Source of the DNA: a virus
IMG/VR virus record: IMGVR_UViG_3300032401_000002
Location: 1 to 64,000 of that record
DNA length: 64,000 nt
Direction: 5' to 3' (one strand)
Part shown: piece by piece, positions 1 through 64,000 of the stretch
Numbering within the stretch: position 1 is the stretch's first letter
Layout of the letters: the number at the start of each line of letters is the position of its first letter
Position numbers and translations under genes: made by a program
The notes under the pieces: generated by a model
Databases searched by the model: none
The model's input: the letters and a program-made list of their open reading frames with translations, nothing else
Told to the model about the DNA's origin: nothing

Positions 1-218
1 TCTCCGTAGGTACGGTTCATCTTGAGGGGAGTGCGACGGGTGATGATTGCTTCCTCGATGATGTGCTGACGCTCGTCCACACCACGAGGCGCGACCTCAA
101 CGTCAAACTTGTCAACCTCGATGCCCACGAGCGTGGTTACGCCCAGCAGCCTCGACTCCTGCGGATCACGCAGGATGAGAGTCTTGCCGTCGAGGCGGAT
201 GCGTTCCCAGTGGGCCAT
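1..218 (-). CDS. Hypothetical protein, 5' part only (runs off the window)
   Basis: The first 72 codons of a leftward gene whose end lies beyond base 1. It starts at ATG 218. There is no ribosome binding site, but a TACTCT box ends 7 nt before the ATG, so the message is probably leaderless. The N-terminus (MAHWERIRLDGK) is soluble-looking with a mixed beta/charged pattern. I do not recognise the family. Confidence 0.7.
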   Translation of the reverse strand, partial: MAHWERIRLDGKTLILRDPQESRLLGVTTLVGIEVDKFDVEVAPRGVDERQHIIEEAIITRRTPLKMNRTYG

Positions 219-225
219 ATCTCTA

Positions 226-254
226 AGAGTAGTCGAGATTCACGAGGTTGTCAA
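226..254 (-). promoter_or_regulatory. TTGACA-N17-TACTCT promoter
   Basis: On the minus strand, TTGACA (254-249), a 17-nt spacer and TACTCT (231-226). It fires into the gene starting at 218, with the expected start site at or next to that ATG. It is one of several near-identical copies in the window. Confidence 0.85.
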
Positions 255-326
255 GGGGCGTGTATTCCGGCTCGTCACCCACCGGAGATTTGACTGATAG
301 GGATACACGCCCCTTGCTTCGCTTAC

Positions 327-404
327 TCATCGCAGGCGGGCATACAAGAGTGCGAACACGAGAAGTAGCACGACTGCCGCCACTGCCTTGACCTCTGGAG
401 TCAT
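327..404 (-). CDS. 25-residue single-pass membrane micropeptide
   Basis: ATG 404 overlaps the TGA of the sigma-factor gene (ATGA), implying translational coupling. The peptide is almost entirely one hydrophobic helix (AVAAVVLLLVFALLY) ending in basic residues before TGA at 327-329. This looks like a tiny inner-membrane peptide. The function is unknown. The coupling and composition support it as real, but it is short enough to arise by chance. Confidence 0.55.
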   Translation of the reverse strand: MTPEVKAVAAVVLLLVFALLYARLR

Positions 405-979
405 GGCCCTAACACCAGGGCTAGCTTGGCTCGGGCTATGGTGGCGATCTGACTTACCCTAGACTCGGTGACCCCCATTTGCTCTCCGATCTCCTTGCCT
501 GTTGTCCCGAATGCAAACCCCCACATGACAAGCTGCTCTCTCTCGGTCAACCCCTCCATGGCATGTTGAAGATCAACTCTCAGCCAAGGCGTAGCTTCTA
601 GGTCAGCTAATGGTCGCATGGGAAGATCCGAATCACCCATCATCTCATCGAGAGACTCGATCTTGGCTTTCTTGCCAGCTTCTTTGTCTCTCCTGCCAAC
701 AAACGACAACCTCCTCGTTTCATCCAGGATAGCCCCGTGTATACGCTTGTACGCGAAGTTCTTGAAGTGCTGACCCATAGTGCCGATGCCATCGTCGTGC
801 TTGGAAGGATCGAACCGACGCGCGGCCTCGATCAATCCCACGTAGGCAACAGACACCGCATCTTCAGCCTCGATGAGCTTGGGGATCTTCATCTGCATGT
901 TGCGTGCGATCCCTGACGCGAACGTCATGTACTCGGTGACCAGCTTCTGCTGATTAGGCGTAAGACCCGACAAGGCCAT
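401..979 (-). CDS. Sigma-70 family RNA polymerase sigma factor
   Basis: This 192-residue protein has the sigma region 2 signature (the VAYVGLIEAARRFDPS segment, then a GTMGQHFKNFAYKRIHGAI-like core-binding/-10 helix) and a C-terminal region 4 helix-turn-helix (LTEREQLVMWGFAFG, then GKEIGEQMGVTESRVSQI). The size and order resemble FliA/WhiG-type factors with a short region 3. It probably redirects host RNA polymerase to phage promoters. The gene overlaps its upstream neighbour by 26 nt and its downstream micropeptide by 4 nt. Which of the two promoter classes in this genome it reads is not decided by the sequence. Confidence 0.88.
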   Translation of the reverse strand: MALSGLTPNQQKLVTEYMTFASGIARNMQMKIPKLIEAEDAVSVAYVGLIEAARRFDPSKHDDGIGTMGQHFKNFAYKRIHGAILDETRRLSFVGRRDKEAGKKAKIESLDEMMGDSDLPMRPLADLEATPWLRVDLQHAMEGLTEREQLVMWGFAFGTTGKEIGEQMGVTESRVSQIATIARAKLALVLGP

Positions 980-1190
980 CCCGCCATTCTGCTGCTACTG
1001 CGAAGGCTTCCCTGCCGGTGGCGAACTGACCCAGATCATGCTGCATCCACTTCTTGAAGTAGTTCCCATCCTTGTCCTGCTCCTCTTCGAGAGTGTTGCC
1101 GATGACCAGGAAGATGCCACCAATTGGCATCACCTGAGTGTAGGGCTGACCTTGTCGAAGGTGACGCTGATGTGCTGTTACCTTGGTCAT
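954..1190 (-). CDS. Hypothetical 78-residue protein
   Basis: The start at ATG 1190 is fixed by a 4-nt ATGA overlap with the MazG-like gene; longer upstream in-frame sequence would lie inside that gene. It is mixed alpha/beta with an aromatic and charged C-terminus. No known domain is recognised. It ends 26 nt inside the sigma-factor gene. Confidence 0.65.
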   Translation of the reverse strand: MTKVTAHQRHLRQGQPYTQVMPIGGIFLVIGNTLEEEQDKDGNYFKKWMQHDLGQFATGREAFAVAAEWRDGLVGSYA

Positions 1191-1633
1191 CGATTGTCGC
1201 CGCTGCCTCGGATAACACCACGCTCTTGGCGACTGAACAGCTTGCTGAGGTTGGCCTCGGCAATGCCTTCGAGATCCTGCTTGAGGCCGGTCGCCACTGC
1301 TGCCTGGTACCACAACGTGTCGCCCAACTCGTCAGCCAGCGCGTCTTCCTGGTCGTGCGTGCTGCCCCCTCCTGAGTCGCGGCCCCACTTCTTGAGCTTG
1401 TTGGCCAACTCACCAGCCTCGCCCACGAGACCAAGGATGGGATAAACCAGCCGAGACAACGGAGTCTCTGCGCGGTCTAGGTCGTACTCGGTGTAGGATC
1501 TTGCAGCCTCCTCCTTCTCGCCACTCCTGAGGTACGCCTGTAGGAGAATCGTGCGCACCTGATCCTCGGTGTAGAAGCGAGGAAAGGCAGCCGTGGTGGC
1601 TGCGAGATCCTGGTACTCGTTAAATGTTGTCAT
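1187..1633 (-). CDS. MazG-like nucleotide pyrophosphohydrolase
   Basis: 148 residues. The central segment LGLVGEAGELANKLKKWGRD followed by DALADELGDTLWY is the EExxE...ELGD-type metal-binding pattern of all-alpha NTP pyrophosphohydrolases (MazG/dUTPase-2 superfamily). Such enzymes hydrolyse (d)NTPs to the monophosphate. In phages they may clean the nucleotide pool or lower alarmone levels. It overlaps the upstream gene by 14 nt and is coupled to the downstream one by ATGA. Confidence 0.85.
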   Translation of the reverse strand: MTTFNEYQDLAATTAAFPRFYTEDQVRTILLQAYLRSGEKEEAARSYTEYDLDRAETPLSRLVYPILGLVGEAGELANKLKKWGRDSGGGSTHDQEDALADELGDTLWYQAAVATGLKQDLEGIAEANLSKLFSRQERGVIRGSGDNR

Positions 1634-1919
1634 ACTCCTCTTCCCTCGGTGTCGGGTTGTTCATCTCTTCCACCAACATGTTGGCGGTCGCCTTCAGCGT
1701 CTTGGCTGCCAGGGGAAGAACTCGTGGGGAGTACATCACTCCCTGGAAGATGTTGAGCATCACATTCGAGAAGATCTCAAAGCTGGCTCGCATTGCCTCC
1801 TGCTCTTCTGGCTCCATCTCGCCATAGAACTCAGGCAGCTTGAACATGAGCACGGCATCCTCGGTCTTGGCCATTGTTGGTCTGATTGTCATAACCACAT
1901 TGTACAGGTAGGTTGACAA
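1620..1919 (-). CDS. Hypothetical 99-residue protein
   Basis: An acidic, helix-rich protein with several internal Met codons near the N-terminus (candidate starts at 1919, 1893 and 1874), so the true start is uncertain. The C-terminal two thirds (LPEFYGEMEPEEQEAM onward) is continuous coding sequence. The gene overlaps the MazG-like gene by 14 nt. No family recognised. Confidence 0.65.
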   Translation of the reverse strand: MSTYLYNVVMTIRPTMAKTEDAVLMFKLPEFYGEMEPEEQEAMRASFEIFSNVMLNIFQGVMYSPRVLPLAAKTLKATANMLVEEMNNPTPREEEYDNI

Positions 1920-1947
1920 GGCACCTGTACGGCCACCAGGGCCATCC

Positions 1948-2181
1948 TCAGGCCCTTCGAAGCCCTAGACGCCCAAGGAGTCGATCCCAGCGTGATAGAG
2001 GCTTAGAAGGCCGTACAATGCCCTTCCAACCATCAACGGCTGCAAACAGATCACCCAGGAGAGCTTCGGCGTCATCAAGGCCGATCTCGTAGTCATGATC
2101 ACCAGGAGTGGTGATCTCGATGAAGTGTCTTCCGTTAGCTCGAAGCAGCCGGGCTGAGAGTTTGGTCTGACTCTGTGTCAT
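1948..2181 (-). CDS. Hypothetical 77-residue protein
   Basis: The chosen start ATG 2181 gives MTQSQTKLSARLLR and overlaps the upstream gene's 3' end by 47 nt; an in-frame start at 2238 is possible but would extend the overlap. It is predicted alpha/beta with a basic tail (WDRLLGRLGLRRA). No family recognised. Confidence 0.6.
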   Translation of the reverse strand: MTQSQTKLSARLLRANGRHFIEITTPGDHDYEIGLDDAEALLGDLFAAVDGWKGIVRPSKPLSRWDRLLGRLGLRRA

Positions 2182-2494
2182 CGTCTTCTGGCTCCTCAGG
2201 TTCGGTGGCATCTGCATTCCAACGATCATCCTCGCCATGCCACGCCGTACCCATGAGGATCGCGGTGGCTAGCTCATGAGGACATCCAGCATTGAGCAAA
2301 TCCTCCATTGCGTGGAGATCGATTCGACTTTCGGCCAAGAAGTCAGCCAGATAGGGAGCGTAGCCGAAGGAGCGAAACTGAAACTTCCTCCACTCCAGCA
2401 CGTCCTCGGGGTGGGTAATTGAGTCACTCACGGTACCCTTTAAGTCATCGACCGATGGCTGCTTGTAGGTTAAGGGATGTTTGGGTCTCATCAC
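2135..2494 (-). CDS. Hypothetical acidic-tailed protein
   Basis: About 119 residues. It starts at GTG 2494 (GTGA overlap with the RNase H gene) or at ATG 2491 one codon later. The body contains an Ile/Leu-rich helical segment. The C-terminus is strongly acidic (EPEEPEDDDTESD). No family recognised. Confidence 0.65.
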   Translation of the reverse strand: MMRPKHPLTYKQPSVDDLKGTVSDSITHPEDVLEWRKFQFRSFGYAPYLADFLAESRIDLHAMEDLLNAGCPHELATAILMGTAWHGEDDRWNADATEPEEPEDDDTESDQTLSPAASS

Positions 2495-2913
2495 GACTTA
2501 GCGTACTCCCTCGTCATCTCATCGGCGAGACTGTTCTGCTCTCGCGGAATCCAATTGAACGTGACTGCGTCGAACATATCAACCTCTGCCTCGGCCCCAG
2601 CCTTGAACTCAAACAGGCTTCGAGCCTTGCATGCCCAGGTGCCGTTCATCTGGTTCACGATCAACTGACTGTCAGAGTAGACATCAACCTCGGTGGCACC
2701 CAACAGTCGAGCACAATACAGCCCGGCGATCACGGCGCTGTACTCAGCCTCATTGACCGTAGTCTCGCCGATGTGCATGCCACCCTTACGAAGAATCTTG
2801 TTGTCCATGTCGCGAACAACATAACCGATGGAGCCGGGGCCGCTCTTACCTCCTGTCGGCCCCTTGACTCCACCAGTCCGCACGCCTCCGTCCGTGTAGA
2901 GCTTGAGCTTCAC
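2491..2913 (-). CDS. Ribonuclease H type 1 (RNase HI-like)
   Basis: This 140-residue protein has the RNase H fold markers: YTDGG with Asp8, NEAEY with Glu55, VYSDSQLIVNQ with Asp81, and a late acidic residue in NSLADEM (Asp131). These carboxylates bind two metal ions and cut RNA in RNA:DNA hybrids. Likely roles are removal of replication primers or R-loops. The length fits single-domain RNase HI. Its TGA overlaps the next start. Confidence 0.88.
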   Translation of the reverse strand: MKLKLYTDGGVRTGGVKGPTGGKSGPGSIGYVVRDMDNKILRKGGMHIGETTVNEAEYSAVIAGLYCARLLGATEVDVYSDSQLIVNQMNGTWACKARSLFEFKAGAEAEVDMFDAVTFNWIPREQNSLADEMTREYAKS

Positions 2914-3326
2914 TACGGTCTGTCGATGTTCGGGATGAGCGTCTCGGGCTTGAAGATCACCCGGAAGCGGGTTGTTGAAACGTTGATGGGATCGATCTGC
3001 TGGACGACGTAGGTGGTGTTGTCGGAGAGACCCATGAAGAGCTTCTTGTATCGGCCCTTCCCCTCCTTACACGTCACTTCGAGCGCCCCAGCGAGACCGG
3101 ACTGAGCCGTCTCGACAGAGCAGTAGCCTCGGATCTGCCAGAGGTATCCCCCAGTGATGCCGTTGATGCCGACGATGTCGCGAGCAACCTCGAACTGCTC
3201 TGCCGCCTTCGAGATGTTCTTCGCCGCCACGTCCGCGTCGGACTCGTTGCAGCCGGTGAGGATCACGGGAAGTGCCACCAGCACGAGTGCCGCGAGCACG
3301 AGGTAACGCTTGCACTTCATGAACAT
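2913..3326 (-). CDS. Small secreted lipoprotein
   Basis: The start ATG 3326 is preceded by AAAGGA at good spacing and lies one base after the upstream stop. The N-terminus is basic, then a hydrophobic stretch ends in a lipobox (VILTGC), predicting lipid attachment on the outer face of the cell membrane. The mature domain (about 110 residues, two further Cys) is beta-rich. Phage lipoproteins can act in superinfection exclusion; that role here is inference. Confidence 0.78.
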   Translation of the reverse strand: MFMKCKRYLVLAALVLVALPVILTGCNESDADVAAKNISKAAEQFEVARDIVGINGITGGYLWQIRGYCSVETAQSGLAGALEVTCKEGKGRYKKLFMGLSDNTTYVVQQIDPINVSTTRFRVIFKPETLIPNIDRP

Positions 3327-3327
3327 G

Positions 3328-3531
3328 TTACTTGTCCTTTCGTAGGATGGAACAGACCTCACACGATGGCTTGCAGCCATCTTCGGGGTGGAACACATGC
3401 AGAGGCTCGTGCTTGCCTAGACTGAAGAGAGCGACTTCCAGTTGAGCTATACGAGCCTCGGACTTCCTGGCTCGTTGCTCCCAAGCGTAGCCGTGGTCGC
3501 TCAGTTGTCTGAGGGTCGCCTCGTCGCTCAT
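3328..3531 (-). CDS. Hypothetical 67-residue protein with C-terminal Cys pair
   Basis: An N-terminal helix rich in Arg/Glu (possible coiled coil, ARKSEARIAQLEVALF) is followed by a short C-terminal segment with CKPSCEVC, which could bind zinc. ATGA-type overlap (3528-3531) with the upstream gene. No family recognised. Confidence 0.65.
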   Translation of the reverse strand: MSDEATLRQLSDHGYAWEQRARKSEARIAQLEVALFSLGKHEPLHVFHPEDGCKPSCEVCSILRKDK

Positions 3532-3896
3532 CGTCTCACCACGTAAGGCGAGATGGTGCAGTCAAACCCGAAACGGTTGAGACGTGCAGCCATGTGCTTG
3601 GCTCCGTCTGGGTTCCAAGAGTGGATCGTGACCTTGGCGGGCACGACATCGTTATCGATCATCCACTCCACCAGGTGGAAACCCGTCTTCTCGGACTGAC
3701 CCTTGCCGAACAGAAGCTCGGGGTCGTCGGTGATCTGCTGCTCGCTGAAACCATCGAGGCCGAGATCGTGATCCATCGAGATCTCCACCACGTTGCCCGT
3801 TCTGAGAATGTGCTGGGCTGCCTCGTTGGTGCGCGCCCAGAGCCAACCCTCAGGAGCGGGACGAATGTCATCGTGCCAAAGTCTTACGTCGCTCAT
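3528..3896 (-). CDS. Cyclic-phosphate-processing receiver-like (cREC) protein
   Basis: 122 residues. The features LWHDDIRPAPEGW at the N-terminus, SMDHDLG in the middle and IHSWNPDGAKHM near the C-terminus match the conserved Asp and His/Asn positions that I associate with the receiver-like cREC family. That family is predicted to act on cyclic phosphate ends in RNA repair or nucleotide-signal settings. The activity is a literature-level prediction for the family, not shown here. Coupled by 4-nt overlaps on both sides. Confidence 0.6.
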   Translation of the reverse strand: MSDVRLWHDDIRPAPEGWLWARTNEAAQHILRTGNVVEISMDHDLGLDGFSEQQITDDPELLFGKGQSEKTGFHLVEWMIDNDVVPAKVTIHSWNPDGAKHMAARLNRFGFDCTISPYVVRR

Positions 3897-4117
3897 TCTT
3901 CCCCCTCTTCGAAGTCGTAGGTGTCAGGAACATCGTACACGATCTCAGGTGCATCGGGGATGTAGCTCACAATGCAATCCTTGGAACAGAAGCAGAACTC
4001 ACCACCAGGGCCATCGAGGAACCACCAGCCGTCCATCGTGGCATCGACTATCTCCTCGTACTCGTCCGTTGTCTTGCCGCACCAGTCGCACGTACAAGTC
4101 ATCCAGGTTACGGCCAT
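3893..4117 (-). CDS. Zinc-ribbon-like small protein
   Basis: 74 residues from ATG 4117. An extended -10 box (TGC-TAGAAT) ends 6 nt before this ATG and there is no ribosome binding site, favouring this start on a leaderless mRNA over the GTG 6 nt upstream. CTCDWCGK and CFCSKDC form a likely four-Cys zinc site. The C-terminus is acidic. Function unknown. Confidence 0.7.
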   Translation of the reverse strand: MAVTWMTCTCDWCGKTTDEYEEIVDATMDGWWFLDGPGGEFCFCSKDCIVSYIPDAPEIVYDVPDTYDFEEGEE

Positions 4118-4123
4118 AGACAC

Positions 4124-4132
4124 ATTCTAGCA
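4124..4132 (-). promoter_or_regulatory. Extended -10 promoter TGC-TAGAAT
   Basis: Minus strand, TAGAAT at 4129-4124 preceded by TGC. The box lies 6 nt before ATG 4117. No convincing -35. Confidence 0.6.
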
Positions 4133-4138
4133 TGCCAC

Positions 4139-4231
4139 CTAGAAGGCTACGATCACGAAGGCAAGTGCTACGACGTACCAGAAACCGAGGCATATCGCAA
4201 TCATCCAGAGCCAGGTGGTGCCCACGCTCAC
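4139..4231 (-). CDS. 30-residue membrane micropeptide
   Basis: GTG 4231 overlaps the TGA of the upstream gene (GTGA). The 30 residues form one hydrophobic, Trp-containing helix (WLWMIAICLGFWYVVALAFV) with no charge until the stop TAG at 4139. This is the second tiny coupled membrane peptide in the leftward operon. Function unknown. Confidence 0.5.
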   Translation of the reverse strand: MSVGTTWLWMIAICLGFWYVVALAFVIVAF

Positions 4232-4467
4232 TTGTCGCCCCCTCCGTAGAGTCCAACCGACAAGTCCAACGAGGGTGCCTGTCTCTGGACGAGCCGCTCG
4301 CTATTGTAGCGGGAGGACAAGCCACCGAAGTCACCCGTGAGGAGACAACGCTCGCACTGCTCGCAGAGATCGACCGTCTCGTTGTAGGGGTCACGCTGGC
4401 TACCCTTCTCGGGGCCGACGTTGACCGCCTTGGCACCAAGATCCAGACAGTTGATGCAGAGTCTCAT
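4228..4467 (-). CDS. Hypothetical protein with two CxxC pairs
   Basis: 79 residues. LCINC near the start and LCEQCERC in the middle suggest a zinc ribbon. The C-terminus is Gly-rich. Its ATG overlaps the stop of the upstream 47-residue gene (ATGA). Confidence 0.65.
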   Translation of the reverse strand: MRLCINCLDLGAKAVNVGPEKGSQRDPYNETVDLCEQCERCLLTGDFGGLSSRYNSERLVQRQAPSLDLSVGLYGGGDK

Positions 4468-4607
4468 GGCTTCCTTCCTGTGCCGCCGCAGCGGACACGT
4501 ACAAGCATGGACGATCCCCAGCGCATGCCCATGCGCTTGTGAGCAGCGATCTTGCCGTCCTTGCGGAGGGCCTTCTCCTCACCGCACACGGGGCACACGC
4601 CGGTCAT
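4464..4607 (-). CDS. 47-residue zinc-ribbon micropeptide
   Basis: From ATG 4607 the peptide begins MTGVCPVCGEEK and ends with a basic RCGGTGRKP tail. One CxxC plus a later Cys suggests a partial zinc knuckle. Its TGA overlaps the next ATG. Supported mainly by tight packing between neighbours. Confidence 0.55.
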   Translation of the reverse strand: MTGVCPVCGEEKALRKDGKIAAHKRMGMRWGSSMLVRVRCGGTGRKP

Positions 4608-4610
4608 GAA

Positions 4611-4739
4611 TCAGACTCCCCGGTGAGGGCGCGAGAGGTCAGCGTTCTCCAGGAACGCCCGACTCGGCCGACCGACACCGAAGCAGCGGTCATCCTTGAG
4701 CCGAAGGGCCACGAACCACTTGCCGACGTAGAGCCGCAT
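4611..4739 (-). CDS. 42-residue hypothetical protein
   Basis: ATG 4739 overlaps the TAA of the upstream gene by one base (TAATG). Basic and aromatic (MRLYVGKWFVALRLK). No family recognised. Confidence 0.5.
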   Translation of the reverse strand: MRLYVGKWFVALRLKDDRCFGVGRPSRAFLENADLSRPHRGV

Positions 4740-5158
4740 TAGAAGACCTCCACATAGTTGGGATCACGAGTCTCGACGCCGAAGAGCGGGGACATGCCGC
4801 TCGCACCGTGCGAGTAGTCGCTGACCTGGATCTCGCGCTCGACCTCCACCGCCGAGAAGCCAACCGACTCCACCGCGTAGTAGGTCTCGAAGACGCGGAT
4901 CACGTCACCCACCGACACTGAGCGCTCCTGGTAGGCGTCGTCACCCACGAACTGGGGAGCGCCACGGTTGAACATCGCGTAGGCGCTGTTCAGGATCTCG
5001 GTGTCTGAGGGGTAGTTGCATGCGTCGTACGAGATCACGACTTCGAGGGGATCACCGTTGGTGTAGCCGTCCATCATGGCGATGCTGCGACCCTCGGCGT
5101 CAGTCGCGCGGTTGAGAAGGATCTCGACGTTGGTGCGGTAAGCGTTCTTGACGGGCAT
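4739..5158 (-). CDS. Hypothetical protein, possibly YodL-like
   Basis: 139 residues from ATG 5158, which has a strong ribosome binding site (AAAGGAG, 6 nt). A second in-frame ATG at 5182 sits 6 nt after a TACTCT box and could start a leaderless form 8 residues longer. The pattern NYPSDTEILNSAYAMFN ... ERSVSVGDVI ... VGF recalls the YodL-type domain of mobile elements; this is a tentative resemblance with unknown activity. Confidence 0.65.
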   Translation of the reverse strand: MPVKNAYRTNVEILLNRATDAEGRSIAMMDGYTNGDPLEVVISYDACNYPSDTEILNSAYAMFNRGAPQFVGDDAYQERSVSVGDVIRVFETYYAVESVGFSAVEVEREIQVSDYSHGASGMSPLFGVETRDPNYVEVF

Positions 5159-5188
5159 GCGGGTCTCCTTTGTCGAAGTCATATTCTA

Positions 5189-5217
5189 AGAGTAGACGAC
5201 AAACTGGGACTTGTCAA
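5189..5217 (-). promoter_or_regulatory. TTGACA-N17-TACTCT promoter
   Basis: Minus strand, TTGACA 5217-5212, 17-nt spacer, TACTCT 5194-5189. The start site would fall at ATG 5182, 24 nt before the ribosome-binding-site-led ATG 5158. Confidence 0.85.
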
Positions 5218-5229
5218 CCCCCAGATGCA

Positions 5230-5619
5230 TCAGGAGGGTCGCTCTCCGTCCAACACCCAAGCGAGACACAGCTTCTTGGCCTCTGTCTCGCTCTGCCTTA
5301 GAATAGTCTTCTCATCGAAGTACCCACTCTCCCTCAGAGAACGAAGAGCGACATTGAAGCGATCATCCACCGCTCGCGGCGTGTAGGACGCACGACGCAT
5401 CCCGTCTAGTGACTCGTAGTCGCCGTAGGGTGACCAATACGGCCGACCCTTGTGGATGCGGACACGCTCACCGAAGTACAAGGCATCGCCCAGCTTCTCG
5501 CTCTCGGCGTGGAGCTTCCGAAGCTCTTTGCCGATCTCAACCAGGCGCTTGCGAGCAGCGGGCGCAGCCTTGCGGGATGCTAGGGCTTCTGCCTCTGAGT
5601 CAAAGACGGCGTAGCTCAC
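5230..5619 (-). CDS. Hypothetical 129-residue protein
   Basis: Starts at GTG 5619, overlapping the upstream TGA (GTGA). The N-terminal half is a charged helix (AARKRLVEIGKELRKLHAES), likely coiled coil. The C-terminal half is mixed. It ends just below the promoter at 5189-5217. No family recognised. Confidence 0.68.
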   Translation of the reverse strand: MSYAVFDSEAEALASRKAAPAARKRLVEIGKELRKLHAESEKLGDALYFGERVRIHKGRPYWSPYGDYESLDGMRRASYTPRAVDDRFNVALRSLRESGYFDEKTILRQSETEAKKLCLAWVLDGERPS

Positions 5620-5861
5620 GATCCACCCTTAACCCAGAAGGCCAGACACTCCTTGTCGGGTTGCCCCACAGTCAGCACGGGCCTGAGCATCGTGATGGTG
5701 AACTCACCGTCTCGATCACGAGAGATACTCATGAAGGGCTTAGTGTCTCCGCTGATGATCTCCAGCTTGGCTCTCGCCATGACGGTGATCTTCGTCTGGA
5801 TGGTGCCATCCACAGCGACGATGGTGAAGTCGTCGGACTTGATTGCCTTGGTATTCTTCAT
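5616..5861 (-). CDS. Hypothetical 81-residue beta-rich protein
   Basis: Coupled by ATGA to the upstream gene and by GTGA to the downstream one. Alternating hydrophobic/polar residues (FTIVAVDGTIQTKITVM) suggest a small beta barrel. No family recognised. Confidence 0.65.
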   Translation of the reverse strand: MKNTKAIKSDDFTIVAVDGTIQTKITVMARAKLEIISGDTKPFMSISRDRDGEFTITMLRPVLTVGQPDKECLAFWVKGGS

Positions 5862-6232
5862 ACGAGATCCTCTCCGTACGAGAAACCTTCCTCGATGGTG
5901 TCGTCATCCGGCTCAACGATCTCATCGTCGGGCTGCCAGTCGTCGGCAACGACCTCGATGTCATCGAACATGAAGACGAACGGCTCGTCCTCGTAGCCAG
6001 GGTAGCCAACGTTGACCAGGTACCCAGAGAACCGCTCGGGATCTCCAGGGAAGTCGTCCCACTCGACGTGGACATACGGGCCGTACTGAACGGCGCGCTG
6101 GAGATCGTCGTCGTAGTCCCCGTCCATCTCGTCAAGCCTGACAACGGTGCCACCGGGAAGGTTACTGTCGGTTGAGACCCTCGTACCGATCTTGATCTCG
6201 GTGCCGCTCGCATCCTCGTATCGATCACTCAT
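5858..6232 (-). CDS. Hypothetical acidic protein
   Basis: 124 residues with an acidic C-terminal third (EIVEPDDDTIEEG). The first half (IKIGTRVSTDSN ... GGTVVRLDEMDG ... VHVEWDD) has the look of a small SH3/Tudor-like barrel with a VxWDD strand; this is inference. Overlaps both neighbours by 4 nt. Confidence 0.66.
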   Translation of the reverse strand: MSDRYEDASGTEIKIGTRVSTDSNLPGGTVVRLDEMDGDYDDDLQRAVQYGPYVHVEWDDFPGDPERFSGYLVNVGYPGYEDEPFVFMFDDIEVVADDWQPDDEIVEPDDDTIEEGFSYGEDLV

Positions 6233-6492
6233 GACTTGACTACCTTTCCCTCAATGACAGGAACCTTGAACATCTCGCTGAGATCATCCATGGGGACGAT
6301 CACGACGGCCTCGCGCCATTCGTACGCGAAGCGGTCACCCGTCCACGTTTCCTTGAGAGCGTTGATCATCTCCTCGCCCTCCTCCAGCGGAATCTGGTTC
6401 ATGTACTCGTTGTTAAAGGCACCCACGATGAACGGCTCAGCTTGGTCATCAGCCTCACGACCGACAATCAGTAGCAGTGACTCGTATTTCAC
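6229..6492 (-). CDS. Hypothetical 87-residue protein
   Basis: Start GTG 6492 is chosen because AGGAGG lies just upstream and the GTG overlaps the preceding TGA (GTGA). It encodes a compact alpha/beta protein. No family recognised. Confidence 0.65.
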   Translation of the reverse strand: MKYESLLLIVGREADDQAEPFIVGAFNNEYMNQIPLEEGEEMINALKETWTGDRFAYEWREAVVIVPMDDLSEMFKVPVIEGKVVKS

Positions 6493-6671
6493 GATCCCTC
6501 CTTCGACCACAACTGGCTCATGACATTGGCGTTACGACGGTCGCGCTCCTGCTGGACGATCTTCTTCAACTCTTCCTCGATCTCGACGGCAGTCACCCAC
6601 CCGTTGCCCAGAGCTTCGGCCACAACGTTGCGAACAACAATCTCGTCCGCTATGGGGAACACACTCGCCAT
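6489..6671 (-). CDS. Hypothetical 60-residue helical protein
   Basis: Predominantly helical with a charged Glu/Lys/Arg centre (VEIEEELKKIVQQERDRR). ATG 6671 overlaps the upstream stop. No family recognised. Confidence 0.6.
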   Translation of the reverse strand: MASVFPIADEIVVRNVVAEALGNGWVTAVEIEEELKKIVQQERDRRNANVMSQLWSKEGS

Positions 6672-7039
6672 CAGTCGTCATCCTCGACAACAGGAGCCAG
6701 CTTGGCCTCGAACCGTCCGCCACCGACCTTGACGTACTTCACGTCGCGACCCTCGGCGATCAGGTCAGCGTAGACGAAGGCGTCGTAGCGGTCAGTCGGC
6801 TGATAGAAGCTCTGGACGAAGTCCTGCTTGAACGAGTGCTTGTGCTTGGTGTCGCACACCGAGGCGCAGGGCGTGAAGCCTTCGTCGGGATACCAGATCG
6901 TGAACTTACCGCTGGCGTGCTCGCGAACTTCGACGTGCCCCTTCAGGTTCTTGCAAGCAGTCTCGATCAACATCTGACGCGAGTCGATGATGCCGATGAC
7001 CTCTCGGGGCTTGGGTGTTCTACGAAGTGACAGACTCAT
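6671..7039 (-). CDS. Hypothetical 122-residue protein
   Basis: First gene after the promoter at 7079-7107, with a GAGAGGA ribosome binding site. It has two Cys and several His in the middle and an acidic tail (EDDD). No family recognised. Confidence 0.66.
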   Translation of the reverse strand: MSLSLRRTPKPREVIGIIDSRQMLIETACKNLKGHVEVREHASGKFTIWYPDEGFTPCASVCDTKHKHSFKQDFVQSFYQPTDRYDAFVYADLIAEGRDVKYVKVGGGRFEAKLAPVVEDDD

Positions 7040-7078
7040 GTGATCCTCTCAGACAGAAGATATAGTTTCTCTTAACAC

Positions 7079-7107
7079 ACTTTAGACGAAAGATGTCGAT
7101 CCGTCAA
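7079..7107 (-). promoter_or_regulatory. TTGACG-N17-TAAAGT promoter
   Basis: Minus strand, TTGACG 7107-7102, 17-nt spacer, TAAAGT 7084-7079. It is embedded in the last codons of the phosphoesterase gene and drives the gene starting at 7039 with a short leader containing a ribosome binding site. Confidence 0.7.
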
Positions 7108-7909
7108 GTACCATCGCAGAAGTCGTGACGTACTTGGTCACCAGTCCGTACTCGTCCAGCCACACACCAGCGGGCGGAAGATCCATCTTCGCACCAGCGT
7201 CGATGTTGAGCGTGAACGTACCCGCCTGCTTGTACTCGATGAGCACGGGGCCACCTGAGATCGGAGTGTGTCCCAGGATCTGGTTGAACTTCGGATTCTT
7301 CGACTCCTCCCAGGCACCCCAGATGATCCCTCCGAGGGGATCAAGTCCACCACGATCCTTGGGGACGCCAGAGATCAGGTGGTGCTTGCTGAGAGCGTAG
7401 TCGCGGAAGGTGTACTCGTACATGTCATCCTCATCGAGATCGTCGTACAAGCTCGGCTGGAAGAAGTCACCCCAGATTTCATTGATCTCGTCGTAGGCTT
7501 CCCTCGCCGTCTCGAAGTCGAAGTAGTGATGAACGCCAGCGTGAGACAGAAGTGTCTCACCGACGAGGAGGCATGGCACGGCCATCCCGCTATAGTGGCG
7601 CTGCTTGTAGGCATCGATCAAGTCCCGGTCGGGGTAGTAGCCATTGAAGATCATCCCCCTACCAGGCAGGAGATACTCGACCTCGTGGTTACCCACGATG
7701 AGTTGATCAATCCACAGGTCAGCCAGCCTCAGCGACTCGTGGTCGCCCGCGATGTCCTTGTAGGCTCCGCTCAAGAGGTCACCAATGCTGACGACCTTGT
7801 CGTCTAGATTGATGCGCTGGTCATTGTCGTTGATGACTCCAGCCTTGAGCAGGAGCGCTCGAAGAGCGTCCGGCTTGCCATGCAGATCGGGGATGACGAA
7901 AGTATTCAT
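7082..7909 (-). CDS. Calcineurin-like serine/threonine phosphatase-type metallophosphoesterase
   Basis: 275 residues with ordered metal-site motifs: PDLHG (Asp8, His10), SIGDLL (about 42-47), GNHE (73-76), a LLSHAGVHH block and a late ILGHTP. This order matches PP1/PrpE-type phosphoesterases. The usual Arg after GDxxD is not obvious. The substrate is unknown: protein phosphatase or nucleotide hydrolase are both possible. ATG 7909 lies 6 nt after TGC-TACACT and lacks a ribosome binding site, so it is probably leaderless. Confidence 0.88.
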   Translation of the reverse strand: MNTFVIPDLHGKPDALRALLLKAGVINDNDQRINLDDKVVSIGDLLSGAYKDIAGDHESLRLADLWIDQLIVGNHEVEYLLPGRGMIFNGYYPDRDLIDAYKQRHYSGMAVPCLLVGETLLSHAGVHHYFDFETAREAYDEINEIWGDFFQPSLYDDLDEDDMYEYTFRDYALSKHHLISGVPKDRGGLDPLGGIIWGAWEESKNPKFNQILGHTPISGGPVLIEYKQAGTFTLNIDAGAKMDLPPAGVWLDEYGLVTKYVTTSAMVLDGSTSFV

Positions 7910-7915
7910 AGACTA

Positions 7916-7924
7916 AGTGTAGCA
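7916..7924 (-). promoter_or_regulatory. Extended -10 promoter TGC-TACACT
   Basis: Minus strand TACACT 7921-7916 preceded by TGC, 6 nt from ATG 7909. No good -35. Confidence 0.65.
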
Positions 7925-7941
7925 CACAACCGGGATGGCGT

Positions 7942-8436
7942 CTATCGGAGCCACAACTCTTTGTAGTCGAAGTCTTCTACGTAAGCGATGGTTATCCACT
8001 CATCGCGCCCGTCCTCGAACGTGTTGTGTTCATCACTGAATGCATACAAGACACCCTTGTAAGTGTACGTCATCAGCGGAAGATCCTCGGTGCCCAGGAG
8101 AAAGTTGCGGCCGAACTTAGTGATGCGATACATGCCATGCCCATCGCGACCATGACTGCCCGTGGATTCCTCTGGCTCGATTAGGAACCAATGCCTAAGC
8201 AACGCCGCTACGTTGCCAGGATTGAGACCATGTTCGTTCAGGGCCGGGGCCATCTTGATGAACTCTCTCGGATGAGTGTCATCCCACTGGCGCATGAAGT
8301 TGAGCGCTCGGGCGAGAGTCAGATCGAATGGGCGTCCGTCGATGTGCGACCGTCTATCACACACGCAACAGAATACCTCTTCTCCTGCTCCGAGGTCTGC
8401 CGCAAACTTCTGGCGAGCCTCCTCCACCGTGGTCAT
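7942..8436 (-). CDS. Hypothetical protein with CxxC and possible winged helix
   Basis: 164 residues. An N-terminal FCCVCDRR knuckle is followed by a helical section, then GMYRITKFGRNFLLG, reminiscent of the wing of winged-helix DNA-binding domains. Its ATG overlaps the upstream TGA. The DNA-binding role is inference. Confidence 0.65.
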   Translation of the reverse strand: MTTVEEARQKFAADLGAGEEVFCCVCDRRSHIDGRPFDLTLARALNFMRQWDDTHPREFIKMAPALNEHGLNPGNVAALLRHWFLIEPEESTGSHGRDGHGMYRITKFGRNFLLGTEDLPLMTYTYKGVLYAFSDEHNTFEDGRDEWITIAYVEDFDYKELWLR

Positions 8437-8558
8437 CGGCGCTTGCCGATCCAGAACTCAGTCATGAACTTGCCCACGCGGAGAACGATGACCACGCACC
8501 CGTAGTCTCGATCCTCTTTGTCGAACGTAGAACCTCTGGTTATCTCGAAACTTACCAT
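8433..8558 (-). CDS. 41-residue hypothetical protein
   Basis: From ATG 8558 to TGA 8433, it overlaps the ThyX gene end by 7 nt and the downstream start by 4 nt (ATGA). A small beta-hairpin-like sequence with a basic C-terminus (WIGKRR). Its reality rests on coupling at both ends. Confidence 0.55.
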
Positions 8559-9178
8559 TCTAGTGCCTCCGCGATAGCAGGGAATTGTTCAGCGAACACG
8601 AGCTTGATCTCTTCGGCGATCTCCAGGTGCTCAAGTTGAGTGCCCGGCGTGGTGCGAAGCTGGAGATAGTGAATCCACGACCTCAGAGTGCCGTTCATGT
8701 ACAGCTTGGTCTCGGTGCTCAGGGGTAGCAAGAAGCGGGCGCACTCTTTCGCGATCCCGCGTTCGAGGGCTTCCTGGTAGAGCTTGAAGCCCGCCTCGCC
8801 GTGATCCACCTGGACGGTCGAGAACCACAAGCGATCTTCCTGAGACAGGTCATCAATGCTGTTCTGCCGGTTCTTGGTGTCCTGGCGTCGAGCCTCATAG
8901 ACGTAGAAGTCTGATGCAGCGGCGTACCGCTGACTGAACTCCTGGAATGAGAACGACCTATGCCTAAGAATCTGCTGAGCGATAGCTCGACTTGTCGTGA
9001 TCTCGACCACCATGTTGGCCATCTCGAAGATCGACCAGTGATGGTTGCGAATGCAGTAAGCCAAGAGGGGTGCCCACTCATCACTCTCCTGCTTGGGGCT
9101 GCTGACCCGCGCACAATACGCAATGGTCTGCTCGGCATCCGGCGTGGCTGAGATCAGCCTAACTTGTCGGAACAACAT
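8552..9178 (-). CDS. thyX: Flavin-dependent thymidylate synthase ThyX
   Basis: A 208-residue protein with the ThyX signature RHR (72-74) followed seven residues later by Ser82 ([14 protein letters not shown]), plus the FAD/dUMP-binding surroundings and the late [12 protein letters not shown] helix. It makes dTMP from dUMP using methylene-tetrahydrofolate and reduced flavin. The length is normal. Together with the RNR, dNMP kinase and MazG genes it serves dNTP supply for phage DNA synthesis. Confidence 0.95.
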
Positions 9179-9434
9179 CCTCGAACTCCTCCCAGTCTCG
9201 GTCTAGCTTCTCGGTGATGTAGCGCAGTACCATCAGGGGATGAGTGAGACATGACTTGTCCCTGCCCACAGCCTCGACACGCAACATGTAGGCGTCAAGA
9301 TCCGCGTGATGGATGATCTCGACATGAGCACCACCAAGCTCCAGCCTTGAGATAGCGTATTGGGTGACATAGAGCCTCTCGCCCTCAGGAGCCGTTTTAA
9401 GCTCTTCCGAGGCGTCACCCAACACGTTGCTCAC
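9159..9434 (-). CDS. Hypothetical 91-residue protein
   Basis: A charged alpha/beta protein that overlaps the thyX start by 20 nt. His-rich patch IIHHADLD. No family recognised. Confidence 0.63.
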
Positions 9435-9464
9435 CTTTGTCCTGGGAGGAGCTTAGGATGGCTC

Positions 9465-9746
9465 TCATGCGAGCACAGGGGCCGCTGCGGGGCATAGCTC
9501 AACCACGATGTCGCGATCCATGAGGAGCCACGTCCTGCGCCTGTCATCATCGGGGTCTGTGAAGGCCCGTAGCTCGAACTCGTTGAAGACGACACCGGCT
9601 GCGTCGAACGGGCCGTTCTGCACGACACACACCAGCACCTTGGTCTTGTCCTCGGGTAGGTCGGGCGTTGTGACCACGGCACCGAAGTTGTCGATCAGTT
9701 GCAAATCCTTGGCCAGATTGAAGGCCGTCTCGATGTAGTATCCCAT
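9465..9746 (-). CDS. Hypothetical 93-residue protein
   Basis: The sequence LVCVVQNGPFDAAGVVFNEFELRAF is followed by a DPDDDRRRTW segment. Small alpha/beta fold, no family recognised. About 30 nt separates it from the next gene. Confidence 0.63.
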   Translation of the reverse strand: MGYYIETAFNLAKDLQLIDNFGAVVTTPDLPEDKTKVLVCVVQNGPFDAAGVVFNEFELRAFTDPDDDRRRTWLLMDRDIVVELCPAAAPVLA

Positions 9747-9754
9747 GACTCTCC

Positions 9755-10000
9755 TTACGAACGTAGCTCTTCAAGCTGCTGGGCGTAGACTTGATCTTCT
9801 TCCGACAAGGCTACTGCGTAGTACATGATGTGGAAGTCCCTCGGGGAGGTACTCCACGAATCTGCGATCCACTTCTCTGCGTCCTCGATTGTGTTGAAAC
9901 CCCGTGACTCTTCAAGCGTGGTGGTCGCAAGGAACACCCCTGTCTTGTCGAGCCAGTAGCCGTGGTATCGAATGACAACCGAGGACGCAGATCGCTTCAT
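9755..10000 (-). CDS. Hypothetical 81-residue protein
   Basis: The ATG overlaps the upstream stop. It contains a YHGYWLDKTGVF beta hairpin and an acidic helical C-terminus. No family recognised. Confidence 0.62.
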   Translation of the reverse strand: MKRSASSVVIRYHGYWLDKTGVFLATTTLEESRGFNTIEDAEKWIADSWSTSPRDFHIMYYAVALSEEDQVYAQQLEELRS

Positions 10001-10602
10001 ACGAAGTCGTGAGCCGACAGCCCCTCGCTGCTGGGGCTGAACTTGAGTCCCGCCTCGTTCTCAAGGAACTCGATGCGCTGAAGTGCCTCGGTCAGTCGAG
10101 CATCGATTGCCTCGACGTACGCGGCGTCAGCGTCAGACTCTTCTTCGACGTTGGCAACCCAATCGGCAAGAGCAGTCGTCTCCAGTCCCATGTCATCGAA
10201 TCCTCTCTGGATCGAATCGATGAGAGTGCCGAACGCCTTGTCTCTACTCTCGAACGCTGAATCGAGATCGCTCTCCATGGTCTCGATAGCTGTGGCCAAG
10301 AGGACGAAGTCCGACTCTTCGAGAGTGTCGTCCTCGTCAGAGAAGCTGTCGAGCCACGCCAGGAACTCTTCCGTGTCCATGGCCTCGGGAGCACCGTCAC
10401 CGACGACGATGTACTCGTCCTCGAAGCTGGGTGTCTCCAGGGCAGCATCGAGACCCTCGGCATACGCCTCAGCCTGCAAGAGCCTGATGCGATTCGAGAG
10501 GGTTTCGTCCTGCTCGACCGTAAGGCCGAGTTCTTCCGTGCAGTACCCTACCAACCTACAAAGGGGCGGGCACTCGCTGATGTCAACCGTGTTTGTGTCC
10601 AT
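9997..10602 (-). CDS. Acidic coiled-coil-like protein
   Basis: 201 residues from ATG 10602, which is 6 nt after TGT-TACACT and has no ribosome binding site. It is very acidic and helical (clusters such as SFSDEDDTLEESDF) with a heptad-like C-terminal half. Low charge complexity suggests a scaffold or DNA-mimic-like surface; this is speculation. No family recognised. Confidence 0.68.
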   Translation of the reverse strand: MDTNTVDISECPPLCRLVGYCTEELGLTVEQDETLSNRIRLLQAEAYAEGLDAALETPSFEDEYIVVGDGAPEAMDTEEFLAWLDSFSDEDDTLEESDFVLLATAIETMESDLDSAFESRDKAFGTLIDSIQRGFDDMGLETTALADWVANVEEESDADAAYVEAIDARLTEALQRIEFLENEAGLKFSPSSEGLSAHDFV

Positions 10603-10608
10603 GGGCAG

Positions 10609-10617
10609 AGTGTAACA
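10609..10617 (-). promoter_or_regulatory. Extended -10 promoter TGT-TACACT
   Basis: Minus strand TACACT 10614-10609 preceded by TGT, 6 nt before ATG 10602. The -35 region is unconvincing. Confidence 0.55.
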
Positions 10618-10620
10618 CAC

Positions 10621-10782
10621 CTAGGACAAGGCACCTTCCTCTTTGGGGGTCGGAGACGGCAGCGGGCCAGACATGGTGTAGGCCAACAGGTTCTCACGCA
10701 CGGTAGGGCCAAGTTCATTGTCCTCGCCGCGCTCGTCGCCGTACTCGTCAACTTCCTCGTCACGCTTGCGTCCGAACATCAT
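10621..10782 (-). CDS. 53-residue hypothetical protein
   Basis: ATG 10782, with GAAAGGCG upstream, to TAG 10621. It begins MMFGRKRDEEVDEYGDERGE, a charged tail-like sequence, and ends in a Pro-rich segment. Coupled to the upstream 49-residue gene. Confidence 0.55.
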   Translation of the reverse strand: MMFGRKRDEEVDEYGDERGEDNELGPTVRENLLAYTMSGPLPSPTPKEEGALS

Positions 10783-10928
10783 GCCGCCTTTCGTAGGTCA
10801 CCGTGCTTGCCGCACGGGCCGATGTAGTTGCCGTTGCGGTCAACAACCCGCCACAGACAACGATGGGCCGGACAGTACCTGTCAGGCGTCTGCTCCTTGG
10901 ACTTGGCTACTGCTGCTGCAACTCTCAT
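10779..10928 (-). CDS. 49-residue hypothetical protein with three Cys
   Basis: ATG 10928 to TGA 10779. YCPAHRC and IGPCGKHG may form a zinc site. ATGA overlaps on both sides support it. Confidence 0.55.
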   Translation of the reverse strand: MRVAAAVAKSKEQTPDRYCPAHRCLWRVVDRNGNYIGPCGKHGDLRKAA

Positions 10929-11134
10929 ACGACCACCCTTCCGCCATCGGCCTCGAAGACAGCCCTGGCCGCGTCGTACTTCTCGTTGGCGCGATGCAGC
11001 CGTGCGATTGCGGCAGCGTGCTGCTCGTCAGTCTCGGACGCATTGGCCTGACGCTGCGCGGATTCGTACTCTTTCCGGTACGCTTTCGCTGCGGCGTCGA
11101 GGACAAGCTGACGGGGTGTGTTGACGATAGCCAT
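10925..11134 (-). CDS. 69-residue helical protein
   Basis: An Ala/Glu/Arg-rich helix throughout (AAAKAYRKEYESAQRQANAS), likely coiled coil. Coupled by ATGA on both sides. No family recognised. Confidence 0.62.
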   Translation of the reverse strand: MAIVNTPRQLVLDAAAKAYRKEYESAQRQANASETDEQHAAAIARLHRANEKYDAARAVFEADGGRVVV

Positions 11135-11823
11135 TACGAGAGCCTCCCTGCAAGCTCGGCGAACGTGCGCGGAATCTCGCGTCCCTTGCGATCAGTGTGA
11201 TTGACGGCGATGACCTCGCGGGCCTCCTCGGACAATGCCGCGAAGACCGGATGACCCTTGATGCAGGAGCCATCACAGTAGACGACGTTGCCGATGGGGC
11301 CGTCAGTGGACTCGTGACCCTGACACTCCTCGGCCTCCTCCTTGGGAGCAGCCTCGGCCTTGTAGTGATGCGAGCCGGTGTCCATGTCTGCGCAGTGCGG
11401 GCCGAGACCACGAGCGATGCTCACGGGGTCAGTCAACTCCAGGCCGCAGCGGCCACAGTGGCTGGACTCCTCGATGCGGTAGACGCCGTCGAGATCCTGC
11501 TGGATGCGAGTGGCTGCGCCGAGAATCTGCTGCACGGCGTACTTCCACGCCCTGTCCTCGGTCGTGAAGTAGAGGTTACCCTTCTGCGGATAGAAGGTGC
11601 CGAGCTTGTTGCCCTGGCCACCAGAGATGAAGACGTGAGTCGCATCGGCGAACTCGGAGTTCTGCCAGCGATTGTTGACCTTGACCTTCGAGACGAACTC
11701 CACTGTGATGTGGGTGCCCGTCTTCTCGGAAGTGATGGTCGCCTTGAGCCGACCAGCGGACAGCATTCGACCCATGCGGGTCTCCTGTGTGGGCTTGACT
11801 TCCATCTTGATCGGCTGAGACAT
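11134..11823 (-). CDS. DUF6011-type Cys-cluster protein
   Basis: 229 residues from ATG 11823 with GGGAGCC upstream. The middle carries HCGRCGLELTDPVS then GLGPHC, the Cys pattern of the DUF6011 family common in actinobacterial phages. The C-terminal half has more Cys (YCDGSC). The N-terminal half is beta-rich. Probably binds zinc; molecular role unknown. Confidence 0.75.
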   Translation of the reverse strand: MSQPIKMEVKPTQETRMGRMLSAGRLKATITSEKTGTHITVEFVSKVKVNNRWQNSEFADATHVFISGGQGNKLGTFYPQKGNLYFTTEDRAWKYAVQQILGAATRIQQDLDGVYRIEESSHCGRCGLELTDPVSIARGLGPHCADMDTGSHHYKAEAAPKEEAEECQGHESTDGPIGNVVYCDGSCIKGHPVFAALSEEAREVIAVNHTDRKGREIPRTFAELAGRLS

Positions 11824-11851
11824 GTGGCTCCCTCTCTCGGTTTGTACTCTA

Positions 11852-11880
11852 ACAGTAGACGAAAGAGGGAGCCTTGTCAA
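11852..11880 (-). promoter_or_regulatory. TTGACA-N17-TACTGT promoter
   Basis: Minus strand TTGACA 11880-11875, 17-nt spacer, TACTGT 11857-11852. It drives the gene starting at 11823 with a leader of roughly 20 nt. Confidence 0.82.
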
Positions 11881-11884
11881 CCCC

Positions 11885-12319
11885 CTATCTCTTGTCTGCT
11901 CTTGACTTGTCCCGAAGGGCCTGAGCCTGCTGCCTCTCGGTCATGGGGCCAAGCACGAAACCACGGAGCTTGACCAACTGCTTGGCACGTCGTTCGACCT
12001 GGAGCTTGGTGGGCTTCTTGTCTGCTGCCCAGAACTCGTCCTCGGCCATGCGGCGAGACGCACTCGCGAACGCAGCCGGGACGACCACTAGCTCTTCCGT
12101 CTGGGTCAGCATCCCCATAGTCAGCCCCAGCCCCAGACAGATCTTGTCTGCCGTGTCGAGGCCGACGTACTGATAGTTCTGATCGACCAGAATGCGCTTC
12201 AGGTCGGCTGACGTTCTCCCGATGCGGTCGGCGAAGACATCCAGGGGCGTGCCCTTGGAGTGTCGAGCGAAGACCTCACCTAGCTGACGGGTAGAGACTC
12301 CCGTGTAGTCTGTTGCCAT
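11885..12319 (-). CDS. Helix-turn-helix-like DNA-binding protein
   Basis: 144 residues from ATG 12319 with AAGGGA upstream. TRQLGEVFARHS followed by FADRIGRTSADLKRIL resembles an XRE-like HTH. A basic C-terminus follows (RRAKQLVKLRGFV). Possible regulator; family not assigned. Confidence 0.62.
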   Translation of the reverse strand: MATDYTGVSTRQLGEVFARHSKGTPLDVFADRIGRTSADLKRILVDQNYQYVGLDTADKICLGLGLTMGMLTQTEELVVVPAAFASASRRMAEDEFWAADKKPTKLQVERRAKQLVKLRGFVLGPMTERQQAQALRDKSRADKR

Positions 12320-12341
12320 TGCTATCCCTTCGTTGATTGCA

Positions 12342-12575
12342 CTAGAAGACCTTGCGGAGTGCGGAGAGTGCTCGACCAAGCGGCGACTCCATGCGCCGAA
12401 TGATCGCCTCGCTGTCGTAGTACGCGGGAGTGTTGCGCTGGTTGCGGTCGATGGAATGACGCACAGACATCACGAGCGCAATCGACAAATCGACGGCGTC
12501 CTTCTGGGTCACTCTGTGCCCCCAGAGCGTGATGTGTCCGTCCGCGTCCACGACAACATCGCTGGCTACCGACAC
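12342..12575 (-). CDS. Hypothetical 77-residue protein
   Basis: Starts at GTG 12575 with a strong CAGGAGG site. A beta-hairpin N-terminus (DADGHITLWGHRV) is followed by two helices. It is first in a unit behind the 12611-12639 promoter. Confidence 0.68.
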   Translation of the reverse strand: MSVASDVVVDADGHITLWGHRVTQKDAVDLSIALVMSVRHSIDRNQRNTPAYYDSEAIIRRMESPLGRALSALRKVF

Positions 12576-12610
12576 TTGTACCTCCTGTGGGTTGATAGTC
12601 TCACTCCCTA

Positions 12611-12639
12611 AGAGTACACGAGACTGGCGCTTCTGTCAA
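12611..12639 (-). promoter_or_regulatory. TTGACA-N17-TACTCT promoter
   Basis: Minus strand TTGACA 12639-12634, 17-nt spacer, TACTCT 12616-12611. The leader of about 30 nt contains the ribosome binding site of the gene at 12575. Confidence 0.85.
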
Positions 12640-12640
12640 C

Positions 12641-13990
12641 CTACCGCTTGAAGCGATTACGCACTGCGTTCGGCATAGGCCGCACGTCGGCATAGTCTAC
12701 CCAGCCCTTGAGGCTGTGGGGATGCAGCCGGACATCTCCACCATCGGGGTAGTCGAGCGAGACAACGATGTAGACCATCTTGAGGTTGGGGTCGAAGTCA
12801 ATGACCTCAGCCCTCTTACCGGCCGGAACGTCACTGTAGGTGCTCTGCTGCTCGGGCGCACCCTGGAGGACATTCACGTCTGAGTTCTCGCGATTCTGGG
12901 TGGCGGGGTTGTACCCTAGATCCATGACTCGATACATGGGGATACCCTCGCTCGTCGTGCCATAAGGCTGAGCACCCGGCACGGGGATCTTGCCACCACT
13001 GCGCTCCAACAGCACGGGCTTGAGCATCGCCACGACGATGGGCTGATGGGCTGCACGACACTGCTCGAAGTAGTCAGTCAAGGTGTCTGAAGCATACACG
13101 AACTCGTTGGAGTACATGACGAAGGTGGGGATGAAGTGTGAGAACGTGCCCGGTAGCTGTACGGGGTTTCCGGGTGTCGGGGGTCGCCCACCAGGAACTG
13201 ACACTGCCGGTGCTGCCGGGGTAGGCTGCATGCCCGGAGGGGCTGAGATGTCGAACAAGTGCATCTGCTCCTTCTGGGGCGGCATGACCGGACTCGTCTG
13301 AGGCTGTGTCGAGAACGGAGACTGAGGCTGACCAGGTAGAGCGATGTCCTTGTTGGACGGGAGTGGGCCACTCGGGGTGCTGACCGGGATGGGCGCTTGA
13401 GCGGGCTGAGTTGTGTCAGGCGGCGTCTCGGGTTGTTCGGGAGCTTGGAACTCGGGGCCGGTCGGGGCCGGGACGTTAGTCGGAGGCTCCTCGTTGGGCG
13501 CGATCTGGGTCGGGCCGAGACCGGGGAACTGCTGCTGGCCGGGGCCTGCGTCTGTGGCCTGACCGCCCGGCACCGGATAGTCAGGGGCCTGGTCTTGCAT
13601 GTCCATAGGCGTGGACTTGGCCTTCCAGAAGGTGGCCAACACATGCGAACACACTCGACCCTCTAGCTTCTTCCACTTGCGCGTGCGGTCGAAGGCGAAT
13701 GATGCCCACGGGCACTCACAATTCCACTGCTCGATGACCTGGCTCGTGGGATCATGCCTGCTGATCTCACAGTTGTACTGGCCATGATCGCCAACGACAT
13801 GGGACATGACGTGAGTGGGTGAGTTGCGCAAGATAGTCACACTACCCTGCTGCACGAGACGCTTGGCTTTAGCTGCCACGTCAGACCATGCGGCCTGGTG
13901 CTGCATAGCTGCCACGAACTCGAACGGCATCCGTACCTCGGGGAGGATCGCGGCCTTGACGTACTCAACCCAATCAATGGAAGTGTCCAT
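12641..13990 (-). CDS. SWIM zinc-finger protein with long Pro/Gln linker
   Basis: 449 residues. About residues 85-120 contain WNCECPWASF ... VCSHVLATFWKAK, a CxC...CxH SWIM finger. A long low-complexity Pro/Gln/Thr section follows (roughly 130-290), then a compact C-terminal domain. SWIM domains bind DNA or protein, but the partner here is unknown. It overlaps the upstream gene by 17 nt. Confidence 0.75.
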   Translation of the reverse strand: MDTSIDWVEYVKAAILPEVRMPFEFVAAMQHQAAWSDVAAKAKRLVQQGSVTILRNSPTHVMSHVVGDHGQYNCEISRHDPTSQVIEQWNCECPWASFAFDRTRKWKKLEGRVCSHVLATFWKAKSTPMDMQDQAPDYPVPGGQATDAGPGQQQFPGLGPTQIAPNEEPPTNVPAPTGPEFQAPEQPETPPDTTQPAQAPIPVSTPSGPLPSNKDIALPGQPQSPFSTQPQTSPVMPPQKEQMHLFDISAPPGMQPTPAAPAVSVPGGRPPTPGNPVQLPGTFSHFIPTFVMYSNEFVYASDTLTDYFEQCRAAHQPIVVAMLKPVLLERSGGKIPVPGAQPYGTTSEGIPMYRVMDLGYNPATQNRENSDVNVLQGAPEQQSTYSDVPAGKRAEVIDFDPNLKMVYIVVSLDYPDGGDVRLHPHSLKGWVDYADVRPMPNAVRNRFKR

Positions 13991-14201
13991 AGAAGATCAC
14001 CCCCGTCTCGATGTTGCGCCACTGAGTCATCACCTTATCGCAAGTGAAGTGCCCACACACAGCCGTCTTGCCAGTCTTCTCATGACGACTGGCCCACTCT
14101 TCGCGAGCGATCCGATTCTTCTCAACTTGCTCGGGGTGATGCACCGGGCACGGATAAGTTCGCGAGCCATTACCATCGAACTCACAGGTGCAGCTAAGCA
14201 A
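13974..14201 (-). CDS. Small Cys/His protein, TTG start
   Basis: 75 residues starting at TTG 14201, which overlaps the end of the CCA-enzyme gene. CTCEFDG, CPVHH and CGHFTCD suggest one or two zinc sites. No ATG or GTG would give a comparable frame, so the start is inferred from the Cys pattern and overlap. Confidence 0.55.
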   Translation of the reverse strand: MLSCTCEFDGNGSRTYPCPVHHPEQVEKNRIAREEWASRHEKTGKTAVCGHFTCDKVMTQWRNIETGVIFYGHFH

Positions 14202-17200
14202 TGTGCTCACCGATGGCTTCCGCGATGTGAGGGAACAACCCAGCGTTCGCCAACGTCTTGTAGACGATGTTGGACTCTGAGTAGTCGCCCTTGCCCTCGC
14301 GCATGTCACGGAATCTCTTCATGTGCAACAGATCCCAATAGATCTTGAGGGCCGGTGCGTTGTCGAAGCGGAGAAGCAGGCGCACCTTCTCCTCGCAATC
14401 CTTAGCGTAGCGAACGACAGCCGGGTACGTCTTATACACGTCGATGGTGCGCTGCCTCTCAGGCAGCACGATCCACTCGTCGTTGTCAAGATCGTAACCA
14501 CTGCGCAAGCCAGGCTTATAGAGATCATCAGGTTGAAATCTGTTTGTATCAACCACGAAGACCTGCAAGGGGTGTGTAGTGCCAGGGACAATGATCCCTT
14601 CGGCCTTCTCGATCATGAGGGCCACGAGATCTGATCTAACCCACTCGGGAAAGTTGTCCGTGTCGATCCAGAGACTGACATCAAAGTCACTGTCTGCGCT
14701 CCACTGATACGTCGTAAGACTACCCGTCAACACGAGCTTGAGGTACTTCTTGGGATCGGGCCACCCCGCTTCGGTCAAGATCTTGTAGACCTTGTTCTTC
14801 ACCCAAGCAACGTGCGTTGACTTGACAGTCGGAGAGGGCGAGTCTGCGTTCGTGAAGACAGCCGGATCTAGCTCCTCCTGGATGGGATCGAGGATGTTGG
14901 CATGCTTCTGCGGGATCGACTCGGGAGGAGTGCTCTGGGCGATCTGGAGCAACTGATCCTTGGTGTTCAGGGTCGGATCTTCGAGCACAAGCTCCACCAT
15001 GTGATTCAGAAGCGCACCCATCTGCGGGCCGGGCTTGAACCCCGCCGCGATCAGGTCACCACCGTTGATAGCCAGCATCTTGGTGTTGGTGGGTTCGCCA
15101 GCTTCACGCACGCCTTGGACAAGCTGCTGCATGCGAGGAACGTTACCATCCCATGCGGCACCCTTGCCACCCGAATCAGCCCAGCGCAGGTTCAGAAGAT
15201 CATCCGCGTGCTCGTCACCGACACGATTGATGAACTTGCGTGCGCCATTGGGTGCCTGGAAGGGCGGGAACATGTGCCATCTGACAAGGTGCTCGATGCG
15301 CTGAATGCGATCCACGGGAAACTTGAGTTCGGTCAACAGACGCTGCGTCATCTCGGCACCCAACTTCTCGTGATCTTGCCCCTCACCGTGCTCGTTCTCG
15401 TAGTAGTGGCCCCACCCCTCATCATCAAACCACTGACTACCGGGCTTCCCGATGTCGTGCAGAAGCGCAGCCCAGCGTACGTCCACGTCATCGGTCACCT
15501 GAGCCGTAAGGCGCAAGACCTCCTTGATGTGATCGTTGAGGAGCAGGCTGTGGTGCTTGTTCTTCTGATCGAAGCCAACCGTGTTGGCCACATCAGGCAG
15601 AACGTGCTCAAGGATGCCAGTGGTCTCCATGAGATCAACAGCCTTGGCGGGATCTGCACCACTCATGAGCTTGTCTAGCTCCATCATGACACGCTCACGA
15701 GGAAGCTCACTCAGGCTAGGAGCATGAGCGGCCATGTCGTGGTAGGTTTGTGGCGAAGGGTCAAGTCCATGGCGACTAACCGACGATAGCCCTCTAAGGA
15801 TGCGGAGAGGGTCTTCAGGGAAGGATCGGTCGGAGACAGTGTTGAGCAGTCCAGCTTTGAGATCCTCTGATCCACGGTAAGGGTCAACAAGGTCGCCGGT
15901 GGAGAGATTGACAGCCATTGCGTTGCCAGTAAAGTCCCGTCGTGCCAGATCCTGACCAACGCTAATGTAGGGGTCGGTGTAGACCTCAAAGTCCTTGTGT
16001 CCAGGCCCAGTGGATCGCTCAGTCCTCGGCATAGCGATCTCAACCTCGTTCCCCTCGGGATCGCGGTAGCGGAATACCCCGAACTGCTTACCCGTGTAGT
16101 CCACCCGACCGGGAAGAGCCTCCAGAGCTTCTTGAACGTCATCTTCGTCAACTCCTTGTACCATCAGGTCAACGTCCTTGGGTACCTTCCCCAGAACGAT
16201 GTCGCGTACGACACCACCCACCGCATAGACATTGCCCATGGGTTCGAGTGCCTGGAATGCCGCCCAAGCTGCCGGGTCGGTTGCTGCGATGTTGCGCACC
16301 TTGTGTCCGATGTTCGCCGATGCCAGCTTGTACTTCTCGTCGCCTACCATCAGAGTGATCGACTTGATGACTAACTCGGGATGCATTGCGTACCACAACT
16401 CGGCCATGTGTCGGACTGTGTAGGGCATGTCTGTGTTGGTGCGGATCTGAACATTGCCCTTGGGGTCATACAGCCCTTCCACGATGCCGCCCGGCGTGAA
16501 GCGCCCCTGGATGTCAGAGTGACGCTCGCCAGGATGGCCAACGTAGATGCGATCAGTCTCGATGTCAAAGATGTACGGGATGGGGCCAGCCAGCATCGGA
16601 GGCTGTGGCTTCGCTGCTGTCATCTGGAAGATTAGTCTCCCCTGCCTCTGCACGGTCTTGTCCATGATGTTCTCGTTGAAGTTGGCAGGCAGAACGTCGT
16701 CCATATCGACAACGGGTTGCGGATCAGTGGGGGGCTTTCTGTCAGGGTTGATGTGGAAACGCAGGGTGTGCTTGCGCCAGTCGTCGTAGTTGATGCATGC
16801 AGCCCCGCAGTCAGAGCACGTACGCGGAGCCGTCATCGGCATCTCGTCATCGGGGTCATTCATGTAGAAGGGCTTAGGACTCTGGGGATAGCCAGGGTTG
16901 TCGAACTGATCGGTGCCCGACCACTCATCCAGCTTGTAGTTGAGCAGACCGGGGTTGATCTCGCCGATGCCCTCGACAGAAGCCTGCTTGAGTGCCGTGC
17001 TCCCGTAGGGCATGCCCTCTTGATCCAACAGTCCGCCCCAGTCCCACCCTTGATCCTTCGTGTAGCGCTTGAGGCGCTTCTCGACCAAGTGGAGGGAGAT
17101 GTTGCTGTGCTTGATCGACCAGAACGCAGTCCATCGGAAGTGTAGCTCCAACTCGCCGAAGGCATGAGGGCGACTACCATCGTTCCACCCCATGGCCTTG

Positions 17201-17391
17201 AACTGATCTACGTGATGGTCATTGGACACACTCACATGCGTGCCACTCATGGCCCAGTTGTACTCGTCAGCAGGACGATCCAGAGGCGCGACAGAGTAAT
17301 CCTGACGGATCTGTGCCGCTTCGGCAGCGGCTTGTGGCTCCTCGCCCGGATAGGCGTCAGAACCGAGTAGGTCGGCAGACTTCTGCATCAC
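14194..17391 (-). CDS. Multidomain CCA-adding tRNA nucleotidyltransferase with second nucleotidyltransferase domain
   Basis: A 1065-residue protein. Residues 192-213 form a C2H2-like finger (CSDC ... HTLRFH). From 385 there is a class II CCA-adding/poly(A) polymerase head: GGVVRD 392-397, catalytic DVDL 406-409, RRDFT 484-488 and EDPLRILRG 526-534. An HD domain follows (LLHDIGKP, His645-Asp646). Residues about 888-906 (LTGS...SDFDVS) form a second pol-beta-type nucleotidyltransferase core. The N-terminal third is unrecognised. Typical CCA enzymes are 380-450 residues, so this is a fusion. The nearby tRNAs and tmRNA lack encoded CCA, which explains why the phage carries it. Start GTG 17391 or ATG 17388. 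Confidence 0.85.
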   Translation of the reverse strand: MMQKSADLLGSDAYPGEEPQAAAEAAQIRQDYSVAPLDRPADEYNWAMSGTHVSVSNDHHVDQFKAMGWNDGSRPHAFGELELHFRWTAFWSIKHSNISLHLVEKRLKRYTKDQGWDWGGLLDQEGMPYGSTALKQASVEGIGEINPGLLNYKLDEWSGTDQFDNPGYPQSPKPFYMNDPDDEMPMTAPRTCSDCGAACINYDDWRKHTLRFHINPDRKPPTDPQPVVDMDDVLPANFNENIMDKTVQRQGRLIFQMTAAKPQPPMLAGPIPYIFDIETDRIYVGHPGERHSDIQGRFTPGGIVEGLYDPKGNVQIRTNTDMPYTVRHMAELWYAMHPELVIKSITLMVGDEKYKLASANIGHKVRNIAATDPAAWAAFQALEPMGNVYAVGGVVRDIVLGKVPKDVDLMVQGVDEDDVQEALEALPGRVDYTGKQFGVFRYRDPEGNEVEIAMPRTERSTGPGHKDFEVYTDPYISVGQDLARRDFTGNAMAVNLSTGDLVDPYRGSEDLKAGLLNTVSDRSFPEDPLRILRGLSSVSRHGLDPSPQTYHDMAAHAPSLSELPRERVMMELDKLMSGADPAKAVDLMETTGILEHVLPDVANTVGFDQKNKHHSLLLNDHIKEVLRLTAQVTDDVDVRWAALLHDIGKPGSQWFDDEGWGHYYENEHGEGQDHEKLGAEMTQRLLTELKFPVDRIQRIEHLVRWHMFPPFQAPNGARKFINRVGDEHADDLLNLRWADSGGKGAAWDGNVPRMQQLVQGVREAGEPTNTKMLAINGGDLIAAGFKPGPQMGALLNHMVELVLEDPTLNTKDQLLQIAQSTPPESIPQKHANILDPIQEELDPAVFTNADSPSPTVKSTHVAWVKNKVYKILTEAGWPDPKKYLKLVLTGSLTTYQWSADSDFDVSLWIDTDNFPEWVRSDLVALMIEKAEGIIVPGTTHPLQVFVVDTNRFQPDDLYKPGLRSGYDLDNDEWIVLPERQRTIDVYKTYPAVVRYAKDCEEKVRLLLRFDNAPALKIYWDLLHMKRFRDMREGKGDYSESNIVYKTLANAGLFPHIAEAIGEHIA

Positions 17392-17408
17392 GTATTAAGT
17401 GGCCGCTA

Positions 17409-17663
17409 TCAGAGGTCTGAAAGCAACCTGCCCCTCTTCCCTGGAGTGTAGGTCTTCATGTACTCACGCATATAAGCGTTGTACTCCTCACGAGTCCTCT
17501 TAGGCTTTGCCGACAGTCGCTTGATAGCGCGACACTCTTTGCAATACGCCTGAAGATACCCCTGACTCGTGAGCGGCTCGAACTCAGACAGCCAGAAATC
17601 TCCCTTACAGCTTGGGCACTTCTTGAACTCAGGTGTTGAGGGAGTGCTTGTAGAGGTTTCCAT
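17409..17663 (-). CDS. Zinc-ribbon protein
   Basis: 84 residues from ATG 17663. KCPSCKGDF and AYCKECRAIK form a four-Cys ribbon, followed by a basic/aromatic tail (YNAYMREYMKTYTPGKRG). It resembles small HNH-associated or transcription-factor-like ribbons. No nuclease motif is seen. Overlaps the upstream gene by 35 nt. Confidence 0.65.
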   Translation of the reverse strand: METSTSTPSTPEFKKCPSCKGDFWLSEFEPLTSQGYLQAYCKECRAIKRLSAKPKRTREEYNAYMREYMKTYTPGKRGRLLSDL

Positions 17664-17808
17664 CACAGGGCATCTTTGCTTTGCCCTTAACTGTATCACA
17701 CACGTAGATAGGGGCCATGGTAAGATTGGTCGCCTGCTTGAGGAGCTTCATTGGCTCGCCGCAGATGGAACACGTCCTCGGAGTGGCTTCTTGCTCGTCA
17801 GCCTGCAT
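17629..17808 (-). CDS. Small zinc-ribbon protein
   Basis: 59 residues from ATG 17808. TCSICGEP and a later YVCDTVKGKAKMPCDG give a ribbon-like Cys set. Coupled to the upstream gene by a short overlap. Confidence 0.6.
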   Translation of the reverse strand: MQADEQEATPRTCSICGEPMKLLKQATNLTMAPIYVCDTVKGKAKMPCDGNLYKHSLNT

Positions 17809-18025
17809 CAAACACCTTCAGATTCGACTCGTTGATGTAGACCGTCTGAGCCGGTGGCTTCTCATCGGTCTTCATGGATACACGAGATGGAGACCCACCA
17901 GCGCCCTCGACACGTCCAGTTCCGAACGAGTAGACTCTAGTCCACTTGCCGGGCAAAGACGGAGGGACGCTCCAGTGATCGTGCTCGACCACTTCACCCT
18001 CCTTGTTCTTCCATTCGTACATCAT
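17798..18025 (-). CDS. FmdB-like N-terminus without zinc Cys
   Basis: 75 residues. The opening YEWKNKEGEVVEHDHWSVPP recalls the FmdB-type regulatory ribbon (YEYxCxxCG...), but the Cys residues are missing, so it may be a degenerate or unrelated domain. Basic middle, acidic end. Confidence 0.6.
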   Translation of the reverse strand: MMYEWKNKEGEVVEHDHWSVPPSLPGKWTRVYSFGTGRVEGAGGSPSRVSMKTDEKPPAQTVYINESNLKVFDAG

Positions 18026-18288
18026 GTCGCGTACTTCTCCAGGTAGGAACGGATGACGCGGTAGGTGTTCTCCGCATCCTTGAGGACTGCCCTCATCTTG
18101 GGTGCCATCTTGGGGCCAAGCTCGCGCTCTAGATCCTGAAGGTCGTTCAAGACCTTGAGGGAGTTGCGCTGAACCTGGAACAAGTCATCCTGCTCGGGGA
18201 TGAGCCTCGGTGCCTTGATCTTGGGGCTAGGTGCCTTGATGTCAGGCGTCGGCGGGTTGAAGTAGTCGATGTTCCAGAGGTCGCTCAT
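18022..18288 (-). CDS. Hypothetical 88-residue protein
   Basis: A Pro/Lys-rich N-terminus (IKAPSPKIKAPR) is followed by a long charged helix. Overlaps both neighbours by 4 nt. No family recognised. Confidence 0.62.
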   Translation of the reverse strand: MSDLWNIDYFNPPTPDIKAPSPKIKAPRLIPEQDDLFQVQRNSLKVLNDLQDLERELGPKMAPKMRAVLKDAENTYRVIRSYLEKYAT

Positions 18289-18713
18289 GCATCCCCTGCC
18301 GCCTCGGATGCGGTCAGCCTGCGTCCTGACTGTCGCTTCACCTTCGGCTCGCCGAATGCGGAGTCTGGGAGAATTGCATCCACCAGTACCTCCTCAGGTG
18401 CCTCTGTAAGCTCCTCAGAGCCATCCTCAGCCTCATCGAGGTCATCCTGGGCATCTAGGTCATCCTCGTCGTCGTAGAGCGCAGAATCGCTCTCATGCTG
18501 TCGTAGGAGGTAGTCACCGAAGACGCCATCGAGGCGCTTCTTGACACGGGCTACCTCAAGGGTCAGGGGAGAGTTTCGGGTAGCTGTGAAGTTCAACTGC
18601 GAAACCTCCATATCTCTGGCCTGGAAGTACGTCAGGCATGCTTCGAGAACGAAGCGCGCGTCCTCAAGGTCTGATGCCAGAATGGTTGTCTCGTCAATGC
18701 TCACTGCTATCAC
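18285..18713 (-). CDS. Hypothetical acidic protein
   Basis: 142 residues. An N-terminal helical domain carries a very acidic section (YDDEDDLDAQDDLDEAEDG) and a basic tail (KVKRQSGRR). No family recognised. Confidence 0.65.
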   Translation of the reverse strand: MIAVSIDETTILASDLEDARFVLEACLTYFQARDMEVSQLNFTATRNSPLTLEVARVKKRLDGVFGDYLLRQHESDSALYDDEDDLDAQDDLDEAEDGSEELTEAPEEVLVDAILPDSAFGEPKVKRQSGRRLTASEAAGDA

Positions 18714-19041
18714 CTGTTTCTATCGCTCGTTGAATGGTGCTCTCGCTCGGAGCGAGAACGGAAACTGCTTGTACATCATCGGTCACGATGACAATCTTGT
18801 TGAACATCCGATCAGAGAAGACCATGCGATGAGCAGCCTTGTTGTCCATCAGAGCCAGCACCGTGTTGACGCAAATGCTCTGGAAGTCCGAAAGCTCTTC
18901 GCCAGCGTCGAGCATGTCGGCGTTGAACTGAAACGTGGCTGGCACCTGGATAGGATCGTCTCGACCCCTCAGGTAGAACTCGTACGTGGCATCGACAATG
19001 ATCGTGCCGTCATACGATTCCCTCTTCTCGTCTCTCATCAT
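18694..19041 (-). CDS. Hypothetical 115-residue protein
   Basis: ATG 19041 overlaps the upstream TGA (ATGA); an ATG directly after it is an alternative. Beta-rich first half (GTIIVDATYEFYL). No family recognised. It overlaps the downstream start by 20 nt. Confidence 0.62.
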   Translation of the reverse strand: MMRDEKRESYDGTIIVDATYEFYLRGRDDPIQVPATFQFNADMLDAGEELSDFQSICVNTVLALMDNKAAHRMVFSDRMFNKIVIVTDDVQAVSVLAPSESTIQRAIETGDSSEH

Positions 19042-19430
19042 CGGTTGCGCTTCCTCGCCTTCTTCGCATTCTTCTTCTTGGCCTTGACCTTGACCCACTG
19101 GCGCTCGCGTGCTTCCTGCTCTTTAAGTGCCTGAACTGCGGCACTATACGGGATGACCTTCATCGGAATCCCAGCCACCTGGCACGCCGCATACTCCTTG
19201 TCAGTCCTGACAACGGTCTTCTTGTCCATCCTCAGGTAGTAGTTCTGATCCTTGGGGTCGCTATCGAGCGCCATGCGCTTGCGAGCTTCAGCTTCAAGCT
19301 CGGTCATAGCGGCAGCGGCCTGCTCGTCCATGAAGGCCATACCAGAAGCGATGTCGTTGAATGCCTGAGGCGCGTCGGGGTTAACGTACTCCTCGATGTC
19401 CTCCATGTTCATGATGCCGAAATCAGTCAT
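19038..19430 (-). CDS. Hypothetical protein with basic tail
   Basis: 130 residues. The acidic helical N-terminus changes to a Lys/Arg-rich C-terminus (KVKAKKKNAKKARKRNR), likely nucleic-acid binding. No family recognised. Confidence 0.65.
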   Translation of the reverse strand: MTDFGIMNMEDIEEYVNPDAPQAFNDIASGMAFMDEQAAAAMTELEAEARKRMALDSDPKDQNYYLRMDKKTVVRTDKEYAACQVAGIPMKVIPYSAAVQALKEQEARERQWVKVKAKKKNAKKARKRNR

Positions 19431-19770
19431 CGCTCAGGGGCCTCCCCCATGGATCGCAGAACCAGACGGGTGTGCGGCATACGCCACACTCGAACAAGTT
19501 GACGGGTCTCCCTGCTCGTTTCATGAGAGGGTCATCATCGATGTATTGCTCGATGTAGGCCAATGGATGAGTACATCCGGTCACATCCATCTCCCCTCGT
19601 TCGGCCATGCCCGTGAACTTGCTGCGCAGAGCGAACGCTTCGGGATTGTGGATGTACTTGACCGTCGAATCTCCAGGCTTCAGGGACGCGATGAACTCAG
19701 CGTTATCCTTCGCTCGTTGGCCTTCAACACGCGCAGCCTCGATCCGCTGCTCCACTGAGTCTTTATCCAT
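19423..19770 (-). CDS. Hypothetical protein with CxxC
   Basis: 115 residues. A helical N-terminus leads to ECGVCRTPVWFCDPWG at the C-terminus, a probable zinc or structural Cys cluster. 8-nt overlaps with both neighbours. Confidence 0.63.
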   Translation of the reverse strand: MDKDSVEQRIEAARVEGQRAKDNAEFIASLKPGDSTVKYIHNPEAFALRSKFTGMAERGEMDVTGCTHPLAYIEQYIDDDPLMKRAGRPVNLFECGVCRTPVWFCDPWGRPLSDD

Positions 19771-20338
19771 GCTTACCTATTCGGACGATTCGAGCAAACT
19801 CTTGAAGGTCGAGCACCCATTCGTGGCCCGTAGTAGACACCAGTCCACCCTTGCGGCTAACGTAGGCGGGGTCGAATGTGGGCGTAACGCGCAACGTTGT
19901 GCCGAACCTCAGCACGTACATGGGAAGCCCTCTAACATCATCAATCTTGAACGACATGCCGGTGACGAACTTGAAGGGAACAGATCCCAGAGTTAGAATA
20001 ACACGAGGGTCTCCACTCGTGATCTCATGCTCCAAGTGCATACCGCATCTCCAGCATTCGTAAGCTGATGGCTTTCGATTGCCAGAGGCGACATCAGTCG
20101 GACGACGCTTGAGAACATTGGTGAAGTAGATGTCATCCATATCCAGGCCGATATCCTCCAAGAGGTTCCTGACCAGGAGTCCGTGCTCGCCAGAGAACGC
20201 TACGCCCGACTCAGACTCGTACTTGCCGGGTGCCGTGCCAACGACCCAGAAGGGTGCCCACGGGTTACCGTACCCTACGACGTAGGGCTTGTCCAGAAGA
20301 GGACAATCGACACACGCGAACTCGTCATCTACACCCAT
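19763..20338 (-). CDS. Uracil-DNA glycosylase superfamily protein (family 4/5-like)
   Basis: 191 residues from ATG 20338. The active-site strand VGTAPGKYESESGVAFSG (about 33-50) matches the GEAPG...G(R/V)PF block of iron-sulfur family 4/5 enzymes, and Cys residues are present (CVDCP near the start, CWRCG in the middle). The second motif reads DPAYV where HPAYV is usual, so the catalytic His may be absent. A base-excision repair role, or binding to modified DNA, is inference. Confidence 0.78.
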   Translation of the reverse strand: MGVDDEFACVDCPLLDKPYVVGYGNPWAPFWVVGTAPGKYESESGVAFSGEHGLLVRNLLEDIGLDMDDIYFTNVLKRRPTDVASGNRKPSAYECWRCGMHLEHEITSGDPRVILTLGSVPFKFVTGMSFKIDDVRGLPMYVLRFGTTLRVTPTFDPAYVSRKGGLVSTTGHEWVLDLQEFARIVRIGKHG

Positions 20339-20889
20339 GTCTCGATATCGAGTCCTGATGCGTGGACGAGCTTCTTGAACCTGCGCTCGAAGTACGGGCC
20401 TGACTTGAGTGGGTCGAGAAATCCCTTGGCGTGCTTGAGGTACTTGCGAGTAGCCACACCAGCGGCCTCGTCGTAAGTGTCGCCCCACTGGGTCTCAGCA
20501 CCAGGGTGCTTGAGAATGTGAGCTTCGGCGATGAGAGTCTTGTGGTCTGCCTCATCGATCTGCTCCTGGATGTCGTCCGGGATCGGCCAAGGCAGTCCGT
20601 TGGCCAGATAGATGTTGCGCAAGAGGACAGCCTCGCGGTTGCGTGCGACCTGAGTCTTGAAGGGAGTCGGCACGTCCGATACCAGGCACTCCTGAGCATC
20701 ATGCATGAGTCCGTAGATCGCGATCTCGGAGGGCATGATGTCAGACACTGCCAGTGAGTGACACAGCACCGTGTAGTACCGCTGCGTATGCCCACAGAAG
20801 CGAACGATACGCCCCAGGCTGACACCAATCGTGTTGATCGACGGAGACCCCGCCTGGAGCGTCACACGCTCGCGGTTGTAGGTGATCAT
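20329..20889 (-). CDS. HD-domain 5'-nucleotidase (YfbR-like)
   Basis: 186 residues from ATG 20889 (ATGA overlap). RYYTVLCHSLAVSD, then LMHDAQECLVSDVPTPFK, supply the His...HD...Asp metal ligands of the YfbR-type deoxynucleoside monophosphatases. Sits between a dNMP kinase and a uracil glycosylase, consistent with dNTP pool editing. Confidence 0.82.
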   Translation of the reverse strand: MITYNRERVTLQAGSPSINTIGVSLGRIVRFCGHTQRYYTVLCHSLAVSDIMPSEIAIYGLMHDAQECLVSDVPTPFKTQVARNREAVLLRNIYLANGLPWPIPDDIQEQIDEADHKTLIAEAHILKHPGAETQWGDTYDEAAGVATRKYLKHAKGFLDPLKSGPYFERRFKKLVHASGLDIETWV

Positions 20890-21599
20890 ACCGTCATCTC
20901 CCACTTGAGAGGAATGAACAATTCCGCTGCGATGAATCGAAGCTGGCGATCCAGAAACTCGAAGTTGTCATCCCGCACGTCGTTCATGATCGTATGCGTG
21001 AACCCCTTCGGCGGCACTTCGGACGGATGAACCTCCATGCCGGTCGCGAAGTTGAAGTACCCGTAACGATCCGGGAGAGCAGGAAGCAAATCGGTCTGAT
21101 CGCGTCCAAGAACCAGACGCTCCACGATCTCAGGCTCATTGCCCGTAAGCACCTGGATGACCTGACCACCACGAGACTTGACTCCCTCGACCTCGTTGTC
21201 GAATCGGACATCAGTCACGTAGTAGAGTGTGTCGGGATCTGTGGCACCACCCAGAGCCTGCTCGACCCAGAAGTTCTGACTGAACACGTCGCGGTGCGAC
21301 TCGGTGCCATACCTCTGTAGTACCTCGCGGAAAGTGAACTCCCTGATGACGTTCGGCTCATCGTACTCGTAGCCGCTGATATTGCCATGTGTCCGACCGA
21401 CCGAGAGATGCACTAGAGCGTCGGGGTCATTCTTCCAGGCGTCGAAGTTCTCCATGTCCACGTCGAACAGCGCCGCGACAGAAGCCTTGAGTTTGTGGGC
21501 GAAGCTGATCTGCTGCGATGGCATGTCCACCATGTTTGCGAAGCGCTTGCCCGCCGTATCTTTCCCGGCACTCAGCGCTCCTCCGAATCCGATGATCAT
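20886..21599 (-). CDS. Deoxynucleoside monophosphate kinase
   Basis: A 237-residue P-loop kinase: Walker A GALSAGKDTAG at about 6-16. It has the LRRYG-like and DVRFDNEVE segments typical of phage dNMP kinases (T4 gp1 type), which phosphorylate several dNMPs. The sequence VTDVRFDNEVEGVKSRGG followed by V-x-L is characteristic. TGATG junction with the upstream gene. Confidence 0.86.
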   Translation of the reverse strand: MIIGFGGALSAGKDTAGKRFANMVDMPSQQISFAHKLKASVAALFDVDMENFDAWKNDPDALVHLSVGRTHGNISGYEYDEPNVIREFTFREVLQRYGTESHRDVFSQNFWVEQALGGATDPDTLYYVTDVRFDNEVEGVKSRGGQVIQVLTGNEPEIVERLVLGRDQTDLLPALPDRYGYFNFATGMEVHPSEVPPKGFTHTIMNDVRDDNFEFLDRQLRFIAAELFIPLKWEMTV

Positions 21600-21925
21600 C
21601 AGTCTCCTCCTCCGAGGATCTCTTCCTTCTCACTGATCACGAGATCTCCCAGTTCGTTGTGTAGCTCCTGGTACCTTTCGTGCCAGAGCTTGTCAATTTC
21701 AGGGGCTGTCATGTCGGTCGTGTCGAACTTCTCCGACCGAGACATGTGAACATCCACTGACTCGTAGTTACCGATGTTCACCTTCGTACCTATGGAGTAG
21801 CTGACCGATAGCTCGGTCTGCTTAACGGCCTTCTTTGCCGCAGCGCGTGGCCTGGGCTTGGGCGGTGTTGCGTCTGTCGCAGGCTTGGTAACCTTGCGAG
21901 CCGCAACTGTTTTCTCGACTGTCAT
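21599..21925 (-). CDS. Hypothetical protein with basic Ala/Pro N-terminus
   Basis: 108 residues. An N-terminal Lys/Ala/Pro tail (PKPRPRAAAKKAVK) is followed by a small beta/alpha domain. ATG 21925 follows TGG-TAGACT by 6 nt with no ribosome binding site. Possibly nucleic-acid binding; no family recognised. Confidence 0.65.
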   Translation of the reverse strand: MTVEKTVAARKVTKPATDATPPKPRPRAAAKKAVKQTELSVSYSIGTKVNIGNYESVDVHMSRSEKFDTTDMTAPEIDKLWHERYQELHNELGDLVISEKEEILGGGD

Positions 21926-21931
21926 GGTCTA

Positions 21932-21940
21932 AGTCTACCA
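21932..21940 (-). promoter_or_regulatory. Extended -10 promoter TGG-TAGACT
   Basis: Minus strand TAGACT 21937-21932 preceded by TGG, 6 nt from ATG 21925. No -35 visible. Confidence 0.55.
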
Positions 21941-21957
21941 CCCCTAGGGGGAGGCAG

Positions 21958-22164
21958 CTAGACTCGACTGGTCTGCGTTAGCAGGCGAACACCGTCATTG
22001 AAGAGCGCCAGCGTCGAGCGCTGGATAGCATCCTCGATCTCCTTGACAGCATTCTCGGGCACAAGGCCACCACTTGCCGACCAGACGGTGAACTGCACTG
22101 CCTTGATCGGACGCGGCTTCCGCTTGACGGGGGCCTTGGTCGTCTTCTTGGTTTCAGCCATCAT
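21958..22164 (-). CDS. Hypothetical 68-residue protein
   Basis: ATG pair at 22164/22161 preceded by GGAGG. A Lys-rich N-terminus (KKTTKAPVKRKPRP) is similar in style to the next gene's N-terminus. Short beta/alpha body. No family recognised. Confidence 0.65.
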   Translation of the reverse strand: MMAETKKTTKAPVKRKPRPIKAVQFTVWSASGGLVPENAVKEIEDAIQRSTLALFNDGVRLLTQTSRV

Positions 22165-22175
22165 GGCCTCCTTGA

Positions 22176-23495
22176 CTAGACAGTGAACTTCTGGTCGCGC
22201 CAGCGCAGGATACCATCCTGCTCGTACGTTGCCAGATCGAATGAGAAACCTCCGTCAGGCCATACAGTGACCGTAGCGAAGCCGGGCTGCCAGTCAGGGT
22301 TGCCCCCGTTGGCGTATCCAAGTCCACCCTCGATCTGGCATAGGCAGCCAGCTTCGATGGCAGTAACGACATCCCACTTGTTGAGGATGGCGTTCCACAG
22401 TGTCTTGCGTGCAACCGACTGCCTGTGAGTGTGACCGAGGACAACGGAGTGCCCAAGCTCAATAGCGGTCTTGAGTGCTCCACCGGCAACCGTCTTGTGA
22501 CCGTGACGTGCTGCCAGCGTGTCGGTGATCGGGACGAACTGGAACTCGTAGGTTCCCTTCGGCTCGATGTACTCGATCCCTAGCTCCTTGAGCCTGAGAA
22601 GGTGGTTGAGCGAGTAGACCCACTCAGGCTCCTCCTCGCCCGGCCACTGGGCCTGGGTGACGCCGTACAGGCGCTCGTTGCGCTCAAGCTGCTCGTTGCG
22701 GATGCGGTCATCGTGGTTACCCTTGATGAGTGACCACTCAGTCTCAGGACTTGCGTTCACCGTGTCGAGGAGAAGAACTCCTGCCGACTGGACACACTGC
22801 TGCACAGTGGCGTTCCATGCCGGGTCGTCACGGTGGCGGGAGATGTATCCGTTGTCTAGGATGTCGCCGCCCCAGATCCCGAAGTCAGGACGGTTGTGAG
22901 CTAGCCACTGCTGGAAGACCTCGACGGCAGGCTCCAACTGGAACGGAGTCTGCGGGTCAGTCGGAATGACCCCCAGTCGAACACCCTCGGGACGTAGCTC
23001 CTTCTTGGGCCGCGCGATGGAGACCATCGGCGGAATGAATGGATAGACAACCTCGACCGGAGTCTTCTTGTGAAGGAAGATCTTGAACTGGTGAAGCGTG
23101 ATCTTCTCACCACCACCAGCATTGGCCTGCCACTGGTTGTCGAGGATCGTCTTGACTTCCCAGTGAGCCGGGTTGAGGTTACGGCGCTCCAGGATGTCCT
23201 CGATGACGAGCTTCTCGACGGGCTTGTCCACGGGCAGCGTAACGATGATCTCGTCGCCCTTGTCTTCGACTCCCACCGCGTCTGCACGGTTGTCGATCTC
23301 CTGGTTCAGACGACGCTTCTCAGCGGCATCCGCCAGAGTGTCGTTGCGCTCGATGCAGCGCCGAATGGACGCCTCAGATGTCTCGATGCCCTGCTCGGCT
23401 AGAGCGGCAACGATCTCGACATTGGTCTTGTTTGCAACGATCTGTCCGTAGATGTAAGACAGATGGTTGTCGAGCGGAGAGCTAGCCACGCTCAA
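22176..23495 (-). CDS. Calcineurin-like phosphoesterase with N-terminal HTH-like segment
   Basis: 439 residues. The first 60 residues include a helix-turn-helix-like stretch (TNVEIVAALAEQGIETSEAS). The catalytic half carries GVIPTDPQ, WGGDILDN, IKGNHDDR and VLGHTHR, the metal-binding order of metallophosphoesterases. It lies between structural genes and the kinase cluster and overlaps the portal gene by 14 nt. Could be a DNA end-processing nuclease; substrate unknown. Confidence 0.82.
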   Translation of the reverse strand: MSVASSPLDNHLSYIYGQIVANKTNVEIVAALAEQGIETSEASIRRCIERNDTLADAAEKRRLNQEIDNRADAVGVEDKGDEIIVTLPVDKPVEKLVIEDILERRNLNPAHWEVKTILDNQWQANAGGGEKITLHQFKIFLHKKTPVEVVYPFIPPMVSIARPKKELRPEGVRLGVIPTDPQTPFQLEPAVEVFQQWLAHNRPDFGIWGGDILDNGYISRHRDDPAWNATVQQCVQSAGVLLLDTVNASPETEWSLIKGNHDDRIRNEQLERNERLYGVTQAQWPGEEEPEWVYSLNHLLRLKELGIEYIEPKGTYEFQFVPITDTLAARHGHKTVAGGALKTAIELGHSVVLGHTHRQSVARKTLWNAILNKWDVVTAIEAGCLCQIEGGLGYANGGNPDWQPGFATVTVWPDGGFSFDLATYEQDGILRWRDQKFTV

Positions 23496-25830
23496 TCACG
23501 TCACGACGTACCTTAGGCGGCACGCGGTCGATTACCTTCTTCTCGGTTGAACTTAGCTTCAGATCCATCTCAACATCCTCCGTCTCGAACACGCGAGTCT
23601 CTCGATGCTCGCGGGCTGTCTTTCGCATCTTCTTGCGGAACTCGATCTCATTGACCTCAACCTGTAGGGCTGCGATGTGCTGATCGATCTCTGCATCCGA
23701 TACGCTGTCCATTTCGTTAGCAAACTCCTCGAACTCTTCTGAGGCAACTCCCGCTGACTTGAGCAGCAACTTAGCTGCGGTTGGCATGCCAGGTCGGCGT
23801 TCATTGCTCACTTGTGGAATTGTACCTGCTGGCCCACCAGGCAGTGGTGCTGTCGGGGGCGGGCCACCACCAGGAACGGTACCACCCATGCCACCAGGGC
23901 CGAGATCCGGGGGTGCGGGAGGCATGATCGTACCGCCGCCACCGCCACCCGGAGGAGGAGCGCCAACGTCAACAGAGCCACCGCCGCCCATGCCACCCAT
24001 CGGGTCACCACCAGGAGCACCACCAGGAGGAGTGGGCGATCCGCCACCCTCGATCTCTGCCTGAAGGTCGGGCGGGATGGACAAGCCCTGCGAGCGAAGG
24101 ATCTTGTAGGTCTGGAGCTTGGCCATCTGCTGAGCAACCGTCTTCTGGATCATCTCTTCCTGCATCTCGTCCAGTGAGTCCTTGAACTCGAACGAAACGC
24201 CCACCATGAGGCGCTCGTCCGAGATCGGTACACCCATTGCACGGAGTGACTGTAGGAACTGGCGCTCTGTGGCTTCGTCGCGCACGTCCAGTGATTCGAA
24301 CTCAAGCTCGGGAGTGAGCAGCTTGTGCTTCTCCACAATGTGGGGGTTGCCCTCTTCGTCCCACTCGACAACCTCTTCCATGATCGGCACGCGGGTCTGA
24401 CCACGCTTCTCGTAGTCGTAGTGTTCCTGAGCCTCAGCGACAACCTCCATGCGCTCGCCAGCGTGCTTCTTCATGTACTTCTGGAAGGTCGAGAGGATCT
24501 GGTTCATGAACTCGGCGTTCAAGGCAGATGTCGCGTAGGGTGCGCCATCCGATCCCGATCCGAGGATGTTCTGGAGTCCGAAGATCTGCATCAGCCATCG
24601 GTCGATGCGGTCGAAGTCGTTGCCTAGGTCAGGTACCTGCTCGCGCCCGAAGACATTCTCGATCTCCAGAGCGTAGTGGTAGACCATGAGGCGGAAGTCT
24701 GACGATAGTGCGAGATCCATGTCGTCGCGGAATGCCTCAAGCTGATCCGGCCCAGGAATCCACGGGCCTTCCGAGGCGCTACCTTCTCCGACGTTGTTGA
24801 TACCCAGCTTGGCCAGGATGAGAGGCGAGTACAAGCGCTCAGCGATAGCGTCCTGTGATGCCAACAGCTTCTCCTCGTGGAGGAGCGTGCGTAGACCACG
24901 AAGCATGATCGGAGTACCGTGATCGTCCCAGTCAGTGATCTTGAACGCTACCTGCTTGAGCAGAACGTTCGATACGGGGAACGGCTCGCCACGACGTAGG
25001 TACGGGATGAGGTCGGGGAAGTTCAGTTCAAGCTGCTTGTACATGTCGGGCGGCGACTTGGTGCTTGCCAGCCTCTTCATGTACTCGGGCGGAACGACCT
25101 TCATCTGAGACGTGCCCAGGAGCGGGAAGTTCTCAATGATGATGTCCTCAGGATTGAGAAGCTCTTCCCTCTCCCACACCCCCAGCGACTCGTTGAACGA
25201 TCCAAGCGGGAACGCCTCGCCGACCGTCCAATACTCGCGACCCAAGTTGACCAGGAAGTCTTCGTACTTCAGTTCGTTGAGGAAGAGATCCTCATAGAAC
25301 TCCGTGATCTTCTTGTCCTTCGAGTAGAAGTGCATCCCGACGAGAGGGAACCTCGTGAAGATGTCAATCAGGATCGGCACAAGGCGATGGGTAGCGTAGT
25401 ACAACCGCAGCCACTTATGCAGCTTGTGGCGGTGACCCTCGTCGGCCATGTTCCACGGCAGACCAGAGAGATCCCAATACTCAAGGGGATCATAGAAGCG
25501 CGGGATAGCGATAGCCACGTCCTGAGACGAGCCAAGCCTTCGCATCGAAGAGATGTTGCGCTGCTTGCCCATGGCACCCATCAGTGCCGCGTTGTTCTTC
25601 ATGATGGACTGAACTTCAGCGCTTTGCCCGCTCTGACGCGAGCCGTAGTTGGCTAGAGCGTCAAGACCCTTGACATCCTTCGTCAGACTTCCCCGCTCCG
25701 ATGCCATCTTCTGCATCTGGCGAGCCGACTCCAGAGCGCGATGAGGATTCTTCGGAAGGGTGATCCCCGCCGACCTCAGGTTCGCTAGCTCCTGCTGTAA
25801 TTCCTTGGTTGCTGTTCGTTTGGACGCCAC
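23482..25830 (-). CDS. Portal protein
   Basis: A 782-residue protein starting at GTG 25830 with AAGGA upstream. The middle third (YWDLSGLPWN ... HKLHKWLRLYYATHRLVPILIDIFTRFPLVGM) and following KYEDFLVNLGREYWTVGEAFPLGS blocks match large portal proteins of actinobacterial phages. A Gly/Pro/Met-rich low-complexity region lies at about residues 590-680. It forms the dodecameric DNA channel at the capsid vertex. Placed downstream of the terminase on the same strand, as expected. Its first 57 codons overlap the HNH ORF. Confidence 0.85.
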   Translation of the reverse strand: MASKRTATKELQQELANLRSAGITLPKNPHRALESARQMQKMASERGSLTKDVKGLDALANYGSRQSGQSAEVQSIMKNNAALMGAMGKQRNISSMRRLGSSQDVAIAIPRFYDPLEYWDLSGLPWNMADEGHRHKLHKWLRLYYATHRLVPILIDIFTRFPLVGMHFYSKDKKITEFYEDLFLNELKYEDFLVNLGREYWTVGEAFPLGSFNESLGVWEREELLNPEDIIIENFPLLGTSQMKVVPPEYMKRLASTKSPPDMYKQLELNFPDLIPYLRRGEPFPVSNVLLKQVAFKITDWDDHGTPIMLRGLRTLLHEEKLLASQDAIAERLYSPLILAKLGINNVGEGSASEGPWIPGPDQLEAFRDDMDLALSSDFRLMVYHYALEIENVFGREQVPDLGNDFDRIDRWLMQIFGLQNILGSGSDGAPYATSALNAEFMNQILSTFQKYMKKHAGERMEVVAEAQEHYDYEKRGQTRVPIMEEVVEWDEEGNPHIVEKHKLLTPELEFESLDVRDEATERQFLQSLRAMGVPISDERLMVGVSFEFKDSLDEMQEEMIQKTVAQQMAKLQTYKILRSQGLSIPPDLQAEIEGGGSPTPPGGAPGGDPMGGMGGGGSVDVGAPPPGGGGGGTIMPPAPPDLGPGGMGGTVPGGGPPPTAPLPGGPAGTIPQVSNERRPGMPTAAKLLLKSAGVASEEFEEFANEMDSVSDAEIDQHIAALQVEVNEIEFRKKMRKTAREHRETRVFETEDVEMDLKLSSTEKKVIDRVPPKVRRDVIERG

Positions 25831-26068
25831 GTTCTATCCTTAATCGGACGATCTCTTGAAGTTCTTCAGTCGGAATCCAACCTCGGTCAGCTTCAGCGTG
25901 GTGGTTGGGGCATAGCGCGATGACATTTCCGAGCTTGTACTTACCACCGTCGCGACCCGGCACAATTCGATGTCGCTGGAAGATCTTGGCGTAAGCACAT
26001 CTTGGAATCTCGCAGTAGTTGGGAGTAAGAGCGTCCCGTTTCCTACGAGACGGACTCTTCCCACCCAC
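25661..26068 (-). CDS. HNH endonuclease-like protein
   Basis: About 135 residues from GTG 26068. CEIPRC (Cys19, Cys24), FQRHRIVPGRDGGKYKLGNV and ALCPNHH (Cys53, His56, His57) form a clear HNH/zinc core in the first 65 residues. The rest overlaps the portal N-terminus by 170 nt. HNH proteins beside terminase/portal genes often assist packaging cleavage. Weak ribosome binding site, so the start is uncertain. Confidence 0.7.
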   Translation of the reverse strand: MGGKSPSRRKRDALTPNYCEIPRCAYAKIFQRHRIVPGRDGGKYKLGNVIALCPNHHAEADRGWIPTEELQEIVRLRIERGVQTNSNQGITAGASEPEVGGDHPSEESSSRSGVGSPDAEDGIGAGKSDEGCQGS

Positions 26069-26072
26069 GTCT

Positions 26073-26951
26073 CTAGGTTACGACCAGCCAGTTATCGAGT
26101 GCGCTACTCGTAACCGGATCGGCCTGGTTCTTCTGATCTCCGAACGTCTTGGTGCTCTGAGACTCATTGAACTCGGGCTGTGTCGCCTGGTCAGCGTCTA
26201 CGGTCTTCCGCAGAGGGCTGCTCGGATCGAAGTCAGCGGCGTCATACTTTGCCTTGTCGGTGACATCTTGATTCACCAGCTTGTTCCTCACCGAATCCAC
26301 GTCGATTGCCGAGAGACCACCAGCGGTGCCCTTGTCAATCGCAGGCTCGTTGGGGCCACCCAGGCCCGAAGCGTCCGCGCTAGGAAGGCTGACACTCTTC
26401 TGCTGATACGAGTCACCAGTTTCAACACCGGCTGCTGTCTTGGATGACTTGGTGCTGCATGAGCAACCATCATCTCCGCACTCGCACTTGCCAGCGCACT
26501 TGCCGCCGCACCCACAAGCACAAGCTACACGAGACTCGACAAACTTCTCGTCCTCGTCACCCGTGTCGTTGTCAGGATTGTCGTCATCGACATCAGGCAG
26601 TGGGCCAGTGTCCTTCTTGGAACCAGGGAGATTGCCCTTGTTCTCACAGAAGCCGCAACCGCAGTCGCTAGCATGTCCGCCGCCAAGGGCAACCGTGCTG
26701 GCTAGGAAGAGCCTGTCGGCGTCTTCGAAGCCGTACTCCTCGCACACTTCGGAAGCGATGGTGCGAAGGTTGGTCTCGATGAGACCGATGCGTGCTTCAA
26801 CCTCATCAGGCGTAGTCGCCTTAGCGATGAAGTTCGAGAAGCGAGTCTTAGCGCGAGCCTGAACTGCGATGACAGCACGAGAGCCAGCGATGCGCTCCTG
26901 CTCCTCTGCGTCCTCGGTGGCTAGCACCTGGAATAGATCGATGTTCGTCAT
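26073..26951 (-). CDS. Cys-rich structural-region protein
   Basis: 292 residues with AGGAG before ATG 26951. A helical N-terminal 90 residues are followed by CGCGFC (97-102), an acidic linker and a dense Cys cluster at 143-167 with eight Cys in CxC arrangements (key Cys 144, 146, 148, 152, 156, 158, 163, 165). The rest is low-complexity Asp/Ser. The cluster looks metallothionein-like. Location between terminase and portal suggests a virion or maturation role; inference. Confidence 0.72.
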   Translation of the reverse strand: MTNIDLFQVLATEDAEEQERIAGSRAVIAVQARAKTRFSNFIAKATTPDEVEARIGLIETNLRTIASEVCEEYGFEDADRLFLASTVALGGGHASDCGCGFCENKGNLPGSKKDTGPLPDVDDDNPDNDTGDEDEKFVESRVACACGCGGKCAGKCECGDDGCSCSTKSSKTAAGVETGDSYQQKSVSLPSADASGLGGPNEPAIDKGTAGGLSAIDVDSVRNKLVNQDVTDKAKYDAADFDPSSPLRKTVDADQATQPEFNESQSTKTFGDQKNQADPVTSSALDNWLVVT

Positions 26952-26958
26952 GATTCTC

Positions 26959-28512
26959 CTAGAGGAAGAGGGCCTCTGCCGGGCCTTCGTTGTCTGTGGT
27001 GTCTTCAGCGGTGAACTCTTCAGTGTGGACGAGACGATGCTCGTCTGCTACCGAAAGGAACTCGTTGATCTGTCCGCCACTCAAGCCAATCTGGGTAGCG
27101 TAGTGCGCTGCTGCGAAGCGGAAGTCGTCATCGTCAGCGGTCTTGGTGTACGGGGACTCGGTCACCCAGATCGTGGCAGCCTCAACGATGTTTCCGTTGT
27201 ACGGGAAGATCTGCGGCTCGGCCTGCTCCAGCTTGTTGAATGCATAGCTCGTGAGGCTAGCCAGGTACTTGGTGTCATCAGGGTTGCCCACTGACGCCAG
27301 TGCTGCCTTGAGTGCGATCTGCTCAACCTGAGCGTCCGAATCGAAGCCTTCGAGCTTGACTTGGTCGTGGAAGCCCACCTTGGAGATGTTCGCGCGAACT
27401 GCACGACGGACTAGCTCCAGATTGGCCAAACGTGCCTCAATCGAGGGACGTGTGGGCTGAACTTCGGGGATAGAGTCGATGAAAGTCTGAATCTCGGTCA
27501 CAGGATGCTGCGGAGATGCCCCTGTAAGGCTCTCAATGGCCTCAGGAGCCACGTCGAGGGTACCACCCTCATCAAGTGCCACCTTGACCGTAGTTTCGCC
27601 CCACAAGCCCTCCCAGCGGCTTAGCTCGACGCCCTCCATGCTGGTTCCAGCAATTCGGACGCGCTTTGCCATGACGGGAGGCTGCTGCGATAGCCCCTGC
27701 ATCTCGCCAGTAGCGCTCGGATCATCGGGCGGGGGTGTCTCAAAGGGATCTTGACCAAGCTGGTCAGTTACCGGAGGCTCATTCGGCTGCGCCTGTGCGC
27801 GCTGAAGGACTTCCTCGGGGTTGGGACAGCCATCATGCGCAAGCTGTGCCACAACCTGCTCGGGCGACTGGCCACGGTTCAGGCCGTCAATGGCCGTATT
27901 GACCCACGTCTGAAGAGCGACCTCCTGCTCGGGGCTGTTGTTAGCATTGTCAACGCTCGGCGGCATGTCCGGGTTGGGGCCGTCAACGACGGGGTTGTAC
28001 GGTTGCGTTGCGCCAACGCCTCCTGGCTGCTGAAGCTCGCCCAGGGATACAACGCGCCAGTTTGATTGAACAGCGGTAGTCATCTCACCCCTTACATGGA
28101 CGGACTCACTGGCTTTGTTGCCCCAATGCGCAGCGACCTGTTGCCCGGTCTCTTCTGGAATACTCAGATACTCCCGGCGCAAGTGATTCGCAGCCTGGTT
28201 GTACCTCTCAGGCGGAAGGACGGGGTCAGGCTGACCTGGTGCTCCCCTGTAGGGATTCGTGCCTACTTCAGCAATCCCGCGAGCTACGTGCAGAGCATCC
28301 CTGTCCATCTGATCACCACCACCCGTCTCGGCAGACCACTGCACGGGGACACCAGGACGAGTACCCTTCAAGATCTCGTCGTAGTGTTCATCATTGTGCG
28401 GGTCTAGCCCGTTGATCTGAATGTGGCCGGGCTGCATGTGATGCCTGATAGCTCCCAGCGACCCATTATGCAGGCCAGCACGGAAATTGATGGGTGCGGT
28501 CTCGGTGTACAT
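26959..28512 (-). CDS. Hypothetical 517-residue protein of the packaging/structural block
   Basis: Long Pro/Gln-rich segments in the middle (about 160-290) are flanked by more ordered N- and C-terminal domains. The C-terminus is acidic. No catalytic motif seen. Its place between terminase and portal on the same strand argues for a structural or capsid-assembly function. No obvious ribosome binding site before ATG 28512. Confidence 0.7.
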   Translation of the reverse strand: MYTETAPINFRAGLHNGSLGAIRHHMQPGHIQINGLDPHNDEHYDEILKGTRPGVPVQWSAETGGGDQMDRDALHVARGIAEVGTNPYRGAPGQPDPVLPPERYNQAANHLRREYLSIPEETGQQVAAHWGNKASESVHVRGEMTTAVQSNWRVVSLGELQQPGGVGATQPYNPVVDGPNPDMPPSVDNANNSPEQEVALQTWVNTAIDGLNRGQSPEQVVAQLAHDGCPNPEEVLQRAQAQPNEPPVTDQLGQDPFETPPPDDPSATGEMQGLSQQPPVMAKRVRIAGTSMEGVELSRWEGLWGETTVKVALDEGGTLDVAPEAIESLTGASPQHPVTEIQTFIDSIPEVQPTRPSIEARLANLELVRRAVRANISKVGFHDQVKLEGFDSDAQVEQIALKAALASVGNPDDTKYLASLTSYAFNKLEQAEPQIFPYNGNIVEAATIWVTESPYTKTADDDDFRFAAAHYATQIGLSGGQINEFLSVADEHRLVHTEEFTAEDTTDNEGPAEALFL

Positions 28513-28544
28513 CTATGCATTAGGAGGCAGAGAGTGGCTTGAAT

Positions 28545-30593
28545 CTAGCGACGGCCACGATCTCGAATGCCTCGGGTGATCGAAGGATTGTTAGATCCGC
28601 TCCTGCCATAGAACTCTCCGAAACGCCCGCCACCCTTTGAGGCTGAAGCGTTGGGGTCTGGGCCACCTGGCGCACGTCCACCGATCTGGTATCCACCCTC
28701 TGATCCGCCCATGAGCTTGGCCCGCCCGAAGTTCTTCTGCATGAGATCTCCGAGGTAAGATGACAGGAACTTGTAGGTGACTTCAGCAATGCAGTCCGCA
28801 ATGTCCTTGGTCTGGATGGGGCCGAGGGTCTGCTTGTCTACCCTCTTGGTCTGACCAGTCTGGATCTCCTGAAGGAACTTCAACTCCATCGATGCGTACT
28901 CGGAGTGATCAAAGTCATCGAAGTAGCAGTCAGGCGGGATGTGAACCAGGTCTAGGTAGAGCGCTGTCTTGAACGCTTCCCAGCGATTCCAGTTGACCGC
29001 CTGTGTTGCTGTGACCTCTGCGATACGAGTCTCATAGATGCCCATGCTACGAATGTCCTCACGTAGCTCCTGCATCAGACCGGCAGAGTTGTACTGGTCG
29101 AACGTGACCATGCCTGGCCGGTAGAGATCGATCTGATGCGCGAGATCCTTCCGCACCTGGATGTAGTTGATGACCCCACCTGGGAAGCTCGCGGGGTTCC
29201 ATCTCATCACGCGGTCGAAGACAACATGACGAGCCAGACCATCTGGCCAGAATCCAGTCTCGTCCGGGAACTCTTCGACATGAGCCATGGCGTAGCCGAA
29301 GCCTGCGGTCGTGCTCGAAGGGTCACAATGCGCTGCGTAGTCGTAGACGTATGATCCACCGTTGGTTGTCCCATGGAACTTGCCGTTAGGCAAGATACCA
29401 CTGAAGGCTTGATCCACCTTCTCTGGTCGCAGGTAAGCATCGAGAACCTCTGCCCAGTTGGCTCGATACTCGACCTTGTAGGTGTCGGGCTGAGCCTTCT
29501 CCTTCAACTGCTCCTGCTGGCGCTTGCCCAGGCTGATCTTATCAAGGCGGCTAGACTCGACATCCTTGTCAAGCTGATCCTTCCAGTTCGGAGAGACCAT
29601 AATCGCGTTGGTGTAGCGCTGCTCAGGATCGAGCCACCACTTGTCGTACAACGCCCACGACGGGAACTTGAAAGCGAAGCGCATGGGGAAGACTTCTGTA
29701 TCGTCTGTGCCCGCACTGATGGGCCGCAGCGCCTGCTCGACCAACTCGTAGAACATACCGATCTTGGTGTACGGTGACGAGTTGGCAAAGACGAGAGCGT
29801 GATAGCCGAACTGAGCCAGAGACGGCTCGGCAGCCGTATACACCTGGTGTGCGGACGAACGCGACTCGCCGGGCATCATGAATGCCATCTCGTCAAACAC
29901 GATGACGATGGAAGCAGAGCCTCGGAGGGTGTCAGCGTTCGCGGCCAACGGGATGACCCGGAGCTTGGCGAAGTCTCGGGCAACCTTGATCCCCTGCGCC
30001 TGCATGTTCGCGATGTTGTCGATATCAGTCTGACACCTGATCGTGATCATCTCCTCCTGTCGCTTGGAGATGTACGGCTCTAGAGCCTTGCAGCGCGTGA
30101 TGACGGAGTAGAAGTCGGCGAACTGTCGAGTCTTGGCCTGCTCGAATGCGGCAGCCATGCATGAGAACTCGATCTGCTTGTCTACGTCCATCCCGTAGAA
30201 CGCACCCGGATCTGGGATCTCCTGAACACGGAAGAGCTTGTAGCCACCAGCCAGAGCCGTGATGTATCCCTTAGATGATCGTCGCCCTCCCACGAGATCG
30301 ACCTGACCAAAGTGGTCGTACCCCTGCGCCCTACACCAGTCCCGACGCTCTCTGATGTCTTTGGACAAAGTGATCTCGCCATTGCGTCCGCCATTGATCA
30401 TCCAGGTCAGGAGATCCTCTTCCCAACCCTCCATCTCTTCGAGGAAGATCAGCTTGAGGAGAACTCGCTGAAGAGGGTAGAGAGGCTTGCCGCAGTAGTC
30501 ACTCGACTCGGCAAACTCCACAATGCCCGAAGCGCTACCCTTGAGGCCGCGCTTGAGTTCGCCACTTAGGTCGAAGCTACTTAGAGCGCCCAT
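28545..30593 (-). CDS. Terminase large subunit
   Basis: 682 residues from ATG 30593 with GGAGCG upstream; the longer frame reads out-of-context sequence of the upstream gene. Walker-A-like GGRRSSKG at about 98-106, Walker B VIVFDEMAFM near 228, the coupling motif ALVFANSSPYTK, and RNase-H-type nuclease residues in VTFDQYNSAG near 499. This is the ATP-driven DNA packaging motor and headful/cos nuclease. Confidence 0.9.
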   Translation of the reverse strand: MGALSSFDLSGELKRGLKGSASGIVEFAESSDYCGKPLYPLQRVLLKLIFLEEMEGWEEDLLTWMINGGRNGEITLSKDIRERRDWCRAQGYDHFGQVDLVGGRRSSKGYITALAGGYKLFRVQEIPDPGAFYGMDVDKQIEFSCMAAAFEQAKTRQFADFYSVITRCKALEPYISKRQEEMITIRCQTDIDNIANMQAQGIKVARDFAKLRVIPLAANADTLRGSASIVIVFDEMAFMMPGESRSSAHQVYTAAEPSLAQFGYHALVFANSSPYTKIGMFYELVEQALRPISAGTDDTEVFPMRFAFKFPSWALYDKWWLDPEQRYTNAIMVSPNWKDQLDKDVESSRLDKISLGKRQQEQLKEKAQPDTYKVEYRANWAEVLDAYLRPEKVDQAFSGILPNGKFHGTTNGGSYVYDYAAHCDPSSTTAGFGYAMAHVEEFPDETGFWPDGLARHVVFDRVMRWNPASFPGGVINYIQVRKDLAHQIDLYRPGMVTFDQYNSAGLMQELREDIRSMGIYETRIAEVTATQAVNWNRWEAFKTALYLDLVHIPPDCYFDDFDHSEYASMELKFLQEIQTGQTKRVDKQTLGPIQTKDIADCIAEVTYKFLSSYLGDLMQKNFGRAKLMGGSEGGYQIGGRAPGGPDPNASASKGGGRFGEFYGRSGSNNPSITRGIRDRGRR

Positions 30594-30822
30594 TGCGCTC
30601 CAGTAGTCGGTTGAATCCAGACATGATGTCGTCCATCTGCTTGTCAACATCCTGCTCAACGAATGCCTTCGGGCCGTCCATGAGAACGAGCTTGCTGGCA
30701 CAGTTAGGGCATTCCCAGACAGGGGCACCCGCTGCGGTAGTCATACCACAGTCATCGTTCACGCACTTGTAAGTGTAGGCCCCGAATGGGTGCCTACCCT
30801 CGGTTGGTTTCTTTCTCTCCAT
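30577..30822 (-). CDS. Small zinc-ribbon protein
   Basis: 81 residues from ATG 30822. CVNDDCG and WECPNCAS form a four-Cys ribbon, followed by an acidic helix. It overlaps the terminase start by 17 nt and the upstream gene by 29 nt. Function unknown. Confidence 0.66.
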   Translation of the reverse strand: MERKKPTEGRHPFGAYTYKCVNDDCGMTTAAGAPVWECPNCASKLVLMDGPKAFVEQDVDKQMDDIMSGFNRLLERNGRSK

Positions 30823-31162
30823 AGAATCTCTCGTTGCGGATGTTCGCTGCCAGCACTTCGTGACGCTTGCGCTCGTGGTCGAATCCATCCGTCTCGTGGT
30901 CTGCTCCTCGGGCACCAGGCGCTCGGCCCATGACCTCAATAGCAATCGGGAAAGACTCCATGGTGTTAGGGTCAACCATGAGTGCATTCTCCCAAACGAC
31001 ATTGACGATGAAGCCCGCCTGTAGGAACTCAGCGTGTGCCACAGTGGCCAACTCCTGAAGGTTCCTCTTGTTGTTGGGCTTGCGTGAGAAGCGATCCATC
31101 AGGCTCTTCCAGATGACGCTGACCTCTTTCACTTCCCAGTCGTACAAGTCTGCTGTATCCAT
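30794..31162 (-). CDS. Hypothetical 122-residue protein
   Basis: TAATG-type junction with the upstream gene. Charged alpha/beta sequence with a basic/acidic C-terminus (FDHERKRHEV). No family recognised. Lies in the packaging gene group. Confidence 0.65.
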   Translation of the reverse strand: MDTADLYDWEVKEVSVIWKSLMDRFSRKPNNKRNLQELATVAHAEFLQAGFIVNVVWENALMVDPNTMESFPIAIEVMGRAPGARGADHETDGFDHERKRHEVLAANIRNERFYGEKETNRG

Positions 31163-31812
31163 TACTCACTCTCCTCTTCCTCTTCTGCCTCGACATCCAC
31201 GGCTTCTTCGATCTGTGCCGGTTTGGGAGTGCCAAGTAGTATCTCGTATGTGTCGTACACAGTCACCCACTGATCTTCAGGGACAACCTCTTTGACCGCA
31301 GCCATGAAGGCACGGAACTGTCTCTCCAACTCTGCCACCTGAGCGCCAGCTTGCTCGGCATCCATCTTCTCCAGGATCTGGACGGCTTGGAGAAGATCCT
31401 TGACCTCTGAAGTGATCTGACCCGCCTGCATCTTCTCCAGGGCGTCGTTCACTACCTGCTCTACGGCCGCACGCTTCGTTCTAATGTTCTCCGACGCGAT
31501 GGCTATGTCAGCACCTTGCCTGCGCGCATTCTCCTCGTAGATAGCCCTTACAGCCTTGTCCCGAAGGGTCATGTGCTTGGCGGCGTGAAGGGAGATGTTG
31601 TTGGCAGTGAAGAACTCTTTCCCGTAGATGCCATTGAAGTGTCGCTTGACTGCTGCCTGTTGCCATCCCATTGCGATGGCGTGATCGATCTCTCTACGGT
31701 GAGGAGACTGACACACCTTGCAGCGCGCGGCCACGATCTCGAATCCAGACGCAGCGGCACCCGGTACTACGGGTACGTTAGCCTGCCTGCCTCCTTCGCT
31801 GAACTTAGCCAT
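31162..31812 (-). CDS. Candidate terminase small subunit
   Basis: 216 residues. CKVCQSPHRREIDHAIAMGW then a helix-turn-helix-like region (AAVKRHFNGIYGKEFFTANN) and a long helical, acidic C-terminus (EAVDVEAEEEEESE). Small terminase subunits combine a DNA-binding HTH with an oligomerising helical part, and this gene lies just upstream of the large subunit. Assignment is by context and shape, not by a family signature. Confidence 0.55.
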   Translation of the reverse strand: MAKFSEGGRQANVPVVPGAAASGFEIVAARCKVCQSPHRREIDHAIAMGWQQAAVKRHFNGIYGKEFFTANNISLHAAKHMTLRDKAVRAIYEENARRQGADIAIASENIRTKRAAVEQVVNDALEKMQAGQITSEVKDLLQAVQILEKMDAEQAGAQVAELERQFRAFMAAVKEVVPEDQWVTVYDTYEILLGTPKPAQIEEAVDVEAEEEEESE

Positions 31813-32058
31813 CTAGCAAATGTTCTCTGGCCGCTGCCGAGGCAACGGATCGCCTGTGTGATAATCGAAAGGAGATCCAGGTAGAGGATCACCCACGTAG
31901 TAAGGGGGCTGCCTGGGTGGCCACACTGGCTCTGCCACGTCTTTCACCGTGTCGAACGTGACTGAGTAAAGCGGAAACGCTAGAGACTCTAGAGCCTTGG
32001 CAATGCGCTCCAGGACACCCATCAGTTCTTTGTGCTCAGCGGAAGTAGGACGCGCCAT
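31813..32058 (-). CDS. Hypothetical 81-residue protein
   Basis: ATG 32058 with GGAGGAAGC upstream. A short helix (LMGVLERIAKALESLAF) then a Pro/Tyr-rich tail with two similar GDPLP units. No family recognised. Confidence 0.62.
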   Translation of the reverse strand: MARPTSAEHKELMGVLERIAKALESLAFPLYSVTFDTVKDVAEPVWPPRQPPYYVGDPLPGSPFDYHTGDPLPRQRPENIC

Positions 32059-32383
32059 GCTTCCTCCTCTGCTCCTCTGAGTTGATCTTACGACCTTCAG
32101 GATGAGCACGGTAGTACATGCCGCTCACCAGGCCCGGCTCAGGTACGCCGTTCTCGTTCAGGATCTCACGCTTCTGGCGCTGATACAAATGCTCGGCGAA
32201 CAAGATGGGGTTGTCTCCACCGATGCCTCGCTCCTTGCCGGTTTCCTCGACTACCGACCGCGCTTCGTCACGGAGGAACTGATCAGCGATCTGCTCCATC
32301 TCGCGGGCAGTGTAATCCTTGCCCTCTTCGTACTCGATCCGATCATGCTTGTTATACGAGGGACGCCTCTTCCAACCACCCAT
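32036..32383 (-). CDS. Hypothetical 115-residue protein
   Basis: ATG 32383 is 3 nt past the upstream stop; an in-frame ATG at 32410 lies inside the upstream gene. Charged helical middle (REMEQIADQFLRDEARSV). No family recognised. Confidence 0.62.
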   Translation of the reverse strand: MGGWKRRPSYNKHDRIEYEEGKDYTAREMEQIADQFLRDEARSVVEETGKERGIGGDNPILFAEHLYQRQKREILNENGVPEPGLVSGMYYRAHPEGRKINSEEQRRKHGASYFR

Positions 32384-32385
32384 AT

Positions 32386-32730
32386 CTAGTTCGCTTCCTC
32401 TTCTGGCCATAAGTCTTTGGCGACCTGAAGCATTGCCTGCTCGACGTATTGGCCGACCGACACGGTCGTGATGCCCATACGTTCGGCAACATCCTTCTGC
32501 TTCTGGTCTACAATTACGTTCCAGTAAACGGCCTCTTTCTTGCGTTTGCTGAGTTTCTTGAGACAGGACTGGAGGTCAAGGAAGTTGATTGTTAGCCCCT
32601 TGTGCTTGATCTCCCAGTCGCCGGTGCGTAGACCGCCCTCCATTGGCTGCTGCCTACACAATGCCTCAAACGTTGTGTAGTTGCGAATAACCTCCCGTAG
32701 GATGCGGTGCTTCTGTGTTGGTTCAATCAT
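32386..32730 (-). CDS. Sigma region 4-like HTH protein
   Basis: 114 residues. The C-terminal half (LSKRKKEAVYWNVIVDQK, then DVAERMGITTVSVGQYV) reads as a sigma-70 region 4 helix-turn-helix, but no region 2 precedes it. It resembles small phage late-transcription activators such as ArpU/RinA-type proteins. Likely regulates structural or packaging genes; inference. Confidence 0.68.
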   Translation of the reverse strand: MIEPTQKHRILREVIRNYTTFEALCRQQPMEGGLRTGDWEIKHKGLTINFLDLQSCLKKLSKRKKEAVYWNVIVDQKQKDVAERMGITTVSVGQYVEQAMLQVAKDLWPEEEAN

Positions 32731-32766
32731 TACCCCCTCTCTATCGACACGAAAGGGACGTAGACT

Positions 32767-33192
32767 TTAGTTCTTCTTGGTGCCGCGCTTGACAACGCGC
32801 TTCTTACGTCGCAACGGACGCTTGTTGGTGACCCGGCCTTTGCGACCGTAACGCTCCTCGCCAAGAGCCGCCGTGGTCGGCGGATTCCTCAAATAGGCTA
32901 GAGTCTTCTCAAGCCACTCGATGGTCATCCATGTTGGAATGCGACGATTACATCCAGCGCACAAGATGCCGCGCGTCAGCCCCGACCCGTGATCGTGGTC
33001 TGTGTGCAATGGCTTCGGCTGCCCCTTGTTCTTGCCGTACTTGGTGTTCTTCTCTTTGCAGTGAGCGCAAACCCCGCCCTGGAACGCCAGGATGACATCC
33101 CACTCATCCGCTGTGATATCGAACTGATCCCGGAGCCTCTTGTCGCGTGCTGCTCGGCGTGTCTCTTCAGGCGTACGCTTAGGTGCGGCCAA
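32767..33192 (-). CDS. Recombination endonuclease VII
   Basis: About 141 residues from TTG 33192. GVCAHC (Cys42, Cys45), HTDHDHGSGLTRG (63-75) and ILCAGCN (Cys78, Cys81) are the His-Me-finger and zinc ligands of the endonuclease VII family. These enzymes resolve branched DNA before packaging. The C-terminus is very basic. Start inferred; it overlaps the upstream nuclease gene by 14 nt. Confidence 0.84.
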   Translation of the reverse strand: MAAPKRTPEETRRAARDKRLRDQFDITADEWDVILAFQGGVCAHCKEKNTKYGKNKGQPKPLHTDHDHGSGLTRGILCAGCNRRIPTWMTIEWLEKTLAYLRNPPTTAALGEERYGRKGRVTNKRPLRRKKRVVKRGTKKN

Positions 33193-33964
33193 CGGGATCG
33201 AATCCCTTCGCAGGACACTCGACCGAATGGTCGCAAGTGCAGTCCGGCACGACACCCTCTACTTCACAGTCCACGACGTACTCCCACTTGTCGTAGATGT
33301 CCTCACAGAAATCATGATCTGCCGCAACGACGTGCTCCTTGAAACGATGCGGGCCATCCTTCTCGACGCACAAGATGATCGCCTGGTTGATGTCTTCCAA
33401 GTCCATGTAGAGCTTGACCTGGGCCTCGTACTTGGGCTGATTGGCCGAGCCGACAAAGTCCTGCGCGTAGATGCGCGACATCATTGTCTTGATGTCAACC
33501 AGGTACTCTCCCTTTCCGGGTAGGCGACATCGAGAGAAGTCAGCGAAACCCCGGATGCGGTAAGAGTTGCCCTTGTGGGTCACCAGACTGTCATCGAAGC
33601 AGTTGCCCTCCTTATCCCAGCCGTAGTCGTACTCTCGCTCGACCTCGCTCCACTTGCTGAACCCAAGCTCCTCGACCATGATGAACTGGATCAGACCATG
33701 GTACATGTGACCGATCATGAAGTTCTTCTGGGAGGTAGCATCGTGCTTAGCGTACTCGTGATCTCCCTGGCGCTCGATCCAAAGCTCGCGAGCACACTTG
33801 AGCGCACCCGATGGATGGAAGGCGTTGTCGTCTTCCTTGTTCGGGTGAACTGTGAACGGGATCTCGTCCGGCATCTCGCCGTTGGCGAACCAGTTGTTCA
33901 GGTAAGGAACGAGAATCTCATTCCGTGCCATGTGCTTGGCGAACTTGTTACTGAGCTTAACCAT
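33179..33964 (-). CDS. Cas4/RecB-like PD-(D/E)XK exonuclease
   Basis: 261 residues. The GALKCARELW Cys near the N-terminus, IRGFADF and YLVDIKTMM (Asp...Asp-x-Lys), a PKYEAQVKLYM helix, and a C-terminal Cys set (CTCDHSVECPAKG) match Cas4-type nucleases, which hold an Fe-S cluster via one N-terminal and three C-terminal Cys. Likely 5'-to-3' DNA end resection in phage recombination, next to a resolvase and RecA. Confidence 0.78.
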   Translation of the reverse strand: MVKLSNKFAKHMARNEILVPYLNNWFANGEMPDEIPFTVHPNKEDDNAFHPSGALKCARELWIERQGDHEYAKHDATSQKNFMIGHMYHGLIQFIMVEELGFSKWSEVEREYDYGWDKEGNCFDDSLVTHKGNSYRIRGFADFSRCRLPGKGEYLVDIKTMMSRIYAQDFVGSANQPKYEAQVKLYMDLEDINQAIILCVEKDGPHRFKEHVVAADHDFCEDIYDKWEYVVDCEVEGVVPDCTCDHSVECPAKGFDPVGRT

Positions 33965-34326
33965 TACTCGGCGTACCGACCTCTCCTGTCGTCATCTATT
34001 AATCGGGCTATGATGTCTACGTTACCATCCTCATCGGACAGCACTGAATCCGGGCAATAGATCCTGAGAGCCATAACAGGCTGGCGACCCTCACTCCACG
34101 CCTCGTCTGCGATCTTCTCGAAGTCGTCCAGCTTGATCGAGACCGAGCGGGCTGGCTTGTCGAACGTGCCCCGATGCTTGCACTCGATCAAGAGCTTGGC
34201 GGTGCGCACATCACCTTGATCGGTTACGCTCCCGCCACTAGACAGCGAGCGCTTGCCTGCGAATCGGCGAGCGATCTCGTCCTCCTGCCGGACGCTGAGC
34301 CATTTGGTTGATCCTCTCTTAGCCAA
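33964..34326 (-). CDS. PD-(D/E)XK Holliday-junction-resolvase-like nuclease
   Basis: About 120 residues from TTG 34326, overlapping the upstream stop. RQEDEIARRF, then GGSVTDQGDVRT and LLIECKHR supply the E...GD...ECK catalytic pattern of Hjc-like and related resolvases. Compact length fits a homodimeric junction cutter. Confidence 0.72.
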   Translation of the reverse strand: MAKRGSTKWLSVRQEDEIARRFAGKRSLSSGGSVTDQGDVRTAKLLIECKHRGTFDKPARSVSIKLDDFEKIADEAWSEGRQPVMALRIYCPDSVLSDEDGNVDIIARLIDDDRRGRYAE

Positions 34327-34573
34327 GGGGAAGGAACTGGGAGTAGGGAGACTCGCCACCAAGCGCGGGATGCAAGGGTCGATTGGTCTTACCCTCGACG
34401 TACTGATCGACACGAGGGGCACTGTTGCCGTGGGCGATCTTGCGGAACTCCTTAGCTTGCTCCACCAGGTCGGACAACTCATCGTACGCAACCTGAACCA
34501 GATCGCCCTGGTCATACTCGCCTGAGTAGAGCACGTCTTCGATGGAGCCGATGTAGAGGCGCGACTCAGCCAT
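34319..34573 (-). CDS. Hypothetical 84-residue protein
   Basis: TGATG-type junction with the upstream gene. Acidic N-terminal half with tyrosines (SGEYDQGDLVQVAYDELSD), then a Pro-rich end. No family recognised. Confidence 0.62.
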   Translation of the reverse strand: MAESRLYIGSIEDVLYSGEYDQGDLVQVAYDELSDLVEQAKEFRKIAHGNSAPRVDQYVEGKTNRPLHPALGGESPYSQFLPLG

Positions 34574-35016
34574 CAGAATCCATCCAGGTAGTCGCGGAGA
34601 TCGCTCTTGGCGAGGGAGTTTCCCTCGTCTCGACCCAGGTCTCGTCCTTCTTCGTATCCCGTGTCATACCCTCGTTGCCACGCACTGTCATTCGCATCCT
34701 CCTGCTGGATCTCTCGTTGCTCCTGGACGGCCTCTTCGACCAACCTCTCGACATGCTCCGCGTATGCGTTCAACACATGTCGCATCTCGGTATTGGGCTT
34801 AGTGATCTGTCCACCCGTGATCTCGTCGTACAAACCGGGGATACCCTCCATCATGGTACGGAAGTCGTAAAGCTCGCGCTTGATCTGGTCGAGGCTGACA
34901 CCATCGAAGTCTCGATCTGCCACGCGGGCGAATCGATCCGTGGCAGGTAGATCCCTTGCCTTCAAGATAGGCAACCAGAACTTCTGCCACACAGCCTCAA
35001 CATCGTGCTCAGCCAC
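34573..35016 (-). CDS. Hypothetical 147-residue protein
   Basis: A helical N-terminal section and a C-terminal Asp/Gly/Glu-rich stretch (YDTGYEEGRDLGRDEGN) with short internal repetition. No family recognised. Confidence 0.64.
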   Translation of the reverse strand: MAEHDVEAVWQKFWLPILKARDLPATDRFARVADRDFDGVSLDQIKRELYDFRTMMEGIPGLYDEITGGQITKPNTEMRHVLNAYAEHVERLVEEAVQEQREIQQEDANDSAWQRGYDTGYEEGRDLGRDEGNSLAKSDLRDYLDGF

Positions 35017-35473
35017 CAGTCCGAGCCTCCTTGGAAGCGCGATATTCCTCCTGGGTCATGCCCCGCTCCTGCGCGAGGAGTTGCTCGAAGGTGCGTCGGC
35101 GCGACGGATGCAGCGTATCACTCGCGTTGAGCTTCCAGGTTTCTCGCTCCTCGGGGGTGATGAGACGCTCGTTCTCCTCGTCAGACCAGTGCTCCTGGTA
35201 CGCTCGCAGGTATGGCTTCGGCTCCTCTTCAACCAATTCGTACGTGGCCTCGAAGATATCCGGCTTGCAGGGATAGAACTCACCCTGGATACCCTTGATG
35301 ATGTAGTCGCCGACCGAGACGCGCATGTCGCCTTCGAGAGTCGGGATGATCAAGCTAGGGCCACGCTCTTCAGGGTCAATGATGGTCGGGCAGAACGCAA
35401 GGCACTCGATGTCGTTCCAACCTTCGTACCTGACGGCCTCAATCACGACGGGCTTCTTACGATACTTGGGCAT
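35009..35473 (-). CDS. MPKYRKKP-type (PGDYG-like) phage protein
   Basis: 154 residues from ATG 35473, which has GAGAGGAG upstream. It begins MPKYRKKPVVIEAVRY and has VSVGDYIIKGIQGEFYPCKP, the hallmark of a small beta-rich protein very common in phages and sometimes named for its PGDYG motif. Function unknown. A charged helical tail is added here. Confidence 0.78.
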   Translation of the reverse strand: MPKYRKKPVVIEAVRYEGWNDIECLAFCPTIIDPEERGPSLIIPTLEGDMRVSVGDYIIKGIQGEFYPCKPDIFEATYELVEEEPKPYLRAYQEHWSDEENERLITPEERETWKLNASDTLHPSRRRTFEQLLAQERGMTQEEYRASKEARTGG

Positions 35474-35678
35474 GCTGTCTCCTCTCGACGTGGAACCCAT
35501 TGTCTGTCTTGACAATGCGATCCCCACAATATGCGGTCTCGGTACCCTCGGGGGTATCGACTTCAATCCTCTCGTCCTCCATGTAAGAGCGCCCGTTGCA
35601 CCACTCAGCCAACTCCATCCAAGCGTCTAGTGCGTCAAGGCTAACCTCTGTGGGAACGTCACGATGCTGCTGCGGCAT
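35457..35678 (-). CDS. Hypothetical 73-residue protein
   Basis: Overlaps the recA gene end by 20 nt and the downstream gene by 17 nt. Acidic N-terminal helix with two Trp, then a beta-hairpin end. No family recognised. Confidence 0.6.
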   Translation of the reverse strand: MPQQHRDVPTEVSLDALDAWMELAEWCNGRSYMEDERIEVDTPEGTETAYCGDRIVKTDNGFHVERRQHAQVS

Positions 35679-36759
35679 CCTCGACCTCCGGTACGACTTC
35701 GAGTACGGTGCGAGTGTTGCGGTCGAGCATCACCTGAAGCACCTGGACACGAATCATCTCCACCGTGTCAGGCCGCGCTTCGAGATGCGCCACAACCTTG
35801 TCCCACCCCTTGACTGTCGTGCCGTCCGGGAGATCGTACATGCTCCCCCTGACCGGGATAACTCCCGTGCGCTTGCCCGTCTGGATGATGTCCGTGAAGG
35901 CATCGATCCCGAAGGGGTAGTCGTCTGTCTCGGCGTAGTAGTAGTCGAACAGAGCCTTATGACCCGTACCCTCGGTCATCTTGTTGCGCACGATGTGTGC
36001 AACGATCTCCTGACCGATCTGCACGTCCGTGCCGTTCTGCTTCACGGAGAAGCGGTTCTTGCCACGCTTCAACTGGACGATGATCGACTCGTGGTGCTCC
36101 AGAGCGTGACCACCCGGCTGTGCAACCAGACCAGGGATACGAGACTGCATGTCGTCGCGCACCTGATTGAGCAGGATCACGCATACGTCATTCTTCCACG
36201 CCAGCGGCGCTGCGGTCTTGACAGCCCAGGTGATCAGCCCTGCCTGGCCACCGACGCGAGGCTTCCCGTCGTCGCCCATCTCCTTCTCGGAGATCACGGC
36301 CCCGATAGAGTCGAAGATGACCAAATCGACAGCGCGGCTCTTGACGATCTTGTGGAGCATCGAGAAGGCTTCCTCGCCAGTCGTCGGGTAGGCCACCAAC
36401 ATGTCATCAGTCTTGACGCCGTTCTTGCGCGCCCACTTCTCATCGAAAGGCTCGTAGGCAATCCAGGCAACGTTCATGTCGAGTTGCTGAGCGTTGCGAG
36501 CAGCGTTCAAACCGACCATCGATGACTTGCCGATGTCCCGTGGGCCGAAGACGCCGACGAGGTAGCCAAGCGGCCACCCTCCCGTCCCTAGCTCGTAGTC
36601 GAGTGCGAGCGAACCAGTCGGGATCGACATGAGGGTCTTCTGGAGACCTCCACGGACAGCCGTGCTCTGGCCGAATGTCTTGGTGATGTCGGCAGCAAGG
36701 AAGTCGAGATCCTCGCGCCTCTTGTCCTGCGTGGGTGTAGTCTTCTGCTTGGCTTTCAT
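35659..36759 (-). CDS. recA: RecA-like recombinase
   Basis: 366 residues. Walker A FGPRDIGKSS (71-80), Walker B DLVIFDSIGA, the L2-flanking VILLNQVRDD, and C-terminal RecA-like beta strands. It forms filaments on ssDNA for strand exchange. The Walker A differs from bacterial GPESSGKT, fitting the divergent phage RecA/UvsX group. ATG overlaps the DnaE stop (ATGA). Confidence 0.9.
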   Translation of the reverse strand: MKAKQKTTPTQDKRREDLDFLAADITKTFGQSTAVRGGLQKTLMSIPTGSLALDYELGTGGWPLGYLVGVFGPRDIGKSSMVGLNAARNAQQLDMNVAWIAYEPFDEKWARKNGVKTDDMLVAYPTTGEEAFSMLHKIVKSRAVDLVIFDSIGAVISEKEMGDDGKPRVGGQAGLITWAVKTAAPLAWKNDVCVILLNQVRDDMQSRIPGLVAQPGGHALEHHESIIVQLKRGKNRFSVKQNGTDVQIGQEIVAHIVRNKMTEGTGHKALFDYYYAETDDYPFGIDAFTDIIQTGKRTGVIPVRGSMYDLPDGTTVKGWDKVVAHLEARPDTVEMIRVQVLQVMLDRNTRTVLEVVPEVEDAAAAS

Positions 36760-39700
36760 GTCAGCTTGTACCCTTTCTTGAGCTTTGCGCCCCTAGCCCC
36801 CGTTTCGAGGGTGAACTCTCCCAGCACTCGTGGCTTCAACATGTAGCTGAAGTCCTCGTACTCCTGAGGGAAGGCGGCGAACGTGACCTCTTCGCCTTTC
36901 CACTGTATTGTAACCTTAGCCCATGGGGCACCAGGCTTCCACTTGGCATCGTCCTTGTTCTTGCGTGGCTCCACCTTGGTGATGACTCCAGGCACCTTGA
37001 TCTCGGTCTTCTCGGTTTCCGAAGCTCCCGCCAGTGGAGCACAAGCCTCAAGCCGCTCGATGTTCTTCTCGATGAGATCGGCATTCGTGTCGGTCAGTGA
37101 CACACCAAGGAAGAACTCCTCGAAGTCGTAGATGGCCTGCGCGGTTGGTAGGTCAGTCCGCTCGTAGCCTGTAGCGCTACATGCTACGCAGTCTGCATAG
37201 CTACGCTTGTCGGGGTCGGGCTTGTACTTGCCACGTCCGTCGCACTGCGAGCACTTGGTCAAGCGGTACCCGAATGCGTCGAACGCTCCAGCGGCCATCA
37301 GAGCCTCACGGTAGTTCTTCTTCATCACGACAGGAGACTCGTTGATCGCCTTGTTGAAGAAGTCTTCGGGCGACTCGAAGGGGCCGTTATCGAGACACCA
37401 CTGCGCCGGGATGTCTCCCAGACCCTTCACGTCACGAAGACCGAACAAGATGTCGTTATCCACCTTGGAGATGACGATGTTAGACCTGTTGATGTCGGGC
37501 GGTAGCACACTTACGCCGATGCGACGAGCCTCGTTGATGTAGGCCGCGACCTTCTTGGGCGCTGTAGTGATAGACGCCATCACGAACTCAGTCGGCCACC
37601 TTCGCTTAGCGTACATCGTCCAGGCCAGGATCAGCCCGTACCCAACCGCGTGGGATTTGTTGAAGCTGTACTTCGAGAAGTCCTCGATGGACTTCCAGAT
37701 GTTCTCGGCAGTCCCCTTGGGCATGTGCTGCATCGCCTTCTCCATGTAGATCGGGAACTCAGCCTTCATCTCTTCGCCGAGCTTCTTGCCCAGGATCTTG
37801 CGAATGTGGTCGGCGTCAGACAAGCTGTACCCGATCTCACGGAAGTACGCAATCACTTGCTCCTGGTAGAGGAAGTCTCCGTAGGTTGGTTCGAGGATTC
37901 CTTCCAGGATCGGATGAGGGTATGTGGTGTCTTCCTCTCCGTTGCGGCGAGCCAGGAAGCGATCAACGACCCCACCACGGAGAGGGCCGGGTCGGTTGAG
38001 TGCAACAATCGCTGCGAGATCTTCAACACTTCGCGGTCGAATGTGCTTGCCAATCCTCTTCGCAGCGAATCCCTCTTCGACCTGAAATAGCCCAAGGGTG
38101 TGTCCATTGTCGATAAGCTCCCAGTAGCTGTCAGCCAGCGTGTTGTAGTTGACCTCGTTGCGGAAGTGATTAGCCACCTTGACCATGGCTTCACGAGCCT
38201 CGGGGTGACCTTCCACGAACTCTCCGCGATTACGGGCCTCGATGATCTCAGCGACCTTAGGGCCGAGCACGGCAGGGTCACCGAAGTCGCCGCCCATGAT
38301 AGCGGTCAGCATCAGAGTGTCCAAGTTGCGCAGACCCAAGAAGTCAAACTTAGGGAAGCCCTCCTTCTCGACCTGATGCATCTCAGCCTGCGTGACGATC
38401 ACCTTGCGCTTCTCGTCGTCCGATGCCATGCGTGCAGGAAGGTGGTCGGCGAGATCCACACTAGAGATCACGACAGCAGATGCGTGAACACCGTACGTCG
38501 AGATGCGACCTTCAAGGAGCTTGGCTAGAGCAAACAGTTGCGGCTCTTGCTCCTGCCAATAGGCGAGAGGGTGATCGGTGCCGTCACGGTCAGCCCAGTC
38601 CTGGAGAGTGTCCCACATGTCGTCCCAGTCGAGAGCCTGACCGGCGTCGGTCGTGGACTCGATGATCTCCTTGACCTTGACCATCAGTCCGTAAGGGGGC
38701 TTATCGTACAACACAGCGCCCGCCTTGTCAATGGCTGATTTCGGTCGAATGAAGATGTGGTTACCAACGGGGAGAACACGAGCAGGCCCGTACTTGCGCT
38801 TGACGTACTCGATCATGAACTGACGAGCACTCCGCTCGAAGTCGATGTCGATGTCAGGGAGTCCGTCCGCACGACCGGGGTTCCAGAAGCGCTCGAACTG
38901 CAACCCGTACTTGATCGGGTCGATAGCGGTGATGCCAAGAGCGTACGCGATGATGGAGCCACCAACCGACCCTCGACCCGGCCCGATAAGGCCACCATGC
39001 CGGATAGCGTGGTTGATGAAGTCCCAGACAATCAAGAAGTAGTCATGGAGACCAGCCTCGATGATGGCCTTCAACTCAAACTCAGATCGCTCCCATGCTT
39101 CATCCCAGACAGCGTCAGTGGCGTCCTGGTAGCGCTCCGTGATCCCCTCGGCCACGAGGTCAATCAGAAGCTGCTTAGTGTCAGTGGCATCATCCTCCTT
39201 GAGCTTGAACTTCGGGAGGTAGAGACCAGGCTTGGGCAACTCGAAGCGGCACTGCTCCATGATCGCGTCGGAGTTGCTGATAGCCTGATTGACAATTGAC
39301 TCCGGGAGATGATCGAGGCACTTGCGCACTTCGGCCTCACCCATGATGTACAGAGACTGAGGGTGGTAACAGTCAGGGTTGTCAGGATTGTTAACGACGA
39401 ACTTGCCGTCCACCTTGCGACCCTTGATGTCATCCAGCTTGGAGTTGTACTGCGCGCAGATCAGAGCCTCATGAACGGGCCACAGTTCGGGTGAAGTGTA
39501 GTGAGCATCGTTGGCGTACAGGACACCAATGCCCTTGTCGTTCGCGATCCCGACGAGCGTCTGGTTCAGATCACGCTGCAAGTCAGTGTTGTAGGTCGAA
39601 AGCTCGATGTAGAAGTCATCACCGAAGATCTCTCCGAGCTTGTCGAGCGGCTCGCGGTTGCCATCCTCCAGGAGACTCTTGTTGACAAGAGACCCGATGC

Positions 39701-40142
39701 ACGCCGTGGTGCAGATCAGACCTTCGCGGTACTTCTTGAGGAGATCCCAGTCCACGCGGGCGTCGTAGTAGAACCCCGTACGATGGGCCTCGTCCGAGAT
39801 CCTCAGGAGGTTCTGGTACCCCTTGTACCCTTTGGCCAACAAGATCAAGTGGAAGGCATCCTGCCCCTTCTTGAAGGGAACGCCGTCGAGCTTGGTGTCC
39901 GTGCGTGAGTTGCGAGCCTGGTAGGCTTCCATACCCAGGCCGAATGACAGGTCACGCTTGATCCCCTTCTTCTTGTCCTTCCATGTCATCGCATCCGCAA
40001 ATGACGTTAGACCAGCCACGGTGCCGTGGTCAGTCAGGAAGGCACCGGGGAGTCCAAGCTCCTCGATGCGGTCAGCGATCTCGAAGGTCTTCGAATACCC
40101 ATCGAGGGCACTGTACTCGCTATGGTTGTGGATTGGGATCAA
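36756..40142 (-). CDS. dnaE: DNA polymerase III alpha subunit (DnaE-like)
   Basis: 1128 residues from TTG 40142. PHP domain at the N-terminus (HNHSEYSALDG, residues 5-15). Palm catalytic motifs: GPGRGSVGGS (387-396) and PDIDIDF (429-435). Helix-hairpin and OB-like C-terminus. A DnaJ-like Cys cluster (CSQCDGRG ... CVACSATG) near residue 960-990 is unusual for DnaE. This is the phage replicase. The TTG follows TGC-TACACT by 7 nt, so translation is probably leaderless. Confidence 0.92.
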   Translation of the reverse strand: MIPIHNHSEYSALDGYSKTFEIADRIEELGLPGAFLTDHGTVAGLTSFADAMTWKDKKKGIKRDLSFGLGMEAYQARNSRTDTKLDGVPFKKGQDAFHLILLAKGYKGYQNLLRISDEAHRTGFYYDARVDWDLLKKYREGLICTTACIGSLVNKSLLEDGNREPLDKLGEIFGDDFYIELSTYNTDLQRDLNQTLVGIANDKGIGVLYANDAHYTSPELWPVHEALICAQYNSKLDDIKGRKVDGKFVVNNPDNPDCYHPQSLYIMGEAEVRKCLDHLPESIVNQAISNSDAIMEQCRFELPKPGLYLPKFKLKEDDATDTKQLLIDLVAEGITERYQDATDAVWDEAWERSEFELKAIIEAGLHDYFLIVWDFINHAIRHGGLIGPGRGSVGGSIIAYALGITAIDPIKYGLQFERFWNPGRADGLPDIDIDFERSARQFMIEYVKRKYGPARVLPVGNHIFIRPKSAIDKAGAVLYDKPPYGLMVKVKEIIESTTDAGQALDWDDMWDTLQDWADRDGTDHPLAYWQEQEPQLFALAKLLEGRISTYGVHASAVVISSVDLADHLPARMASDDEKRKVIVTQAEMHQVEKEGFPKFDFLGLRNLDTLMLTAIMGGDFGDPAVLGPKVAEIIEARNRGEFVEGHPEAREAMVKVANHFRNEVNYNTLADSYWELIDNGHTLGLFQVEEGFAAKRIGKHIRPRSVEDLAAIVALNRPGPLRGGVVDRFLARRNGEEDTTYPHPILEGILEPTYGDFLYQEQVIAYFREIGYSLSDADHIRKILGKKLGEEMKAEFPIYMEKAMQHMPKGTAENIWKSIEDFSKYSFNKSHAVGYGLILAWTMYAKRRWPTEFVMASITTAPKKVAAYINEARRIGVSVLPPDINRSNIVISKVDNDILFGLRDVKGLGDIPAQWCLDNGPFESPEDFFNKAINESPVVMKKNYREALMAAGAFDAFGYRLTKCSQCDGRGKYKPDPDKRSYADCVACSATGYERTDLPTAQAIYDFEEFFLGVSLTDTNADLIEKNIERLEACAPLAGASETEKTEIKVPGVITKVEPRKNKDDAKWKPGAPWAKVTIQWKGEEVTFAAFPQEYEDFSYMLKPRVLGEFTLETGARGAKLKKGYKLT

Positions 40143-40149
40143 GGCTCTA

Positions 40150-40158
40150 AGTGTAGCA
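40150..40158 (-). promoter_or_regulatory. Extended -10 promoter TGC-TACACT
   Basis: Minus strand TACACT 40155-40150 preceded by TGC, 7 nt before the TTG start of dnaE and just past the terminator hairpin of the upstream gene. Confidence 0.62.
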
Positions 40159-40202
40159 CTCGAAGGGGGAGGGAGTGACCCCTCCCCCGCCGAAGTGAGT
40201 GC
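40156..40202 (-). terminator. GC-rich terminator hairpin
   Basis: GGGGGAGGG (40165-40173) pairs perfectly with CCCTCCCCC (40180-40188), and flanking GCACTC/GAGTGC can extend it. It lies directly after the ssDNA-binding-like gene. There is no long T tract, so strength is uncertain. Confidence 0.6.
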
Positions 40203-41126
40203 CTACTCGTCGTCCTCGGCCGGTGCTGCCTTCTTGGCAACGTCAGCCTTGAGGTTGTCGAAGTTACGACGACGGCGTGCGGGCTTGGTCTCCTCCGCAG
40301 GCTCGTCTCCGTCTCCATCGTCCTCTTCCGGCTCGACAACGGCCCTGCGAGAGCGTGTGCTCTTGCTGCCGCCCGACGCCTTACCTGACTTCTTGTTGCG
40401 CTCCTTGTTGTACGGATTGACAACGAAGTCGTCCGGCAGCGGGGCGATGATCTCCCGCATGCGATCCTCGTCTGCCCAGTCATCGAGCAGAGCCTCGAAG
40501 TCGAACTCTTCGAAGAACTCTTCGAGATCCTCTTCGATGCCATCGAGGGCATCTCCGACCGGCACGAACGTGTAGTTCGTGGAGGTCTTCTCACCCGTGC
40601 GAGTCACGGCGAAGACCGTCTCCTCGATGGGCTTGATGTCATCGTTGACCACGAGCGCGTTCCAGAAGTTGAACGGCGACTGGACAACCAGCCCGACTGC
40701 CGGAACCTCAACAGTCTCACCATCCTTGTTCTCGAACTGCCGTGTCGCGATGTCGAAGCCCACGAGCGTCTGGCGCTTGGTGCCAGTCTTCTTCTCGTAG
40801 ATCGGCTCCAACTCCACCGCGAGACCGATGGTCTTGTTGGTCGGCTTCTCGCCGAACCTGTCCATCAGTTCGTCGTACCCGTCCGATCCGTCGAGCACGG
40901 GATCGCGCCGAGAGATGAACGTGTTGTAGACCGGCCCGCCATCCTCGCGCTCGCCAGTGATGACGAAGTCATGAAGAAGAACGGTGGGCGTGTCGTCAAG
41001 CGCCGACAAGAACTGGATGTACTTCGTCTTGTTGGCCTCGAACTTGAAGCGCGGTGTGAACTTCCCACCTGTCGAACGTGTTGCTGCGGCGGCGATGCTG
41101 TCGCCACCAGTGCGGAACTTAGCCAT
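40203..41126 (-). CDS. Probable single-stranded DNA-binding protein
   Basis: 307 residues with GGAGGTCAC before ATG 41126. The ordered N-terminal ~230 residues contain OB-like strands (YIQFLSAL, VGLVVQSPFNFWNALV). A basic/Ser linker (KKSGKASGGSKSTRSRR) and an acidic C-terminal end (PAEDDE) follow. Acidic tails are typical of phage SSBs (T7 gp2.5, T4 gp32) for partner binding. Placed between primase and polymerase. Assignment by shape and context. Confidence 0.62.
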   Translation of the reverse strand: MAKFRTGGDSIAAAATRSTGGKFTPRFKFEANKTKYIQFLSALDDTPTVLLHDFVITGEREDGGPVYNTFISRRDPVLDGSDGYDELMDRFGEKPTNKTIGLAVELEPIYEKKTGTKRQTLVGFDIATRQFENKDGETVEVPAVGLVVQSPFNFWNALVVNDDIKPIEETVFAVTRTGEKTSTNYTFVPVGDALDGIEEDLEEFFEEFDFEALLDDWADEDRMREIIAPLPDDFVVNPYNKERNKKSGKASGGSKSTRSRRAVVEPEEDDGDGDEPAEETKPARRRRNFDNLKADVAKKAAPAEDDE

Positions 41127-41159
41127 GTGACCTCCGTTTGGTGTGCTTGATTGGCTATG

Positions 41160-41180
41160 CTAAGCGTAGCATACGCTTAG
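41160..41180. promoter_or_regulatory. Perfect 9-bp palindrome overlapping a -10 box
   Basis: CTAAGCGTA-GCA-TACGCTTAG is an exact inverted repeat 34 nt upstream of the SSB-like start. The minus-strand arm gives TGC-TACGCT, an extended -10 for that gene. An operator bound by a dimeric regulator is a reasonable inference. Confidence 0.65.
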
Positions 41181-41188
41181 GGAGGCAA

Positions 41189-41311
41189 CTACTTCTTGGT
41201 GCAGGAACAGTTGCCGTCGCACTTACATGCGAGCTTCTTGCCGGTCTTAGCAACAGACGCTGCCAGAACTGGCTCGACCTTCTCGACCTTCTGATACTTC
41301 ACGAATGCCAT
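41189..41311 (-). CDS. 40-residue Cys-rich metal-binding micropeptide
   Basis: ATG 41311 has an ideal GGAGG site. The peptide is Lys/Val-rich (VKYQKVEKVEPV) and ends CKCDGNCSCTKK: four Cys as CxC-x3-CxC, a metallothionein-like ligand set. It sits between primase and the SSB-like gene. The strong ribosome binding site argues it is translated. Confidence 0.65.
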   Translation of the reverse strand: MAFVKYQKVEKVEPVLAASVAKTGKKLACKCDGNCSCTKK

Positions 41312-41339
41312 AGTTGTACCTCCAACCTTTAGGGTTCGC

Positions 41340-42407
41340 TTAGGCTCCAAATGAGGGTCTGCAACGGTCGATTAAATCGTGAATCTCATCGTCTTCGAGA
41401 TCGGCCAAATCGCCCTTCTCAAGCGCTACATTGGGCACTACGAAAGTCGCTGCGAGGTCGCTCAAGCGGGCCGTCAATTCCTTGAGGGCTTTCTGCCCAG
41501 CACCCTTCACCAAGACACCCTTGGCGTTCACGTAATCTGGGTCGGAGTCGTACGACAAGACAAGCATGCCGAGTGCTCCAAGAAGACGTACCTGCACGTC
41601 GGAGACGCTTGCTCCGAAGGTAGCCACAGCGGTGTAATCAAGCTCGTGCAACCGATGGACGGTGAACACACTCTCAACAACAATCACAGGCTCTCCCCGG
41701 CGTGCAGCTTCCACAGCCCGGCCCCAGTTGTACAGGGTCTGAGCCTTCGGGAAGTCATCAGAGTTGGTGTACTTCGGTACCCACTTGGGGCGATCTTCCT
41801 CGATCCACCGCTCCTGGTACCCTACGAGCCTGTCCTCCCAGTAGTGAGGAATGACGATGGCCGGTGCGACGTACTCTTTGCCGCCCTTGATCCTTCTGCG
41901 CTCGGAGTCATACTTGATCTGGAAATCCTCGACCGTCTGAGGGTCTTTGATGCCCCACTTGTCCAGCAAGGCCACAGGAGCCGATTCTAGCTTCTCAATG
42001 ACCGAATTGGAGTAGTAGGGAAGGGTAACCCCTCGACGCCTCTTAGAAGGCGTCTCAGAGCGTTCTAGGTACCCTTGTAGCTGCTTCATGAAAGCCACAT
42101 CGTCTTCGCCGTCAACATCGGCGTCAGAGAAGGGTGCCAGGTATCGCAGAGCCTCGTCCCACGAGACTATGCCCAACACCTTCATGGCCAGAGATGGCAA
42201 GATACCACCCTCGTTGCATGTGAAGCAATTCCACAAGAAGGTGTCATCGTTGACAGAGAATGACGGGTTGGCATCGGCCCCCGGATGTGTCGGCAGGGGA
42301 CAAGAGGCGAAGTGCTCGCCACGGTTGACGTAGTTGACCCGGACACCCATTTCATCCAGGACTTCTTCTAGTCTCAGTGACTGGCTGATGTCATCCCAGG
42401 TAACCAC
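41340..42407 (-). CDS. DNA primase (DnaG-type)
   Basis: 355 residues. N-terminal zinc-binding domain: Cys36, His41, Cys61, Cys64 (CPLPTH ... CFTC). A TOPRIM-like core follows (PVIVVESVFTVHRL, then LGMLVLSYDSDPD). It synthesises RNA primers for lagging-strand replication. ATG overlaps the helicase stop by one base. Confidence 0.88.
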   Translation of the reverse strand: MVTWDDISQSLRLEEVLDEMGVRVNYVNRGEHFASCPLPTHPGADANPSFSVNDDTFLWNCFTCNEGGILPSLAMKVLGIVSWDEALRYLAPFSDADVDGEDDVAFMKQLQGYLERSETPSKRRRGVTLPYYSNSVIEKLESAPVALLDKWGIKDPQTVEDFQIKYDSERRRIKGGKEYVAPAIVIPHYWEDRLVGYQERWIEEDRPKWVPKYTNSDDFPKAQTLYNWGRAVEAARRGEPVIVVESVFTVHRLHELDYTAVATFGASVSDVQVRLLGALGMLVLSYDSDPDYVNAKGVLVKGAGQKALKELTARLSDLAATFVVPNVALEKGDLADLEDDEIHDLIDRCRPSFGA

Positions 42408-43675
42408 TAGACTACGTTGGTGATCTTGAAGGTCGAATCCTTGCTCAAGTCAACGCTCATCTCCCACACGGTTGGCTCGTACGACCGAGACTCGATCACG
42501 CCCATGTGGATGAGGTTCTGCGCCTTCATATCCTTGGTCGCATGTACGCCCAGGATGGTGTCCGCCACCTGGCCGATTGAGTCCGACAGTCCGATCTTGG
42601 ATAGGTCGGCCATCTCGTTTAGCCCCGCAGCCTCGCGGTTGAACTGAGCGGCCACGTAGATGGGCATGTGCTGAGTAGCATCCTTGAGATCCTCGCAGAT
42701 GAAAGACACTTCGCGATGGCGCTGATCGACGCTCGCCTTGCGGACGGATTCGATGAACGACAACTGATCGATGTAGAGAGCCTCGGCCCCCAACTCGATA
42801 GCCTCCTGCATCATCTGCTGGACAGTGCGCTCCCCACGAGGGGGTCGTCGGAAGTAGATCTTGTTGGGGTTGTTGAATGCATCGCGCGCAGCCTTATCCA
42901 ACTCACCCAGCGCCGCTGGACTGAGATTGTGGAGCTTGAAGTCTCGGTAGCTCACGCCAGCGATGATGCATGTGTATCGCTCCATCATCTCCTCGGGCGG
43001 CATCTCCAGAGTGTCGAACACCACGCTCCGAGACTCAGTCCAGACAGCGGCAGTTGCTGACCACAGAAGCTGCCAAGACTTGTAGCGCTTGGGTCGAGCG
43101 ATGATGAAGGTAAGCTCGTCTGTCTTGAGACCACCCAGTGACTTGTCAAGCTCTTCGAATCCAAACGTGACTCCCTGGATCGCGCCGTGCTTGAGGCGCT
43201 CGTGGTACTTGTCCACGACCTCGGCAACCTCGGACGAATCCATCGTGTGCTTGCGATCAGCCGTCTCGGCTCGAATGCGATTGAACTCGCTGAGACCAAT
43301 CCGCAGAGCCTCCTCGGGATTGCCCGCGTTGCGCCCCAACGTCGTGATGACGCGCTTCATCTGCTGACGCTGATAGCGCTCTCGCAGCTTCGTGATAACG
43401 TACCCAATCGGGGCGATAGGCGTGTCGAACTCGTCGTACCCCGTCTCCTCTTCGAGCACACCGCGCGACGGAGGCTCACGGTACTCGTCCATGTACGAGA
43501 TGACGAACTCAAGAGCGGTGCGGATACCATCGTCGCTATCACCGATCAGTTCGGACGATAGGCGCTCTTTCCAGATCGCGCGACAGCCTGCCGGGGTGGC
43601 CATGTGATCAAGAAGCTGATCCTCTAGGACAAGTCCGGCGTACTCCTCGACAACGTCTTCCGTCTCGGTCGTCAT
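42407..43675 (-). CDS. DnaB-like replicative helicase
   Basis: 422 residues from ATG 43675 (ATGA overlap with the loader gene). N-terminal DnaB-N-like helices. RecA fold with GFEELDKSLGGLK entry, phosphate loop ARPKRYKS (193-200) where the last Gly of GxGKT is replaced by Tyr, Walker B ALYIDQLSFI, and VAAQFNREAAG. Unwinds DNA at the fork with the adjacent primase and loader. Confidence 0.86.
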   Translation of the reverse strand: MTTETEDVVEEYAGLVLEDQLLDHMATPAGCRAIWKERLSSELIGDSDDGIRTALEFVISYMDEYREPPSRGVLEEETGYDEFDTPIAPIGYVITKLRERYQRQQMKRVITTLGRNAGNPEEALRIGLSEFNRIRAETADRKHTMDSSEVAEVVDKYHERLKHGAIQGVTFGFEELDKSLGGLKTDELTFIIARPKRYKSWQLLWSATAAVWTESRSVVFDTLEMPPEEMMERYTCIIAGVSYRDFKLHNLSPAALGELDKAARDAFNNPNKIYFRRPPRGERTVQQMMQEAIELGAEALYIDQLSFIESVRKASVDQRHREVSFICEDLKDATQHMPIYVAAQFNREAAGLNEMADLSKIGLSDSIGQVADTILGVHATKDMKAQNLIHMGVIESRSYEPTVWEMSVDLSKDSTFKITNVV

Positions 43676-44493
43676 GTGATGGGCCATGCCTCTCCGTTCA
43701 ACTGAAGCTCACGGTTATGAAGGTCGAACTGGTCACTCAGGCGATAGTCAGCCCCGGTCAAGTCGATGGTCAAGTTCTTACCCCAGATGAGTGAGAACAC
43801 TCGGGGGAAGACCTTCTCCAGAACGTCTGGGGTCATGTTGGTTGTGATGATCGTCGGGAAGTCATTGTCAGCACGAGGGCGGATCAGAGCCTCAAGCTCG
43901 TCAGCGAAGAAACGCTTCTGAGCGTCCGAACCCGGCTCGCGCACTTCGTCTAGAACGAGAAGGTCAGCGGTCTGCACACGCTTGATCTTGAACTCGCGCT
44001 CCTTACGATCCTCGATGTCGTAGTACGACTTGACTTCGTAGAAGGGTGCGAACCATCCGTCCACGCCGGACTTGACGAGGCGCTTCAGAGTCGAAGTAGC
44101 TCCCCATGTCTTGCCGGTGCCCAGCCCCGACGAGAAGAACGTCAACCCCTCGCCATTCAGACCACCGCGCTCGAAGTTGGCGACGTAGTAGTCCATCGCC
44201 TCTTTGGCTTCACGCTGATTATCTGTGTCGGTTGGCCACTCTGCCCAGATGAGCTTCTGGTACCTGATCGGGATGTTGTGCAGGAAGTAGAGCATCGACA
44301 GACGCAGCGCGACATGGATGCCGCCCGGCCCGACTGGGCACTCGTACTCCTTCCCCTGATAGGCATACCGACCCTCGTTGAGACAGACCGGGCACACCTT
44401 CCCGGACTGTGTCTTGGACACATATCCGGGATGGCGCTCGATCTGCTCAAGCTGAGAGTCAGTGAAGGTCGTCTTGAAGTCGGCGGGGATCAC
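43672..44493 (-). CDS. DnaC/IstB-like helicase loader ATPase
   Basis: 273 residues from GTG 44493 (GTGA overlap). An N-terminal Cys pair (CPVCLNEG) is followed by AAA+ motifs: Walker A SGLGTGKT (122-129), Walker B LLVLDEV, sensor 1 TIITTN. This arrangement is typical of DnaC/DnaI loaders that place DnaB on DNA, and the helicase gene follows immediately. A TACACT box 6 nt before the GTG could add leaderless expression. Confidence 0.85.
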   Translation of the reverse strand: MIPADFKTTFTDSQLEQIERHPGYVSKTQSGKVCPVCLNEGRYAYQGKEYECPVGPGGIHVALRLSMLYFLHNIPIRYQKLIWAEWPTDTDNQREAKEAMDYYVANFERGGLNGEGLTFFSSGLGTGKTWGATSTLKRLVKSGVDGWFAPFYEVKSYYDIEDRKEREFKIKRVQTADLLVLDEVREPGSDAQKRFFADELEALIRPRADNDFPTIITTNMTPDVLEKVFPRVFSLIWGKNLTIDLTGADYRLSDQFDLHNRELQLNGEAWPIT

Positions 44494-45212
44494 TCGCTAA
44501 GTGTAGCTGATGCGTCGAGTAGCAGCGACTCGTCCTCTTCCACTTGTGCGATTTCTGTGATCTCCTGAACACCGTTCTCGGCGATGTCCGTGATCGTCTG
44601 GTGCATGAACGCCGCGCGCTCCTCGACCGTAGGCTGATCGAGACGCTGGAGCCGGATGCCGAAGTTCTGGAAGATCATCTGAAGCGCATCGTCCAGTCGG
44701 TTGTTGTAGTTGGCCTCGTCGTCGTTCGCGCCTGGTAGGATCAGGCCCGCCGTCTTGGGGATGTAGAAGGCGAACGAGTACCTGAAGGTGCTCAGGAACA
44801 GATACGTCAACTGCGTCATGGCGATCTGCTGAACCTGTAGCTGCTGCTGCTGCTGCTCGGTCTGGATACCCCGCAGGATGTTCTCCATGTTGACTCCGGT
44901 GTGGGCCATGTTGTCCAGGGCCGTACCCAGTGTGATGAAGTTCTGCTTCGCGTAGAGGTACGCCTGCTCCTGCTCGTAGCGGCGCATGAAGATCCTCAGA
45001 TCCTCCTTCCATCCACCGAAGAGTCCAACCGCCTGGTTGAGATCTTCGAGAATGGCATTGCCTCCGTTGGGGATCACATTGAGACCCTTAACGGTCTGCT
45101 CTTCGAACCACGATGCCGAGAGATCCTTGTATGCCTCGGCTACCGCCTGCTTGCCACTGTCGGGTGCCCCAACCAACGCGATGGCGATTGGGAACTCAAG
45201 TGCTGTGCTCAT
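44490..45212 (-). CDS. P-loop protein of the replication cluster
   Basis: 240 residues. GAPDSGKQ near the N-terminus is a P-loop. A Gln-rich helical middle (TEQQQQQLQVQQ) and acidic C-terminus follow. No second catalytic motif could be assigned. Coupled by 4-nt overlaps to both neighbours, so it works with or is co-produced with the loader. Confidence 0.68.
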   Translation of the reverse strand: MSTALEFPIAIALVGAPDSGKQAVAEAYKDLSASWFEEQTVKGLNVIPNGGNAILEDLNQAVGLFGGWKEDLRIFMRRYEQEQAYLYAKQNFITLGTALDNMAHTGVNMENILRGIQTEQQQQQLQVQQIAMTQLTYLFLSTFRYSFAFYIPKTAGLILPGANDDEANYNNRLDDALQMIFQNFGIRLQRLDQPTVEERAAFMHQTITDIAENGVQEITEIAQVEEDESLLLDASATLSE

Positions 45213-45892
45213 ACTTCGTCTTCCTCCTTGGCTACCTTGATCGGTAGCAGTCTAACCTGGGGCGTCCCAGGAGTGCTGTACTTCTGGAACATCCACAGAA
45301 GTTCGGGGTACTTGGCGATTGCCGCCTCGGCCTTGTCTTCGTCCAAGGTGTACGTCGTGTGTGTCTCGACCTTGATCGTATCGAGCGCGGCATGGTACAC
45401 ATCGTCATCGATGAGAACACCTTCGTCTTCATCGGCGTCGAGGAACTCCCACATCTCCTTGGCCAAGAACTCGGCTCCGACCATGGCTATCGTACGACCA
45501 TACCGCTTGCCGTCCACCGTGAACTCGAACTTCTTGAGCGTCTCGTTCTCCTCAAGCGTGATGACCGCTTGCTCAGCGTCGGGAAGGATACCCACGACGC
45601 GCCACTCGGGATATTCACGAGCGGCCCACTTCTCGTAGTCCCAGTCGAACGGAGCCAACGTGTCATTGGTAACCGTGACCACCTGACGAAGCAGTTCGAC
45701 TTCATCTCGAACCACTGCCGTCATTAGTTCGAGCATCGGCCCCTTCACCTGGGTCTTGACCTTCGCCGCTTCCTTCTCTTCGGCGTCCGCCTTGCCATAG
45801 CTCTTGGCTAGCTCGTATAGCTCGTCACGAGAGGATGGGTCTTGACTGAGATCCGACTCGATCTCAACAGGGGCTGCCTTGAATCTAGCCAT
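45209..45892 (-). CDS. Hypothetical 227-residue protein
   Basis: An acidic N-terminus, then mixed alpha/beta with repeated acidic loops (LDADEDEGVLIDDD). Coupled by overlaps to neighbours in the replication operon. No family recognised. Confidence 0.67.
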   Translation of the reverse strand: MARFKAAPVEIESDLSQDPSSRDELYELAKSYGKADAEEKEAAKVKTQVKGPMLELMTAVVRDEVELLRQVVTVTNDTLAPFDWDYEKWAAREYPEWRVVGILPDAEQAVITLEENETLKKFEFTVDGKRYGRTIAMVGAEFLAKEMWEFLDADEDEGVLIDDDVYHAALDTIKVETHTTYTLDEDKAEAAIAKYPELLWMFQKYSTPGTPQVRLLPIKVAKEEDEV

Positions 45893-46190
45893 TGATCACT
45901 ACCACCTTTGTCGGCCCTCCACACTCAGGGCAGATTCTGTCTCTCTGTTGATCGGTCGTTTGGGGCTGAGAGTCAAGCTCCGACCAGTTGCAAATCTGTT
46001 CCAAGGCTTCTCTCTGGTGCCTACATCGGCCACGAAACTCATAGCCAGGGCACTCACAGACAGCCTCTGCTTCGTTTCGATCCCATGGTGGGAGAGTGAC
46101 CAAGTAGTAGGCCGACTCATCTGTAGCCGAAGGCACAGCAACCTCTTGCCAGCCTCCCAGCATCGAGCACTCTTGAATCACCTGTGACAT
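45885..46190 (-). CDS. Small SWIM-finger plus zinc-ribbon protein
   Basis: 101 residues from ATG 46190, 7 nt after TGG-TAAGCT, with no good ribosome binding site. VCECPGYEFRGRCRHQ is a CxC...CxH SWIM finger and CPECGGP a terminal ribbon half. It is the first gene of the long leftward replication operon. Possible nucleic-acid or protein-binding regulator. Confidence 0.7.
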   Translation of the reverse strand: MSQVIQECSMLGGWQEVAVPSATDESAYYLVTLPPWDRNEAEAVCECPGYEFRGRCRHQREALEQICNWSELDSQPQTTDQQRDRICPECGGPTKVVVING

Positions 46191-46551
46191 CCTACTCAGC
46201 TTACCAGGGTGCCCACTAGGCAGTACCGTCACCTACGTAACCATACGGCTCCATGGCGGGAAAGGTTTCGTAGGGAGCCAAGAAACCCCTGCAAATGACC
46301 ACTTTACGCAGCGCGCGAAAGTTACGTAGGTTTGGCGTGAATCCCTTGTTGAGAATAGTTCTCATTAGGTTCCCCCGTCACCCCCTCCAGATTCTTGAAT
46401 CTCTGGATTCTCTGTGCGCTTCTCGCTTTCCTTCAAGATCATCAGATAACCATAATGGTCTCTTTATCGACACAAATCGCGAACAACTTTAGAAACGAGA
46501 AGAGGCCCCTCCTGGAGCCTCTTCAACGTTCGCGGGATGTACCCTGACGGG
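46191..46551. other. Intergenic regulatory region with inverted repeats
   Basis: No gene is seen. It holds the extended -10 (minus strand TAAGCT 46203-46198) for the replication operon. An 11-bp inverted repeat pair ACCTACGTAAC (46231-46241) / GTTACGTAGGT (46321-46331) is present, as is GAGAA-TAG-TTCTC (46351-46363), followed by an AT-richer stretch. Candidate operator or replication origin. Confidence 0.5.
46500..46523 (-). terminator. Terminator hairpin
   Basis: AAGAGGC/GCCTCTT arms, 7 bp, around a short C/G-rich loop, placed just after the small membrane protein gene on the minus strand; TTCTCGTTTCT follows in that direction. Confidence 0.6.
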
Positions 46552-46758
46552 CTACTCCCCCGGATCTGCTCCGTACCGCAGCCACTTCTCAGCAGCCACG
46601 AGGGCAGGGGTCACAACAGCAAGAACTACCCACTGATACCCTGACGGGACAATCGAGAGGACATCTGGGCTAGATACCCAGGTGATCAGCGCAGCAACAC
46701 CTAGAGCACCTAGGGTACGCGCGAAGCGGAGTAGAACAGTCTTGGTCTTTGCGGTCAT
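46552..46758 (-). CDS. Small two-helix membrane protein (holin-like)
   Basis: 68 residues from ATG 46758 with CAGGAGG upstream. Two hydrophobic helices (LGALGVAALITWVS and WVVLAVVTPALVAAEKW) separated by a short Pro/Gly turn, basic start and acidic end. Size and topology fit a class II holin, but no lysis gene is adjacent, so the role is unproven. Confidence 0.6.
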   Translation of the reverse strand: MTAKTKTVLLRFARTLGALGVAALITWVSSPDVLSIVPSGYQWVVLAVVTPALVAAEKWLRYGADPGE

Positions 46759-46933
46759 GAAACCTCCTGGATTGAACAATGTGGTCACCAGTTAGGGGGG
46801 TGCAGTTTGCTCATTTAGGGTATCGATTTCCGCCTAGCGAGGGGTCTGGTAAGATAACATTTGGGTCATCCTCCAAAGCGTTGCGGAGCTTCACCTTACT
46901 CTACACACAGACATATTCGAAAGACAGGGAAGA

Positions 46934-48808
46934 GTGACCTCTAGTACCTTGATCGGCTCTGATAGCCGACAAATCCTTCAAGACTTGGTGCATTATCGCA
47001 CCTACGCAGGAACCCAGCAGAACGGTAAGAAAGAGACTCGCGAGCAAGTCATCGACAGAGTCCGGGACATGCACCAGACGATGTTCCCGTGGTTCTCGGA
47101 CGAAATCGCTGATGTCTTCCAGGAGGTTTACGCAGGACGGACAGTTCCTTCTATGCGTACCATGCAATTCGGTGGGATGCCCATCTTCAGAAGCAACGCG
47201 CGAGGGTACAACTGTGCCTTTGCTGCGCTGACCTCTTGGAAGGACTTCGCCGACATGTTCTGGCTCCTGATGAACGGAGTCGGCACTGGCTATTCCGTCC
47301 AGCAGCATCACATCGACCAGCTACCCGTGGTTCACGCATTCGAGGGGCAGACATTCACGGTGCCCGACTCGAAGGAGGGTTGGGCTGATGGAATCGTCGC
47401 TCTGCTCGCGAACCCCCAGGTCAAGATCATCACCGACCTGATTCGGCCCAAGGGTGCCCCGATCTCATCTGGTGGTACAGCCTCAGGCCCTGAGTCGTTG
47501 TCGGAGATGTACGAGAAAGTGAGAGCGATTCTCATTAGTGCTGTGGGCCGCAAGCTCACGTCACTGGAGTGCTTTGATGTCATGTGTCACATCGCAGACG
47601 TGGTTGTAGTCGGAGGCGTTCGACGCGCGGCAACAATTGCTCTCTTCGACGCTGACGACAACTCTATGCTCTCGGCCAAGCAAGGATCATGGTGGGAAGA
47701 CAACGCCCAGCGCATGAGGGCTAACATCTCAGCCGTCCTGGTTCGGAGCGATCCTAACTTTGAGACCAAGCTCCGTCACATCCTGGATATGTGCTTCAAG
47801 TCCAACTGCGGGGAGCCGGGCGTGTCGTTGACAAATGACAGGGAGTACGGATTTAACCCCTGCCATGAGATCAGCCTGCGTGATGGCCAGATGTGCAACT
47901 TGACTGAAGTCAACGCGGCGGCTTGCTCTACCGAAGCAGAGTTCTTCGACGCGGTGTCTTCGGCAGCAGCCATTGGCACGCTTCAGGCTGCCTACACAAA
48001 CTTCGAGTACCTTCAGCCGAAGTGGAAGAAGAACTGCGAGCTTGACGCTCTTCTCGGAGTTAGCATCACCGGCCAAGCTGCCGCGTGGGATCTGTTGACC
48101 CCTGAGGTCTTGGCGCGTGGAGCCGAAGAAGCCGCTCGTGTCAATCGCGAATGGGCACAGAAGCTGGGTATCAACTACGCCGCGCGGGTGACCACGACGA
48201 AGCCTTCTGGTTCTACTTCTGCGTGGTGGGGAACGACCAGTGGTATTCATGCCGCTCACTCCCCATACTACCTCCGTCGAGTTCGCGTTGACCGCAAGGA
48301 TGCATTCGGTCAGCACCTGATCGAGGCGTACGGCGAAGGCGAGGCCGAGTCGGGTTCCTTCGTGGAGTCGGACGCTTACGCGCCTGAGAACATCATCGTG
48401 ACGGTGCCCGTCCACATGAACGGGGCGATCTATCGCGAAGGCGAGACAGCTATCGCACTGATGGAGCGCTCGAAGCACATCTTCGAGAATTGGATCATGC
48501 CCGGCCACAGCACTGGCCCGAATCCTCACAACGTTAGCTTGACCGTGAGCTACCGACCCGAAGAGCAGGCAGAGATCACCGAGTGGATGGTAGACAACTC
48601 CGACTCATGGGCTGGCATCAGTCTCCTGCCCTACGACGGTGGCAACTATACCCAAGCTCCATTCGAAGAGATCAGCGAGCACGAGTTCTTCCAGTGGCTC
48701 AAGAAGGTACCAAGCGTTGTGGACTTTGGAGTCATCGACTTCACAGCACAAGTGGATGAGCGGTTGGGCGAGCTTGCATGCTTCGGCGGACAGTGCGAGG
48801 TCATCTGA
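46934..48808 (+). CDS. nrdJ: Class II (adenosylcobalamin-dependent) ribonucleotide reductase
   Basis: 624 residues from GTG 46934 with AGGGAAG upstream. RNR barrel landmarks: YNCAFAAL (Cys near 93), GVGTGYSV, NPCHEI (about 311) followed by GQMCNLTEV, TTTKPSGSTS phosphate-binding region, and a C-terminal CFGGQC redox pair. Single-subunit monomeric class II type. Converts ribonucleotides to deoxyribonucleotides using B12. The thioredoxin gene follows directly as its electron donor. Confidence 0.92.
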   Translation: MTSSTLIGSDSRQILQDLVHYRTYAGTQQNGKKETREQVIDRVRDMHQTMFPWFSDEIADVFQEVYAGRTVPSMRTMQFGGMPIFRSNARGYNCAFAALTSWKDFADMFWLLMNGVGTGYSVQQHHIDQLPVVHAFEGQTFTVPDSKEGWADGIVALLANPQVKIITDLIRPKGAPISSGGTASGPESLSEMYEKVRAILISAVGRKLTSLECFDVMCHIADVVVVGGVRRAATIALFDADDNSMLSAKQGSWWEDNAQRMRANISAVLVRSDPNFETKLRHILDMCFKSNCGEPGVSLTNDREYGFNPCHEISLRDGQMCNLTEVNAAACSTEAEFFDAVSSAAAIGTLQAAYTNFEYLQPKWKKNCELDALLGVSITGQAAAWDLLTPEVLARGAEEAARVNREWAQKLGINYAARVTTTKPSGSTSAWWGTTSGIHAAHSPYYLRRVRVDRKDAFGQHLIEAYGEGEAESGSFVESDAYAPENIIVTVPVHMNGAIYREGETAIALMERSKHIFENWIMPGHSTGPNPHNVSLTVSYRPEEQAEITEWMVDNSDSWAGISLLPYDGGNYTQAPFEEISEHEFFQWLKKVPSVVDFGVIDFTAQVDERLGELACFGGQCEVI

Positions 48809-49095
48809 TGAACCTCAAGCAAGAGATCCGTCACGGCGAGGTCATCATCGACTTCTATGCTGAGTGGTGTGGCCCGTGCCACGCCGTGGCCCCTGTCCTT
48901 GACAAGGTCAGCCTTGACACGGGCATCAAGATCGTCAAGGTAGACATTGACGCCGAGCGCGAGATCAGCGAGACGTTCGGGGTTGTGTCCATCCCGACGA
49001 TGGTCTACATGATCAATGGAGACGAACAGGCTCGCGTCACTGGCGCTCTCCCTAAGGACAAGTTGATGGCTGCTTTGGGGATCATCGGCACGTAG
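48808..49095 (+). CDS. Thioredoxin
   Basis: 95 residues; ATG overlaps the RNR stop (TGATG). Active site AEWCGPCHA, conserved VDIDAE and cis-Pro in SIPTMVY. Likely reduces the ribonucleotide reductase. Confidence 0.93.
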   Translation: MNLKQEIRHGEVIIDFYAEWCGPCHAVAPVLDKVSLDTGIKIVKVDIDAEREISETFGVVSIPTMVYMINGDEQARVTGALPKDKLMAALGIIGT

Positions 49096-49097
49096 GG

Positions 49098-49127
49098 TTG
49101 ACTGCCTTGTGGGTCGTGTGCTACAGT
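49098..49127 (+). promoter_or_regulatory. Promoter of the stable-RNA region
   Basis: TTGACT (49098-49103), 18-nt spacer ending in TGC, TACAGT (49122-49127). It lies just after the thioredoxin stop and heads the RNA region. Confidence 0.75.
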
Positions 49128-49139
49128 TAGACCTCAAGT

Positions 49140-49240
49140 GTGAAGCGCCTCTGCTAACGAGGCACCGAGATCGGGAACGCCCTCTCTGACCCCCTCGGTG
49201 AAAGAAAGAGAGGGCCGTGGCCCCGTGGAGACGGGGCAAA
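49140..49240 (+). ncRNA. Structured leader of the RNA region
   Basis: No ORF. Successive hairpins: GCCTC/GAGGC, GCCCTCTCT/AGAGAGGGC (9 bp) and GCCCCGT-GGAG-ACGGGGC (7 bp) followed by AAAGATTTC. Could be an attenuator or processing leader. Confidence 0.4.
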
Positions 49241-49243
49241 GAT

Positions 49244-49273
49244 TTCAACTGCTTCTGAACCGTGTACTATAAT
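49244..49273 (+). promoter_or_regulatory. Internal promoter TTCAAC-N18-TATAAT
   Basis: A perfect TATAAT -10 (49268-49273) with a weaker TTCAAC -35 at 18 bp. It heads the ncRNA unit below. Confidence 0.6.
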
Positions 49274-49279
49274 TTGGGG

Positions 49280-49471
49280 GCAAGCAGTTACTGAAGGTAT
49301 ACCGATGGTGTAGTTTGCCATCTGATCGCCTGGCTCTTCGGAGCAGGGAGATACATAGTTCGGGTAGCCCATCTGGCGCAGCATTGCTACGGGGATCGCA
49401 ACCGAGGCAGATGCCGAACGAAGTAGAGTTTCGAGACTGGGGGTCGATCCCCAAGGTTGGCCCCCAGTCTC
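49280..49471 (+). ncRNA. Candidate small structured RNA
   Basis: About 190 nt from a TATAAT promoter to a perfect 11-bp hairpin. It has no convincing ORF and no tRNA shape. Visible helices: GATGG/CCATC, a UUCG-capped hairpin (49329-49347) and CATCTG/CAGATG (49370-49413). It precedes the first tRNA. Family unknown. Confidence 0.5.
49433..49471 (+). terminator. Perfect 11-bp hairpin
   Basis: GAGACTGGGGG (49433-49443) pairs with CCCCCAGTCTC (49461-49471), followed by AAAGTTTATC. Terminator or processing stem before the first tRNA. Confidence 0.55.
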
Positions 49472-49483
49472 AAAGTTTATCGT

Positions 49484-49555
49484 CGCGGATTGGAGCAGTG
49501 GTAGCTCGCTAGGCTCATAACCTAGAGGTCGTTGGTTCGAATCCATCATCCGCTA
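49484..49555 (+). tRNA. tRNA-Met(CAT), initiator-like
   Basis: Loop CTCATAA. Position 1-72 is an unpaired C/T and the D stem begins GAGC (A11:U24), two hallmarks of bacterial initiator tRNA. The anticodon stem has GG rather than GGG. No encoded CCA. Confidence 0.9.
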
Positions 49556-49920
49556 TGAGGCCACCGCCCTAATACCCACGGGTAGTCGGGTTGTGCTGGC
49601 CTCTCTAGCTCAGGTGTATAACAGGACGGCTTGCCGTCTGAGGCCACCTGGGAACGGGTACGGGGTGGAGGCTGGTCGCCGTCTGCTTGTGGTGTAGCGT
49701 CGTCTTCGGACGGGGTGTAATCCGCAGGTTTGATATAGAGCAGTCCCACTCCGTCCCACCTATCCCTTTCTAGCTCACACAAGACTGTCGCGAAAGCGGC
49801 ACCACACGCGCATCTATGCGCGGATTGAGCAGGGTGGCACACAACCTTGACCAAAAGAGTGTGTCTGCGCATGAGATCGCAGGAACCATCTCACGGGCAT
49901 GGCCCGTTACAGCCATACTA
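49556..49920 (+). other. 365-nt spacer with tRNA-like and hairpin elements
   Basis: 49599-49671 can form an acceptor-like GCCTCT/GGAGGC pairing around a TAGCTCAG D-arm-like segment, but has no T-loop. Strong hairpins CGTC-TTCG-GACG and CGCGCAT-CT-ATGCGCG follow. Probably a decayed tRNA and processing stems. Confidence 0.35.
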
Positions 49921-49994
49921 CAGCGTGTAGCTCAGTCTGGTAGAGTGTCCGTCTGGGGGACGGAGAGTCGAGGGTTCGAGTCCCTCCACGCTGA
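49921..49994 (+). tRNA. tRNA-Pro(GGG)
   Basis: Full cloverleaf, loop CTGGGGG, acceptor CAGCGTG/CACGCTG. First of three adjacent Pro isoacceptors. No CCA. Confidence 0.95.
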
Positions 49995-50002
49995 TAGCAT
50001 GA

Positions 50003-50078
50003 CTGGATGTAGCTCAGTTTGGTTCAGAGTACCCGATTCGGATTCGGGGAGTCGGAGGTTCGAATCCTCCCATCCAGA
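50003..50078 (+). tRNA. tRNA-Pro(CGG)
   Basis: Loop TTCGGAT, acceptor CTGGATG/CATCCAG, T arm GGAGG-TTCGAAT-CCTCC. No CCA. Confidence 0.95.
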
Positions 50079-50082
50079 TAGA

Positions 50083-50157
50083 CAGGTCGTAGCTCAGTCT
50101 GGTAAGAGTGCCCGCCTTGGACGCGGGGAGTCGGTGGTTCGAATCCACCCGGCCTGA
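50083..50157 (+). tRNA. tRNA-Pro(TGG)
   Basis: Loop CTTGGAC, acceptor CAGGTCG/CGGCCTG. No CCA. Confidence 0.95.
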
Positions 50158-50391
50158 TACCTCCTATCCTGAGGGGGAACCCCGCGTTGACCGTGGGATC
50201 GTAAGCGCGTCTCGGCGCTCGTGGAAACTACCCGGACATAGGCGGGCAAGTCTGCGAGAACAACCTGGGGCGAAGCGCGTACCCTGCGCGAGCGGTTAAC
50301 AGAGCACAAGGTTTACATGGTTCGGCTCGTCGTGATGGTCTGTCGCGCTCCTTGTGCCGCGCGATGGATGGCAGGCCATCCTGAGCAACTT

Positions 50392-50755
50392 GGGCATGCC
50401 CGGTTTCGACAGTCGTGTATGGGCAATGAGATGCAGCGGGTCGCGGCCTTATCGCGCCAAGCCTTGGACAGGGCAACCACATGCAGACGACAACATCGTC
50501 TCCACGGACTACATCGACAACGGCATCGCCGCTCTCGAAGACTTCCTCGCGGAAGCGTCCCTCGTCACGGTCTAGCGAGTACCAATAGACCGCTGTGTCG
50601 CCCAGCTTAGGCGACTGACTGCTCGGAAAGTGACGAGTTGACCCGGAGAGGGAAAGTCCTCTGCCCTGGTGGAGGGCACACAGCCCCCAAAGAAGCTGCT
50701 AGAAGTCTTGTTGTAACCGCTCGGTTGGACGAGGGTTCGACTCCCTCCATGTCCA
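50392..50755 (+). ncRNA. ssrA: tmRNA (SsrA) with a 30-residue proteolysis tag
   Basis: 364 nt. The 5' end GGGCATG pairs with CATGTCC at the 3' end (G-U at pair 3). The 5' part has the conserved GGTTTCGAC of tmRNA D-regions and the 3' part a T arm GAGGG-TTCGACT-CCCTC. The tag reading frame probably resumes at GCA 50483 and ends at TAG 50573-50575. It encodes 30 residues beginning ADDN and ending SLVTV instead of the usual LAA. It rescues stalled ribosomes together with host SmpB. No encoded CCA. Confidence 0.88.
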
Positions 50756-50901
50756 CTGCAAGAATCAAGAAATCCCCTAGGGGCGTCGTTGTCTGCTACC
50801 AGTTCCGCAGGAGCAGCCAGGTGCGGAACACCTGCGAGGCGTATGAGGGAGAGTCACGAGAGTGACACGGAGATGTCTTTCCCTAGGGGCATCTCTCACA
50901 C

Positions 50902-50970
50902 GCGGAGTAGGCTAAGGCAGCCAAGTGGTCTCCAACACCACAGGACAGGGTTCGATTCCTTGACGCCGCG
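50902..50970 (+). tRNA. tRNA-Trp(CCA)
   Basis: Anticodon arm GTGGT-CTCCAAC-ACCAC, T arm CAGGG-TTCGATT-CCTTG, discriminator G. Acceptor has one A/G mismatch and the D arm is small. Confidence 0.85.
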
Positions 50971-51055
50971 CTTCATCACTGAAAGGTTCGAGGGTTGACT
51001 GAAGGTACGGTTCGTCTGCTCACGGCAGGCAGCTAGGCTTCAGCAGTGATGGCAT

Positions 51056-51129
51056 GCCCCGTTAGTCTAACGGTTCAGGATACCACCCTCTCACGGTGGG
51101 GATTGCGGGTTCGAATCCCGCACGGGGTA
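51056..51129 (+). tRNA. tRNA-Glu(CTC)
   Basis: Loop CTCTCAC, acceptor GCCCCGT/ACGGGGT, T arm GCGGG-TTCGAAT-CCCGC. No CCA. Confidence 0.95.
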
Positions 51130-51170
51130 CTGCCTTCGGGCACTGGGCCACGCAGCATCAGTGGCATCAC

Positions 51171-51242
51171 TGGAGGGTAGCTCAATGGTAGAGTGTCCCG
51201 CTGTTAACGGGGTGGTTCTGGGTTCGAGTCCCAGCCTTCCAG
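51171..51242 (+). tRNA. tRNA-Asn(GTT)
   Basis: Loop CTGTTAA, acceptor TGGAGGG/CCTTCCA, discriminator G as usual for Asn. Confidence 0.95.
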
Positions 51243-51254
51243 CTTGCAACACAT

Positions 51255-51328
51255 GGCCTGTTCGTCTAGCGGTCTAGGATACCGGGCTTTCAACTCGGAC
51301 GACAAGGGTTCGAATCCCTTACGGGCTA
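51255..51328 (+). tRNA. tRNA-Glu(TTC)
   Basis: Loop CTTTCAA, acceptor GGCCTGT/ACGGGCT. No CCA. Confidence 0.93.
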
Positions 51329-51427
51329 CTGACGGTGCCACGAGCCGTCGTAAGCAACTCGTGGTCGTGAACAGAGAGGGACGACGGGAAACCGTCCTCT
51401 GACACGGATGAGAAAGCTCCCACACCT

Positions 51428-51500
51428 TAGAGGGTGGTCTAATCGGCAGGACGCCAGGCTCTGACCCTGGAGATTGAAGGTTCGATCCCTTCCCCTCTAG
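51428..51500 (+). tRNA. tRNA-Gln(CTG)
   Basis: Loop CTCTGAC, perfect acceptor TAGAGGG/CCCTCTA, discriminator G. Confidence 0.95.
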
Positions 51501-51505
51501 CTCTC

Positions 51506-51577
51506 AACAGGGTAGACTAACGGTAGGTTCCCTGGCCTTGAACCAGGTCGGTCTAGGTTCGAATCCTAGCCCTGTTA
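51506..51577 (+). tRNA. tRNA-Gln(TTG)
   Basis: Loop CCTTGAA, perfect acceptor AACAGGG/CCCTGTT. Confidence 0.95.
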
Positions 51578-51662
51578 CTGCAACAAGATTGCCACGCCCC
51601 TATGCCGGGGCCAATCTAGGCGGGTATTGCGCCCGTGTGTCCAGGTGAAAGCCCTGGCTTAT

Positions 51663-51737
51663 GCCCCTCTAGCCCAACTGGCCAGAGGCAACGGCTTTAA
51701 AGACCGTTCAGTGAAGGTTCGAATCCTTCGGGGGGCA
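51663..51737 (+). tRNA. tRNA-Leu(TAA), short variable loop
   Basis: Acceptor GCCCCTC/GGGGGGC. By standard numbering the loop is TTTAAAG with anticodon TAA. The variable region is only five bases (TCAGT), whereas Leu tRNAs are normally class II. The top anticodon-stem pair is C/A mismatched. It is a close structural sibling of the Leu(CAA) gene at 53101. Confidence 0.8.
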
Positions 51738-52121
51738 CTGAAGGACACGCACGTCTGCGCGAAGGGGTTGCTCCCGGAGAGCTTAGGGCGTCCGTGGTGG
51801 TGTGGCCGAGTAGGACTGGATTCCTCTCCACGAGGGGTACAGTTGCGAAGGCACAACCGGCGAAAGTGACGGGCAACCGGCACGAGTAGTAGCCGCGACA
51901 AGGGTGTTGCGTTCGGCCAGAGCCAATCGGTGAGGTCGGTCTCAGTCAGCACTCGTCTGGGAGTAGTTACCTGGGCAGACGGTGGCGCTTGACAGCGCAG
52001 GGAAGGTACGACCGAAACTGTAGCCATTGACATGGACAAGCAGTGGATAGGTCGTCGGAGGGTTGCTGAATCCCTTCCACCACTCCTTCTATCTCTTTCT
52101 CCCCGCACAGTAACTAGCACT
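51738..52121 (+). other. 384-nt spacer without recognised gene
   Basis: It contains a class-II-tRNA-like fragment around 51796-51880 (TGTGGCCGAGTAGG, then CCTC-TCCAC-GAGG), but no T arm. GTTG/CAAC and other hairpins are visible. I assign no function. Confidence 0.3.
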
Positions 52122-52301
52122 ATGGCGGGAATCATGATCAGGTGCTCAGGCACGAAGGACGGGGTACATTGTGCCCGGTACACTCGTTTCATTGGAGCGC
52201 CGAATGTTGACTGGACGTGCGAAGGGTGCCTTGCTGGTCGAGCACCATTCGAGCACAAGTCGAAGGTTGTCCAGCAGCAGATGAAGCACAAGAAGAAGTA
52301 G
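52122..52301 (+). CDS. Small four-Cys protein gene inside the tRNA array
   Basis: 59 residues from ATG 52122 (or ATG 52134). IRCSGTKDGVHCARY and WTCEGCLAG give a zinc-ribbon pattern, and the C-terminus is basic (HKSKVVQQQMKHKKK). Apparently the only protein-like ORF with domain character in the array. Weak ribosome binding site. Confidence 0.55.
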   Translation: MAGIMIRCSGTKDGVHCARYTRFIGAPNVDWTCEGCLAGRAPFEHKSKVVQQQMKHKKK

Positions 52302-52304
52302 CTT

Positions 52305-52378
52305 ACCTCGCTAGCTCAAACGGATAGAGCAAGGGTCTTTTAAACCCAAGGTTCTGGGATCGTACCCCAGGCGAGGTA
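52305..52378 (+). tRNA. tRNA-Lys(TTT)
   Basis: Loop CTTTTAA, acceptor ACCTCGC/GCGAGGT, atypical T loop ATCGTAC. Confidence 0.93.
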
Positions 52379-52541
52379 CTCTTGAACGACTATTCGGCTC
52401 CTCTGGACGCTGCGCGGCTTCACCACCGCTCGACTCCATGTGGTTCATGGAGGGTCAAGGTTGTTGACGGTAGGCACGCTCGCGACGTAGCCGAAAGACA
52501 GCTTACCGAAGGGCAAGACCGCACTGGTCGTTCAAGTTATT

Positions 52542-52615
52542 GGATCGCTAGCTCAGTTAGGCAGAGCAGGGGACTCTTAATCCCAAGGTCGTCGGTTCGA
52601 TCCCGACGCGATCCA
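52542..52615 (+). tRNA. tRNA-Lys(CTT)
   Basis: Loop CTCTTAA, acceptor GGATCGC/GCGATCC, T arm GTCGG-TTCGATC-CCGAC. Confidence 0.95.
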
Positions 52616-52636
52616 CTGGCCGCAAGGCCGACAGGG

Positions 52637-52722
52637 CCGGAAGGGCGAGGGTTCGAATCCCTCCCGGACAAGGAGCTTCGGCTCACCGTCCGGTAGCTCA
52701 GTGGGAGAGCGTCCGGCGTTAT
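52637..52722 (+). tRNA. Apparently circularly permuted tRNA (3' half before 5' half)
   Basis: The 3' half comes first: CCGGA (52637-52641), variable AGGGC, T arm GAGGG-TTCGAAT-CCCTC, acceptor CCGGACA. A UUCG-capped linker hairpin (GAGC-TTCG-GCTC) follows. Then the 5' half: acceptor CGTCCGG (52687-52693), TA, D arm GCTC-AGTGGGA-GAGC, TCCGG (52712-52716) and CGTTAT. The halves pair exactly: six acceptor pairs with a C/A mismatch at 1-72, and five anticodon-stem pairs TCCGG/CCGGA. Anticodon not assignable; a decayed rearranged tRNA is the alternative. Confidence 0.6.
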
Positions 52723-52805
52723 GCTCTGGTGGTGGAATTGGTATACACACTAGCCTTAGAAGCTAGCGCCCACAGGGATTGAGGGTTCGACTCCCTCCTA
52801 GAGCA
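52723..52805 (+). tRNA. tRNA-Leu(TAG)
   Basis: Class II with long variable arm, loop CTTAGAA, acceptor GCTCTGG/CTAGAGC. Confidence 0.95.
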
Positions 52806-52857
52806 CTAGGTAGACGTACCGAGACCCAGCGGATGGGTCAACCTAAAGTCCGCACCC

Positions 52858-52941
52858 GCGCTCGTGATGGAATGGGTAGACATGCTAGGTTGAGAGCCTA
52901 GTGGCCGCGAGGTCGTGCAGGTTCAAGTCCTGCCGTGCGCA
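52858..52941 (+). tRNA. tRNA-Leu(GAG)
   Basis: Class II, loop TTGAGAG, acceptor GCGCTCG/CGTGCGC with one T/T mismatch. Confidence 0.92.
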
Positions 52942-52942
52942 T

Positions 52943-53011
52943 AGGATGGTAGCCCAACAGAGAGGCAGCCCGACAAGGGAAGAGTTGCCGGAATCGAGTC
53001 CGGCCCATCCG
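52943..53011 (+). pseudogene. Degenerate tRNA-like element
   Basis: Acceptor GGATGG/CCATCC and a GCCGG/CCGGC T stem are present, but the anticodon arm (CCC-GACAA-GGG) is abnormal and the T loop lacks TTC. Probably a decayed tRNA. Confidence 0.5.
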
Positions 53012-53016
53012 ACCCT

Positions 53017-53090
53017 GGTACGCTAGCTCAATTGGTAGTAGCGTTCGGTTGAAGCCCGAAAGGTTCTCGGTTCAAGTCCGAGGCGTACCA
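53017..53090 (+). tRNA. tRNA-Phe(GAA)
   Basis: Loop TTGAAGC, perfect acceptor GGTACGC/GCGTACC. Confidence 0.95.
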
Positions 53091-53100
53091 CTGTAGTATT

Positions 53101-53175
53101 GCCCTCTTAGCCCAATCCGGCAGAGGCACCAGCCTCAAACCCTGGTCAGTGGAGGTTCGACTCCTCCAGAGGGCA
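53101..53175 (+). tRNA. tRNA-Leu(CAA), short variable loop
   Basis: Loop CTCAAAC, acceptor GCCCTCT/AGAGGGC, variable loop TCAGT only. Same class I-like form and 31-39 mismatch (C/C) as the Leu(TAA) gene. Confidence 0.82.
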
Positions 53176-53189
53176 TAGTACCACCACAT

Positions 53190-53264
53190 GCGGATCGTAG
53201 CTCAATCGGTCAGAGTCGTGGCTTGTGAAGCCATCGGTTGCGGGTTCGAATCCCGTCGATCCGC
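53190..53264 (+). tRNA. tRNA-His(GTG)
   Basis: Loop TTGTGAA. Eight-bp acceptor GCGGATCG/CGATCCGC includes the His-specific G-1:C73 pair. Confidence 0.95.
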
Positions 53265-53271
53265 CTTGTAC

Positions 53272-53344
53272 GTGCGAATGGCTCAGTAGGTAGAGCATCT
53301 GGTTGCCAATCAGAAGGTCGCGGGTTCGAACCCCGCTTCGCACA
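53272..53344 (+). tRNA. tRNA-Gly(GCC)
   Basis: Loop TTGCCAA, acceptor GTGCGAA/TTCGCAC. Confidence 0.95.
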
Positions 53345-53465
53345 TCGGTAGCTGGTTGGCGAGTCCTTCCCATGCAGCCTGGGCGACCTGAGTCTCGGCC
53401 GAGATGAGGGAACCTTGTGAATCGGGTCGTTGGCCAACTTGTGCAAACCATCCAGGTGCCGTCCT

Positions 53466-53539
53466 GCTCCATAAGCTCAGTCTGGCAGAGCGCTGGTCTT
53501 GTAAATCAGGGGTTGTCGGTTCGATCCCGACATGGAGCT
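53466..53539 (+). tRNA. tRNA-Thr(TGT)
   Basis: Loop CTTGTAA, acceptor GCTCCAT/ATGGAGC. Confidence 0.95.
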
Positions 53540-53542
53540 TAC

Positions 53543-53615
53543 GACCCGGTAACTCAGTGGACAGAGTCACGGTTTCCTAAACCGTTGGTCACAGGTTCGA
53601 CTCCTGTCCGGGTCA
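53543..53615 (+). tRNA. tRNA-Arg(CCT)
   Basis: Loop TTCCTAA, acceptor GACCCGG/CCGGGTC. Confidence 0.95.
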
Positions 53616-53620
53616 TGTTT

Positions 53621-53693
53621 GGCCTGTTAGCTCAGTGGACAGAGCGTGGGGCTTCTATCCCCAGCGTCGGAGGTTCGATCCCTCCACGGGCCA
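53621..53693 (+). tRNA. tRNA-Arg(TCT)
   Basis: Loop CTTCTAT, acceptor GGCCTGT/ACGGGCC. Confidence 0.95.
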
Positions 53694-53699
53694 CTTTAC

Positions 53700-53723
53700 A
53701 CAAGACGCTCGAAGCGTCCTTGT
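53700..53723 (+). other. Ten-bp spacer hairpin
   Basis: ACAAGACGCT-CGA-AGCGT(C)CTTGT between tRNA genes. It may be a processing stem or a partial terminator. Confidence 0.4.
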
Positions 53724-53834
53724 ACTAGATGATGCCCTTCGGGGCCGGGCGGGGCGATCCATTGGCCTGGGAACAGAACGAGGTCGAACACGACGGGTGA
53801 CAGTTGAACGGCGGGACGCCCGGTGCCCGCACAT

Positions 53835-53906
53835 GCGAAGGTAACTCAACGGTAGAGTCTCAGTTTTCCAAACTGGTGGTTGCGGGTTCGATTCCCGTCC
53901 TTCGCT
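53835..53906 (+). tRNA. tRNA-Gly(TCC)
   Basis: Loop TTTCCAA, acceptor GCGAAGG/CCTTCGC. Confidence 0.95.
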
Positions 53907-53951
53907 CTCGGTGGGTGAGTCCAGGTTCGCCCTGTAAGTAGCCCACCGCTA

Positions 53952-54024
53952 CGCTGTGTAGCTCAGTTGGTAGAGCAATCCCCTCATAAGGGAGAGGTCG
54001 GAGGATCGTAGCCTCCCATAGCGA
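53952..54024 (+). tRNA. tRNA-Met(CAT), elongator-like
   Basis: Loop CTCATAA, acceptor CGCTGTG/CATAGCG with a normal 1-72 pair and D stem GCTC, unlike the initiator-like gene. A lysidine-type Ile tRNA is an alternative. Confidence 0.88.
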
Positions 54025-54130
54025 CTTCGGTCAGTGCTTAGGCACAGGACAACGAACCTCCCAAGACCCGGTACGACTCCACAACATGGGTGGAGCAACG
54101 TTCTGATCAAAAGCCGGGTTGGCCGAACAC

Positions 54131-54201
54131 GCTCCTATAGCTCATGTGGAAGAGTCATCCTTCGTACGGATGTGGTCGCAGTTCGACTCTGCGTGGGAGC
54201 T
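54131..54201 (+). tRNA. tRNA-Thr(CGT)
   Basis: Loop TTCGTAC, acceptor GCTCCTA/TGGGAGC. Confidence 0.92.
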
Positions 54202-54204
54202 TGC

Positions 54205-54276
<72 letters not shown>

Positions 54277-54385
54277 TGCAACAAGACTCTCCTCGATGCG
54301 TGAGGGGCTGCTCACCAGCCCGCAAAGCGCAAACACGGGAGATAGACCGGGCGAACGGGAGTGAGCTTCGCCTGGTCGAACTTTC

Positions 54386-54458
54386 GGCCTGTTAGCTCAG
54401 CGGACAGAGCGAGTGGCTTCGAACCACTAGGTCGGGGGATCGTACCCCTCACAGGCCA
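54386..54458 (+). tRNA. tRNA-Arg(TCG)
   Basis: Loop CTTCGAA, acceptor GGCCTGT/ACAGGCC, atypical T loop ATCGTAC. Confidence 0.94.
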
Positions 54459-54468
54459 TGTAGTACCT

Positions 54469-54540
54469 GGTTTCGTACGAATCTGGTGAAACGGTTCCCC
54501 TGTCACGGGAATGAGGCGGGTTCGATTCCCGTCGAGACCG
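54469..54540 (+). tRNA. tRNA-Asp(GTC)
   Basis: Loop CTGTCAC, acceptor GGTTTCG/CGAGACC, discriminator G. Confidence 0.93.
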
Positions 54541-54691
54541 CTATGGGCTGTAGAGTCCTGGGGTGTTGGAGAATCCCCGAAGCTGCGAGGTAGACCAACC
54601 TCCTCGCGGCCTCTAGTCGCGCTCCTTGAAAGCTGGCCCGCAAGGCCGGTGGAAGTATCGGGCAAAACCGACGCGACTCATTCAGGGCCTG

Positions 54692-54763
54692 GGGCGGTTA
54701 GCTCAGTGGGAGAGCAGGTTCTTTACACGTACAAGGTCGGGGGTTCGAATCCCTCACCGCCCA
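54692..54763 (+). tRNA. tRNA-Val(TAC), weak anticodon stem
   Basis: Acceptor GGGCGGT/ACCGCCC and T arm are normal. Loop TTTACAC gives TAC, but the stem GGTTC/GTACA has two mismatches. Confidence 0.78.
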
Positions 54764-54774
54764 TACCAGGATTC

Positions 54775-54872
54775 AGCGCTAGTGTGCCTGCCTGGGGCCG
54801 AACCACCCGTATGCCGGTGGGGGAATCAGCACCCGAGGGTACTCGGAGTTCAGGTGCGAACCCTGAGCGCTA
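54775..54872 (+). pseudogene. Class II tRNA-like element, anticodon unclear
   Basis: AGCGCT/AGCGCT acceptor, variable arm CCGAG-GGTA-CTCGG, T arm TCAGG-TGCGAAC-CCTGA, and an irregular 8-nt anticodon loop (CCACC-CGTATGCC-GGTGG). A decayed or unusual Tyr/Ser-type tRNA. Confidence 0.45.
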
Positions 54873-54879
54873 TTGAACG

Positions 54880-54953
54880 TGACCCGTAGCTCAGTGGTAA
54901 GAAGCGGGAGGCTTATATCCTCTTGGTCGTGGGTTCGATTCCCACCGGGTCAA
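54880..54953 (+). tRNA. tRNA-Ile(TAT)
   Basis: Loop CTTATAT, acceptor TGACCCG/CGGGTCA. It reads AUA without needing lysidine. Ends one base before the RNase P RNA. Confidence 0.92.
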
Positions 54954-54954
54954 T

Positions 54955-55190
54955 CACGAACGGAAAGACAAGCGCGGTCGCAAGATCGAGGAAAGTCAGG
55001 CCACCTGAACCAGGGGAGACCAATGCAACCTGGGGAAACGTGACGAGGACGTGGGAGAAGGTCGCAAGGTCTTCGGCTTACCACCTAATCGGCGGGGTGC
55101 AACCTCAAGCGGACGGTCATCTCAGACCGGACAGGTAGAGGGCACAGATAGATGCTTGTCCTAGACAGAAGCCTGCTTACGAAGTTCGTG
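54955..55190 (+). ncRNA. rnpB: RNase P RNA (compact bacterial type)
   Basis: 236 nt. Conserved blocks: GAGGAAAGTC (54988-54997), GGCACAGATAGATG (55141-55154) and GACAGAA...GCTTA (55164-55179), in the order of bacterial RNase P. P1 CACGAAC (54955-54961)/GTTCGTG (55184-55190); P2 GACAAGC (54967-54973)/GCTTGTC (55154-55160); P3 CGGTC-GCAA-GATCG (54975-54988); P4 CAGGC (54997-55001)/GCCTG (55171-55175), where E. coli has CCGGG/CCCGG. This is the catalytic RNA that makes tRNA 5' ends, about 140 nt shorter than E. coli's (377 nt). It lies between tRNA-Ile and tRNA-Val. Confidence 0.88.
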
Positions 55191-55244
55191 TACACATGAG
55201 AGTGGTTTGGCGGTCGTGACCCATACCTCACGCGCTCTCACCTT

Positions 55245-55317
55245 TGGCTCGTAGCTCAGTTGGGAGAGCACTTGATTGACATTCAAGAGGTCGTCGGATC
55301 GAGGCCGACCGAGCCAA
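55245..55317 (+). tRNA. tRNA-Val(GAC)
   Basis: Loop TTGACAT, acceptor TGGCTCG/CGAGCCA, T loop ATCGAGG. Confidence 0.94.
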
Positions 55318-55388
55318 CTTGCCCACCCGTCGCGTTGTAGGGGAGTGGCATAAGCCCCCGTCTGTTGCAACGCCAGCCGGGGGAACTC

Positions 55389-55462
55389 GCGGTTGTAGCT
55401 CAGTGGAATAGAGTATCAGGTTGCGAACCTGAGGGTCGCTGGTTCGAATCCAGCCAATCGCA
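55389..55462 (+). tRNA. tRNA-Arg(GCG)
   Basis: Loop TTGCGAA, acceptor GCGGTTG/CAATCGC. G34 replaces the inosine-type ACG usual in bacteria. Confidence 0.94.
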
Positions 55463-55653
55463 CTCAGCACTACAAGTTTGGGGACGGCCCCGTCAGGCCC
55501 CTTCCCAACGCTACCTCTGGCGAGATAGGGGTCGTGTCAACTCGACCACGAAAGTGTCGGGGCGCTGCGAATCACAGAGCGTGTTATCTGTGGTCGTCTG
55601 CCGGGAGACTACCCCGTGTCAAACCAGGTGTAGCTGACGGCTCGCCTGGCCTA

Positions 55654-55727
55654 GGACTTGTAGCTCAGTGGTATAGAGCATCCGTCTGATACGCGGAGGG
55701 TCGGTGGTTCGACTCCACCCAAGTCCA
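55654..55727 (+). tRNA. tRNA-Ile(GAT)
   Basis: Loop CTGATAC, acceptor GGACTTG/CAAGTCC. Confidence 0.95.
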
Positions 55728-55852
55728 TGAGAAGTAGCTCAGATGCCATCTCGCATGTGTCTCCCGGCCAGAGCCGGATAGGGTGCATGCGGGGCAGAGC
55801 GGGCCGATGATCACGGTCGCGACGAGGGGCTGGCAATCCTCCTTCTCTACAT

Positions 55853-55923
55853 AGTGATGTGACCGAGAGGCCAGGTCGTTGGCTGCAACCCTTCGCACAG
55901 CGGTTCGAATCCGCTCATCACTT
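55853..55923 (+). tRNA. tRNA-Cys(GCA)
   Basis: Loop CTGCAAC, acceptor AGTGATG/CATCACT, discriminator T as in Cys tRNAs. Anticodon stem has two T/T mismatches. Confidence 0.85.
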
Positions 55924-55927
55924 CTTC

Positions 55928-56001
55928 GGGCGGCTAGCTCAATTTGGGAGAGCAACGCGCTTGCACCGCGTAGGTTGGGGGTTCAAGTCCCCCGCTGTCC
56001 A
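55928..56001 (+). tRNA. tRNA-Ala(TGC)
   Basis: Loop CTTGCAC, acceptor GGGCGGC/GCTGTCC (two G-T pairs). Confidence 0.93.
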
Positions 56002-56002
56002 C

Positions 56003-56188
56003 TACCGAAAGAACGGGTTCGAATCCCGGCCGCGCGACCCAAGCTAGAGGGGTATACACCAAAGGCGAAGGTCTGATCAGTAGTGTAAGGGCAGCACGTC
56101 GGTTTAACTTGGGTTGTGGGGCTGCATGGGGTGGCCATCTCGCTTGCACCGAGAACAACAGCAGGGTTCGATTCCCTGACGATCCACT
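56003..56188 (+). pseudogene. tRNA fragments
   Basis: An orphan T arm (CGGG-TTCGAAT-CCCG, 56014-56028) with no 5' half. Then a second Ala-like anticodon arm (TCTCG-CTTGCAC-CGAGA, 56138-56154) and T arm (56162-56178) followed by ACGATCCA, without a matching 5' acceptor. Remnants or interrupted genes. Confidence 0.45.
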
Positions 56189-56278
56189 AGGAAGCAGAAG
56201 CACGCAGATGACTCGTAGGTGTTCTAGAAACCAGGGCCGTAACGCAACCGTGCCCCATCAGCGCTGCATCCTACTCGT

Positions 56279-56362
56279 GGTAGGTTACTCAAGTGGTTAC
56301 GAGAGCGGGTTGCTAACCCGTCAAGTCGCAAGGCTTCCTGGGTTCGAATCCCAGACCTACCG
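56279..56362 (+). tRNA. tRNA-Ser(GCT)
   Basis: Class II, loop TTGCTAA, perfect acceptor GGTAGGT/ACCTACC, discriminator G. Confidence 0.95.
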
Positions 56363-56367
56363 TACCA

Positions 56368-56451
56368 GGAAGGTCGCATTGGCGTGCTTATGCGGTTTGA
56401 ACCCGTTGATGGGGCTAATCCCCCGTGGGAGTTCGACTCTCCCACCTTCCT
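56368..56451 (+). tRNA. tRNA-Ser(TGA)
   Basis: Class II with GGGG/CCCC variable arm, loop TTTGAAC, acceptor GGAAGGT/ACCTTCC. Confidence 0.9.
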
Positions 56452-56455
56452 CTTT

Positions 56456-56536
56456 GCTGGCGCTTGCTCAATGGTGAGGGCTACTGGCTGTAACCCAGAA
56501 GACACGTCTATGGGGGTTCGACTCCTCCCGCCAGCA
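56456..56536 (+). tRNA. tRNA-Tyr(GTA)
   Basis: Class II with AGAC/GTCT variable arm, loop CTGTAAC, perfect acceptor GCTGGCG/CGCCAGC. Last tRNA of the array. Confidence 0.93.
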
Positions 56537-56543
56537 CTCCGCG

Positions 56544-56579
56544 ACACCCCTGCATCCTTCGGGATGTGGGGGTGTTTCA
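56544..56579 (+). terminator. UUCG-capped terminator of the RNA array
   Basis: A 14-bp stem (ACACCCC... with GGGGGTGT) closed by a TTCG loop at 56558-56561, followed by TTTC. Eight bases after tRNA-Tyr. Confidence 0.88.
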
Positions 56580-56598
56580 CGTTGCCTTGTTGTTGGTC

Positions 56599-56607
56599 TG
56601 CTACAAT
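56599..56607 (+). promoter_or_regulatory. Extended -10 promoter TGC-TACAAT
   Basis: TACAAT at 56602-56607 preceded by TGC, 6 nt before GTG 56614. No good -35. Confidence 0.65.
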
Positions 56608-56613
56608 ACGAGA

Positions 56614-56853
56614 GTGAGCACAGTTCACCCCCACGCTAAGCGTTCGCTCGTGGCTCGTCCTCATGCGGTTGCCGGGCACGAGCACACCCACGTAGACGAG
56701 CGAGGCTTCGTCGTCAAGTGCTACCACACTTGCCGAGGCGTTCTTACGTCGTGGCAGTTCTGGCTAGGCACGTTCCTGGCCTTCCCGCTAGAGCACGCCA
56801 TTTGGGAGAAGCTCTGGCCCTTCAATCTTCTAACGCAGTGGATGGGACTCTAG
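56614..56853 (+). CDS. Small membrane protein
   Basis: 79 residues from GTG 56614, probably leaderless. A His-rich soluble N-terminus (HAVAGHEHTHVDERG), two Cys (KCYHTC), then one hydrophobic Trp/Phe-rich helix (WQFWLGTFLAFPLEHAIW). No family recognised. Confidence 0.65.
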   Translation: MSTVHPHAKRSLVARPHAVAGHEHTHVDERGFVVKCYHTCRGVLTSWQFWLGTFLAFPLEHAIWEKLWPFNLLTQWMGL

Positions 56854-57042
56854 ATGGCCAGCACGACCAAGATCGATTTCCCCGGCTACCCTCGTCATGA
56901 TGACGGTGGCGGAACGTGGCAAGGTCGCAAGCCGAAAGGCGAGAAGTGTCACAACTCCTTCGCAGCCTTCGTGGCCAAGGTGAAGGTCTTCAAGGAGGGC
57001 AAAGCCCACCTGGAGCGTCACCACAACGGATACGGCCTGTAG
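56854..57042 (+). CDS. Hypothetical 62-residue protein
   Basis: ATG follows the upstream TAG with no gap. Gly/Lys-rich middle (GGGTWQGRKPKGEK) and basic end. No family recognised. Confidence 0.62.
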   Translation: MASTTKIDFPGYPRHDDGGGTWQGRKPKGEKCHNSFAAFVAKVKVFKEGKAHLERHHNGYGL

Positions 57043-57044
57043 GG

Positions 57045-57073
57045 TTGACAAACCCTCTCGAAGCGTGTACTCT
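57045..57073 (+). promoter_or_regulatory. TTGACA-N17-TACTCT promoter
   Basis: TTGACA 57045-57050, 17-nt spacer, TACTCT 57068-57073. ATG 57080 is 6 nt beyond, so the helicase mRNA is probably leaderless. Confidence 0.88.
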
Positions 57074-57079
57074 TAGTAC

Positions 57080-59128
57080 ATGAGCGAAATCACCACCCTT
57101 TCGGACGAACTCTGGAGCGACATCGAGCACGGTCGTGTTGACCGCTCCAAGTTCCTCTTCCTCGAAGAAAGCGACTCCCTCAAGCGCCAATGGAAGGTCG
57201 AGTCGTTCGATGAGAACTACTGGGCGCGCATGGGTGACACGGTCACGAGGTTCTCGACCGTGTCGGTGAGCAGTTACCCTCGCTTTGCACGGGTGGCTGA
57301 CGAGATGGGCTATACGCCTGTCTTCATGGACGATCCGACCGATCACTTTGACTGGGTCACGTCATTGGATCGCGATCCTCTCGTCGCCGTCAATTCCTCC
57401 CTGGAGGGAACGATTGGTGGTTTCTTGCCGTTCCAGGCACGGGGCCTGAACTTCATGAAGAGCACCAACCGCTGCGTCTACTTCCAGTGGAGCACGGGCA
57501 CGGGCAAGACGTTGGCAGCCGAGGGCACGATCCTCGTCAAGTCCAAGGAGGGCTACGGCGAGAACAAGGACGAGGGCTTCGACCTCTGCTTGTACGTTGT
57601 TAAGCCCAACAACCTCGTGAACACCCAGCGCAAGCTCAAGGATCACACGGGCCTGACGGGACGCATCTTGTCCGGCACGCCCAAGCGCCGCCAGACCATG
57701 ATCGCAGAGACCGCTGCTGCGATGGTCGCTGGCGAGCAGCCTATCCTGATCTTCAACGCCGAGAAGTTCCGCGAGGACACCGAGCTTCTGAAGCTCTTGG
57801 TCGAGGATCACAAGCTCCTGGTCATCTTCGATGAGATGCCGACCAAGTACGCCAACCGTGGCACGGCGCTGTACAAGGCGACGGCCGAGGTTCTCTACAC
57901 GACTTTCGTCATCCCCCAGGACGGCAAGGGCAAGGGCAAGCCGCTCTTCTACCCGAGCGTCAAGGGTGACCGCCCGAGCGAGGTCTTCTACGTTGCCATG
58001 TCGGCCACGCCGATCTCGAACTCACCCGAGGACTTCTTCAACTCGATCCGCCTCATGGACTCCTCGATCTACGGGAGCGTCAAGGACTTCAACAACCAGT
58101 TCGTGTCGTCGCGTGACCGCTGGTTCCAGATCGACGGTTGGAAGTCTCTCGACCTGATGGGCGCGATGGCGGCACACATCGTTCACCAGGTTGACAAGCA
58201 CACTGACCCGGAGATCAACGCTCAGTTCCCGACCAAGCTCCCGCCCGAGACGGTCTACTGCGACATGGACTCGGCCACTGAGAAGCTGTACGCCAAGCTC
58301 CAGAAGGAGTACGAGAACATCAAGAACGGTTCGATGCTCGACTTCGAGGAGATCCTCGCAGCCATCGGCACCTTCCAGATGCTGTGCTCTAATCCCCGCT
58401 CAGTGCTCATCTCGGCCAAGATCCGCGAGGAGTACGAGGCCAAGCTCGATGACTTCCTGGCCACCGACCCGAGCGAGGACGAGATCAAGGAGTTCGAGAA
58501 GAAGTTCCGCGACGGTAGCTTGGTCGCCCTCAAGCTCCGCACCCTCGTCAATGACGATTCCAAGTTCACGGACGAGAACGCCAAGGGCGAGTGCATCGTC
58601 TCCAAGATGATCGAGCTTCGTGAGCGCATCGAGCAGAATGACGACAAGGTCATCGTCTTCTCGACCATGAACCAGACTCTGCTTCCCCTGATCTCCGAGT
58701 GGCTCGACAAGTGGGGCATCACGCATGTGTCGTACCACGGTGGTATCACGGGCCACGCCAACAAGCAGGCGATCATCGATGAGTTCCGCACGAACCCGGA
58801 CGTAAAGGTCTTCCTGAGCACGGATGCTGGGTCGGACTCCATCGATCTTCCCGAGGCCACCCTCACCATCCACTACGACCTTCCCTGGACGAAGAGCAAG
58901 ATCACGCAGCGCGAGAATCGGCAGGATCGCATCGACTCGACCAAGGATGCAGTCCAGGTGGTCACCCTCGCAGTCCCGTTCACGGTCGAGGATCGCAAGG
59001 CCGAGATCCTGAGCATCAAGCAGGGATACCACGACTCGCTCTTCAACGGTGTCATCTCCGAGACCGAGGGCAAGGCCGTGAAGTCTGACTTCTTCTACAT
59101 CCTGACGGGCAAGCGAGAAGGCGAGTAA
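57080..59128 (+). CDS. SNF2-family SF2 helicase
   Basis: 682 residues. Motif I STGTGKT (about 138), motif II IFDEMP, motif III MSATPIS (about 307), C-terminal lobe VFSTMNQTL, LSTDAGSDSIDLP and motif VI QRENRQDR (about 609). A DEXX-type translocase that probably remodels or unwinds nucleoprotein; phage SNF2 helicases can act in replication start, recombination or transcription. The first of four plus-strand genes. Confidence 0.9.
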   Translation: MSEITTLSDELWSDIEHGRVDRSKFLFLEESDSLKRQWKVESFDENYWARMGDTVTRFSTVSVSSYPRFARVADEMGYTPVFMDDPTDHFDWVTSLDRDPLVAVNSSLEGTIGGFLPFQARGLNFMKSTNRCVYFQWSTGTGKTLAAEGTILVKSKEGYGENKDEGFDLCLYVVKPNNLVNTQRKLKDHTGLTGRILSGTPKRRQTMIAETAAAMVAGEQPILIFNAEKFREDTELLKLLVEDHKLLVIFDEMPTKYANRGTALYKATAEVLYTTFVIPQDGKGKGKPLFYPSVKGDRPSEVFYVAMSATPISNSPEDFFNSIRLMDSSIYGSVKDFNNQFVSSRDRWFQIDGWKSLDLMGAMAAHIVHQVDKHTDPEINAQFPTKLPPETVYCDMDSATEKLYAKLQKEYENIKNGSMLDFEEILAAIGTFQMLCSNPRSVLISAKIREEYEAKLDDFLATDPSEDEIKEFEKKFRDGSLVALKLRTLVNDDSKFTDENAKGECIVSKMIELRERIEQNDDKVIVFSTMNQTLLPLISEWLDKWGITHVSYHGGITGHANKQAIIDEFRTNPDVKVFLSTDAGSDSIDLPEATLTIHYDLPWTKSKITQRENRQDRIDSTKDAVQVVTLAVPFTVEDRKAEILSIKQGYHDSLFNGVISETEGKAVKSDFFYILTGKREGE

Positions 59129-59391
59129 TGGCCGTCCGCAGAGATCACCCCGTCACGGTTCGCGAGAGCTTTCTCCTAGCTGAAGCGTGGACAGACGCCA
59201 TCGGTGGCGTCAGCCACTCCGAGATCCTGATCAGCAACCCTGAGCATCACGACCCGGCTTGGCTGGAGGAGCTTGCAGCCGATGGGTGGACTCTCACGAA
59301 ATATGTCCGCGAGGGGTTGACAAACCCGTCAGAACCGACTACTCTTAGTGAAGTAAGCCATTCCACAAGAGGAGAACACTTTGATTCCTGA
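59128..59391 (+). CDS. Hypothetical 87-residue protein
   Basis: TAATG junction with the helicase gene. The N-terminal 60 residues look ordered. The last 25 codons run through the promoter at 59317-59345 and overlap the rIIA-like start, so the real end may matter little. No family recognised. Confidence 0.6.
   Translation: MAVRRDHPVTVRESFLLAEAWTDAIGGVSHSEILISNPEHHDPAWLEELAADGWTLTKYVREGLTNPSEPTTLSEVSHSTRGEHFDS
59317..59345 (+). promoter_or_regulatory. TTGACA-N17-TACTCT promoter
   Basis: TTGACA 59317-59322, 17-nt spacer, TACTCT 59340-59345, inside the end of the preceding ORF. It drives rIIA-like/rIIB-like with a leader containing AGAGGAG. Confidence 0.88.
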
Positions 59392-61321
59392 GACCCGCAA
59401 CATCGAAGTCACCGGCACCCTCCAGGGTGAGAAGGTTGGCATGAGCATCAAGCAGGATGCGCTCGCTCACATCATGAGCGTCCTGACCGACCTCTATTCC
59501 GACCCCGAGCTTGCTGTCGTTCGTGAGTACAGCACGAACGGCTTCGATGCACACGTCGAGGCTGGTGTCTCCCTCCCGGTCGAGGTCACGACACCGAGCA
59601 ACATGTCGCCGTACTTCAAGGTGCGCGACTTCGGCAATGGTCTTAACGCTGAGGACATCCGCGAGATCTACTCGCAGTACGGCGCTTCGACCAAGCGTGG
59701 CTCGGACGACGTTGTCGGGATGCTGGGCCTGGGCTGCAAGTCGGCTCTGACCTACACCGACCAGTTCACGCTGACGGGCATCAAGGATGGCATTGCCACC
59801 GAGGTCGCGATCTCCCGTGACGCGGATGGTGCTGGTTCGATGACCATCGTCGCAACCTACGCCACGGATGACGCTTCGGGCGTCGAGGTTGTCGTGCCTG
59901 TCAAGGGAATGAACACGTTCGCCAAGACGGCTCAGGACTTCTTCCGCTTCTGGGAGCCGGGCACGGTGCTCGTGGACAGCAAGGAGCCGGTCGCGGTCGA
60001 GGGTCTTCAGGTCACTGATGACATCCTCGTCACAGACAAGCTCGATTCCTCCTACATCGTCATGGGCAACGTCGCTTATCCCTTCGACACCTACGAGCGC
60101 TACAACATCGTCGCGCGAGTCGCTATTGGTGCGGTGCAGTTCACGCCGTCACGCGAGGCGCTCCAGATGACCGACAAGACGACGCAGGCCATCAACGACG
60201 TGAAGGTGCGGGCCGAGGAAGGCAAGCTCAACGCCATCCAGGCTCTGGTGGACGCTGCCTCGGATCGCTTCGAGGGCATCATGGTCGCGCTCTCGGCCGA
60301 GAACATCTACGGGATCAGGCTCAACAAGCTCACGTACCAGGGCACGGAGTTCCCCGACCGGATCGAGATCTCCGACAAGAAGGATGCGCAGGAGTTCGTC
60401 GCGGTCAAGGCCGTCAAGGGCTACCGCTCCAAGGGTTGGAGCAAGGAGAAGTGGGTCGCTACGTCTTACATCTCCAAGGTTGTCTTCATGACCGGCTACA
60501 ACGGATCGGCGTTCACTCCTACCAAGCGCCTCAAGCTGGAGGGCTGGGAGGCACTCCAGACCGGCGAGAGCTTCGTGCGGCCCGAGCACTACTACCTGAT
60601 CGATAAGCTCACCAAGGCCGAGAAGCAGTGGATCAGGCCCGAGCAGATCGTGAACTGGGCCGACGTTGACGCCATCAAGATCGTGCGAGAGAGTCGGACT
60701 GGTGCCACCAAGGAAGACGGCGCTCCGAGCGGTTCGTACGAGGGCTACGTTGCAGGCAGTCGTCGCAACGACATCCTGGCCTCGGAGATCAACCCCTCCA
60801 ATCGGGTCGGCCTCTTCTACTGCGACCACAAGAACTCCCGTCACTACCGCGAGATCATCTTCTCCAAGTACCCGAACGCCACCATCGTGGAGCTTCCCTC
60901 GAACCGCATGAGCAAGTTCCTTCGCTTCTTCCCCAAGGCTCGTCACGCTCGCGACACGAGCATCAGCATCGCCAAGAAGTGGAGCGAGACGCTGACGGTC
61001 GAGCAGAAGCTCGCGATCAACTTCGAGCAGGCTGGTCGGTACGAGTACAGCTACATGACCAAGCTGGACGAGGCGCTGATCCAGGACGAGGACTTCTCGG
61101 CCATCGTGAAGGCGTACAAGTCCAAGGCCAAGGCTGCGGCCAAGTACAACATCATGAAGAACTTCCTGCACGGCACCAAGATCGAGAACATGATCGAGGA
61201 CACCACGGATAAGTACCCCCTCTTGACAGCCATGAACTTGTACGGTACTATGGGAGAGAAGGCATCTGCCGACCTCATCGTCTATCTGAACGCGGCCTAC
61301 TTGGTCGGGAAGGAGATCTAA
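59381..61321 (+). CDS. rIIA-like protein (GHKL ATPase fold)
   Basis: 646 residues from TTG 59381 with AGAGGAG upstream. VVREYSTNGFDAH (about 46-58) is an N-box, DFGNGL a G1 box and YGASTKRGSDDVVGMLGLGC a G2 loop of the Bergerat ATP-binding fold, as in T4 rIIA. rII proteins are membrane-associated and affect lysis timing and exclusion by resident prophages; action here is inferred. Confidence 0.82.
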   Translation: MIPETRNIEVTGTLQGEKVGMSIKQDALAHIMSVLTDLYSDPELAVVREYSTNGFDAHVEAGVSLPVEVTTPSNMSPYFKVRDFGNGLNAEDIREIYSQYGASTKRGSDDVVGMLGLGCKSALTYTDQFTLTGIKDGIATEVAISRDADGAGSMTIVATYATDDASGVEVVVPVKGMNTFAKTAQDFFRFWEPGTVLVDSKEPVAVEGLQVTDDILVTDKLDSSYIVMGNVAYPFDTYERYNIVARVAIGAVQFTPSREALQMTDKTTQAINDVKVRAEEGKLNAIQALVDAASDRFEGIMVALSAENIYGIRLNKLTYQGTEFPDRIEISDKKDAQEFVAVKAVKGYRSKGWSKEKWVATSYISKVVFMTGYNGSAFTPTKRLKLEGWEALQTGESFVRPEHYYLIDKLTKAEKQWIRPEQIVNWADVDAIKIVRESRTGATKEDGAPSGSYEGYVAGSRRNDILASEINPSNRVGLFYCDHKNSRHYREIIFSKYPNATIVELPSNRMSKFLRFFPKARHARDTSISIAKKWSETLTVEQKLAINFEQAGRYEYSYMTKLDEALIQDEDFSAIVKAYKSKAKAAAKYNIMKNFLHGTKIENMIEDTTDKYPLLTAMNLYGTMGEKASADLIVYLNAAYLVGKEI

Positions 61322-61323
61322 GC

Positions 61324-62325
61324 ATGAGTCTCAACTACACACTCGTCGGGAACGAGGCGGGAGAGAAGAACGTCACTCTCTACGTCGAGGGTCGCAAGCC
61401 CCTCCTCGCCCACTCGACGCATCCCAAGTTCGACGCCATCGTCGCTGGCATCCTCGCGGACGACGCCTCGGTGGCCGATCTCTTCGACCTGAGCCAGGTC
61501 GCGGGTCAGAAGTTCGAGAAGCTGTCGGAGCGGGTCGCGGTCGCCAATGGCCGGGTCTACTTCGATGGCGAGGAGCTTGACGAGGCCATCTCCGGTGAGA
61601 TCGTCGGTTTCATCGAGGCCAGCGTCGAGGACTGGAAGCCCCTCGTCGCGTTCATCGAGAACGTCATGCAGAACCCGAACCCGCACTCGCGGGAGAACCT
61701 CTACACCTGGCTGGTGGCGCACGAGATCACGATCACCGAGTCGGGCCTGCTCGTTGGCTACAAGGGCGTCGAGAAGGATGCGGACGGCAACCTTCAGTCG
61801 TCTTCAGAGGGAGTCGCCACGGTGGACGGCACGGTGTTCGAGGGCAAGATCCCGAACCCCATCGGAGCCGTCGTGGAGATGCCCCGCGCGTCAGTCGATC
61901 ACGACCCGAGCAACCCGTGCATGAGTGGCCTGCACGTCGGGACGTACCAGTACGCCAAGGGCTTCGCCTCGGTGCTCCTGGAGGTTCACGTCAACCCGCG
62001 CGACATCGTGAACGTCCCGGACGCCAGCTTCAAGTTCCGCACTTGCCGGTACACTGTCGTCCAGGTGATCGAGGATCGCTACACGTCCAAGGTCGTCGCG
62101 GACGCCAAGCCCGCCGAGCAGGTTGCGGCCGAGTACGATCTCCGCAAGGGGACGATCTTCGAGGACACCGATGCTCGCCGGATCGGTCGGAAGCTCAAGG
62201 TGGTCGAGGTCGAAGGTGACCAGGCAGTCGTGGAGTCCAACGGCAAGACCACGAGGGTCAAGATCGCCCGGCTCTTCACCCGCAAGTACAAGCTCGTGCG
62301 GAAGGGCCGCAAGCCGAAGGCGTAG
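61324..62325 (+). CDS. rIIB-like protein
   Basis: 333 residues starting 3 nt after the rIIA-like stop. It has the rIIB-type plan: a short N-terminal domain, GLLVGYKGVEKDADGN, then CMSGLHVGTYQYAKGF and a basic C-terminal tail (RKYKLVRKGRKPKA). Pairing with the rIIA-like gene supports the call. Confidence 0.8.
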   Translation: MSLNYTLVGNEAGEKNVTLYVEGRKPLLAHSTHPKFDAIVAGILADDASVADLFDLSQVAGQKFEKLSERVAVANGRVYFDGEELDEAISGEIVGFIEASVEDWKPLVAFIENVMQNPNPHSRENLYTWLVAHEITITESGLLVGYKGVEKDADGNLQSSSEGVATVDGTVFEGKIPNPIGAVVEMPRASVDHDPSNPCMSGLHVGTYQYAKGFASVLLEVHVNPRDIVNVPDASFKFRTCRYTVVQVIEDRYTSKVVADAKPAEQVAAEYDLRKGTIFEDTDARRIGRKLKVVEVEGDQAVVESNGKTTRVKIARLFTRKYKLVRKGRKPKA

Positions 62326-62354
62326 GAAGCTCTGTAAGGCGTTCTAAGCCTCAG

Positions 62355-62391
62355 AAACGACAAGGGCACCCACTGGGTGCCCTTAGTCGTT
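62355..62391. terminator. Bidirectional terminator between convergent genes
   Basis: AACGAC(A)AGGGCACCC-ACT-GGGTGCCCT(A)GTCGTT, a near-perfect long hairpin between the rIIB-like gene and the leftward gene, usable on both strands. Confidence 0.88.
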
Positions 62392-62432
62392 GGAGGCCCG
62401 GAGAATCGCTCCTGAGGCCGTATGGAGGGTGT

Positions 62433-63914
62433 CTAGACCTCGATGTAGGACTTGTTGCGTCGGCGAAGCTGGGTGTAGATGGTTTCGTCCTGCGGATTGA
62501 CCGTATTCGTGACCAGACGCTTGACCTTGGCCTGCGGATCGCTCAACTGAGCACCAGCTACTGTGTAGGTTGCCTCGTTCGTTGCAACCGTGATTTCTGC
62601 GGTGCCACCAGCAACACCCTTGAGGGTTGCGACCGTGGCTGAAGTCAGAACAGCCGTTACGTCGGCGTTGATCGTCTGGCCCGTTGAGTAGTCCGTGCCT
62701 GCCGTGCCAGTCAGGTTGATCAACTTGACAAGAGCGGCGAACGTGAGGGCCGCTGAGCCAGCGATCTTCAACTCGTCCAGGACAGGGTTGACTCCACCGG
62801 AGAAGGTTGCTGCGCCACGAGCCAGGTTAACACCAGTCACCGCGAGGGTGAATGCGTTAGCTGCCGTCCCCGGAGTGCGAGCCGTCAGAGTTGTGGTCGT
62901 GGTCACAGCGACTGCCGTGACATCGGCGTTGGCTGTAGCCACCTGATAGTCCGTACCAGGAACACCACCCGAACCGTTGATCGCGTTCTGGAAGTTGGTC
63001 ATCGAGCCAGCACCACCGTTGATCAGGATTTCGTCGTTGGCGGGCGTAAGGGCTGTCTTGAACGTGTAGGTGCGACCGTTGACAACCGCCGTAGCGTTGT
63101 TCGCGGGCGTGCCTGCCGTGTCGTTGACTGTGTTGGTAGCCTTGACCTCGGTTAGAGACGTCTTGATCGTGTAGACGCGAGCATTGATGGTCACCGTTGC
63201 TGCGTTCGAAGCATTGCCGCCTGCCTGAGTGATCGTTGCCGCATCCTGGTTGGCAGCCGAAGCTGTCGCCTGGAACCCAGCTTGCGCTGAGTGGAGTCCA
63301 CGAAGGTCTACGGCGGTTGCGCTCGCAGATACGACGTATTGACCGGCGTTGCGCTTGAGAACTCGAAGAACCCGACCATCAGTCAGATCAACCGAGTGAA
63401 CGCCCGAGCCGAGCTTAACGCTCCTGATGTTGCCGTCTGTCTGATAGACGCGGAAGCCGAATCGAGTCAGACCTACGATGCTAGTGGAAGCTGCGTCCAC
63501 TGTATGAACACCAGACTGCGAGCCGCTCGTGTTGATCGCCGCACCGCCCCTAGTGGCCGATACCTGGAACGCGCCTGCGCCGAAGCCTGCGGTGATTACC
63601 CAGTAGCGAACACCCGGAAGTAGACCAGTCGGGAGAGCACCCGTTGTCGAGAAGACAACAGCGTCACCGATTGCGAAGCCGTGGGTGGCCTTGGAGACTA
63701 CGCCAGGGGTGGCGATGGTTACCGTGAAGGTGCCCGAGTTCTGAAGCACGCGAACAAAGTTGTCCTTCTCGCGAACCAGGATAAGCTGTGTTGCGCGGTC
63801 ATCAACATCAACGAGGGCGACTACGCCTTCCTTGATTGTCTTCTTGGCCGCTGAAGAGTTGGGGATTCGGAAGCCTCGACCTGAGATTCCACGAATGCTG
63901 CGGTTGGTTGCCAT
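62433..63914 (-). CDS. Repeat-rich structural protein (fibre or decoration-like)
   Basis: 493 residues, very rich in Ala/Thr/Val/Asn/Gly. Beta-rich units recur, such as NNATAVVNGRTYTFKT, NAATVTINARVYTIKT and several TLTARTPGTAANAFT-like segments. An N-terminal domain is followed by a section with TATPGVVSKATHGFAIGD. Such compositions are typical of phage tail fibre, sheath-like or capsid decoration proteins. The upstream region continues past the window end. Confidence 0.72.
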   Translation of the reverse strand: MATNRSIRGISGRGFRIPNSSAAKKTIKEGVVALVDVDDRATQLILVREKDNFVRVLQNSGTFTVTIATPGVVSKATHGFAIGDAVVFSTTGALPTGLLPGVRYWVITAGFGAGAFQVSATRGGAAINTSGSQSGVHTVDAASTSIVGLTRFGFRVYQTDGNIRSVKLGSGVHSVDLTDGRVLRVLKRNAGQYVVSASATAVDLRGLHSAQAGFQATASAANQDAATITQAGGNASNAATVTINARVYTIKTSLTEVKATNTVNDTAGTPANNATAVVNGRTYTFKTALTPANDEILINGGAGSMTNFQNAINGSGGVPGTDYQVATANADVTAVAVTTTTTLTARTPGTAANAFTLAVTGVNLARGAATFSGGVNPVLDELKIAGSAALTFAALVKLINLTGTAGTDYSTGQTINADVTAVLTSATVATLKGVAGGTAEITVATNEATYTVAGAQLSDPQAKVKRLVTNTVNPQDETIYTQLRRRNKSYIEV

Positions 63915-64000
63915 TTCAGTGTTGTCCTTTAGATCAGTTCATCCCGCTTGATTGCGGGGAACCACTGTACTCTTTACGGGCCGATCCAAGGACTTTCTAA

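Follow-up and report, generated by a model that had tools for sequence, protein, structure and literature searches.

A predicted compact bacterial-type RNase P RNA encoded within the tRNA array of an uncultured phage

RNase P RNA is the textbook example of an essential, chromosomally encoded cellular ribozyme, and a candidate gene for it among the tRNA genes of a phage raises the question whether phages can encode this RNA for their own use. The candidate comes from the initial annotation of the window analyzed here (a stretch of 64,000 nt, positions 1 to 64,000 of the IMG/VR record IMGVR_UViG_3300032401_000002), in which a segment of about 236 nt was proposed to be an RNase P RNA that acts with the host protein RnpA or alone. 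We found no report of a phage-encoded RNase P RNA in the open-access literature (preprints and most subscription journals lay outside this search, and an earlier report is possible), and there is no mention of one in the available portions of three RNase P reviews (PMC11143913, PMC10941002, PMC4919922) or of a survey of huge phages (PMC7162821).

A scan of 401 nt with all 4227 Rfam families aligned RF00010, the bacterial type A RNase P RNA model, to positions 54954-55195 of the plus strand over model positions 1-367, i.e. the whole model, with 49.4 bits and E = 2e-14 (E = 1.8e-15 for this family alone in the whole 150,167-bp record). The score is half of the Rfam gathering score of 100, a cut-off curated with ordinary full-size RNAs in view that reflects no structural feature, so that a default Rfam scan misses this RNA; genuine bacterial RNase P RNAs can also score under the model cut-offs (PMC8172020). 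A descriptor of P4 and P5 matched this locus alone in the 150-kb genome and gave no match in 2.3 Mb of shuffled sequence, which argues against a chance occurrence. The folding energy of the RNA is ordinary (z = -0.79) and minimum free energy was dropped as uninformative; the evidence for identity lies in conservation and covariation, and on these grounds the segment is identified as a bacterial-type RNase P RNA (hereafter the window RNA).

The boundaries initially given prove exact, the 236-nt span being closed by P1, and the perfect 7-bp P1 and P2 and the GCAA-capped P3 are all present as described, along with P5 and P15 (Table 1). For comparison, we fetched 99 bacterial RNase P RNAs with the pattern GACAGAANCCNGCTTA and, for the four blocks CR-I, J5/15, CR-IV and CR-V, listed the positions at which 97% or more of them agree. 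The window RNA, in which the initial annotation had recognized three conserved blocks, matches the bacterial consensus at all of these positions, including those of CR-I and the P4 5' strand, with the sole exception of position 356 in P4, where the change from G to U is compensated by the change of its partner C71 to A. All 8 pairs of P4 (AAG[U]CAGGC/GCCUGCUU) are formed and the bulged U is kept; relative to E. coli, two pairs differ on both sides (C71-G356 to A-U and G74-C353 to C-G), in agreement with the covariation claimed for this helix. The L15 GGU, which in bacterial RNAs pairs with the 3' CCA of tRNA, is retained as well. The spacing between CR-I and CR-V is 177 in the window RNA versus a bacterial median of 298 by the descriptor, and direct measurement gave at least 246 in 99 of 102 bacterial RNAs. 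The sequence lost appears to be that of the specificity domain, which normally contains CR-II/CR-III and P7-P12 and of which some 90 nt are left; in these, the helices P7-P12 could not be traced, nor could they be aligned with the corresponding part in relatives.

Table 1. Predicted features of the RNase P RNA locus and associated genes (window positions)
Feature	Position	Strand	Detail or evidence
Compact, type A-like RNase P RNA gene, 236 nt	54955..55190	+	RF00010 match; syntenic homologue in G005/G001
P1 5' strand CACGAAC	54955..54961	+	pairs with GTTCGTG 55184-55190, 7 bp, perfect
P1 3' strand GTTCGTG	55184..55190	+	pairs with 54955-54961
P2 5' strand GACAAGC	54967..54973	+	pairs with GCTTGTC 55154-55160, 7 bp, perfect
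P3 hairpin CGGTC-GCAA-GATCG	54975..54988	+	5 bp, GCAA cap; sequence
CR-I and P4 5' strand	54988..55001	+	pairing bases 54993-55001, bulged U 54996
P5 5' strand CACC	55002..55005	+	pairs with GGTG 55096-55099
Reduced specificity domain, 90 nt, weakly conserved	55006..55095	+	G005 alignment, cmscan deletions
J5/15 GCAA, P15, inner P16/17-like stem, L15 GGU	55099..55142	+	
P15 CCTC/GAGG	55103-55106/55138-55141	+	
P16/17-like stem inside P15	55114-55129	+	
L15 GGU	55134-55136	+	within ACAGGTA 55131-55137
CR-IV AGATAGATG and P2 3' strand	55146..55160	+	AGA...ATG conserved
CR-V GACAGAAGCCTGCTTA	55164..55179	+	holds P4 3' strand (55171-55178)
Array of 39 tRNA genes, one strand, likely substrates	49483..56537	+	ARAGORN
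tRNA-Ile(TAT)	54880..54953	+	2 nt upstream of RNase P RNA; ARAGORN
tRNA-Val(GAC)	55245..55318	+	54 nt downstream of RNase P RNA; ARAGORN
tmRNA within tRNA array	50392..50758	+	RF00023, 56.7 bits
CCA-adding enzyme (tRNA nucleotidyltransferase) domain in 1065-aa protein	14194..17391	-	phrog_2244 E 7.6e-73; PF01743 E 1.5e-21, PF12627, PF13735

The record is that of a phage, encoding a terminase, portal, major head protein, DNA polymerase, replicative helicase, RIIA-like protein, and baseplate J and tail collar proteins. The terminase (~32% identity) and capsid (~55%) mark it as distant kin of the Ceeclamvirinae mycobacteriophages and of Gordonia and Rhodococcus phages, and because of this similarity an actinobacterial host is likely. 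A 606-aa protein from a structural-gene region (L153:7996-9816; G000 111996-113816) shows a weak, sub-cut-off and possibly chance match to the TNB domain of Cas12f1-like proteins. The window RNA is packed between tRNA-Ile and tRNA-Val as first described, with all three genes on the plus strand. The spacers of the array are in places as short as 3-10 nt, and RNase P cleavage would thus be needed to part its members; the precursors of bacterial tmRNA are described as RNase P substrates as well in the available portions of two reviews (PMC4919922, PMC11143913). Because the RNA begins so close to the end of tRNA-Ile, the 3' processing of this tRNA probably also generates the 5' end of the RNA. We found neither a sigma-70-like promoter nor a terminator near the gene; an inverted repeat (TGAGAG...CTCTCA, 55196-55239) between the RNA and tRNA-Val has no terminator-like T run and may form a hairpin that serves processing or stability. 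Inspection of the 3' ends showed that none of the 39 tRNA genes encodes the 3' CCA, and the phage CCA-adding enzyme is predicted to complement these tRNAs; that the L15 GGU has been kept is consistent with substrates to which CCA is added later. In the 1065-aa protein, the enzyme match is confined to residues ~387-817, the remainder looks like further domains, and a second nucleotidyltransferase-like motif (TGSLTTYQWSADSDFDVSLWID) is located close to the C end.

No match to RnpA (PF00825) was detected in any of 39 viral records including this one, whereas the positive control was detected in 10 genomes, and HARP, the protein-only RNase P (PIN_5, PF08745), had no match in the phage. The phage thus does not appear to encode a complete holoenzyme, its rnpA gene being missing, and of the two modes of action initially left side by side, with host RnpA or alone, the former is favored. 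We estimate at about 80% the probability that the compact phage RNA, together with host RnpA, matures phage pre-tRNAs. Under this reading, the RNA would be transcribed together with the tRNA/tmRNA array, fold up with a standard catalytic domain (P1-P5, P15, L15 GGU and CR-I/IV/V) and a specificity domain of ~90 nt, and capture host RnpA; the resulting hybrid holoenzyme would remove the 5' leaders of phage pre-tRNAs and pre-tmRNA, and the phage CCA-adding enzyme would then finish the tRNA 3' ends, so that tRNA maturation could be kept going during infection. Co-transcription, RnpA recruitment, catalysis itself and the benefit to the phage are inferred. The specificity domain speaks against this reading: it is short and divergent from relative to relative, and no elements that recognize the T-loop could be made out in it, so that substrate binding may be impaired.

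RnpA binds near P2-P4 and P15, and even a compact catalytic domain might bind it, though to a different end: a small RNA that lacks a normal specificity domain, in phages without RnpA, might act as a decoy that binds the host protein (or pre-tRNAs) without useful catalysis, slowing host tRNA maturation in favor of the phage. Nevertheless, this explanation seems unlikely given that the catalytic-core bases, the P4 bulged U and P4 pairing are kept, that a protein decoy would have no need of the L15 GGU, a substrate-binding element, and that the location on the same strand among phage tRNAs points to processing. It is quite unlikely, too, that the RNA acts free of protein, perhaps cutting in cis the neighboring tRNAs of its own transcript: type A RNAs of bacteria are active by themselves at high Mg2+, the phages have no RnpA, and the start of the RNA next to tRNA-Ile puts cis substrates close at hand, but the infected cell supplies host RnpA, bacterial P RNA needs this protein in vivo, and smaller P RNAs usually lean more on protein.

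Related phages carry the RNA as well. Two contigs collinear with the record, G005 (89.5 kb) and G001 (41 kb), mostly at ~30-87% amino-acid identity, have an RNase P RNA at the matching position of the array, where tRNA-Val(gac), tRNA-Arg(gcg), tRNA-Ile(gat) and tRNA-Cys(gca) come next. In G005, P1 (TCGAAGG/CCTTCGA) is wholly different from that of the window RNA and still perfect, the changes in P2 (GACACGC/GCGTGTC) and P15 are compensated, and the L15 region reads CCAGGTA. Among further relatives gathered by portal or capsid similarity, G077 (E 1.6e-12) and G083 (E 5.5e-12) have RF00010 matches, and P3 of the former (CGGTA-GAAA-TATCG) keeps both the stem and a GNRA loop. The G070 array of more than 30 tRNAs and a tmRNA includes an RNase P RNA with P1, P2, P3, P4, P5, P15 and the GGU, to which RF00010 gives no match; in G079, which has five tRNAs only, no RNase P RNA was found. 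The order Met-Gly(tcc)-Thr(tgt)-RNase P is common to the arrays of G022, G029, G018, G083 and G070. The near-invariant P4 pair A67-U359 is G-C in G077 and G070 and U-A in G083; in the G070 RNA (L447 ~19200-19500, minus strand) the adjacent G68-C358 is U-G. The 5' strand of P5 covaries across the phage RNAs as well (CACC, CTTC, CTCC, CACA, CTGC, CATC, CTAC).

Because a MAFFT alignment of whole RNAs misaligned P1-P3, we counted covariation in the hand-anchored catalytic domains of ten phage RNAs (P4, P5 and P15), where 95.6% of the cells are paired and 10 of 16 pairs show changes on both sides. The covariation score is 0.500 (0.131 for shuffled alignments, with none of 500 shuffles reaching 0.500; 0.05-0.09 for slid alignments). 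Hand anchoring of P15 and of the P5 3' strands and removal of the specificity domain somewhat favor structure in this count; the P4 columns were taken from the conserved blocks. In a cruder swap test among 15 candidate partners, the best P1 partner was the RNA's own in 11 cases and the best P2 partner in 8, the test being limited by the likeness of P2 sequences between RNAs. Pairing in P1, P2 and P4, on which the initial annotation had staked its proposal, is thus kept in related phages, as it is in P5. The low score compared with bacterial RNAs and the truncated specificity domain might also be expected if a host rnpB had been picked up along with tRNA genes and survived only as a relic without function, an explanation that we consider very improbable since it is contradicted by the compensatory changes in P1, P2, P3, P4, P5 and P15 across diverged relatives and the kept synteny, which together imply purifying selection on the structure.

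Although the RNA had initially been treated as a single case, it recurs among tRNA-rich uncultured phages. An unbiased search of IMG/VR with a CR-V pattern yielded 119 loci, 44 of which fit the P4/P5 descriptor. At least three tRNA genes are present within 2.5 kb at 28 of the 44 viral loci versus none of 94 bacterial loci obtained with the same pattern and test, and an A71-U356 pair occurs in 7 of the 44 viral but none of the 94 bacterial RNAs. The tRNAs share the strand of the RNase P RNA in nearly every one of the 28 arrays, and the array-borne RNAs have a shorter spacing (median 253 versus 298; Mann-Whitney p 5e-10). All of these are counts and not probabilities, related contigs being non-independent. 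Several carriers are contigs of 190-456 kb. Some of the tRNA-less matches in the viral database are probably host DNA; a generic terminase model recognized only 8 of 30 viral records and is a poor test of phage origin. In IMG/VR the exact CR-V string of the window RNA is confined to L003 and L020, and no contig from a bacterial genome contains it, so that no donor host was found. An artefact (a chance motif, host contamination or a chimeric assembly) can be practically dismissed despite the metagenomic origin of the record and the plainly bacterial contamination behind some viral-database matches, given the RF00010 E-value, the position of the RNA inside a tRNA array that is itself flanked by phage genes and the matching arrangement in independent contigs of other samples.

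Several of these loci have features of their own. The RNase P RNA of L079 is 207 nt long, and that of a 48-kb IMG/VR contig (L095, equivalent to L141:482-672, G026) is 191 nt (106.8 bits); its P5 strands are separated by only ~20 nt, so that it almost lacks a specificity domain, and it adjoins a tRNA-Glu in a tRNA array. It is possibly the smallest bacterial-type RNase P RNA. L067 and L113 encode near-identical RNase P-like RNAs, neither of which matches RF00010 at E 0.001, and that of L067 has an insertion of ~80 nt between CR-I and CR-V that could be an intron or a mobile insert. The tmRNA genes found with the arrays of relatives (L319:16700-17046, L448:2328-2709, L020:2017-2391) have unusually long predicted tags of ~27-29 residues.

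Searches in cultured phages gave a different picture. With RF00010 and the P4/P5 descriptor, we detected no RNase P RNA in six cultured relatives, namely the Rhodococcus phages E3 and Finch, the Gordonia phages Pupper and Stormageddon and the Mycobacterium phages Tonenili and LinStu, nor did RF00010 match nine other tRNA-bearing cultured phages. Tonenili and LinStu possess ~30 tRNAs and a tmRNA, which implies that the RNA is not needed for array processing as such; a 400-nt gap beside tRNA-Thr of LinStu is occupied by an HNH-like ORF. A blastn search of INPHARED with the window RNA retrieved tRNAs only, and searches with the other phage RNase P RNAs retrieved, apart from one unverified fecal scaffold, nothing but contaminating bacterial DNA or contigs of hosts (the Microcystis 'phage' MaAM05, contigs of Acinetobacter and one Salmonella record). 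With fabI, engB and mtgA alongside a full-size rnpB (251.8 bits), the MaAM05 record (MW495066.1 112820-117972; L327) resembles bacterial and not phage DNA.

Thus, related as well as unrelated uncultured phages carry RNase P RNA, and it would seem that phages can bring their own tRNA-maturation ribozyme. A broader proposal, to which we give somewhat less than even odds, is that these RNAs form a distinct and widespread phage class of RNase P RNAs, miniaturized or almost devoid of a specificity domain, inherited with tRNA arrays in several unrelated lineages and bearing phage-typical P4 changes at pairs that are near-invariant elsewhere, which recruit host RnpA and prefer phage pre-tRNAs, thereby handing tRNA maturation over to the phage. 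The RNA would put carrier phages in charge of the first maturation step of tRNAs, and this might account for the processing of large arrays while the host is shut down. Natural RNAs of 191-260 nt show how far the bacterial-type RNA can shrink and offer material for structural work, and P4, the catalytic helix, can evidently change at near-universal pairs provided that both partners change. Since the smaller phage RNAs score below the Rfam cut-off and are missed by standard annotation, the class is probably undercounted.

Comparison with known systems places the window RNA closest to bacterial type A RNase P RNA (rnpB, RF00010), with which it shares CR-I, J5/15, CR-IV, CR-V, P1-P5, P15, the L15 GGU and the P4 bulged U, at 236 nt compared with ~350-400 nt and, unlike the bacterial genes, within a tRNA array carried by a phage. 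The type P RNA of Pyrobaculum RNase P, described in the available portion of a review as consisting of the catalytic domain only (PMC4919922), has likewise kept the catalytic domain and reduced or lost the specificity domain; it is archaeal, cellular and chromosomal, whereas the phage RNAs have a bacterial-type core, and the 191-nt RNA of L095 is nearly as reduced while the window RNA has gone only partway. The diverged RNase P RNAs of CPR bacteria, which lack P12-P14/P18 (PMC8172020), similarly miss helices and score below model cut-offs but, unlike the phage RNA, are single essential copies in cellular genomes. Phage tmRNA genes and the ROOL and GOLLD RNAs found near phage tRNA islands are, like the window RNA, large non-coding RNAs in or near phage tRNA arrays, although ROOL and GOLLD are not RNase P and form RNA cages of unknown function (PMC12286853). 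Theta ribozymes, which adjoin phage tRNAs (PMC10879173), are also phage-encoded ribozymes proposed to function in tRNA maturation, but these are self-cleaving and proposed to act on 3' trailers, whereas the window RNA is predicted to be of the trans-acting type that removes 5' leaders.
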